DNA from: Neotamlana sedimentorum
GTDB taxonomy: Bacteria; Bacteroidota; Bacteroidia; Flavobacteriales; Flavobacteriaceae
Length of the DNA stretch: 32,233 bases
Direction: 5' to 3'
NCBI RefSeq assembly: GCF_000943565.1
Contig: NZ_JTDW01000025.1
Location: forward strand, 1-32,233
Notes under the pieces: model-generated
The model's database searches: none
Told to the model about the DNA's origin: nothing
The model's input: only the letters and a program-made list of their open reading frames with translations
Shown here: in pieces, positions 1 to 32,233 of the stretch
Layout: each line of letters begins with the position of its first letter
How positions within the stretch are numbered: position 1 is the first letter of the stretch
Position numbers and translations under genes: made by a program

Positions 1-23
1 ACCTCTAATCTTGAAAATTGTGC

Positions 24-84
24 CATTTTATAAAATGCTTTAAATTAATAAAGCTGCTATATAAAAAATATAACAGCTTTATTA
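24..84 (-). terminator. Hairpin terminator region after kdgK
   Basis: An 11-bp perfect inverted repeat (TAATAAAGCTG at 46-56 against 74-84) extends inward through TATAT/ATATA (58-62 and 68-72) after one mismatch. It lies 13 bases downstream of the kdgK stop. A separate 14-base palindrome, CATTTTATAAAATG, is at 24-37. There is no long T run after the stem on the minus strand, so this could be a terminator or a 3'-end stabilising structure. It suggests that the alginate operon ends at this window edge. Confidence 0.6.
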
Positions 85-96
85 GAATTATTTTAA

Positions 97-1143
97 TTAT
101 CGAGCTACACGACCTGAAGCATCACCACCCATAAGTTTTTCAACTTCGGCTACGGTTGCTAAGTTCGCATCACCTTTAATTGTGTGTTTTAAACATGAAG
201 CTGCAACGGCAAAATCTAATGCATTTTGATCGTCTTCTGGGTATTTTAATAATCCGTAGATTAATCCACCCATAAACGAATCGCCTCCACCTACGCGATC
301 AACGATATCTGTAATTTGGTATTGACGTGTTTCGTACATTTTTTTACCATCGTATAAAACTCCTGCCCACGTGTTGTGAGAAGCAGATATAGATCCTCTT
401 AAAGTAGTAATTACCTTTTTAGCTCTTGGGAATTTCTCCATCATTTGCTTACAAACCGATAAGAAAGCTTCTGCTTTTACGTTGTGTCCTTCAGTTTGTA
501 CACTAATACCTTCTGGTTTAATTCCAAAGTGCATTTCTGCGTCCTCTTCGTTACCTAAAACGATATCACAGTAAGAAGTTAATTCTGTCATTACAGCTTC
601 TCGATGTGCATCGTCACAGTATTTCCAAAGTTTAGCACGGTAATTTAAATCGGTTGAAATTGTAATCCCTTTTTCGCTAGCAGCCTTAACAGCTTCTAAA
701 CAAACATCGGCAGCACCTTGAGAAATAGCTGGTGTAATACCTGTCCAGTGAAACCACTCTACCCCATCGAAAACAGCATCCCAATCGATCATTCCTGATT
801 CGATTTCAGAAATAGCTGAATGCGCACGATCGTAAACTACTTTACTACCTCTACTTACAGCTCCTGTTTCAAGAAAATAGATTCCTAAACGGTCTCCACC
901 CCATACAATTTTATCTACATTTACGCCACGCTTACGCATTTCCATCATGGCACATTCTCCAATATCATTTTTTGGTAAACGTGTTACAAAATCTACTGGA
1001 ACCCCATAATTAGCTAAAGAAACTGCAACGTTTGATTCTCCACCACCGTATACAACATCGAAGCTACTCGCTTGCGAAAATCTTAAAAATCCTTGTGGGG
1101 CTAATCTTAACATAATTTCCCCAAATGTTACTACTTTACTCAT
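97..1143 (-). CDS. kdgK: 2-keto-3-deoxygluconate kinase (PfkB family)
   Basis: This 348-residue PfkB/ribokinase-family sugar kinase most likely phosphorylates KDG to KDPG in the cytoplasm, the last activation step before aldolase cleavage. It shows the N-terminal FGEIMLRL start typical of KDG kinases, the GGGESNVAVSLA substrate-side motif near residues 33-44, and the PfkB signature DRVGGGDSF with the catalytic Asp at about 288. It is the last gene of the minus-strand series susC-susD-MFS-SDR-kdgK and follows the SDR gene by 46 bases. The context (SDR making KDG, PL6 lyase) points to alginate uronate catabolism. Family membership is certain; KDG specificity is inferred from context and overall resemblance. 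No KDPG aldolase gene is next to it in this window, so the pathway must be completed elsewhere. Confidence 0.9.
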   Translation of the reverse strand: MSKVVTFGEIMLRLAPQGFLRFSQASSFDVVYGGGESNVAVSLANYGVPVDFVTRLPKNDIGECAMMEMRKRGVNVDKIVWGGDRLGIYFLETGAVSRGSKVVYDRAHSAISEIESGMIDWDAVFDGVEWFHWTGITPAISQGAADVCLEAVKAASEKGITISTDLNYRAKLWKYCDDAHREAVMTELTSYCDIVLGNEEDAEMHFGIKPEGISVQTEGHNVKAEAFLSVCKQMMEKFPRAKKVITTLRGSISASHNTWAGVLYDGKKMYETRQYQITDIVDRVGGGDSFMGGLIYGLLKYPEDDQNALDFAVAASCLKHTIKGDANLATVAEVEKLMGGDASGRVAR

Positions 1144-1189
1144 TTATTTATAGTTTGTGTTTTGTGTTTCTCAAAGGTTATTTTAAAAA

Positions 1190-1954
1190 TTAAATACCCA
1201 ATCCTTGGCCTCCACCTACTTGAATTGTTTCAGCAGTTAAGAATGCCGCAGCGTCACTAACTAAGAAAGAAACAACTGAAGCTACATCTTCAGGTTGACC
1301 TAATCTACCCAATAAAATATTGTTTTTCCATGAAGCGAATACTTCTGGTTTCGTAGATTTAATTTGCTTGTGGAAATCTGTATCAATAGTACCAGGAGAA
1401 ACTGCATTAACACGAATACCATATTCAGCTAAATCTTTAGCTAATGCTCTAGTTATAGCATGCACAGCAGCTTTTGAAGTACCGTAAACACCTGCTCCAG
1501 GTCCACCAGCATTCCATCCTGCAATAGAAGTATAGTTAATAATAGATGCATTTTCACCTTTCTTTAAGTAAGGAATAGCAGCTCTAGATGCGAAAAAAGT
1601 TGAATCTAAATTTAAAGCCATAACGAAACGGTAAAACTCAGTAGTCATTTCCTCGAATCTAGAACGACCACCTAATCCACCTGCATTATTAATTAAAGCA
1701 TCAATTCTTCCGTATTTTTCTCCAATTTTTACGATATTTTCTGTTACTTCTTCTTCTTTAGTAACATCAAAACCGTAATATTCGGCAGTAATACCTTCGT
1801 CGGTTAATTGTTTAACACGCTCTGCTCCAGCTTCATCTTCTATACCATTTAATATAACGGTATAACCGTCTTGACCTAAACGTTTTGCTACTTGAAAACC
1901 AATACCTCCAGTTGCTCCAGTTATTACTGCTACTTTTTTGTTTGAATTACTCAT
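1190..1954 (-). CDS. SDR oxidoreductase, probable DEH reductase of alginate catabolism
   Basis: This 254-residue classical short-chain dehydrogenase probably reduces the alginate monomer product 4-deoxy-L-erythro-5-hexoseulose uronate (DEH) to KDG with NAD(P)H. The Rossmann motif TGATGGIG is at residues 12-19, NNAG at 89-92, the catalytic Ser at 143, and the YGTSK catalytic Tyr/Lys at 157 and 161. The C-terminal GGGQGLGI tail is that of FabG-like SDRs. It lies 46 bases upstream of kdgK and 17 bases downstream of the MFS gene, so the three are surely cotranscribed. SDR fold and active site are seen directly; the DEH substrate is inferred from its place between an uronate transporter and KDG kinase beside a PL6 lyase. 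A gluconate 5-dehydrogenase-like role is the main alternative. Confidence 0.85.
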   Translation of the reverse strand: MSNSNKKVAVITGATGGIGFQVAKRLGQDGYTVILNGIEDEAGAERVKQLTDEGITAEYYGFDVTKEEEVTENIVKIGEKYGRIDALINNAGGLGGRSRFEEMTTEFYRFVMALNLDSTFFASRAAIPYLKKGENASIINYTSIAGWNAGGPGAGVYGTSKAAVHAITRALAKDLAEYGIRVNAVSPGTIDTDFHKQIKSTKPEVFASWKNNILLGRLGQPEDVASVVSFLVSDAAAFLTAETIQVGGGQGLGI

Positions 1955-1971
1955 TTTGATTATTTTATATG

Positions 1972-3261
1972 TTAATTATATTTACTAATGTGATGTTTTC
2001 TAACCGGTCCAATATTTTTTATAAAAATGAAAATAGACAATACCCCTAATATTACCGAAACACAAATTGCAACGAATGCTGGTGTATATGAACTTTCTGT
2101 AATTTGACCTACAAACCAGTTCATAATCATTGGTGAAACAGCTGCAATAGTACCAGCCAATCCTGCTAGAGTTCCTACTGAAGGCCCACTAAATAAATCA
2201 CTAGAAATTGTTTGAATATTGCCAATAGCAAACTGAAAACCAAATAGTGCTAAACCAGCTAGATAAATAAAGGTCATAAAGTTATCTTCACGTACTAAAG
2301 TAATAATACCTACAAAGGCTAAAAGAATTAAAATTCCTCCTATTGAAATAGTTATTTTTCTTGAAATATTAACTGAGTACTTTTTCATTAAGTATCCTGT
2401 AAACATACCTCCTAAAATACTTCCTACTGCAGCCATTAAATAAGAAATCCAGATAGTTTGTGTTTCTTTAATATTAAGACCAAATCTATCGGCAAGGTAT
2501 AGCGGCATCCAACCTACAAAAAACCACCAAATAGGCTCTATAAAAAACCGACATAATAAAACGCCCCAAGATTCTTTATGGCTTAGTATTTGTTTAACAC
2601 TTAACCCTTTTGGTTTGTCCTTGTCTTCCTCCTCATCATCAATTCTATCATTTAAAATTAAATCACGTTCTTTATCTGTAATCCAAGCATGATCTTCTGG
2701 TTTTGCTTTGTTAATAAATAACCAAGGAATTACCCAAAGCATACCAACTGCACCCAAAATAATATAAGTTGTTTTCCAACCAAACTGTGTATATAAAAAC
2801 ACAATTACAAACGGGGCTATAACATTTCCTATCGATGCTCCTGCATTAAATATACCTTGAGCCGTTGCTCGCTCTTTTATTGGAAACCATTCCCCATTAC
2901 TTTTTACTGCTCCTGGCCAGTTACCAGCTTCTCCTAAACCTAATAAACCTCGAACTACAGAAAGTGACACTAAACCTCTTGCAAATGCATGAAATACAGA
3001 GGCTACCGACCATACAATAATTGACACGGTAAAACCAAGTCTGGTTCCAATTACATCGTAAAGTTTACCAGAGGCAAACTTACCTATAGCATATGTAGCC
3101 ATAAAAATATTAAGCATAATAGCGTAATCGGAATTATCCATTCCTAAATCTTCACCCATTTCTGGCCAAAGAAGCGCAAAAGCTGTTCTATCTATATAAT
3201 TAATAACTGTTGCTAGAAAGATAAGTCCAATAATCCACCAGCGTAATCCTTTTAATTTCAT
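1972..3261 (-). CDS. MFS transporter, ExuT-like (hexuronate/DEH uptake)
   Basis: This 429-residue inner-membrane transporter of the anion:cation symporter branch of the major facilitator superfamily has about 12 hydrophobic segments. Family marks are NYIDR near residues 21-25, the RGLLGLGEAGNWPGA segment after TM4, and an acidic, charged central loop (DDEEEDKDKPKG) between the two six-helix halves. ExuT-type proteins carry hexuronates; here it most likely brings alginate-derived unsaturated uronate or DEH from the periplasm into the cytoplasm, where the SDR and KdgK act. It begins the cytoplasmic-pathway half of the operon, 193 bases after susD, with a hairpin but no recognisable promoter in the gap. 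Transport mechanism and family are secure; the exact substrate is inferred. Confidence 0.88.
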   Translation of the reverse strand: MKLKGLRWWIIGLIFLATVINYIDRTAFALLWPEMGEDLGMDNSDYAIMLNIFMATYAIGKFASGKLYDVIGTRLGFTVSIIVWSVASVFHAFARGLVSLSVVRGLLGLGEAGNWPGAVKSNGEWFPIKERATAQGIFNAGASIGNVIAPFVIVFLYTQFGWKTTYIILGAVGMLWVIPWLFINKAKPEDHAWITDKERDLILNDRIDDEEEDKDKPKGLSVKQILSHKESWGVLLCRFFIEPIWWFFVGWMPLYLADRFGLNIKETQTIWISYLMAAVGSILGGMFTGYLMKKYSVNISRKITISIGGILILLAFVGIITLVREDNFMTFIYLAGLALFGFQFAIGNIQTISSDLFSGPSVGTLAGLAGTIAAVSPMIMNWFVGQITESSYTPAFVAICVSVILGVLSIFIFIKNIGPVRKHHISKYN

Positions 3262-3353
3262 AATACAATAAGTTTAGTTTATAAGGTTAAATAATTAGTT
3301 TCTGTATTTTTTTAAAGCTTAATTATAGTTTAAACAATGTTATATTATTTTTT

Positions 3354-3389
3354 AAGTTTTACTGGCACTTTAAAGCACCAGTAAAACTT
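3354..3389 (-). terminator. Intra-operon hairpin between susD and the MFS gene
   Basis: AAGTTTTACTGG (3354-3365) and CCAGTAAAACTT (3378-3389) form a 12-bp perfect stem. The inner palindrome CTTTAAAG can extend it after a 2x2 internal loop. It sits in the 193-base gap after susD. There is no T tract after it on the minus strand, so it is probably a leaky terminator or an mRNA 3'-end stabiliser rather than a full stop. No TAnnTTTG promoter was found downstream of it for the MFS gene. Confidence 0.6.
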
Positions 3390-3454
3390 GAATTTGACTT
3401 TATACAAACAGAAAAACTAAATTATTGATTGTAAAAGCTTGTAGGTTATAAATC

Positions 3455-4978
3455 TTAATTAGTAAGATTAGGATTTCGGTCTATTTCATCCTGAGGAATT
3501 GGTGTATCGTAATCTTCTGATGCATTCCAATCTGGTTTATCGCCTTCATAACCGGAGGCACTAAATACAACATCTCCTAATTGTCTTCTTTTAATATCAT
3601 ACCATCTTTTACCTTCAAAAGCTAATTCTATTCTTCTTTCTTCTAAAACATCATCAACCGTTATAGAAGTTAAATCTGCAGGCACACTACTTGCAGGAAC
3701 AGTTTCTTCGACATATCCTCCATTGGTAGAGTTACCTCCATTTCTAGCTCTTTCCCTTACTTCATTCAGAAAATCTACAGCGTCTGCTGCTCCTATTTCA
3801 ACACCTGCTTCAGCAGCAATTAATAATACTTCAGCATAACGAATCATTGAATAATTATGACTTGTAGCTCTTTTATTACCACGAGCGTATGGCCCTGGGT
3901 AACGTGTATATTTAGCAATGTATGGCTGGTTTGCAGCATCACCATGACCACTAATGGTAAAGTTTGTATAATCAACAGTTGTACCACCTATGGTTGCTTC
4001 TGTTTGGAAACTAACACGAGTACGGTAATCGTCTGGATCGAAAGAATCGTAAACAGCCATTGTAGGTACAGCTACCGACCAACCTTGATCGTCGTCGTCA
4101 CCTCTAATTCCTGTCATTGGAGCGGTTTGATCGTAGGCATTGTTTGGCGCTTCCACATTATTATAATCTAAAGCAAAGATAGGCTCTTTTGAAGCATCGA
4201 TTAAGTTAGCGTTAAACAAAGTTTGAAAATCTGGATCTAAATCAATGTCGTAGGTTCCTTTATTAGTAATAACTTCTTTAGCTTTATCGTAGGCCATTTG
4301 AAAATAAGTAGCATCACTAGTTCCTGCCATTGTTAAATACACTAATGCTAAATAAGATTTTGCAGCAGCTTTAGAAGGCTTGGCTCTTGTAGAAACTGTA
4401 TTTGGCAACCATTCTTCTGCAAATTCTAAATCCGAAATAATATTAGCATAAACTTCTGCTTCTGGTGTACAGCTTACAGATTTAGCTGAAATATCAGAAA
4501 TAGGCTCATCGAAATAAGGTACATCTCCAAAAAGTCTAACTAAATGGAAATAGTAAAATGCTCTTGCAAAATAGGCTTGTGCTACAATTGGGTTTAAAAC
4601 TGACTCCTCTTCATTAACGCCATTTGCTCCTTGAATTACTGTATTAGCAGCAGAAATTCCTAAATAAATTCTCTTCCATGGGTCGTATACCATTTCGTTA
4701 TCTCCTGTAATGGTATGTGTATTCATTTCAACTCTTCTTGTTTGAGAAGATTGTAAATTTACCATATCAGAGCGAAGCATTAAGGCAATTGATAATTTTC
4801 TTCCCCAAATTTCTTCATTTATTGCATGTGTTAACGAACCGTCTATTCCAGCTTGTAAATCTTCAGTTGTTTGAAAATATCCGTCAGGGTCTAGTAAAGC
4901 AATAGGAGATTCTTCTAAATCTGAACATCCCATTAAGGCTATACCCATAAATAACAATATATATTTGTAAGTATTCAT
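3455..4978 (-). CDS. susD: SusD-like outer-membrane glycan-binding lipoprotein
   Basis: This SusD/RagB-family lipoprotein sits at the cell surface as the lid of the SusC channel and binds the oligosaccharide to be imported. The start is taken at the ATG at 4978, giving 507 residues that open with MNTYKYILLFMGIALMGC, a lipoprotein signal peptide with the lipid-modified Cys at residue 18. The open frame continues to a TTG at 5002 but that would add only a basic octapeptide before the signal. Typical SusD features include the ARAFYYFHLVRLFGDVPYF stretch of the TPR-like helices and the C-terminal ELAFEGKRWYDIKRR motif. It follows susC with only 24 bases between stop and start. Ligand is inferred as alginate oligosaccharide from the PL6 and uronate genes. 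Confidence 0.95.
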   Translation of the reverse strand: MNTYKYILLFMGIALMGCSDLEESPIALLDPDGYFQTTEDLQAGIDGSLTHAINEEIWGRKLSIALMLRSDMVNLQSSQTRRVEMNTHTITGDNEMVYDPWKRIYLGISAANTVIQGANGVNEEESVLNPIVAQAYFARAFYYFHLVRLFGDVPYFDEPISDISAKSVSCTPEAEVYANIISDLEFAEEWLPNTVSTRAKPSKAAAKSYLALVYLTMAGTSDATYFQMAYDKAKEVITNKGTYDIDLDPDFQTLFNANLIDASKEPIFALDYNNVEAPNNAYDQTAPMTGIRGDDDDQGWSVAVPTMAVYDSFDPDDYRTRVSFQTEATIGGTTVDYTNFTISGHGDAANQPYIAKYTRYPGPYARGNKRATSHNYSMIRYAEVLLIAAEAGVEIGAADAVDFLNEVRERARNGGNSTNGGYVEETVPASSVPADLTSITVDDVLEERRIELAFEGKRWYDIKRRQLGDVVFSASGYEGDKPDWNASEDYDTPIPQDEIDRNPNLTN

Positions 4979-5002
4979 ATTTTTTTTCTTTAAAATTAAC
5001 AA

Positions 5003-8000
5003 TTAAAATTTCGCACTTAAGCTAAATGTAAAAGATCTAACAGTTGGATAATTTCCAAAATCGAAACCTTTAACTGTGTTACTGCTTGTGTTATTATCTC
5101 CCGCAGAACCAAAGTAATTCACTTCTGGATCTAAACCAGAGTAATCTGTAAATGTTAATAAGTTTTGTCCACTAACAGATAGTCTTAATCGCTCCATACC
5201 TAATTTTTCTATTATACTGGTATCGAAAGTATAACCAATAGCTAAGTTTTTTAAACGCACATAGCTACCATCCTCGACAAAACGAGAGGACATTTCTCTT
5301 GAACTATTATTACCAACTCTTGGTTGATTGGTATTTGTATTTGTTGCTGTCCATGCGCTATTATAATAATCGTAAGTAGTATTAGCATCACCATTGTTTA
5401 ACTGCACATTAGTCATGTTAAAAATTTGACCACCTTCAGACCCTTGGAAAAAGATATTTAAATCGATATTTTTATAAGTAAACGTATTTGTAAGACCCCA
5501 AGTAAAATCTGGGTTAGGATTACCAATAATAGTTCTATCGTCGTTGGTAATATCTCCACTTTCGTCAATATCGTAAAATAATGGATCTCCAGCTACCCCG
5601 TTAGGTAACGTTGCAGTTCCGGCTGGTAAGTCTCCACCTTGGTAAACACCTGCATAATCAAAGCCCCAGAATAAGCCCACTTCTTCACCTTCTCTTAACA
5701 AACTCGTGTTATTTACACTAAAGTAACTTGGCGCACCATTACGGAAATAATCGTCTCCATTAATAAGCTTAGTAGCTGTGTTTTTATTTTTTGAGAATAC
5801 GAAATCTGTTGTCCAAGAAAAATCTTCTTTAGAAATGTTTCTGGTGTTTAATGAAATTTCGAAACCTTTATTATTAATTTCACCTGCGTTAGTAATAATG
5901 TTACTATTTAATAACCCAAAGTAATCTGGAATACTATTATCTACCATTAACACATCTTTAGTATCGATGTTATAATAATCTAACGATAAAGAAATTGCGT
6001 TATTCAATAAACCTAAATCTAAACCAACGTTAGTTTGGTATGATGATTCCCATTTCAAGTTAGGGTTAGCATTTTGGAATGGCGTAACAGCCGCAACGGT
6101 TTCTCCATTGCTAGACGCATATAAACTGCTTAAGATGGCTAAAGATTGGTATGCAGGAATAGATTGAGTACCTGTAACCCCGTAACTACCTCTTAATTTT
6201 AAGTTTGAAATAACATTGTTATCTTTTAAGAAGTCTTCGTTAGAAACTTTCCAGCCTAATGCAGCCGATGGGAATGTTGCATATTTTTCGTTTGCTGCGA
6301 AACTAGACGATCCATCACGTCTTACGGTTGCAGTGAACAAGTATTTATCGTCGTAATCAAAATTAACTCTACCAAAAAACGATTGAATTTCTCTTTCGTT
6401 AAAATAAATATCGCCACCTTCACCATTAATTAAATTGGTAGCAGTATATAGTCCGTAGTAAGAAAACGAATCTCTAATAGTTCCTGTGCCTTCAGAATAA
6501 GACCCTTTGTTTGTAGTTTTTTGAAAAGAGTAACCTCCTAATAACGTTAAAATACCTTTACCTATTTCTTTATTATAGGTTAAATAACTCTCGGTTAAAA
6601 CACTATTTGTTTTATCTTCATCAATAATGGCTCTACCATTTACACCAGAAGCGGTAACAATTAAAGTTCTAGGCATGTAAATACCTCTAAACGTATTACG
6701 TGAGCTTAAACCAAAGGTAGTTTTAAAAGTTAAGCCTTCTAAAATATCGTAATTAGCAAAGAAATTTGCTCTAAAGTTTTCAATTTCAGTATCGTCGTCT
6801 CTTTGTGTTGCCACAGCCCATGGGTTATCTACAGGATCTCCAATTAAATCATTTGTAGAGAAATTACCATTGGCATCGTAAATTCCTTTATTCGGATCGA
6901 AACGCATCGCTAAAGAAACTACATCGTCTCCACCAACTGTCACAGAACCGTTTGATTGTGTAGTAACACCGGCCTTTTGACTAACATTAGTTGTTAAGTT
7001 GGCTCCTAATTGCAATTTATCTGTAACCTGGGCATCTAAGTTAGCTAAAACAGAAACTCTTTCGTAATCTGAATTAATTAACACACCATCTTGTTGAAAA
7101 TACGTTCCTGATAAATAAAATTTCATTTTTTCAGAACCACCTGAAACAGAAAGTTGGTGGTTTTGTGTGTTACCCGTTCTGTATATTAAATCTTGCCAAT
7201 CGGTATCAAAATCACCTCTTACATATGGTGTTGGCGTGTTACCATTTGTTAATGCTACATTTTGTCTAACAGCGTTTTGGTAATCGGTAAAATCATCAGC
7301 ATTTAATAAATCTAATTTATTAGCCGTACTTTGAATTGAGTAATTCGAGTTTACTTCAATATTAATTTTTCCAGAACGACCTTTTTTAGTTGTAACCATT
7401 ACAACACCATTAGCTCCTTGAGAACCATAAATAGCTGTTGCAGATGCATCTTTTAAAACTTGAATAGATTGGATATCTCCTGGTTGAGGCATTGAAGCTC
7501 CAACGAAACCATCAACAACAATTAAAGGTGCACTACTCGCGTTAATAGAAGTATTACCACGAATACGCACACTTATAGGCGCTCCTGGCTCACCACCATT
7601 ATTAGATTGTACATTTACACCCGCAGCACGACCTTGTAACGCTTGTTCTGCGTCAAGAACTGGAAATGCAGTTAATTCATCAGCCTTTACTGCAGAAACA
7701 GAACCTGTTAAATCACTTTTTTTACGAGCACCGTAACCTACTACTACAATTTCTTCTAATTCTGCTAAATCTTCACTTAAAGATACATTTAATGTAGATT
7801 GATCTCCAATAGTTATAGATTTTGTTACAAAACCAATATAAGAAAACTGAATCACATCACCTTTCTTTACAGAAATTTGGTAATTTCCGTCAAAATCGGT
7901 TGTTGTTCCATTCGTAGAATTTTGCACGATAACATTTACACCTGGAATGGGAACGTTATCCGTAGCCGAAACCACCGTTCCTTTAATTGTAATTCCGCTT

Positions 8001-8062
8001 TGAGCGAATAACATCACACTAGAAAACAGTGTTAATAAAGTTAGTTTAATTTTTAAATTCAT
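5003..8062 (-). CDS. susC: SusC-like TonB-dependent outer-membrane transporter
   Basis: This 1019-residue SusC/RagA-family receptor imports oligosaccharides across the outer membrane using TonB energy. Visible in order are a signal peptide ending around AQS (residues 20-22), a carboxypeptidase-regulatory-like domain at about 25-105 (GTVVSATDNVPIPGVNVIV), the TonB box EEIVVVGYG at about 104-112, a plug domain with the VLKDASATAIYGSQGANGVV motif, and a long beta-barrel ending in FTFSLSAKF with a terminal Phe, as expected for BAM recognition. Length matches the family. It is preceded by a consensus promoter, three tandem operator-like sites and a ~280-base leader containing a small ORF. The substrate is probably alginate oligosaccharide, inferred from neighbours. 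Confidence 0.96.
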   Translation of the reverse strand: MNLKIKLTLLTLFSSVMLFAQSGITIKGTVVSATDNVPIPGVNVIVQNSTNGTTTDFDGNYQISVKKGDVIQFSYIGFVTKSITIGDQSTLNVSLSEDLAELEEIVVVGYGARKKSDLTGSVSAVKADELTAFPVLDAEQALQGRAAGVNVQSNNGGEPGAPISVRIRGNTSINASSAPLIVVDGFVGASMPQPGDIQSIQVLKDASATAIYGSQGANGVVMVTTKKGRSGKINIEVNSNYSIQSTANKLDLLNADDFTDYQNAVRQNVALTNGNTPTPYVRGDFDTDWQDLIYRTGNTQNHQLSVSGGSEKMKFYLSGTYFQQDGVLINSDYERVSVLANLDAQVTDKLQLGANLTTNVSQKAGVTTQSNGSVTVGGDDVVSLAMRFDPNKGIYDANGNFSTNDLIGDPVDNPWAVATQRDDDTEIENFRANFFANYDILEGLTFKTTFGLSSRNTFRGIYMPRTLIVTASGVNGRAIIDEDKTNSVLTESYLTYNKEIGKGILTLLGGYSFQKTTNKGSYSEGTGTIRDSFSYYGLYTATNLINGEGGDIYFNEREIQSFFGRVNFDYDDKYLFTATVRRDGSSSFAANEKYATFPSAALGWKVSNEDFLKDNNVISNLKLRGSYGVTGTQSIPAYQSLAILSSLYASSNGETVAAVTPFQNANPNLKWESSYQTNVGLDLGLLNNAISLSLDYYNIDTKDVLMVDNSIPDYFGLLNSNIITNAGEINNKGFEISLNTRNISKEDFSWTTDFVFSKNKNTATKLINGDDYFRNGAPSYFSVNNTSLLREGEEVGLFWGFDYAGVYQGGDLPAGTATLPNGVAGDPLFYDIDESGDITNDDRTIIGNPNPDFTWGLTNTFTYKNIDLNIFFQGSEGGQIFNMTNVQLNNGDANTTYDYYNSAWTATNTNTNQPRVGNNSSREMSSRFVEDGSYVRLKNLAIGYTFDTSIIEKLGMERLRLSVSGQNLLTFTDYSGLDPEVNYFGSAGDNNTSSNTVKGFDFGNYPTVRSFTFSLSAKF

Positions 8063-8084
8063 AATTAGTCTTTTTAGTTTAATT

Positions 8085-8162
8085 TTAGGACGTTTTCAGT
8101 GGTTTTCTACGCCCTTTTAATTGTTTCAACCAAATACTTAATAAGGATTTTTTTCTTGACAT
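8085..8162 (-). CDS. Small basic leader ORF upstream of susC (25 aa, candidate)
   Basis: A complete 25-codon frame from ATG (8160-8162) to TAA (8085-8087) lies inside the susC leader, ending 22 bases before the susC start. It is preceded by the A-rich stretch AAAATAAAG, the usual Bacteroidota style of initiation region. The product is strongly basic: it opens MSRKKSLLSIWLKQ and ends GRRKPLKTS, so it could be an amphipathic cationic helix. No known family is recognised. It may be a translated regulatory ORF coupled to susC, or a chance frame. Only its position, start context and composition argue for it. Confidence 0.35.
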   Translation of the reverse strand: MSRKKSLLSIWLKQLKGRRKPLKTS

Positions 8163-8189
8163 CTTTATTTTGTATCTAGAAATACACAC

Positions 8190-8210
8190 ACGTAAAGTTT
8201 TACTTTACGT
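8190..8210. promoter_or_regulatory. Hairpin in the susC 5' leader
   Basis: ACGTAAAG (8190-8197) and CTTTACGT (8203-8210) form a perfect 8-bp stem with a 5-base loop, about 130-150 bases into the predicted susC transcript and 28 bases before the small leader ORF. On the plus strand the stem is followed by five T residues, but no plus-strand gene ends here. A role in the susC mRNA leader is more plausible than termination. Confidence 0.4.
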
Positions 8211-8313
8211 TTTTCCAGAAAATCAAAGTCTTTCCGGTTTTTTAATCTCACTCGTTTACATCATATTTAGTTTAATTTATTTAAAGTTATACAGTGTTTT
8301 ATTTAATTAAAAT

Positions 8314-8349
8314 TGGTTATTCAAACTGGTAAACCAATTTGGTTTTCCA
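8314..8349. promoter_or_regulatory. Triple 13-bp-spaced operator array at susC promoter
   Basis: Three copies of a TGGTnnnnCA-type decamer start at 8314 (TGGTTATTCA), 8327 (TGGTAAACCA) and 8340 (TGGTTTTCCA), exactly 13 bp apart and separated by three-base spacers. The last copy overlaps the end of the -7 element of the susC promoter by two bases. The array covers the predicted transcription start and early leader, where a bound protein would block initiation. The half sites TGGT/ACCA resemble FadR-subfamily GntR operators. The binding protein is not identified. Confidence 0.7.
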
Positions 8350-8378
8350 AATATATGCTTAATTTTATTTAAAAACAA
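8348..8378 (-). promoter_or_regulatory. susC promoter (Bacteroidota consensus)
   Basis: On the minus strand TTG (8378-8376) is followed after exactly 20 bases by TATATTTG (8355-8348), matching the flavobacterial consensus TTG-N17-23-TAnnTTTG. The transcription start should be near 8341, giving a leader of about 280 bases before the susC ATG. The -7 element flows directly into the first operator copy. Confidence 0.8.
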
Positions 8379-8487
8379 TAATTTATTAATTAATATTATT
8401 AGCCTTATGAAGTTAGTAATTAAGATTTAAGACCATTTGAAGCGGAAGTCCCCTACTATAACATTCAAATAACGAGTTTAAACTATA

Positions 8488-10797
8488 CTAGTACATTAAT
8501 GTTAATTTTAAATTTTGTTCTGTGATGATACTTCCAGAATTTATAATAGTATTGTTAACCGCTGAATTGTTTTTAGCACCCCACAATAAGGCTACTAATT
8601 TTACTGGATTACTTTTAAATGTATTGTCTATTAACGTCACATTTACAATTCCTCGATGATTTATCAAAATGCCATTTTTTTCTTTACCTCCGGAATTTAT
8701 AAACACAGAATTTTCAACTATTAAGTTCCCTCCAATTGTAGATTCGTCGTAGCCACCACGATAATAATCAATAACGTTTTGTTTAACATTGTTAAACTCG
8801 CAGTTTTTTATTGTTAAGTATTCAGTATTGTAGTCTCCTTTGTCATTTATTTCCTCAGATAATTCTAAACCATTTTCACAATTTAAAATGGAAGTATTTG
8901 CAAAAGTAATATGTTCGGCAAAAGCTTGTTTATATACTTTCAAAGCAAAATTGAAACCTCGAATTGCTGTATTGTTTACATTTAAACCAAAGTGAGTAAA
9001 CATGTTTTCTTTTAAGGAGGCAAAGGCTTTCGTCGAGTTATTACCTTGTAAAACTAATCCGTCTACATTCAAAAACCCTTTTGGATGAAGCTCAAAAAGC
9101 GCAGTACCAGTTTCGCCATTATAATTTATAATAGTTTCACCCTTTGTTTTTGCCTTAACGGTTATAGCTTTTGAAATTTCCAATGAATTTAAAACTGAAT
9201 AGCTTCCTGCACTCAACAAAATTACATCTCCATTTTGTGCTTCATCAATTTTTTTCTGAATATCTTCTCCTGGACCAACTTCAAAAGTCTGAACTTCACT
9301 AGTATTTTGTTCTTGTGAAAACCAAGATGGACCATATTTAGATTTATCCAATATTTCTGGATTAATCGCTTCGGTAGAAACAAAAGCACCAATATTATTA
9401 TTTGAAGCTCTTGAATTGCCAAATAAATCTTCAGTGATCTTATCAAAATCAAAACCTACGTATGGTTCAACATTTAAACTTTCAGTAGGAATATAAATAT
9501 TTTCAGAAATAGCTTTAACTTCAAAATTTGAAGCCGATAAACCTTCTACTGCATTAAAATATCCGCCTTGATTATTGATTGCATTACTTTTAAACGTTAC
9601 GCCTTCAATTTTATCGTGTGTCACAACAATTAAACTATCTGCTTTAGAATTATATACAGTATTATTCGCAACTATTGTTCTAATTGGAATTGCCGAACGA
9701 ATTTCGGATGCTGGCAATACATCTTTTTGATCGGTATTTACTCCTACTCCAAATTGCCATGGCGACTTACAATTTACATACGAATTGTATGCCACTACAA
9801 CATCGGTAACTTGGTTATACCTGTTTTGAGGAGATTTTGGAATACCATTCATTACAGCTAACGGACTTCTAAAACTTTCACCAATTAAATTGCAGAAATA
9901 ATTATTAATTATGGTATGCCCTGTGTTAATAACACGAATACCACCTATATTTTTATTTACGCCATCTCCAATAAAATAGTTACCTTCAATAGTACAGTAA
10001 TTTCCGTGTCTGGTTACCAAAGACCCTTCACTTTTATAAAACACATTATTTTTAAACTGATTGAAGTTTGTTTTGCTAGAAATAATCTCGACCTCACCAT
10101 TACACTCTTCAAATAAATTATTTTCTACTAAAGTGTAGCTTGGTGCCATAGACGTATAACTATCGCCTAATTGAATAGTTTCACCACTTGCACCACCTTT
10201 TGGAGGGCGAGGTCCAAAATGATTATTAATAATTCTGTGATGGTTATTAATGTGCTCATTTCCTTTTAAATCGATTCGAATAGTTGGTCCGCGATTTGTT
10301 TTTCCTCCAATATAACAATTGCTTAACGTATTATGTCTTCCCCAGAATTGCACCCAACGATCGGAATCGTCGCGTTCCATTTTATTAAAATCTTCAATTA
10401 CACTGTTTGTTAGAGTACAATGGTTACCAATATGCTCATCATCCAATTTAAAATCTACTACATTTCCTTTAGCATAACCTCCTTTAAAATGAAGTCCGTC
10501 TACAACTAAATAATTACCTCCAAATTTTAATTGTGATACTCCCGAAATAATAACACCACCTGGCGTTTCTGCTTTAATAGTTATAGGGTGATTTTCAGTA
10601 CCGTTTGCCTTAAAATTTATTTCCAAATTTTCCCAATTACCATTTTTTAATATAATTACATCGTCCGGCTGCGCATGATCTATAGCATCATTAAGTTCTT
10701 CAGAATTATTTACAACAAGGTTTTTTTGAGTGTTTTTTGATGTTTCACAAGAAAAAAATAAAACAGAAACAATTAAAAAGACATAAAATTTACTCAT
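8488..10797 (-). CDS. PL6-family alginate lyase, lipoprotein with two beta-helix domains
   Basis: This 769-residue polysaccharide lyase of family 6 (chondroitinase B/AlyGC type) cleaves alginate by beta-elimination at the cell envelope. It starts with a lipoprotein signal and lipidated Cys at residue 17 (LFFSC). The N-terminal beta-helix spans about residues 25-480 and contains the NGEVEIISSK strand with the likely metal-ligand glutamates 235 and 237 and catalytic Lys 242. Arg 263 follows in TRHG; the 21-residue Lys-Arg spacing equals that of characterised PL6 enzymes. A second beta-helix begins near residue 500 (VGPGEDIQKKIDEAQNGDVI), echoing the start of the first (NNSEELNDAIDHAQPDDVI) and making it a full-length two-domain form. 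It has its own promoter and operator array. Alginate rather than dermatan sulfate is inferred from the KDG-pathway neighbours. Confidence 0.93.
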   Translation of the reverse strand: MSKFYVFLIVSVLFFSCETSKNTQKNLVVNNSEELNDAIDHAQPDDVIILKNGNWENLEINFKANGTENHPITIKAETPGGVIISGVSQLKFGGNYLVVDGLHFKGGYAKGNVVDFKLDDEHIGNHCTLTNSVIEDFNKMERDDSDRWVQFWGRHNTLSNCYIGGKTNRGPTIRIDLKGNEHINNHHRIINNHFGPRPPKGGASGETIQLGDSYTSMAPSYTLVENNLFEECNGEVEIISSKTNFNQFKNNVFYKSEGSLVTRHGNYCTIEGNYFIGDGVNKNIGGIRVINTGHTIINNYFCNLIGESFRSPLAVMNGIPKSPQNRYNQVTDVVVAYNSYVNCKSPWQFGVGVNTDQKDVLPASEIRSAIPIRTIVANNTVYNSKADSLIVVTHDKIEGVTFKSNAINNQGGYFNAVEGLSASNFEVKAISENIYIPTESLNVEPYVGFDFDKITEDLFGNSRASNNNIGAFVSTEAINPEILDKSKYGPSWFSQEQNTSEVQTFEVGPGEDIQKKIDEAQNGDVILLSAGSYSVLNSLEISKAITVKAKTKGETIINYNGETGTALFELHPKGFLNVDGLVLQGNNSTKAFASLKENMFTHFGLNVNNTAIRGFNFALKVYKQAFAEHITFANTSILNCENGLELSEEINDKGDYNTEYLTIKNCEFNNVKQNVIDYYRGGYDESTIGGNLIVENSVFINSGGKEKNGILINHRGIVNVTLIDNTFKSNPVKLVALLWGAKNNSAVNNTIINSGSIITEQNLKLTLMY

Positions 10798-10816
10798 AAT
10801 TATAGTTTAGTTTTTT

Positions 10817-10852
10817 TGGTTTTCCAAACTGGTTAACCATTCTGGTTTTCCA
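10817..10852. promoter_or_regulatory. Triple 13-bp-spaced operator array at PL6 promoter
   Basis: Three decamers begin at 10817 (TGGTTTTCCA), 10830 (the perfect palindrome TGGTTAACCA) and 10843 (TGGTTTTCCA), each 13 bp apart with spacers AAC and TTC. The promoter-proximal copy overlaps the -7 element by two bases in exactly the same register as at susC. The shared architecture implies one regulator for both transcription units. Confidence 0.75.
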
Positions 10853-10880
10853 AAAGTAATGTTTTGACTTTTAATTCCAA
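10851..10880 (-). promoter_or_regulatory. PL6 lyase promoter (Bacteroidota consensus)
   Basis: On the minus strand TTTTG, with its TTG at 10880-10878, is followed after 19 bases by TACTTTTG (10858-10851). This matches the Bacteroidota consensus TTTG-N19-21-TAnnTTTG. The predicted start near 10844 gives a short leader of about 46 bases that is almost filled by the operator array. Confidence 0.8.
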
Positions 10881-10979
10881 AATTATAACTGTTAATTATT
10901 TATCGCCTCTACATATAGCATAAGTTCTTATTCTTTAAAAAAATCATTTCACATTAAAAAAATTACTATTTTTACAAAC

Positions 10980-10997
10980 CAGAACAGAACAGAACGG
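10980..10997. repeat. Pentanucleotide repeat before the GntR gene
   Basis: Three copies of CAGAA (10980-10984, 10985-10989 and 10990-10994) run into CGG, ending four bases before the GTG start of the regulator gene. The copies cover the ribosome-binding region. They could be a slippage-prone tract or part of an autoregulatory site. No consensus promoter was recognised for the plus-strand operon in 10861-11000. Confidence 0.5.
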
Positions 10998-11000
10998 ATA

Positions 11001-11987
11001 GTGGATTTATCAATAGATTTAAACATAGAATTACCAAAATACCAACAGCTAGTTAACGCCGTTAACGATGCCCTTGCTAACAATACATTAAGCAGTGGCG
11101 ATGCCTTGCCATCAGTAAATAATGTTTGTAAAGATTATCACTTATCTCGCGATACTGTTTTTAAGGCCTACTCCATTTTAAAAGATAATGGTGTTATAGA
11201 ATCGGTACCTAACAAAGGCTATTTTATTGCAAACGATACACGTAAAGTTTTGTTAGTGCTCGATACTTTTAAGGCCTATAAAGAAGTTTTGTACCACGCT
11301 TTTGTAAAAAACTTACCTAAAAAAGTAATCGTCGATGTACAATTCCATCATTATAACATTAATAATTTTAAAACCATTTTAAATAACGGAAAAGGCAAAT
11401 ATTACAAATATGTTGTAATGAGCTTTAACCATAAGGAGGTTCCAAGCGTACTTTCAGATTTTGATAACGACAAGCTATTATTAATCGATTGGAATATTCA
11501 TGCTAAAAAAAGCAACAATTATGTATTTCAGGATTTTGGTAACGCTTTCGCAGAAGTTTTAAAAGAAGTGCTACCAGCGTTACAGAAATATAAACGCTTT
11601 GTATTAGTATATCCAACGTTTACCTATCATCCTGTCGAAGCTGTTACTCATTTTAAACAATTTTGCAAAGCTAAAAGAATAACATATAAAATTGTTACAG
11701 ATATTAATGAATTTGAAGTAAAAAAACACGATGCATATTTAAGTGTAAGCGATCGGGTTTTGGGTATGTTTTTAGAACAATGCCGAAATAAAAACCTAGA
11801 ACCGGGAACAGATGTTGGTTTTTTATCTTACAACGAAACACCAATGAAGCCCTTTATTTACAAAGGTATTTCGGTTATTTCAACCGACTTTAAAGCCATG
11901 GGAAACCTTGCGGCTTCATTTATAAACCAAGAACAATCAATACAAAAATTTATACCAACTAAACTTATTTTAAGAGACTCATTATAA
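11001..11987 (+). CDS. GntR-family regulator with LacI-like effector domain (xylose operon)
   Basis: This 328-residue transcriptional regulator has an N-terminal GntR winged helix-turn-helix (about residues 8-75, with SGDALPSVNNVCKDYHLSRDTVFKAY as the recognition region). It is joined to a periplasmic-binding/LacI-like sensor domain (from about 85 on), an arrangement like that of AraR. It uses a GTG start at 11001. Its TAA stop overlaps the ATG of the xylulokinase gene (TAATG), so the two are translationally coupled. Control of xylose genes by a pentose or pentose phosphate is therefore likely. It is divergent from the PL6 gene, and the 13-bp operator array lies 148 bases upstream of it, so an effect on the alginate genes cannot be excluded. 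Activator or repressor mode cannot be read from the sequence. Confidence 0.85.
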   Translation: MDLSIDLNIELPKYQQLVNAVNDALANNTLSSGDALPSVNNVCKDYHLSRDTVFKAYSILKDNGVIESVPNKGYFIANDTRKVLLVLDTFKAYKEVLYHAFVKNLPKKVIVDVQFHHYNINNFKTILNNGKGKYYKYVVMSFNHKEVPSVLSDFDNDKLLLIDWNIHAKKSNNYVFQDFGNAFAEVLKEVLPALQKYKRFVLVYPTFTYHPVEAVTHFKQFCKAKRITYKIVTDINEFEVKKHDAYLSVSDRVLGMFLEQCRNKNLEPGTDVGFLSYNETPMKPFIYKGISVISTDFKAMGNLAASFINQEQSIQKFIPTKLILRDSL

Positions 11988-13477
11988 TGTATTATTTAGG
12001 ATTAGACATAGGAAGTTCTTCAATTAAAGCTGCTTTGGTTAACACCAAAACCAGTAAAAGCATTGCTGTTGTGCAAGAACCAAAACAAGAAATGGACATG
12101 TACGCCAAAAAAAACGGTTGGGCCGAACAAGACCCAGACCTTTGGTGGCAACATGTTTGCAACGCTATTACCCGTTTAAAAAGTGAAAACAACGTTACTA
12201 ACGAACAAATTGTTGGTATAGGTATTTCGTACCAAATGCATGGTTTGGTGGTTGTAGATAAAGCAGGTAAACCATTACGAAAAAGTATTATTTGGTGCGA
12301 TAGTAGAGCGGTTGAAATTGGTAATAACGCGTTCAAATCTATAGGCGAAAATACTTGTAATACCAACTTGCTAAATTCTCCGTCAAATTTTACGGCATCT
12401 AAACTAAGCTGGGTAAAACAAAACGAACCCGAAGTTTTCGAAAAAATTCACAAGTTTATGTTACCAGGAGATTATATTGCCTATAAATTCTCCAACACCA
12501 TAAATACCACAATTTCAGGATTATCTGAAGGTGTTTTTTGGGATTTTAGTAAAGACGATATTGCCGATTTTTTATTAGACCATTATGGCATTCATAAAAA
12601 CTTAGTGCCCGATATTGTTGCTACTTTTGGTAAACAATCTGTTGTAAATGAAGCTGGAGCTAAAAGTAGCGGATTACTAGCCGGAACCCCAATTTTTTAT
12701 AGAGCTGGCGACCAACCCAATAACGCCCTATCTTTAAATGTTTTTAACCCTGGTGAAGTCGCTTCAACTGGTGGAACTTCGGGTGTAATTTATGCGATCA
12801 CTAATAACTTATCTGTAAAAGAAAGCTCTAGAGTAAACAATTTTGCTCACGTAAATTATTCAAAAGGAGATGAAGCACGCATCGGGAAATTACTTTGTAT
12901 TAACGGTGCAGGAATTCAATATAGATGGTTGTTAAACAATCTCGCTGTTGAATCTTATGAAGACATGAACCAACTTACCAACAATATTCCTGTTGGTAGC
13001 GATGGCGTGTGTATAATTCCGTTTGGCAATGGTGCAGAACGTATGCTAAACAATAAAGATGTAGGTACGCGTATTTTAAACCTTAACCTCAACAATCATA
13101 ATAAAGGGCATTTATGTCGTGCTGCATTAGAAGGTATCGCGTTTTCATTTGTATATGGCATGGAAATTTTAAAGTCCGATGGTATAAAACCAACCGTTAT
13201 ACGTGCCGGAAACGATAATTTATACCGCTCAGAAATTTTTGCAAATACCGTAGCAACCTTAATTAATCAAGACATTGAAATTTACAACACAACCGGAGCT
13301 ATTGGAGCCGCTCGTGCAGCGAAATTGCATGAAGGCGATTTCGAAGGTTTTGGTAAAGGCATTATGGAAAACGACTATGTTATGACATATAAACCTTTAA
13401 AAGATAACACCGCTTATAAAGAAGCTTATAACAATTGGAAAAACGAATTAGAAATTATATTAAAAAACAATAACTAA
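11987..13477 (+). CDS. xylB: Xylulokinase
   Basis: This 496-residue FGGY-family carbohydrate kinase phosphorylates D-xylulose to D-xylulose 5-phosphate, feeding the pentose phosphate pathway. It starts with the ATPase motif [12 protein letters not shown] (Asp 7). The QMHG motif typical of xylulokinases is at residues 83-86, and the catalytic Asp is at 242 in AGDQPNNA, followed by the STGGTSG phosphate loop. It shares one base with the regulator's stop and is followed by xylA after 11 bases. The direct pairing with xylA makes the xylulose assignment firm. Confidence 0.95.
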
Positions 13478-13488
13478 ATTTTAAAAAC

Positions 13489-14814
13489 ATGGCATTAATA
13501 GGAAATAAAGAATACTATAAAGGTATTGGAGAAATTAAATTTGAAGGCAAAGAGTCAGATAACCCTTTAGCGTTTAAATATTACAATCCAGACCAAGTTG
13601 TTGCTGGCAAAACTATGAAAGAATGGTTTAAATTTTCTGTGGCTTACTGGCATACGTTTTGCGGACAAGGAAGCGACCCGTTTGGTCCTGGAACTTTAAA
13701 CTTCCCTTGGGATGCTTCAACCAACGCTGTTCAAGCTGCAAAAGATAAAGCCGATGCTGCATTCGAATTTATTACAAAAATGGGATTTGGCTACTACTGT
13801 TTCCACGATGTAGATTTAGTACGCGAAGGTAATTCGTTTGGCGAACTAGAATCTAACTTAGCTGCAATTACCGAGTATTTAAAAGAGAAACAAGCTGCTT
13901 CGGGTGTAAAATTACTTTGGGGTACAGCCAACTGTTTTTCTAATCCAAGATACATGAATGGTGCTTCTACAAACCCAGATTTTAATGTGGTTGCCAGAGC
14001 TGGCGGACAAATTAAATTGGCTTTAGATGCTACTATTGCTTTAAATGGTGAAAACTATGTATTCTGGGGAGGTCGCGAAGGTTACATGAGCTTATTAAAT
14101 ACCGATATGGGGCGCGAACTAGACCACATGGGGCAATTTTTAACCATGGCTAGAGATTATGCTAGAGCTCAAGGTTTTAAAGGAAACTTCTTTATTGAGC
14201 CAAAACCTATGGAACCAATGAAACACCAATACGATTTCGATTCGGCGACTGCTATTGGTTTCTTAAAAGAATATGGTTTAGATAAAGATTTTAAAATTAA
14301 TATTGAAGTAAATCACGCGACGTTAGCACAACACACTTTTCAACATGAAATTGAAGTGGCAGCAAAAGCCGGTATGTTAGGTAGCTTAGATGCTAACCGT
14401 GGCGATTACCAAAACGGCTGGGATACAGACCAGTTTCCTAACAACATTCAAGAAACTACCGAAGCTATGCTTGTATTTTTAAAAGCTGGTGGTTTACAAG
14501 GTGGTGGTGTTAATTTTGATGCTAAAATTAGAAGAAATTCAACCGATTTAGAAGATGTATTTTTAGCTCACATTGGTGGTGCCGACACCTTTGCTAGAGC
14601 TTTAATTACTGCCGATAAAATTATTTCGTCGTCGCCTTACGATAAGTTAAGAAAAGAACGTTACAGCAGCTTTGATTCTGGAAAAGGAAAAGATTTTGAA
14701 GCTGGTAAATTAAGCTTAACCGATTTATATAATATCGCTCAAGAAAACGGCGAATTACCTTTACAAAGCGGTAAACAAGAATTGTTCGAGAATATAATCA
14801 ATCAGTATATCTAA
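13489..14814 (+). CDS. xylA: Xylose isomerase
   Basis: This 441-residue class II xylose isomerase converts D-xylose to D-xylulose. The catalytic motif FHDVDL puts His at 106 and Asp at 109, and the metal site [12 protein letters not shown] puts Glu at 237 and Lys at 239. These are offset by five from the E. coli enzyme, consistent with a full-length class II protein. [19 protein letters not shown] near the C-terminus is also family-typical. It is the last gene of the regulator-xylB-xylA operon. No xylose transporter is adjacent, so uptake is encoded elsewhere. Confidence 0.97.
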
Positions 14815-14837
14815 TTATTTTTTTAATTAGAGTTAAT

Positions 14838-14975
14838 AAAGAGGCTGACTAAAAGGATACATGTTTTGTTAATCTGAACTCGTTTTAGATTCTTCAAACT
14901 AACGAAAATCAATGTTAAGATTCTGAAATAAATTCAGAATGACAGATTTTCTATCTTTTTAGTCAGTCTCCTCTT
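14838..14975. repeat. Element with terminal inverted repeats, downstream of xylA
   Basis: The left end AAGAGGCTGACTAAAAGGATA (from about 14839) is mirrored by TATCTTTTTAGTCAGTCTCC... (14952-14975), with one mismatch and a three-base insertion. The enclosed ~95 bases hold a REP-like hairpin (14919-14944). It may be a MITE-like remnant or an elaborate bidirectional terminator between convergent genes. A related pair of ends is at 27405-27534. Confidence 0.65.
14919..14944. repeat. REP-like 26-base hairpin, copy 1
   Basis: TTCTGAA (14921-14927), a five-base loop and TTCAGAA (14933-14939) form the stem of a 26-base unit ending GACA. A second copy (31587-31612) has the same length and layout. It differs by a paired T-A to C-G change in the stem, which is the pattern expected for a structure-conserved repeat. 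Confidence 0.6.
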
Positions 14976-15024
14976 ATATAAAAAATTGATTATAGCAGTG
15001 TAGAATTTTAAATTAAAGCATAAA

Positions 15025-15052
15025 AAAAAGCTTCAATTTCTTGAAGCTTTTT
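15025..15052 (-). terminator. Intrinsic terminator after tRNA-Arg
   Basis: AAAAAGCTTCAA (15025-15036), loop TTTC, and TTGAAGCTTTTT (15041-15052) form a perfect 12-bp stem. On the minus strand it is followed by a run of T (complement of 15022-15029). It lies two bases beyond the tRNA 3' end, a classic factor-independent terminator. Confidence 0.9.
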
Positions 15053-15053
15053 G

Positions 15054-15127
15054 TGACCGCGGCAGGATTCAAACCTGCAACCTCTTGAGCCGTAATCAAG
15101 TGCGCTATTCAGTTGCGCCACGCGGCC
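15054..15127 (-). tRNA. tRNA-Arg (anticodon ACG)
   Basis: The 74-base cloverleaf folds fully on the minus strand: acceptor GGCCGCG/CGCGGTC (one G-U pair), D stem GCGC/GCGC, anticodon stem CTTGA/TCAAG with loop TTACGGC giving anticodon ACG, and T stem GCAGG/CCTGC with loop TTTGAAT. The discriminator is A and CCA is not encoded. The anticodon needs A34-to-inosine editing by TadA to read CGU, CGC and CGA. The D loop reads GA where GG is usual, and the T loop has TTTGAAT instead of TTCGAAT. Confidence 0.95.
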
Positions 15128-15141
15128 GTTTTTTGTGGGTG

Positions 15142-15172
15142 CAAATATATATTTTTATTAATATACCACCAA
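15142..15172 (-). promoter_or_regulatory. tRNA-Arg promoter
   Basis: On the minus strand TTTTG, with its TTG at 15172-15170, is followed after 20 bases by TATATTTG (15149-15142). It matches the Bacteroidota consensus exactly and sits 14 bases before the tRNA 5' end, with the predicted start about seven bases upstream of the mature end. Confidence 0.8.
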
Positions 15173-15248
15173 AATATATTTAATATTTTTTAGGAGATAT
15201 TTACACCAAACTGGTATTCCCAAAAAATAAAAAAGGTAATAGTAAGAT

Positions 15249-15524
15249 TTAAATAATTTCTGCGCTTAAACCAGCCTCTAAAAGTTTTGAGCATCGTGGT
15301 TTTAAATCGTCGTAGCCACCAGTTTTTACGGTACATTTACCTTTATAGTGTACTAAAATAGTGCACTGCTCTGCTTGTTCTAAGGTATGCTCGCAAACAT
15401 AAATTAAAGTTTCGATAACATGATCGAAGGTATTTACATCGTCGTTGTACAATACTATTTCATTTTGAGTAGAAACTTTTTCTTGAAGTAGTACATCTTC
15501 CAGCGCTTTTTCTTTGGTACTCAT
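15249..15524 (-). CDS. clpS: ATP-dependent Clp protease adaptor ClpS
   Basis: This 91-residue adaptor binds the N-domain of the Clp ATPase and delivers N-degron proteins, those with Leu, Phe, Tyr or Trp at the N-terminus, for degradation. The core motif EIVLYNDDVNTFDHVIETLI (about residues 22-41) contains the NDD-x-x-T/F segment that frames the N-degron pocket. The following KGKCTVKTGG segment and the C-terminal helix fit the family and its usual length. It is 31 bases downstream of prmA on the same strand and probably cotranscribed with it, a pairing often seen in Flavobacteriaceae. Confidence 0.93.
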   Translation of the reverse strand: MSTKEKALEDVLLQEKVSTQNEIVLYNDDVNTFDHVIETLIYVCEHTLEQAEQCTILVHYKGKCTVKTGGYDDLKPRCSKLLEAGLSAEII

Positions 15525-15555
15525 GTAATTACAGGTAATAGGTGATAATTTTTTA

Positions 15556-16392
15556 CTAATTTATAAATTTTAACGAAACCCAGTTATTTCTTTCAAAATT
15601 TTCTTCGAATTTTAACAATAAATTTTCGCAAGCTTCTTGAATAATTGGAATATCGTCACTATAAAAACCACTTAAAAACAACAGACCTCCTTTATTTAAA
15701 CAAGACACATATGTTGCCATATCTTGTAATAAAATGTTTCGGTTTATGTTTGCAATTATAACATCATATTTATTTTTGCCCAATACGCTGGCGTCGCCTT
15801 CAATAACTGTAATGTGTTGGCTGTTATTACGCTCTACATTTTCTAAACTATTTAAATAGCACCAATTATCATAATCGACAGCGTCAATTGGTTTTGCTCC
15901 TTTTTTTTCGGCTAAAATGGCTAAAACACCTGTACCACAACCCATATCTAAAACCGATTTGTCTTTAAAATCGTTTTTTAAGATGTGCTGAATCATCATG
16001 TGTGTGGTTTCATGGTGGCCGGTGCCAAAACTCATTTTTGGCTCGATAACAATGTCGTATTCTACATTAAATTTTTCATGAAATGGTGCGCGAACTGCAC
16101 AAGCATCGTCTACAACTATTGGCTTAAAGTTTTTTTCCCATTCGGCATTCCAATTGGTTTGCTCTATTTCTTCGAAGGTGAAGGTTATTTTAAACTCCTC
16201 GGAATTTAATATTTGTATATCTTCTAGAATAGATTGGTTCCACTCTTCTTTTTGAATATATGCTGTTACGCCTTCTTCAGTTTCTACAAAACTCTCGAAA
16301 CCTGCGTAGCCTAATTCGGCAATTAAAATTTCTACGGCTGGTTGTTGCGGTTCTACTTTAAAATAATATCCTAAATATATTGGATTTGACAT
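15556..16392 (-). CDS. prmA: Ribosomal protein L11 methyltransferase
   Basis: This 278-residue SAM-dependent methyltransferase methylates lysines and the N-terminus of ribosomal protein L11. The short N-terminal substrate-recognition domain (about 1-85) is followed by the Rossmann methyltransferase domain. Visible motifs are SFGTGHHETT (about 121-130), the SAM-binding VLDMGCGTG at about 147-155, and the catalytic-loop ANINRNILL, in which the N-x-N form is typical. It precedes clpS. A TATCTTTG sequence on the minus strand at 16417-16410 could be its -7 promoter element, but no -33 TTG lies at the right spacing, so this is weak. Confidence 0.95.
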   Translation of the reverse strand: MSNPIYLGYYFKVEPQQPAVEILIAELGYAGFESFVETEEGVTAYIQKEEWNQSILEDIQILNSEEFKITFTFEEIEQTNWNAEWEKNFKPIVVDDACAVRAPFHEKFNVEYDIVIEPKMSFGTGHHETTHMMIQHILKNDFKDKSVLDMGCGTGVLAILAEKKGAKPIDAVDYDNWCYLNSLENVERNNSQHITVIEGDASVLGKNKYDVIIANINRNILLQDMATYVSCLNKGGLLFLSGFYSDDIPIIQEACENLLLKFEENFERNNWVSLKFIN

Positions 16393-16462
16393 ATGCTATT
16401 TTTAGGCTGCAAAGATAGTTACTAAAAAATAAAGCTAGACTTTTGATTTTGTATAAAACCAA

Positions 16463-16498
16463 AAAACCTGCTAAGCTTTAATAAACTTAACAGGTTTT
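16463..16498 (-). terminator. Intrinsic terminator between tpiA and prmA
   Basis: AAAACCTG (16463-16470) pairs with CAGGTTTT (16491-16498); inner TAAG/CTTA arms extend the stem after one mismatch. On the minus strand the stem is followed by TT before GG, giving a six-T run that overlaps the arm. It would end the tpiA transcript before prmA. Confidence 0.75.
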
Positions 16499-16526
16499 AT
16501 GTTTTATAACTGGTTTTGGCAAATAT

Positions 16527-16622
16527 GCCCGCGTTAGGGATTGAGGTATTGTTGAAGCTCACCGACGAAGGAGGTAGCGACTACCGAAAGCCCGACCTTG
16601 CCCAAAGCAAGGTAACGCCCAA
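16527..16622. repeat. Multi-helix GC-rich intergenic element
   Basis: A ~95-base segment, much richer in G and C than its surroundings, folds into nested helices. GCGTTA (16531-16536) pairs with TAACGC (16613-16618), and GGG just inside the left arm can pair with CCC of AAAGCCCG. Internal hairpins are GGTAG-CGA-CTACC (16573-16585) and CCTTGC-CCAAA-GCAAGG (16596-16612). The boundary words GCGTTAGGGATTG and GAAAGCCCG look like a widespread flavobacterial intergenic repeat, from memory only. It encodes no protein. Confidence 0.6.
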
Positions 16623-16634
16623 ATTATTTTATTT

Positions 16635-17384
16635 TTAAAAGGCGTTTACTATGGCAAAGAAATCTTCGGCTTTTAGCGACGCACCACCAATTAAACCACC
16701 GTCTACATCGGGCTTGCCAAATATTTCGTTAGCGTTGTTTGGTTTTACACTACCGCCGTATAAAATGGATACGTCGTTTGCAGTATCGTAACCATAATGG
16801 TCTGCCAAGGTTTTTCGAATGTGTGCGTGCATGTCTTGCGCTTGCTCTGGAGAAGCTGTTTCTCCGGTACCAATGGCCCAAACTGGTTCGTAAGCCAATA
16901 CTATATTTTTATAATCCCATGATTTTAAATGGAATAATGCATTTTTAATTTGATCTTCGACAACTTGCTCGTGATTACCCGATTTTCTGTCGGCCAACTC
17001 TTCGCCAAAACAAAAAATCACGGTCATATCGCTAGCTAAGGCTGCATCTACTTTTTTGGCAAGAAGCTCGTCGGTTTCGTTAAAGTATGCACGACGTTCG
17101 CTGTGACCTAATATTACCGTTTTTATTCCTATGCTTTTTAACATAGCTGCACTAATTTCGCCTGTATATGCACCATTTTCTGCAAAATGCATGTTTTGTG
17201 CAACAACTTCGATATCTGTTCCTTTTAATGTTTCGAAAGCACTGTAAAGGTTGGTAAAGGTTGGTGCTACCAAAACTTCGGCATTCGAAGTTTTAGTTTG
17301 GGTTTTTAAATTTGTGATTAAGGCTTGAGTTTGCGCTAAATCGTTATTCATTTTCCAGTTTCCGGCTACTATATTTTTTCTCAT
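16635..17384 (-). CDS. tpiA: Triosephosphate isomerase
   Basis: This 249-residue TIM-barrel enzyme interconverts dihydroxyacetone phosphate and glyceraldehyde 3-phosphate in glycolysis and gluconeogenesis. It starts RKNIVAGNWKMN with substrate Lys at residue 11. It has the catalytic His 94 in ILGHSERR, the catalytic Glu 166 in AYEPVWAIGTG including the flexible loop, and the phosphate-binding ILYGGSVKPNNA. Length is standard. A small hairpin (ACCTTC/GAAGGT, 17396-17414) lies just upstream in the 80-base gap after the TlpA-like gene. It connects functionally to the Entner-Doudoroff products of the alginate pathway, but it is a housekeeping gene. Confidence 0.98.
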   Translation of the reverse strand: MRKNIVAGNWKMNNDLAQTQALITNLKTQTKTSNAEVLVAPTFTNLYSAFETLKGTDIEVVAQNMHFAENGAYTGEISAAMLKSIGIKTVILGHSERRAYFNETDELLAKKVDAALASDMTVIFCFGEELADRKSGNHEQVVEDQIKNALFHLKSWDYKNIVLAYEPVWAIGTGETASPEQAQDMHAHIRKTLADHYGYDTANDVSILYGGSVKPNNANEIFGKPDVDGGLIGGASLKAEDFFAIVNAF

Positions 17385-17464
17385 GATCGTATGGTAACCT
17401 TCGTAAAAAGAAGGTATTAATTTGTTTTATTTATGATTATTCGAATTATACTATGCTAAAATAC

Positions 17465-17956
17465 TTAATTTTTAATAGCTTCTAGCAACTTTTCGTCATC
17501 AGCTTCAATTACATTAAATACAACGATTTCGCCAGCCTTATTTATTACCATATATCGAGGAATCCAGCTAATATTTACAAAATCTGCAAAAGCACAATCT
17601 TTAGCGTTTGGTAAATAATAATGATCGCCAGTAACTTGATATTTATTTATACCATGTTTCCAGGAATCGATACTTCTATCTAAAGATAAAAACACGTATT
17701 CTACGTCTGGAAATTGAGCTTGTAACTTTTTTACTTTGGGCATGTTTTTTATACAATCGCTGCACCAAGACGCCCAAATATCGATAACAATAGTTTTTCC
17801 TTTATGTTTGTTTAAAATAGATTGAAAAGAAACTTGGTTTCCTGCTAAAGAAATAAAGGTATCGTTTAAAGCTTCTTCTGAAAATTGTGTTGGTTCTTGC
17901 TTGTTACAGCTTAAAAATGTTACAACAGTTAATATTACTAAACTTAGTTTTTTCAT
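17465..17956 (-). CDS. TlpA-like thioredoxin-fold lipoprotein
   Basis: This 163-residue envelope thiol-disulfide protein has a lipoprotein signal with the lipidated Cys at residue 17 (TFLSC) and a redox site WCSDC at residues 64-68. The cis-Pro region (NISWIPRYMVI) is followed by a short C-terminal helix. It probably reduces or exchanges disulfides in periplasmic proteins; the partner is unknown. It is 43 bases downstream of the OppB-type permease and 80 bases upstream of tpiA on the same strand. The DoxX/MauE-type protein two genes away may be part of the same redox function, which is inference from proximity only. Confidence 0.88.
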   Translation of the reverse strand: MKKLSLVILTVVTFLSCNKQEPTQFSEEALNDTFISLAGNQVSFQSILNKHKGKTIVIDIWASWCSDCIKNMPKVKKLQAQFPDVEYVFLSLDRSIDSWKHGINKYQVTGDHYYLPNAKDCAFADFVNISWIPRYMVINKAGEIVVFNVIEADDEKLLEAIKN

Positions 17957-17999
17957 TTATAAAATTTGAATTTGAATGCGCTTTCGCAGCTATTGAAGA

Positions 18000-19076
18000 T
18001 TAATTAAGTTTTACCTTTGGATCTAACCAAACATATATTAAGTCGACAAGAATATTAATAATTACAAACATAATGGCAATTATTAATACGGCGCCCATTA
18101 TAATTGGTAAATCGAGCGTATTTAAAGCATTTACAATTTCTTTTCCGAGGCCATTCCACCCGAAAATATACTCTACAAAAACAGCTCCTGCTAACATGGA
18201 AGCGAACCAACCCGAAATTGCAGTAACCACAGGATTTAAGGCATTTTTAACGGCGTGTTTTTTTATAATTTGAAACTCGCTAAGCCCTTTGGCTCTGGCA
18301 GTGCGAATGTAATCTTGATTAAACACTTCTAACAGCGAATTACGCATAAGCTGAATAACAACTGCCAACGGGCGAATACCTAAAACGATTGCAGGAAGTA
18401 TTAAATTTTTCCATTTAATATGCATAGCTTCACCAAAATCGTCGAGTTCGTAAAGGCTGCCTGTCATTTCTAAATTGGTATATTTATGAAGTACAAAACC
18501 AAATAACCAAGCAAATAAAATGGCACTAAAAAACGATGGCACACTCATACCTAAGGTACTAAATATTTGAATGGTTTTATCGAGCCATTGGTCTTTGTAT
18601 AGCGCAGAAACTATACCTAAAATTACACCCAAAATCATGGCTATAATTATTGCAGATACCGCCAAAACAAAGGTGTTTGGCAAGGTTTCTTTTAAAACAT
18701 CGCTCACTTTTTTACCTTGTTTTGTAAACGATTCGCGCAAATATGGAAGTTTTAATACAACCATGGTATTTCCTATTGAAAACAATCGAGCTGCATTATA
18801 CTTTCCGTCTTGTAAAAACGTATAATCGGTTTCACTTTTGGAGTGAAATGAAATAGGCGATAAATCGTTTAAATAGTAAAAATACTGGGTTGTAACTGGC
18901 TTATCGAAACCATACTTATGTTTTACCAATGCGAGCTGCTCGCTATCTTCATTTTGACCAAGCATCATTTGTGCCGGATCGCCAGGTAATACATTAAACA
19001 GAAAGAATATAACCGTAACTACACCAAATAAGGTGAGTAATGCATAAGAAGTTTTATTTATAAAATAATTTATCAG
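18000..19076 (-). CDS. ABC transporter permease, OppB/DppB type (CTG start proposed)
   Basis: This inner-membrane permease of the peptide/nickel ABC family has the binding-protein-dependent transport domain and EAA-type loop (QDYIRTARAKGLSEFQIIKKHAVKNAL) in its C-terminal half. The first ATG is at 18968 (322 residues) but that loses the first membrane helix. The frame remains open 36 codons upstream and encodes INYFINKTSYALLTLFGVV followed by the family's conserved LFNVLPGDPAQ segment. No ATG, GTG or TTG occurs between the in-frame stop at 19092-19094 and the conserved part, so CTG at 19074-19076 is the likely start (358 residues). No OppC, ATPase or binding-protein gene is adjacent, so the partners are encoded elsewhere. 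Substrate is unknown. Confidence 0.8.
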   Translation of the reverse strand: MINYFINKTSYALLTLFGVVTVIFFLFNVLPGDPAQMMLGQNEDSEQLALVKHKYGFDKPVTTQYFYYLNDLSPISFHSKSETDYTFLQDGKYNAARLFSIGNTMVVLKLPYLRESFTKQGKKVSDVLKETLPNTFVLAVSAIIIAMILGVILGIVSALYKDQWLDKTIQIFSTLGMSVPSFFSAILFAWLFGFVLHKYTNLEMTGSLYELDDFGEAMHIKWKNLILPAIVLGIRPLAVVIQLMRNSLLEVFNQDYIRTARAKGLSEFQIIKKHAVKNALNPVVTAISGWFASMLAGAVFVEYIFGWNGLGKEIVNALNTLDLPIIMGAVLIIAIMFVIINILVDLIYVWLDPKVKLN

Positions 19077-19107
19077 ACTGCTTTTTGTTGATTATAAATT
19101 TAGAAAA

Positions 19108-20418
19108 TTAATTCGACTTTAAGGTAACGACAACTAAACCGGTAAAATTTGTATTATTCTCGATATTATGAGCATTAACAGTTTCCGGATCTTTTATAAC
19201 ATTTACACTTTTTATTTTTGCCGGATCGATAGCTTCAACAACCTCTTTGCTAGATAATTGCGCATCTAAAAAATAACCAACACTTTCTTTTACTAAAAAA
19301 TCTTTTGGTTTAGTTTCTACTAAAGGTAAGTTTAAGTTTTCAATATCGTTCCAATGTACTTTTTGTTTTACGGTTCCTGAATCCAGTTCAATAATCCCAG
19401 GATTAGCTCGAACCAACGTTTTTAATGCTTTTTCGTCGCACAAATACCAATTAAAACTAATATTATATAATTTTTTAATGTCTTGTTTTGTAGCCTCTCC
19501 AGACGCTGTTAAACCAATAATTTGATAACCGTTTTTTTCGGCCTTATCTTGCAACGCTTTTAGTTTTAAAGCGCCTTCGCGCTCAATTTTCTCTAAGCTA
19601 TATGAAATAACTACAATTAAATTTTCTTCTGAAAGAAATTTTGATGTAAAATCTTCGTCTTCAGTTTCAATTGAAAAATCGTAAATTGCTGGTTGGTAAC
19701 CTTCTTTTATCACTTTAGTTTCAACACCAATAAACTCACCTTCAACCGAAGGGTAAGCACCCATTGTTGTAATTATTTGTTCTTCGCCATCAACTTTAAA
19801 TTTCCAGTAATATTCGGTTTCGGCTTTAGGCGCATCATCTGGAATAAGCATTCCTTCACTAATATTCGCACCAATTTTATAGGCTCTAAAATCTTTAGCC
19901 GGTAAATGCATTAAAACATGGTAACCAAACCAAAGTGATAAAATAAAACTTAATAATGCGACTATTGTTAATGTTAGTTTACCAAAACTTGGGGTAATAT
20001 ATTTTTTCCCAACAAATAAAATCAAGATTAGTATAAGTAATACCAAATCTTTTGTAAAACTTTCCCATGGCGTAAGTTTTAAGGCATCACCAAAACAACC
20101 ACAATCTTTAACTTTATCAAAATAAGCCGAATAAAAGGTTAAGAATGTAAAAAACACAATCATTAACAACAAACTCCAAACGGTAAATTTAGGTTTATAT
20201 CCTATTAATAAAAATACGCCTAAAACAACCTCGAAAACCACAACAACAACCGAAATCATTAACGCATAAGGTTCTAAAAATGGGATATTTAATACATCTG
20301 GACTAAAATATTCTTGTAATTTATATGAAAACCCAAGCGGATCGTTAAGCTTTATTAATCCGGATATGATGAATAAAACACCAACAAATATTCTGGAAAT
20401 ACTAACTAATATCTTCAT
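19108..20418 (-). CDS. DoxX/MauE-type membrane protein with thioredoxin-like C-terminal domain (BT_3928 family)
   Basis: In this 436-residue protein the first ~130 residues form the four-helix DoxX/MauE-like membrane domain (RIFVGVLFIISGLIKLNDPLGF at the start), with the conserved DCGCFGD cysteine pair between helices. A fifth membrane helix lies near 150-170, and the C-terminal half is periplasmic. That half shows a thioredoxin-like pattern (LIVVISYSLEKIEREGALKLKAL, YQIIGLTASG, YNISFNWYLCDEKALKTLVRANPGIIEL), but it has only one Cys and no CxxC. It may pass electrons to envelope thiol proteins such as the nearby TlpA-like lipoprotein; that role is inferred. It lies 51 bases after the DUF1599 gene. 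Confidence 0.8.
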   Translation of the reverse strand: MKILVSISRIFVGVLFIISGLIKLNDPLGFSYKLQEYFSPDVLNIPFLEPYALMISVVVVVFEVVLGVFLLIGYKPKFTVWSLLLMIVFFTFLTFYSAYFDKVKDCGCFGDALKLTPWESFTKDLVLLILILILFVGKKYITPSFGKLTLTIVALLSFILSLWFGYHVLMHLPAKDFRAYKIGANISEGMLIPDDAPKAETEYYWKFKVDGEEQIITTMGAYPSVEGEFIGVETKVIKEGYQPAIYDFSIETEDEDFTSKFLSEENLIVVISYSLEKIEREGALKLKALQDKAEKNGYQIIGLTASGEATKQDIKKLYNISFNWYLCDEKALKTLVRANPGIIELDSGTVKQKVHWNDIENLNLPLVETKPKDFLVKESVGYFLDAQLSSKEVVEAIDPAKIKSVNVIKDPETVNAHNIENNTNFTGLVVVTLKSN

Positions 20419-20469
20419 TATGTGATTTTGAGTTTGAATGTAAAGATTTCCGCTGGACAGCAGAAAATT

Positions 20470-21009
20470 TTAACTTTTGTTTAAATGAATTAGTGCAAAA
20501 ACCGAATAATTAATCATATCTTGATAATTAGCATCTATACCCTCGCTAACTAATGTTTTGCCCGCATTATCTTCAATTTGCTTAACTCTTAATAGTTTTT
20601 GTAAAATTAAATCGGTTAAACTACTTACACGCATATCGCGCCATGCTTCGCCATAATCGTGGTTTTTGTCTTCCATTAATTTTTTAGTGATGGCTACCTG
20701 TTTTTCATACAATTTGGTGGCTTCTTCGGTATTTAAATCTGGCTGTTCCACCACTCCTTTTTCAATTTGAATTAAGGCCATAATACAGTAATTTATTATG
20801 CCTATAAATTCGCTAATTTCGCCTTCATCAACCTTTCTAACATCGTTTTCTTGCAAACCTCGAATACGTTGTGCTTTTATAAAAATCTGGTCGGTAAGCG
20901 ATGGCAAACGCAAAATACGCCAAGCGCTTCCATAATCGCTCATTTTTTTAATAAAGAGACTTCTACAAGTTTCTATAACGGCATCGTATTGTTTTGAGGT
21001 TTCTTGCAT
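20470..21009 (-). CDS. DUF1599-domain protein with internal duplication
   Basis: This is a 179-residue protein if started at the ATG at 21009 (MQETSKQYDAVIE); the open frame runs further up but the extra residues look non-coding. It is made of two DUF1599 units. Unit one is about residues 6-90 (SLFIKKMSDYGSAWRILRLPSLTDQIFIKAQRIR ... GIINYCIMALIQIE). Unit two is about 105-179 (KLMEDKNHDYGEAWRDMRVSSLTDLILQKLLRVKQIE ... DMINYSVFALIHL). Each has a DYGxAWR-x-SLTD core. The biochemical role is not established, as far as I know. It is divergent from folP and upstream of the DoxX-like gene, a typical Flavobacteriaceae neighbourhood. Confidence 0.85.
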   Translation of the reverse strand: MQETSKQYDAVIETCRSLFIKKMSDYGSAWRILRLPSLTDQIFIKAQRIRGLQENDVRKVDEGEISEFIGIINYCIMALIQIEKGVVEQPDLNTEEATKLYEKQVAITKKLMEDKNHDYGEAWRDMRVSSLTDLILQKLLRVKQIEDNAGKTLVSEGIDANYQDMINYSVFALIHLNKS

Positions 21010-21113
21010 AAATAAATTGAATTTTGTGTAAATTTCGCCTAAATTGTTTAAAGTACAAAGTTGAAGCTTTAAAGTTTTTAAACATAGTACAAACAACGGT
21101 TAAAACAATATGA

Positions 21114-21944
21114 ATGACAATTAATTGCAAAGGAAACCTCATCGATTTATCTGCTCCAAAAGTAATGGGCATTTTAAACCTAACACCCGATTCTTTTTTT
21201 GATGGCGGTAAACATAAAAACGAGAAAGACATTTTATCGCATGTAGAAAACATGTTAAACGCAGGTGCCACTTTTATAGATGCCGGAGCTTACAGTTCGC
21301 GTCCCAATGCAGATGATGTTAGTGAAACTGAAGAATTACATCGAATGATTCCTATTATAGACTTAATTCTAAAACATTTTCCAGAAACCATACTTTCCAT
21401 TGATACATTTAGGAGCCGTGTAGCAGAAAAAAGTATTGAAGCTGGCGCCGCAATTATAAATGATATTTCGGCAGGAAACCTCGATAAAAACATGCTACCA
21501 ACTGTAGCTAGTTTAAAAGTACCGTATATTATGATGCACATGCGAGGCACCCCAAAAACCATGCAACAACAAACCAATTACGGTAACTTAATAAAAGACA
21601 TTATTTTTTATTTTTCTGAAAGATTAGCGGCAGCAAAAGCTTTAGGCATTAAAGATATAATCGTAGATCCTGGATTTGGATTTGCAAAAACCTTAGAACA
21701 AAATTACACGCTTTTAAATAACTTAGAATTATTAAAAATGATTGATAAACCTTTACTCGCAGGTGTTTCAAGAAAATCTATGATTTATAAAAAGTTAGAC
21801 ATTACAGCTCAAGAAGCCTTAAACGGCACGTCTGTTTTAAACACCATTGCACTGCAAAAAGGAGCGAAAATTTTACGGGTTCACGATGTAAAAGAAGCCG
21901 TTGAATGTATTAAATTAATTGAAGCGTTAGAAGTTAGAAGTTAG
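21114..21944 (+). CDS. folP: Dihydropteroate synthase
   Basis: This 276-residue TIM-barrel enzyme joins p-aminobenzoate to dihydropterin pyrophosphate in folate synthesis and is the target of sulfonamides. Signatures are VMGILNLTPDSFFDGG (residues 17-32, with Asn 22), the GATFIDAGAYSSRPNA pterin/pABA loop (about 51-66), SIDTFRSRVAE, GAAIINDISAG and a C-terminal GVSRKSMIY and LRVHDVKEA. Several positions in the second loop read AGAYSSRP where GGESTRP-type sequences are common; this variant is usual in Bacteroidota. It starts an operon-like series with an unknown lipoprotein and cdaA. Its last codons are formed from a heptamer repeat. Confidence 0.95.
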   Translation: MTINCKGNLIDLSAPKVMGILNLTPDSFFDGGKHKNEKDILSHVENMLNAGATFIDAGAYSSRPNADDVSETEELHRMIPIIDLILKHFPETILSIDTFRSRVAEKSIEAGAAIINDISAGNLDKNMLPTVASLKVPYIMMHMRGTPKTMQQQTNYGNLIKDIIFYFSERLAAAKALGIKDIIVDPGFGFAKTLEQNYTLLNNLELLKMIDKPLLAGVSRKSMIYKKLDITAQEALNGTSVLNTIALQKGAKILRVHDVKEAVECIKLIEALEVRS

Positions 21945-21948
21945 AAGT
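21926..21948 (+). repeat. Heptanucleotide microsatellite at the folP 3' end
   Basis: TTAGAAG is repeated three times in tandem from about 21926 and followed by TTATG. The repeat encodes the last folP residues (LEVRS) and its stop, and reaches to the start codon of the next gene. As seven is not a multiple of three, any copy gain or loss changes the folP C-terminus and the spacing to the next start. A two-copy version (TTAGAAGTTAGAA) follows trpG near 32180. Confidence 0.7.
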
Positions 21949-21949
21949 T

Positions 21950-22624
21950 ATGAAATATATTATTTTACTCTTAACTGGTGTTTTATTTTTTTCCTGCGGA
22001 AATAAAAAAACGGTACAGTTACCCGAAATTAACAATTCTGAAATTCAAAATATTCAAGACGTTTCTGCGGCATATATTTTTTACGACCAAACACAAAAAG
22101 ACAGTGTTTTACTAAATAGAAAAAACCTAATTAGCACCACCAATTGGTTAGTTAATATCGATAAACGATTAACGTTACGCCAGGTTGTACCGCAAATAAA
22201 ATTTCTACAAGAAAAAAAGGCAAATGCTGGCCATAAAAATGAAGACGCTAAAAACTATTTTTCTTGTAACGACATAAGCAAGAATAATTTAGGGTTTATG
22301 GAATTTACTAATATTAAATATGTAATTAAAGAAGAAAACACTCCACAAACAATACCACTAGATTTTGAAGTAACCACTAAAAATATTTTTGTTAACGATA
22401 ACGGAAAAATATTTATAATAAACCATGAAAAAGAACCTTTTATAACAGAAAGTAATAAAAACAAACTTATAACCGACTTGAAAAATGTATTCGCTAAAGC
22501 ATCAAAAGTTTCCTTACGGTTTTCAAAGTCATTAACTTTTCAAGATTATATAACCATCAAAGCTTTAATACAAAACAAAGAATTTAATCATCTTAAAATA
22601 TCGAATACAGAATTTATAAATTGA
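21950..22624 (+). CDS. Uncharacterised lipoprotein between folP and cdaA
   Basis: This 224-residue protein is of no family I recognise. It has a lipoprotein signal (KYIILLLTGVLFFSC, lipidated Cys 16) and a hydrophilic, lysine- and asparagine-rich body of mixed helix and strand. There are no internal membrane segments and only one further Cys, in the NYFSCNDIS region. The body includes a QVVPQIKFLQEKKANAG stretch. The start is five bases after the folP stop, with the heptamer repeat as the upstream context. It is most likely cotranscribed with folP and cdaA; a link to either is only positional. Confidence 0.75.
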   Translation: MKYIILLLTGVLFFSCGNKKTVQLPEINNSEIQNIQDVSAAYIFYDQTQKDSVLLNRKNLISTTNWLVNIDKRLTLRQVVPQIKFLQEKKANAGHKNEDAKNYFSCNDISKNNLGFMEFTNIKYVIKEENTPQTIPLDFEVTTKNIFVNDNGKIFIINHEKEPFITESNKNKLITDLKNVFAKASKVSLRFSKSLTFQDYITIKALIQNKEFNHLKISNTEFIN

Positions 22625-22657
22625 TAACTTCATTTTTATTAAATTTACCAAAACCCA

Positions 22658-23455
22658 TTGCCTTTGGATATTTTTAAAGACATTTTAAACTTTAGTGTTA
22701 TTGATGTAATTGACGTTATTTTAGTAGCGCTTCTGCTTTATTATATTTATAAGCTTATTAAAGGCACGGTTGCTATCAATATTTTTATTGGTATCATTAT
22801 TATTTACTTGGTTTGGAAACTTACCGAGTTTTTAAACATGCAACTGCTTACCAGTATTTTTGGGGGCTTCATTAAAGTTGGAATTATTGCACTTATTGTT
22901 GTTTTTCAGCCTGAAATAAGGAAATTTTTATTGATGGTTGGCTCTACAAATCTCAACAGGCGTAAGCAATTTTTTAAGCCGTTTAACTTTTTAAAAACTG
23001 AAGAGGAATTTGAAACTAACACCGATATTAATGCGATAATTTCGGCATGTAATAAAATGAGTCTGTCTAAAACAGGGGCATTAATAGTTTTTGAACGTAA
23101 CAACAATTTAGACTTTTTATCGTCTTCGGGAGACGAAATGAACATAAAAGTAACACAACCCATTATTGAAAGTATATTTTTTAAAAATAGTCCGTTACAC
23201 GATGGTGCTATAATTGTAAACAATAATATTGTAAAAGCTACCCGAGTTATTTTACCTGTTAATAACGAAAAACACATTCCGCAGCGTTTCGGGCTCCGGC
23301 ATAGAGCAGCCATTGGTGTTACCGAAAAAACTGATGCTTTGGCCCTAGCAGTAAGCGAAGAAACCGGTCATATTTCATATTTCAAAGATGGAGAATTTGT
23401 GGTTTACGAAGACAGCAACGAGCTCACAAACATTATTAAAAAAGATTTAAGCTAA
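22658..23455 (+). CDS. cdaA: Diadenylate cyclase CdaA (c-di-AMP synthase)
   Basis: This membrane-bound enzyme makes the second messenger c-di-AMP from two ATP. It has three N-terminal membrane helices (about residues 14-32, 37-55 and 70-88) followed by the DisA_N cyclase domain, with the catalytic DGA at 182-184 (PLHDGAII) and RHR at 214-216 (GLRHRAAIG). There is no ATG at the N-terminus; the frame starts at TTG at 22658, with another in-frame TTG at 22664 that fits the family start (DIFKDILNF) equally well, so the length is 263-265. Its link to folP is often seen in Bacteroidota. Regulation partners such as CdaR are not present here. Confidence 0.93.
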   Translation: MPLDIFKDILNFSVIDVIDVILVALLLYYIYKLIKGTVAINIFIGIIIIYLVWKLTEFLNMQLLTSIFGGFIKVGIIALIVVFQPEIRKFLLMVGSTNLNRRKQFFKPFNFLKTEEEFETNTDINAIISACNKMSLSKTGALIVFERNNNLDFLSSSGDEMNIKVTQPIIESIFFKNSPLHDGAIIVNNNIVKATRVILPVNNEKHIPQRFGLRHRAAIGVTEKTDALALAVSEETGHISYFKDGEFVVYEDSNELTNIIKKDLS

Positions 23456-23461
23456 TTTATT

Positions 23462-24250
23462 ATGACTTGCAAAAACTGTAACAATACCCTTAGAACCGAT
23501 TATAGTTTTTGTCCAGATTGCGGTGCTAAAGTTATAAGAAACCGAATTACAGCAAAAAGTTTGACTTTCGATTTTTTTGAACGTTTTTTCAATCTGGATA
23601 ATACACTTTTTAAAACGCTTTGGCACATGATAATTAAACCACAAGACGTTTGTGGTGGTTATATTTCTGGATTACGTAAAAAATATTTAAACCCAGTAAG
23701 CATCTTAGCTATTTCGCTTACGGTATCGGGATTAGTAATGTTTTTAATGAAAAAAATTGCATGGGAGCATATCGATTTTAGTAATATTGGTTATGCCCAA
23801 ACCAGTTCGGGAGCAGCCGGCACAGAGAAAATCATGTCCAAAACCATGGAATATAGTTCGTTTGTATACTTTTTATACATTCCAATTATAGCGTTTTCAA
23901 GTTTTGTTGCCTTCAATTATAAAAAATATAATTTTGCAGAACATGTTGTTTCGGCCATTTATACACTTACTAGTTTTAGTCTTATTACTACAATTTATGC
24001 TGTAATTACACTGCTAATAAATCCGCAGTTATACATGAATACGGCAATGATTTACATTGTTTTTATGATCGTATTTTGTATTTATGTATCATATAAAAAT
24101 TCTGAGAACAACCTAAAATCTTTATTTTGGAGAATTCCCTTATTCCTACTCATTGTTCTAATAGGTTATATAGGCACTTCTATATTAACGGTAGTTGTAT
24201 TGTTTTTATCAGGCGAATTAAGTCCGCAAGATTTTATACTTAAAAATTAA
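23462..24250 (+). CDS. Zinc-ribbon membrane protein, DUF3667 type
   Basis: This 262-residue protein begins with a rubredoxin-like zinc ribbon, Cys 3, 6, 17 and 20 (CKNC ... CPDC). A linker follows containing the family's TLWHMIIKPQDVCGGYISGLRKKYLNPVSILAI block, then four or five membrane helices. DUF3667 proteins have no established function, to my knowledge. It starts six bases after cdaA, so it probably shares its transcript. Its stop overlaps the stop of the convergent ABC exporter by four bases, leaving no room for an intergenic terminator. Confidence 0.8.
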   Translation: MTCKNCNNTLRTDYSFCPDCGAKVIRNRITAKSLTFDFFERFFNLDNTLFKTLWHMIIKPQDVCGGYISGLRKKYLNPVSILAISLTVSGLVMFLMKKIAWEHIDFSNIGYAQTSSGAAGTEKIMSKTMEYSSFVYFLYIPIIAFSSFVAFNYKKYNFAEHVVSAIYTLTSFSLITTIYAVITLLINPQLYMNTAMIYIVFMIVFCIYVSYKNSENNLKSLFWRIPLFLLIVLIGYIGTSILTVVVLFLSGELSPQDFILKN

Positions 24251-26013
24251 GCTACTTTTTCTTGTAAAAACTGTACTTCGTAAAGGTTTTTATAATAACC
24301 ATTTTCTTTTTTAAGCAATTCATCGTGTGTGCCTTGTTCTACAATTTCACCGGCATCCATAACAATAATTTTATCTGCTTTTTTAACAGTTGCTAAACGA
24401 TGCGCAATAACAATGGAAGTTCTTCCCTTAGTAATTTTATCCGTAGCATCTTGTATAAGTTGTTCAGAATGTGAATCGACAGACGATGTCGCTTCATCTA
24501 AAACCAAAATACTAGGGTTTGTAACATAAGCACGTAAAAATGATATTAATTGCCGTTGACCTGATGACAGCATAACGCCACGTTCTTTTACGTTGTATTG
24601 ATAGCCGTTTGGCAGACTTGAAATAAACTCATGCACGCCAATTTCTTTCGCAGCTGAAATTACATCGGCTTCAGAAACTTCTGGATGATCGAGCGTAATA
24701 TTACTCATAATTGTATCTGCAAACAAAAACACATCTTGTAAAACTACCGCTATTTGATTTCGTAACGATTGTAAAGTGAAGGCTTTAATATTAACATCAT
24801 CAACTAAAATATTGCCATCTTTAATTTCGTAAAAACGATTCAATAAATTAATAATTGTAGATTTACCAGCTCCGGTAGCACCAACAATAGCAATAGTTTC
24901 GCCAGCATTTACATTAAAAGAAATTCCTTTTAACACTTCTTCTTCTTCAACATAACTAAAACGAACTTTATCGAATCGTATATTTCCTTTAAAAGCTTCT
25001 GCTAACTGCGTTCCAGAATCGTCGATATGAGATGTTGTGTCTAATACTTTAAAAACTCTATTGGCCGCAACCATGCCCATTTGCAATGTATTAAATTTAT
25101 CGGCAATTTGTCGTAACGGCCTAAACAGCATAGGAATAAACATAATAAACGACACTAAAACACCTTGAGAAACACTGCTTGTTACGCCAATATTTAATCC
25201 GCCATACCAAGCAACTAAACCTATAGTTACAGACCCAAATAATTCGGCAATTGGAAAGAAAAACGAATTATACCAAACGGTTTTTAACCACCCTTTTTTA
25301 TGTCGTTCGTTTATAGTTTTAAACTTTTCGAACTCTATAGATTCACGCGTAAAAACTTGCAAAATTTTCATTCCTGTAAGTCGCTCTTGAACAAAGGAAT
25401 TAAGGTTTGATACTTCCGAGCGTACTTCTTCAAAGGCCTTTTTCATATACTTTTGAAAAATTCGTGTTGCATAAATTAAGATAGGCAACATAAGCACCAC
25501 AATTAAAGACAACTTTACATTGGTGTAAAGCATAACACCAAAAACTACAGCCATGGTTAGTAAATCTCTAAAAATCATAAACAAACCTTGTCCAAAAATA
25601 TCTGCAATACGCTCCATATCGGCAACCGATCGTGTAATAAGCACACCAACAGAAGATTGGTCGTAATATTTCATTTTAAAACTTAGTAAATGATTGAATA
25701 AATTTACACGAACATCTTTAACCAAACTTTGCCCTAACCATGAGGCATAATACATAAACAATAACTGAAAAATGGTTTGAAAAATTAAAGTACCAAACAT
25801 AAGCGTTACATAAAACACAAAGCCTTCTTTGTCTTTATTAGTCATACTATCATCTATAGCTAACTCTGTTAGCTTCGGGACTGCTGCACTTAAAACAGCT
25901 AGTAAAACAACACTTATAATTAAACCAAAAAACACAAACTTGTAAGGCTTAATAAACTCAAACAGTCGTTTAAACAGGTTATAATCGAAAAATTTATCTT
26001 TAGAATTACTCAT
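24247..26013 (-). CDS. ABC exporter, fused membrane and ATPase domains (MsbA/MDR type)
   Basis: This 588-residue half-transporter has an N-terminal six-helix exporter domain (about 20-320) and a C-terminal ATPase. Walker A is GATGAGKST at 378-386, the ABC signature LSSGQ at 482-486, Walker B ILVLDEA with Asp 506 and Glu 507, and the switch His at 538. It probably works as a homodimer in the inner membrane exporting lipid or drug-like compounds; the substrate cannot be read. Its ATG overlaps the truA stop by one base (TAATG), giving translational coupling. It ends tail to tail with the DUF3667 gene, sharing stop-codon bases. Confidence 0.93.
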   Translation of the reverse strand: MSNSKDKFFDYNLFKRLFEFIKPYKFVFFGLIISVVLLAVLSAAVPKLTELAIDDSMTNKDKEGFVFYVTLMFGTLIFQTIFQLLFMYYASWLGQSLVKDVRVNLFNHLLSFKMKYYDQSSVGVLITRSVADMERIADIFGQGLFMIFRDLLTMAVVFGVMLYTNVKLSLIVVLMLPILIYATRIFQKYMKKAFEEVRSEVSNLNSFVQERLTGMKILQVFTRESIEFEKFKTINERHKKGWLKTVWYNSFFFPIAELFGSVTIGLVAWYGGLNIGVTSSVSQGVLVSFIMFIPMLFRPLRQIADKFNTLQMGMVAANRVFKVLDTTSHIDDSGTQLAEAFKGNIRFDKVRFSYVEEEEVLKGISFNVNAGETIAIVGATGAGKSTIINLLNRFYEIKDGNILVDDVNIKAFTLQSLRNQIAVVLQDVFLFADTIMSNITLDHPEVSEADVISAAKEIGVHEFISSLPNGYQYNVKERGVMLSSGQRQLISFLRAYVTNPSILVLDEATSSVDSHSEQLIQDATDKITKGRTSIVIAHRLATVKKADKIIVMDAGEIVEQGTHDELLKKENGYYKNLYEVQFLQEKVA

Positions 26014-26750
26014 TATATTTTTATGTCCTCGGGGTATTCAATATGCGTTAAGTACAACCCGTGAGCAGGCACCGAAAAGCCAGCTTCACTACGGTTTTTA
26101 GACTGAATGATGTCGTGCAAAGCTTCAACTTCAATTTTACCTAAACCAATATTTACCATGGTACCAACTATAGCACGCACCATGTTACGCAAAAACCTAT
26201 CGGCCTTTACGGTAAAATGAATTTCGTCTTCAACCCTATTCCATTCGGCTTGCATAACTTTACAGTTAAAGGTTTTAACATCGGTGTTGGTTTTTGAAAA
26301 ACATTGAAAATCGATATATTCAAATAGGATCTTCGAGGCTTTATTCATTTTTTCCAGATCTAATTCCTGATTTACAAAATACGTATTATTAAAATTAAAT
26401 ACATTTTTTTTTGTTGCAATTCGGTACAAATAAGTTCTACTTAAAGCATCAAAACGGGCATGACCGTCTGTTTTTACTTCAAATAAATTGTGAATAGCCA
26501 CATCTTTAGGTAAAAACGAATTTAATTTATAAACTAAGTTATCCATTATTTGGTCGGTTTCAAAATGCGCAAACATTTGTTTAGCATGCACACCAGCGTC
26601 GGTTCTACCCGCACCAACAATGCTAATTTTTGTATTTAATAAAGTTGACAATGCTTTCTCAATAACTTCCTGAACGCTAATTGCATTGGGCTGATTTTGC
26701 CAACCATGATACTCGGTTCCATTATACGAAAGCTCTAAAAAATACCTCAA
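26013..26750 (-). CDS. truA: tRNA pseudouridine(38-40) synthase TruA
   Basis: This 245-residue enzyme makes pseudouridine at positions 38-40 in the anticodon arm of tRNAs. The catalytic Asp 51 lies in GAGRTDAGVHA, with the C-terminal FLRNMVRAIVGTMVNIG motif. The family start MRYFLELSYNG is reached from a TTG codon at 26748-26750, as no ATG is available. Upstream on the minus strand TATATTTG (26784-26777) is a good -7 element 27 bases from the start, though no TTG sits at the -33 position. The gene is coupled to the ABC exporter behind it and divergent from the phosphodiesterase gene. Confidence 0.95.
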   Translation of the reverse strand: MRYFLELSYNGTEYHGWQNQPNAISVQEVIEKALSTLLNTKISIVGAGRTDAGVHAKQMFAHFETDQIMDNLVYKLNSFLPKDVAIHNLFEVKTDGHARFDALSRTYLYRIATKKNVFNFNNTYFVNQELDLEKMNKASKILFEYIDFQCFSKTNTDVKTFNCKVMQAEWNRVEDEIHFTVKADRFLRNMVRAIVGTMVNIGLGKIEVEALHDIIQSKNRSEAGFSVPAHGLYLTHIEYPEDIKI

Positions 26751-26848
26751 TCTGTTTTTCTTCTTTTATTAAACAACAAATATAGATAGTTTTGTAGTTT
26801 CTGCGAAAGCCATAATCTTAATTCTATATTAAAAGAAAGCCCTTTTAC

Positions 26849-27340
26849 ATGACAAAAATACTTTTACTTTCTGATACGCACAGTTATATTGATAATGATA
26901 TTTTAAAATATGTAAAACAAGCCGATGAAGTTTGGCATGCCGGCGATATTGGTGATTTAAAAGTTACCGATGCTATAAAAGCTATAAAGCCATTGCGAGG
27001 TGTTTACGGCAATATTGATGATGCTAAGGTTCGAGTAGAATTTCCTGAACATAACCGTTTTTTATGTGAAGCTGTAGATGTTTGGATTACACATATTGGA
27101 GGTTATCCGCCAAGATATAACGTTAAAACTCTTAACGAAATTAAACAAAACCCGCCACGACTATTTATTTGTGGGCATTCTCATATTTTGAAAGTAATGC
27201 CAGATAAGAATTTAAATTTAATTCATATGAATCCAGGAGCGGTTGGTAAACACGGTTTCCATAAAGTACGCACCATGCTTCGATTTACTATTGATGGTAA
27301 AAAAATTGACAACTTAGAGGTTGTCGAATTCAAAAAGTAG
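26849..27340 (+). CDS. YfcE/MJ0936-family metallophosphoesterase
   Basis: This 163-residue calcineurin-like phosphodiesterase has the full metal-binding set: Asp 9 and His 11 (SDTHS), Asp 33 (HAGDIGD), Asn 55 (GNIDD), His 82 (THIGG), and His 110 and His 112 (CGHSH), followed by MNPGAVGKHG. Family members hydrolyse simple phosphodiesters in vitro; the natural substrate is unknown. It stands alone on the plus strand, divergent from truA. A TAGTTTTG sequence (26787-26794) could be its -7 element, without a recognised -33 partner. It is followed by an inverted-repeat element. Confidence 0.9.
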   Translation: MTKILLLSDTHSYIDNDILKYVKQADEVWHAGDIGDLKVTDAIKAIKPLRGVYGNIDDAKVRVEFPEHNRFLCEAVDVWITHIGGYPPRYNVKTLNEIKQNPPRLFICGHSHILKVMPDKNLNLIHMNPGAVGKHGFHKVRTMLRFTIDGKKIDNLEVVEFKK

Positions 27341-27404
27341 TATGAAAATAAGAGAAATTAACGTCGTGATTTTTTCTTGTTAACTTGATGACAAACCATA
27401 CAAA

Positions 27405-27534
27405 AAGAGTCTGTTTTAAACACTTAGTTTTTTAATCTCAATATTATTTAAGTTTCAAAAAACACTGAAATTGAAAAGTATCATACTCTAAAAACCTCAG
27501 AATAATACATTTCTAACTTTTAAGACAGCCTCTT
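27405..27534. repeat. Second element with AAGAGGCTG-type terminal inverted repeats
   Basis: AAGAGTCTGTTTTAAA (27405-27420) mirrors TTTTAAGACAGCCTCTT (27518-27534), two mismatches over 16 bases. The interior (~97 bases) is AT-rich and unlike that of the first element. Like that one, it follows a plus-strand gene and faces a minus-strand gene. The rest of the gap (27341-27404 and 27535-27556) shows nothing further. Confidence 0.6.
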
Positions 27535-27556
27535 AATAATATTTTAGAAATATAAC

Positions 27557-27826
27557 TTAACCAACTTTTTGTTGCTCTTTTATTTGATTAAGCATACTTA
27601 ATTCTTGCTTAATTTCAGCTTTACGTTTGTTAAAAGCATTAATTTTAGCATCAATTAAAGCTTGGTTTTTTATACGACGCTGACGTCTAAGTTCTTGTTT
27701 TTTTAATTGTTCTTCTTGTACTTTCTTTTGTGTCATTTTTTCTTTAAAAACAGACCAATACGAGTAGCCATACATACTTAAAAACAACAAAGCTACAATA
27801 CCAAGGATTACGTAACCATTTTCCAT
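27557..27826 (-). CDS. Small membrane protein with coiled coil, unknown function
   Basis: This 89-residue protein has one N-terminal membrane helix (about residues 5-26, GYVILGIVALLFLSMYGYSYW). A long, highly charged helix follows, rich in Lys, Gln, Glu and Arg and probably coiled coil (about 30-86). No family is recognised. The layout resembles small scaffold or division-associated membrane proteins, but nothing supports a specific role. The 225-base upstream gap (27827-28051) holds the rhodanese terminator and, on the minus strand, TAATTTTG at 27913-27906 as a weak -7 candidate without a -33 partner. Confidence 0.7.
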   Translation of the reverse strand: MENGYVILGIVALLFLSMYGYSYWSVFKEKMTQKKVQEEQLKKQELRRQRRIKNQALIDAKINAFNKRKAEIKQELSMLNQIKEQQKVG

Positions 27827-27986
27827 GACTTAAGGAGGGATTAATGAATTAATATTTTCTTGCTAAAAATCTGCGTAATCATTATTTATTAACACAGTTC
27901 TTTCACAAAATTATATAATTAGTTATTTAAATAAAAATAAACAAGCCAAATTACTAAAAAAGAGGATGAAATTATTTCAATAAAAA

Positions 27987-28024
27987 AATCTTTAGATAAT
28001 TAAATTAATAATCACCTAAAGATT
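27987..28024 (-). terminator. Intrinsic terminator after the rhodanese gene
   Basis: AATCTTTAG (27987-27995) and CTAAAGATT (28016-28024) form a 9-bp stem with a 20-base loop. On the minus strand it is followed by seven T residues (complement of 27982-27988). It lies 27 bases past the rhodanese stop. Confidence 0.8.
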
Positions 28025-28051
28025 CTAAATTCTTATTTTTTTTGCTTAAAT

Positions 28052-28366
28052 TTATTGGTCTACCACTTCACCAGTCCATTGTAGCATGCCGCCTTCTAAA
28101 TTATAAGCATTTTCAAAACCTAGTTCTTCCATTAGTTTACATGCTTGCCCGCTTCTATTTCCTGAGCGACAATACACGTAATAATTCTTAGTTTTATCAA
28201 GCTTATCTATTTCTTCAATAAATTCTTGACCTTTATAAATATCTAAATGAATAGCATTTGGAATAATACCATCGGCAACTTCAGCATCAGTTCTTACATC
28301 TAAAATTACAGCATTATTATCATCGGCTAATTGTTCTTGCCATTCTTCTTGAGATAAATCTTCCAT
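28052..28366 (-). CDS. Single-domain rhodanese (sulfurtransferase)
   Basis: This 104-residue cytoplasmic rhodanese has no signal peptide. The catalytic Cys 66 sits in the loop VYCRSGNRSGQA, and the domain begins with AVILDVRTDAEVADGIIPNAIHLD and ends NLEGGMLQWTGEVV. Such proteins carry a persulfide on the Cys and pass sulfur to thiol acceptors; the physiological partner is unknown. It is bracketed by two terminators, so it is probably transcribed alone. TAATTTTG on the minus strand at 28398-28391 is a possible -7 element. Confidence 0.92.
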   Translation of the reverse strand: MEDLSQEEWQEQLADDNNAVILDVRTDAEVADGIIPNAIHLDIYKGQEFIEEIDKLDKTKNYYVYCRSGNRSGQACKLMEELGFENAYNLEGGMLQWTGEVVDQ

Positions 28367-28424
28367 TTTTATTACTTTAAATTTATATTACAAAATTACT
28401 ATATATTTAAATTTAGACGAAAAA

Positions 28425-28454
28425 AAATCTGAAGTTTTACAAAACTTCAGATTT
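28425..28454 (-). terminator. Strong intrinsic terminator after the thioredoxin-family gene
   Basis: AAATCTGAAGTTTT (28425-28438), a two-base AC gap and AAAACTTCAGATTT (28441-28454) form a 14-bp perfect stem. On the minus strand the stem runs into eight T residues (complement of 28420-28427). It ends the two-gene thiol-redox operon. Confidence 0.9.
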
Positions 28455-28477
28455 ATATAAACCAATATAATATCTTA

Positions 28478-29104
28478 TTAATTAGCTACTTTTATTGAAC
28501 AACCAATGGCTTTTGTTTCTGTTTCTTTTATTGGTGTTCCTGCTATTAAAGCATCAACCGCATTTTCAACATATTTGGTTGTAACTGCCGATGCATCTTT
28601 ATAATTATTATCGATAGCTCCAATGTAAGACACTACAAATCCTGATTCTGTTCTATCTAAAACAAATACGTGAGGTGTTTTAGTTGCTCCAAACTTTGGA
28701 TAAACATCTTGTTTTGCATCAATTAAATACGGAAACGTAAAACCTTTTTGTTCTGCACGCTTTTTCATTGACTCTAAATCGTCATCTGGTTTTACACTTG
28801 TATCATTTGGCATAATAGCTACAACAGGATAACCTTTATCGGCATATTTTTTATCTAATTCAATGATACGATCTTCGTAAGCCACAGCGTAAGGGCACGT
28901 ATTACATGTAAAAGTTACGATAACTCCTAGTTTGTCTTCGTAATCGGAGAGCGAAACCATTTTTCCGTCGATATTTTTCAATTTAAAATCTTCAACTATA
29001 TCTCCAATATTATAGCCGGCATATTCTGCTGTTGGTTTTAATGTGAAGGCACTAACAAGCCCAACAACGCAAACAGCTAAAATTAATTTAATGGAATTTT
29101 TCAT
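28478..29104 (-). CDS. Exported thioredoxin-family / peroxiredoxin-like protein
   Basis: This 208-residue protein has an N-terminal signal segment (KLILAVCVVGLVSAF) and an AhpC/TSA-thioredoxin fold. The redox motif is TCNTCPY (Cys 67 and Cys 70), followed by PVVAIMPNDTSVKPDDD and the cis-Pro segment ATKTPHVFVLD. This is the layout of periplasmic thioredoxin-like proteins often annotated as redoxins. One Cys near the end (AIGCSIK) is extra. It starts seven bases after the TlpA-like gene, so both form one operon. It probably acts as an envelope thiol reductase or peroxidase; activity is inferred. Confidence 0.9.
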   Translation of the reverse strand: MKNSIKLILAVCVVGLVSAFTLKPTAEYAGYNIGDIVEDFKLKNIDGKMVSLSDYEDKLGVIVTFTCNTCPYAVAYEDRIIELDKKYADKGYPVVAIMPNDTSVKPDDDLESMKKRAEQKGFTFPYLIDAKQDVYPKFGATKTPHVFVLDRTESGFVVSYIGAIDNNYKDASAVTTKYVENAVDALIAGTPIKETETKAIGCSIKVAN

Positions 29105-29111
29105 AGGTTTT

Positions 29112-29645
29112 TTAATTTAAGAATGGTTTTAATTCGTTTTCTAACTCTTCAAAGCTAAAAGATTGTTCAAAAAATAATTTTTTATTTTTATTATAGATTA
29201 CCGTTGCCGGAATAGAGCCCGACCAGGTTTCGTCTACTTTAGGAATCCAAGTATTCATATCGGCATCATCCAACACTAAAACTTTCGATTTTAATTTATG
29301 CTCTTTTATAAATGGTTTCAATTTTGTGTCGTATTGATGCGGAAAATCTAAACTCACCAATAAAACTTCAACGTTTTTATCCTTGTAGGCTTCATTTAAT
29401 TGTTCAAAATATGGCAGTTCTTTTACACACGGCGCACACCAAGTAGCCCAAAAATTGACTACATAAGTTTTATCGTCTTTAAAATTTAAAAATTTTTCCA
29501 GACCGTTAAAGTCGTATATTTCAAGCTCCTCATTCAAAACTGCTGCTTTAGCTTCAGAAAATTCATTAAGCTCCTGCCCTGTTTTGCTTTGTTGTTTACA
29601 ACTGGTTAATGCAAAAAATACAATAAAAATCAAATTTAGTTTCAT
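29112..29645 (-). CDS. TlpA-family thiol-disulfide lipoprotein
   Basis: This protein is 177 residues when started at the ATG at 29645. It opens MKLNLIFIVFFALTSC, a lipoprotein signal with the lipidated Cys at 16; a 16-residue upstream extension of the open frame would bury this signal and is rejected. The thioredoxin motif WCAPC is at residues 69-73, preceded by YVVNFWAT and followed by a cis-Pro near SIPATVIY. It likely keeps periplasmic thiols reduced, as in cytochrome c maturation or for its cotranscribed partner redoxin. It is divergent from the trp operon. Confidence 0.92.
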   Translation of the reverse strand: MKLNLIFIVFFALTSCKQQSKTGQELNEFSEAKAAVLNEELEIYDFNGLEKFLNFKDDKTYVVNFWATWCAPCVKELPYFEQLNEAYKDKNVEVLLVSLDFPHQYDTKLKPFIKEHKLKSKVLVLDDADMNTWIPKVDETWSGSIPATVIYNKNKKLFFEQSFSFEELENELKPFLN

Positions 29646-29720
29646 AACCTTAAAAATAATTAACAATATTCTGTTTTTATAATAGTTTAACAAAGTTTTA
29701 ATTAAAAAATCAACTAAACT

Positions 29721-29752
29721 TTTGGGTAAAACTTAATTCATTTTTATATTTG
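29721..29752 (+). promoter_or_regulatory. trp operon promoter
   Basis: TTTG (29721-29724) is followed after 20 bases by TATATTTG (29745-29752), an exact Bacteroidota consensus. Transcription should start near 29759, about 13 bases before the trp leader ATG. Confidence 0.85.
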
Positions 29753-29771
29753 AACCAAGCAAAAGAAAAAA

Positions 29772-29819
29772 ATGAAAAATTCATTAAATAATACTTGGTG
29801 GTGGTGTTTACGTAACTAA
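29772..29819 (+). CDS. trpL: trp operon leader peptide
   Basis: A 15-residue ORF, MKNSLNNTWWWCLRN, with three consecutive Trp codons (29796-29804), lies just downstream of a consensus promoter and 118 bases before trpE. The ATG is preceded by an A-rich stretch (AAAAGAAAAAA). It is followed by a terminator that can compete with an antiterminator helix, so it is the sensor of ribosome-mediated attenuation: stalling at the Trp codons when charged tRNA-Trp is scarce favours read-through into trpE. Confidence 0.92.
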   Translation: MKNSLNNTWWWCLRN

Positions 29820-29896
29820 CGTTCGTGAAGCAAATTCCTCGTATATTTAATTAAAAAATATCACAAAAGGCTTGTCATTCACGACAGGCCTTTTTT
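29807..29896 (+). terminator. trp attenuator (terminator with competing antiterminator)
   Basis: The terminator is AAAAGGCTTGTC (29865-29876), loop ATTCAC, GACAGGCCTTTT (29883-29894), ending in a T run to 29896. The antiterminator is TCGTGAA (29823-29829) pairing perfectly with TTCACGA (29878-29884), which overlaps the loop and right arm of the terminator. A 1:2-type helix is TTTACG (29807-29812, the Leu-Arg codons of the leader peptide) with CGTGAA (29824-29829), one G-U pair. A ribosome stalled on the Trp codons would cover segment 1 and free segment 2. All three mutually exclusive helices are visible. Confidence 0.9.
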
Positions 29897-29937
29897 AATG
29901 GTTTTAATCAAACTATTTATTTTGAAAAACAAACTAA

Positions 29938-31344
29938 ATGAAACAATACAAATTACATACACACTATAAAAAAATATTAACCGACACCATAACTCCGGTT
30001 ACCGTTTACTATAAAATACGCGACAAATACCCAAACAGTATTTTGTTAGAAAGTGGCGATTACCACCGTAACCACAAAAACTTTTCGTACATCTGTTTTA
30101 ACCCAATTGCATCAATTAAAGTTGAAAACGAAGTTATAAGCGAAACCTTTCCAGATGGTAGTTCTGCCGAAGTAAATATTACAGATCAAGTTAGTGTTGT
30201 AGACGAAATTTACAATTTTACTCAAAAATTTGATGTAGAATCTGAAGAAGATTTCAAGTTTATAAACAACGGCATTTTTGGTTATACGGCTTATGATGCT
30301 GTTCGTTATTTTGAAGACATCAATATTAGTAAAAAAGACGATTCGGTTACCATTCCAGACATGTATTATGCGGTTTATAAGAATATAATAGCCATAAATC
30401 ATTTTAAAAATGAAGCTTATATTTTTGCGCATTGTCCGGAAGGTTCAGAAAACAATATTCATGAAATAGATAAACTAATAAACGTGCAAAACTTTGCATC
30501 GTATAAGTTTAGTGCCAAAAATAATATTGAATCTAATTTAACCGACGACGAGTTTAAAGAACAGGTAAAACTAGCTAAAAAACATTGCCAACGCGGTGAT
30601 GTGTTTCAATTAGTATTATCGCGCCGTTTTTCCCAAGAATTTACTGGCGACGATTTTAATGTGTATCGTGCCTTACGAAGTATAAATCCGTCGCCATATT
30701 TATTTTATTTCGATTATGGCGATTTTAAAATATTTGGTAGTTCTCCAGAAGCCCAACTTATTGTAAGTAATGGTTTAGCCGAAATTCATCCCATTGCAGG
30801 AACTTTTAAACGCACAGGCGATGAGGAACAAGACGAAATTTTAGCAGAAAAGCTAAAAAACGACGACAAAGAAAATGCCGAACACGTTATGCTTGTCGAT
30901 TTAGCTCGAAACGATTTAAGCCGACATGGAAACAACGTAAATGTAGAAACATATCGCGAAGTTCAATTTTTCTCGCATGTTATCCATTTAGTAAGTAAAG
31001 TAATTGGTAAAAAACACGATACGACCTCCACAATGCAGGTCGTTGCCGATACCTTTCCTGCAGGAACTTTAAGTGGAGCCCCAAAGCACATGGCTATGCA
31101 ACTTATTGAAAAATACGAAAAAACAAGCCGTGGCTATTACGGCGGCGCCATTGGTTTTATGGATTTTGAAGGAAACTTTAACCACGCCATAATGATTCGT
31201 ACCTTTTTAAGTAAAGATTACAAATTAAACTGGCAAGCCGGAGCAGGAATGGTTTCTAAATCGAATGAAGAAAGTGAAACCCAAGAAGTTTATAACAAAC
31301 TAGGTGCGCTAAAAAAAGCTATTAAAGTAGCTGAGGAAATATAA
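29938..31344 (+). CDS. trpE: Anthranilate synthase component I
   Basis: This 468-residue large subunit aminates and aromatises chorismate to anthranilate, using ammonia from TrpG, as the first step of tryptophan synthesis. The N-terminal domain carries the feedback-inhibition motif LLES (residues 36-39) that binds tryptophan. The C-terminal chorismate-binding domain shows GSSPEAQL, HPIAGTFKRTGDEEQDE, MLVDLARNDLSRHG and SGAPKHMAMQLIEKYE. It follows the attenuator by 41 bases. Thus both enzyme activity and transcription appear to be controlled by tryptophan. It is separated from trpG by 271 bases of repeat-like DNA. Confidence 0.97.
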   Translation: MKQYKLHTHYKKILTDTITPVTVYYKIRDKYPNSILLESGDYHRNHKNFSYICFNPIASIKVENEVISETFPDGSSAEVNITDQVSVVDEIYNFTQKFDVESEEDFKFINNGIFGYTAYDAVRYFEDINISKKDDSVTIPDMYYAVYKNIIAINHFKNEAYIFAHCPEGSENNIHEIDKLINVQNFASYKFSAKNNIESNLTDDEFKEQVKLAKKHCQRGDVFQLVLSRRFSQEFTGDDFNVYRALRSINPSPYLFYFDYGDFKIFGSSPEAQLIVSNGLAEIHPIAGTFKRTGDEEQDEILAEKLKNDDKENAEHVMLVDLARNDLSRHGNNVNVETYREVQFFSHVIHLVSKVIGKKHDTTSTMQVVADTFPAGTLSGAPKHMAMQLIEKYEKTSRGYYGGAIGFMDFEGNFNHAIMIRTFLSKDYKLNWQAGAGMVSKSNEESETQEVYNKLGALKKAIKVAEEI

Positions 31345-31397
31345 TTGAAGTTTGAATTTTCAATAGAAAGTAAAAATGAAAAAAGTCAAGCCCCAAA

Positions 31398-31556
31398 TTT
31401 CGACATAGTCGAAAACGTCAATCTGCAGAAATAAAGAGCGTAAAACGTAACTGCGAAGCGTAGCTTCAAGCATGAAGTTTTAAAGTGAACGTTCCGAAGG
31501 AATTCCCTCAGATTGATTTGATTTTTTGGTTCGTTTTGTATCAAGACAAAATGAAC
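31398..31556. repeat. Cluster of hairpins in the trpE-trpG gap
   Basis: The 271-base gap holds TTTCGAC-ATA-GTCGAAA (31398-31414). TCAATCTG (31418-31425) pairs with CAGATTGA (31509-31516), enclosing GAAGC-GTA-GCTTC (31455-31467) and TTCC-GAA-GGAA (31492-31502). Then GTTCGTTTTGT/ACAAAATGAAC (31529-31556) forms an 11-bp stem with one G-U pair. There is no coding potential. The density of stems suggests inserted or accreted interspersed repeat units. Confidence 0.65.
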
Positions 31557-31586
31557 ATTTGAATTAATAAGAGATAATTTAAAAAA

Positions 31587-31612
31587 GATCCTGAAACAGG
31601 TTCAGGGTAACA
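31587..31612. repeat. REP-like 26-base hairpin, copy 2, at trpG start
   Basis: CCTGAA (31590-31595), loop ACAGG and TTCAGG (31601-31606) form the stem of a 26-base unit that matches copy 1 (14919-14944) at 19 of 26 positions, with a compensatory stem change. It ends three bases before the trpG ATG, occupying the ribosome-binding region. Confidence 0.6.
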
Positions 31613-31615
31613 ACT

Positions 31616-32182
31616 ATGAAAAAAATATTAGTTATAGACAATTACGACAGTTTCACATACAATCTTGTACATTATTTAGAAGATTTAAACTGCGAAGTAA
31701 CCGTTGTTAGAAACGATAAATTACAATTAGAAGATGTTGAAGCATTCGATAAAATTGTATTATCTCCAGGACCAGGAATCCCAGATGAAGCTGGCCTTTT
31801 AAAAGCTATTATTGAAAAATATGCAGCAACAAAAAGTATTTTTGGTGTGTGTTTAGGGCAACAAGCTATTGGTGAAGTATTTGGAGGTTCTTTAGAAAAT
31901 TTAGATGATGTTTACCATGGCGTGGCAACCAACGTAACTTTAAGTGTTGATGATGAATATATTTTTGAAGGTTTAAATAAAAACATTGAAGTTGGCCGTT
32001 ACCACTCATGGGTTGTAAATGCAAATTTACCAGAAAGTTTAGAAGCAACATCGTTTGATGAAAACGGACAAATAATGTCATTACGCCATAAAACATTCGA
32101 TGTTCGCGGTGTGCAATACCACCCCGAATCGGTTTTAACACCAGACGGAAAAAAAATATTAGAAAACTGGGTGAATCATTAG
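31616..32182 (+). CDS. trpG: Anthranilate synthase component II (glutamine amidotransferase)
   Basis: This 188-residue class I glutamine amidotransferase releases ammonia from glutamine for TrpE. The catalytic triad is visible: Cys 79 in FGVCLGQQ, His 169 and Glu 171 in VQYHPES. The oxyanion-side LSPGPGIP is at about residues 49-56. Members of this family often also serve PabB in folate synthesis. In this trp operon context TrpG is the best call, with a shared PabA role possible. The start codon directly follows a REP-like hairpin. Downstream, 32183-32233 begins with a TTAGAAG-type heptamer repeat; the rest of the operon must lie beyond the window. Confidence 0.95.
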   Translation: MKKILVIDNYDSFTYNLVHYLEDLNCEVTVVRNDKLQLEDVEAFDKIVLSPGPGIPDEAGLLKAIIEKYAATKSIFGVCLGQQAIGEVFGGSLENLDDVYHGVATNVTLSVDDEYIFEGLNKNIEVGRYHSWVVNANLPESLEATSFDENGQIMSLRHKTFDVRGVQYHPESVLTPDGKKILENWVNH

Positions 32183-32233
32183 AAGTTAGAAAGATTAAAA
32201 TTTTAGAATAGAACAAGAAATAAAAGAAACAAA

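Follow-up and report, generated by a model that had tools for sequence, protein, structure and literature searches.

Tandem 13-bp arrays of probable AusR operators at alginate promoters of Neotamlana sedimentorum and related Flavobacteriaceae

Triple arrays at the susC and PL6 promoters

Two promoters in a 32,233-nucleotide stretch of the Neotamlana sedimentorum genome (the whole of the DNA analyzed, here called the window), those of susC and PL6, each carry three decamers that follow each other at 13-bp steps and begin inside the -7 promoter box. These arrays are, in all likelihood, operators of the GntR/FCD protein AusR, of which one dimer would occupy each 12-bp palindrome, shutting off the start site along with the -7 box, and be released by an alginate product. 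The array sequences, their positions and conservation, their co-occurrence with AusR and the register of the units were observed directly. The features of the window are listed below; the PL6, PL7 and PL17 numbers used throughout are what we take the Pfam families to correspond to.

97..3261, minus strand: MFS transporter, SDR reductase and PfkB kinase (Pfam), same strand and downstream, likely for uronate catabolism
3455..4978, minus strand: susD (Pfam), from its ATG start; a TTG-start ORF extends to 5002
5003..8062, minus strand: susC, TonB-dependent receptor (Pfam)
8063..8313, minus strand: susC leader, 251 nt, from the array end to susC
8314..8323, minus strand: susC operator unit 3, TGAATAACCA, the distal copy, one half-site base off on the coding strand
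8327..8336, minus strand: susC operator unit 2, TGGTTTACCA (from sequence)
8340..8349, minus strand: susC operator unit 1, TGGAAAACCA, predicted at -6 to +4
8348..8355, minus strand: susC promoter -7 box, TATATTTG, TG shared with operator unit 1
8376..8378, minus strand: susC promoter -33 TTG, start 23 bases upstream of the -7 TA (sequence count)
8488..10797, minus strand: PL6-type lyase (Pfam PF14592, Chondroitinase B family, E 2.9e-182)
10817..10826, minus strand: PL6 operator unit 3, TGGAAAACCA (from sequence)
10830..10839, minus strand: PL6 operator unit 2, TGGTTAACCA, a perfect palindrome
10843..10852, minus strand: PL6 operator unit 1, TGGAAAACCA (from sequence)
10851..10858, minus strand: PL6 promoter -7 box, TACTTTTG, TG shared with operator unit 1
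10878..10880, minus strand: PL6 promoter -33 TTG, start 22 bases upstream of the -7 TA (sequence count)
11001..11987, divergent from the PL6 promoter, which it adjoins: xylose-type GntR gene (ORF list, Pfam)

Both triple arrays, at 8314-8349 (susC) and 10817-10852 (PL6), lie where the first-pass annotation of this DNA had placed them, with the 13-bp steps that it described. It had also noticed that the promoter-proximal copy overlaps the -7 box by two bases, and at both promoters TG is indeed common to the box and the first decamer. On the minus strand, along which both genes run, the layout is TTG-N20-TATATTTGG for susC and TTG-N19-TACTTTTGG for PL6, each followed by its array. A search of the window for TGGN4YCA in triplicate at 13-bp steps, with up to three mismatches, retrieved these two arrays only, each on both strands, and the same search found no match in 100 dinucleotide shuffles of the window. 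Flavobacterial sigma-A has TAnnTTTG as its -7 box, which in Flavobacterium psychrophilum is located at -12 to -5 according to a passage of PMC9723704. With the box at these positions, unit 1 would be expected from about -6 to +4, and the three units together would extend to about +30.

A regulon in the N. sedimentorum genome

The arrays of the window belong to a regulon. Throughout the genome, the two-copy pattern TGGTNNNNCANNNTGGTNNNNCA had 17 matches versus 1 for the reversed pattern; 16 of the 17 are in arrays upstream of genes, so that the random scatter outside promoters that the first-pass annotation had considered as a possible objection was not found, and the other (C43:205755) is within an ORF of the MatE family. 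The pattern that includes the -7 box had 22 matches versus 1 reversed at up to three mismatches. Ten independent promoters carry the array in the promoter register at up to two mismatches. Another match at this threshold (C43:205749) was excluded as it is inside the MatE-family ORF, and the remainder of the 22 are repeat readings of the same arrays or single matches with three mismatches. The ten promoters, with genes named by Pfam, are distributed over five contigs:

C19 (the window): susC; PL6
C1: PL7; susC
C6: PL6; T9SS-tailed (secreted) protein ahead of PL17; susC; GntR/FCD regulator
C43: CBM6-PL7 lyase
C49: NRAMP-like transporter plus DUF4962/heparinase-like protein, with a putative alginate role

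By class, there are three SusC, two PL6 and two PL7 promoters, together with those of the secreted protein preceding PL17, AusR and the NRAMP-like/heparinase-like pair; five arrays are double and five triple. A genome scan for 13-bp arrays had been proposed in the first-pass annotation, and the arrays were found before genes for alginate lyases, SusC and the regulator. Single units fused to a -7 box were rejected as extra regulon members in this genome, since their 14 matches versus 12 for the reversed pattern put those beyond the known arrays at chance level. One perfect -7-fused unit precedes a gene that, from its sequence, we presume to be dihydrolipoamide-dehydrogenase-like, and it is kept in just 3 of the 30 loci examined.

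AusR as the probable regulator

Six matches to the GntR domain were found in the genome, and two of them (C6:73567 and C1:407585) are AusR-like by sequence. The first (C6:73567-74274; 7567-8277 in locus L011; Pfam GntR 2.3e-18, FCD 3.1e-21) is encoded on a contig other than that of the window. Its gene is next to the main alginate locus, follows a PL7-type lyase gene at a distance of about 150 bp and has an array at its own promoter. This GntR/FCD repressor, AusR, is very probably the regulator of the arrays. Family, locus and co-occurrence with the array make it a probable ortholog of the AusR characterized in Zobellia. An AlphaFold model of the L103 AusR, 93% identical (pLDDT 82, pTM 0.59), matched GntR/FCD structures in Foldseek, some of them with DNA, at a TM score of about 0.5. 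The combination of a GntR winged helix-turn-helix (Pfam) with an all-helical C-terminal domain (L103 model) fits the FadR-subfamily form.

The distribution of the array follows that of AusR closely. Homologs of AusR (E<=1e-20) were detected in 75 of 299 genomes of the same family and arrays (up to one mismatch) also in 75, with a single reversed-pattern match in the whole set; 74 genomes have both (Fisher p 2e-68, kinship ignored). The exceptions were G135, with the array only and just one match, and G202, with the regulator only, a protein just 30% identical. The co-occurrence could partly reflect membership of one alginate locus. In a second sample, covering 345 genomes of the phylum, the array was present in 10 of 38 genomes of the same family and in none of the 307 outside it (two matches for the reversed pattern). 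Counted together with the -7 box (up to one mismatch), the array marks 74 of the 75 genomes with AusR versus 1 of the other 224, a specificity that can help in calling members of the alginate regulon from sequence alone. On this reading, alginate regulons in roughly one in four of the genomes sampled from this marine bacterial family share the operator grammar of a repeat first noticed by eye.

A different owner of the arrays, such as the xylose-type GntR protein encoded at 11001-11987, a LacI protein or a hybrid two-component system, is very unlikely. The GntR gene does adjoin the PL6 promoter, divergently, and the regulators of alginate clusters, 29 in all, comprise 16 GntR, 8 LacI, 3 TetR and 2 Crp proteins in a passage of PMC7874173. 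However, array and AusR go together in 74 of 75 genomes, the promoter of ausR itself carries an array in N. sedimentorum, and the operator core varies with the recognition helix of AusR-type proteins (see below). The window GntR protein, which has a GntR helix-turn-helix, a periplasmic-binding-type domain below the curated cutoff and no FCD domain (Pfam), is not favored as the regulator. AusR had already been guessed at in the first-pass annotation, and the guess fits a GntR/FCD gene with an array on its own promoter and the 74 genomes that share both.

A paralog with different operator cores

The second AusR-like protein, AusR2 (C1:407585), is 64% identical to AusR over residues 3 to 235, and its locus has arrays of its own. 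The recognition helices read VSRRSIRV in AusR2 versus VSRSNVRD in AusR. The central two bases are G/C in 9 of 10 units at AusR2 loci, a sample of two loci from one genus (this genome and one other species), versus 34 of 294 units in 80 AusR loci (p 9e-8). Three diverged loci with an unparsed helix (L188-L190), kept outside this comparison, had central G/C in 3 of 8 units. The S-to-R change of AusR2 falls at what we take to be position 39, by our own mapping through the FadR numbering. Position 39, which lies in the recognition helix, correlates with the central bases of the operator in a section of PMC4494728. These data suggest a paralog with different operator cores that would have kept the 13-bp grid, and the two proteins may offer a natural specificity switch.

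Array grammar in relatives

We compared the best 80, named, of 432 AusR loci (1.59 Mb, with no Zobellia locus among them), from genera that include Tamlana, Algibacter, Cellulophaga, Maribacter and Aquimarina. The array is conserved in alginate promoters of these relatives; its absence from orthologous alginate promoters had been named in the first-pass annotation as evidence that would speak against it. The loci contain 631 TGGN4CCA sites and 213 pairs of sites no more than 80 bp apart, with lags of 13 (160 pairs), 26 (49), 39 (3) and 71 bp (1), that is, 212 of 213 on the 13-bp grid. Six control motifs gave no pair at lag 13 and one at lag 26 in the same loci. When chains were assembled with no promoter required, 119 were obtained, of which 66 had two units, 50 had three and 3 had four; none lay inside an ORF of at least 100 amino acids. 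In 118 of the 119, a TA precedes the first TGG by six bases on one strand or both (both in 14), compared with a background TA frequency of 0.09 per position and strand.

A profile of 118 rows showed TA..TTTGG, unit steps of 13 bp and a TTG peak 22 bases before TA (43 rows at -22, 9 at -23 and 7 at -21). These rows were selected by the -7 box and units 1 and 2, and unit 3 and the flanks are the parts free of selection. The two half-sites of unit 3 were both exact in 49 rows, neither in 62 and only one in 7 (p 8e-25), and unit 4 was complete in 3 rows. This joint gain or loss indicates that the unit is the inward palindrome TGGTnnACCA. The base preceding a complete unit is mostly T or C and the one following it mostly A or G, giving a full unit of 12 bp, YTGGTnnACCAR, which with 1 bp between neighbors makes the 13-bp step.

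The arrays could also be read in a second register, with dimers on ACCAnnnTGGT that bridge neighboring copies, and ACCA-RNY-TGGT is indeed palindromic too. The first-pass annotation had raised this CCAnnnTGG reading along with overlapping or alternating binding. Nevertheless, the half-sites of unit 3 behave as whole inward units, the arrays begin with TGG and finish with CCA, and 118 of 119 chains, built from inward units, start at the -7 TA. Inward units also stand alone, before ausR in 24 of 80 loci and before ausR2. Published sites of the FadR subfamily have the inward form TKGT/ACMA with 2 to 3 nucleotides between GT and AC in the passages of PMC4494728 that describe them. The second register is therefore very unlikely, and we rejected it together with alternating binding on half-site co-occurrence and array starts. 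The annotation fared better with its suggestion of FadR-subfamily GntR-type operators, as TGGT-NN-ACCA has the published form with two nucleotides between GT and AC.

A role of the repeats as RNA hairpins of the 5' leader instead of DNA sites is hardly credible. TTGG-N4-CCAA can pair as 4-bp stems, and units 2 and 3 should be transcribed. However, most of unit 1, which shares bases with the -7 box, should lie outside the transcript, and TGG and CCA are near invariant, without covariation, in an alignment whose rows had been picked by a pattern covering units 1 and 2.

Number of units and class of gene

The number of units differs with the gene that follows. We assigned downstream genes by the best BLAST hit to the proteins of N. 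sedimentorum, and ausR by the AusR reference, for the 112 of 119 chains that have a gene starting no more than 420 bp away, leaving out the other 7. Three or more units were found in 49 of 76 chains before SusC versus 3 of 36 before other genes (p 1e-8, kinship ignored), and all 14 chains assigned to ausR had two units. Upstream of ausR in the 80 loci, there was an exact pair in 8, a relaxed pair (up to two mismatches) in 19 and a single unit in 24 (23 of these being TGGTTAACCA), with no unit within 400 bp in 29. The 19 relaxed pairs, without exception, had a broken left half in unit 1 next to an intact right half and an intact unit 2. The AusR array of N. sedimentorum, whose first unit is TGAAAAACCA, has the left half broken likewise. 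Judged from these broken first units, the control of AusR over its own gene looks weaker than that over susC.

A two-hairpin element in susC leaders

In the window, the stretch 8063-8345, which includes the susC leader, had a better fold than shuffled versions of it (z -2.55), of which 2 in 200 did as well. An alignment of 68 susC leaders of relatives revealed a two-hairpin element, with 50 regular-expression matches in the 80 loci, among which there were 47 distinct sequences, all 47 starting 37 to 118 bp after the array start. A covariance model (E<=1e-3) located it in 31 of 149 genomes of the family, taken to be G000-G148 from their 149 different genera; 29 of the 31 are among the 37 AusR carriers and the other two are weak matches elsewhere. 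One of the 15 predicted pairs shows compensatory changes, and a two-hairpin RNA structure, lightly backed by this covariation, is plausible. In six loci with the element, no match to an Rfam family attained the gathering score. The element was not detected in the N. sedimentorum genome (covariance model, E<=1e-3) or in the window and L009-L011 (direct search). By title and abstract, none of the papers listed for susC leaders and alginate was about it. Hairpin 1 of the L106 leader, the only one scanned, resembles an intrinsic terminator on the opposite strand.

Proposed mechanism

From sequence comparison we infer AusR binding, repression, cooperativity between dimers and an effector, as follows. 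One AusR dimer would sit on each YTGGTnnACCAR palindrome, with units every 13 bp and 1 bp between palindromes, the first of them built into the -7 box at about -6 to +4. Abutting dimers would cover the promoter from the -7 box through the start site to about the 30th transcribed base, blocking sigma-A RNA polymerase, and release of AusR by an alginate breakdown product would turn the alginate genes of many marine flavobacteria on together. Each dimer would be turned by about 86° from the previous one (simple arithmetic at 10.5 bp per turn). In this modest form, the wrapped binding imagined in the first-pass annotation may stand, and alternating or overlapping binding is not supported.

The near-invariant spacing of 13 bp suggests a cooperative contact between AusR dimers. 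It is also conceivable, at rather long odds, that AusR binds the units independently, extra units raising occupancy only and 13 bp being the tightest packing, inherited by duplication. A 12-bp consensus plus 1 bp yields 13 without any protein contact, and the full N-terminal extension of NanR (see below) is absent from AusR; other distances would nevertheless be expected, and only 1 of the 213 pairs within 80 bp, from many named genera, is off 13, 26 or 39.

We tentatively propose that the operator is length coded, a possibility rather than an expectation. The stack of dimers, short and helical, would grow only downstream from the -7 box, the number of units would set the tightness and timing of induction for each class of gene, AusR2 would have split the code through its altered recognition helix and operator cores while keeping the grid, and in many relatives the leader RNA would be a second layer of control at susC. 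The series runs from about 1.5 units at many ausR genes through two at most lyases to three or four at many susC genes. These natural arrays of one to four units on a fixed grid are a ready test of whether operator copy number tunes repression.

Comparison with known systems

In Zobellia galactanivorans, AusR is a GntR repressor of most alginate genes, encoded in the alginate locus (Dudek 2020, as summarized in passages of PMC7874173, PMC8286568 and PMC8073546). It binds operators in single, double or triple copies, according to a passage of PMC7874173 citing Dudek 2020, and is released by oligosaccharides or intermediates (passages of PMC8286568 and PMC7874173). The system described here has the same type of regulator in the alginate locus and also single, double and triple operators. 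Nothing beyond these three articles appeared among the matches listed for AusR and alginate, no paper came up in a literature search for tandem operators of GntR/FCD proteins at 13 bp, and no operator motif was found in the portion of PMC13390454 dealing with Vibrio GntR proteins.

The units share the inward TKGT/ACMA arrangement, with two bases between GT and AC, of UxuR and other FadR-subfamily operators as presented in sections of PMC4494728. Those sections mention double or adjacent sites, whereas head-to-tail 13-bp stacks starting from the promoter box are the feature found here. Another GntR repressor, Escherichia coli NanR, acts on three closely spaced repeats, (GGTATA)3, and binds as three dimers whose spacing matters, with cooperativity residing in an N-terminal extension (passages of PMC8012715). 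The fixed 13-bp spacing would be consistent with NanR-like cooperative binding. The repeats of NanR are direct hexamers and its extension has 32 residues in the same passages, whereas each unit here is palindromic. Residue 22 of AusR aligns to residue 39 of NanR, and with 17 residues fewer ahead of the common region AusR would be without the full NanR-type extension. The AusR-type switch itself is already known, and what is added here is the 13-bp grid, the fusion to the -7 box, the larger number of units at susC and a paralog with other cores.

Conserved element in alginate susC leaders

The leaders of alginate susC genes in relatives carry a conserved two-hairpin element, AAAAAAGGAYRGGTGCACGCCYATCCTTTT followed by TTACTTC..GGGAAGTAA, which begins 37 to 118 bp downstream from the start of the operator array and is usually present in one copy per genome. 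It was found in 29 of the 37 sampled genomes with AusR, the putative alginate repressor.

Two-hairpin element in relatives (AusR loci L104-L182)
L106:208-272, with 46 further distinct copies across these loci (e.g., L144:4811-4874 and L170:3188-3248)

Six loci checked against Rfam 15 gave no gathering-level matches, and a search of the genome to which the window belongs did not find the element. The window's own susC leader is predicted to form two strong hairpins and was not matched by the model of the relatives' element.

Predicted hairpins in the window
8215-8237 and 8190-8210 (span 8190-8237), minus strand, susC leader

Isolated operator-like units and neighboring genes

Single operator-like units
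L016:1424-1433, upstream of ausR2, the AusR paralog gene on contig C1
L183, near 12320, before ausR2
L232:6352-6367 (G000:C43:184352-184367, own genome, minus strand), perfect TATTTTTGGTTAACCA

Those preceding ausR2 (TGGCGTACCA and TGGTGTACCA) lie a short distance 5' of the start codon, outside the usual −7 register. The perfect unit stands 27 bp upstream of a dihydrolipoamide-dehydrogenase-like gene, an arrangement seen in 3 of 30 loci, all from a single genus, and may be a chance occurrence.

At the second alginate locus, a phage-integrase-family gene (L009:7351-8274, minus strand) is situated ca. 0.8 kb 5' of the PL7 promoter array, and because of this proximity the locus may have been relocated in the past. 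In the window, positions 29752-29876 (plus strand) correspond to a Bacteroid-trp tryptophan peptide leader (RF01692), located 5' of a chorismate-binding/anthranilate synthase gene at 29938.
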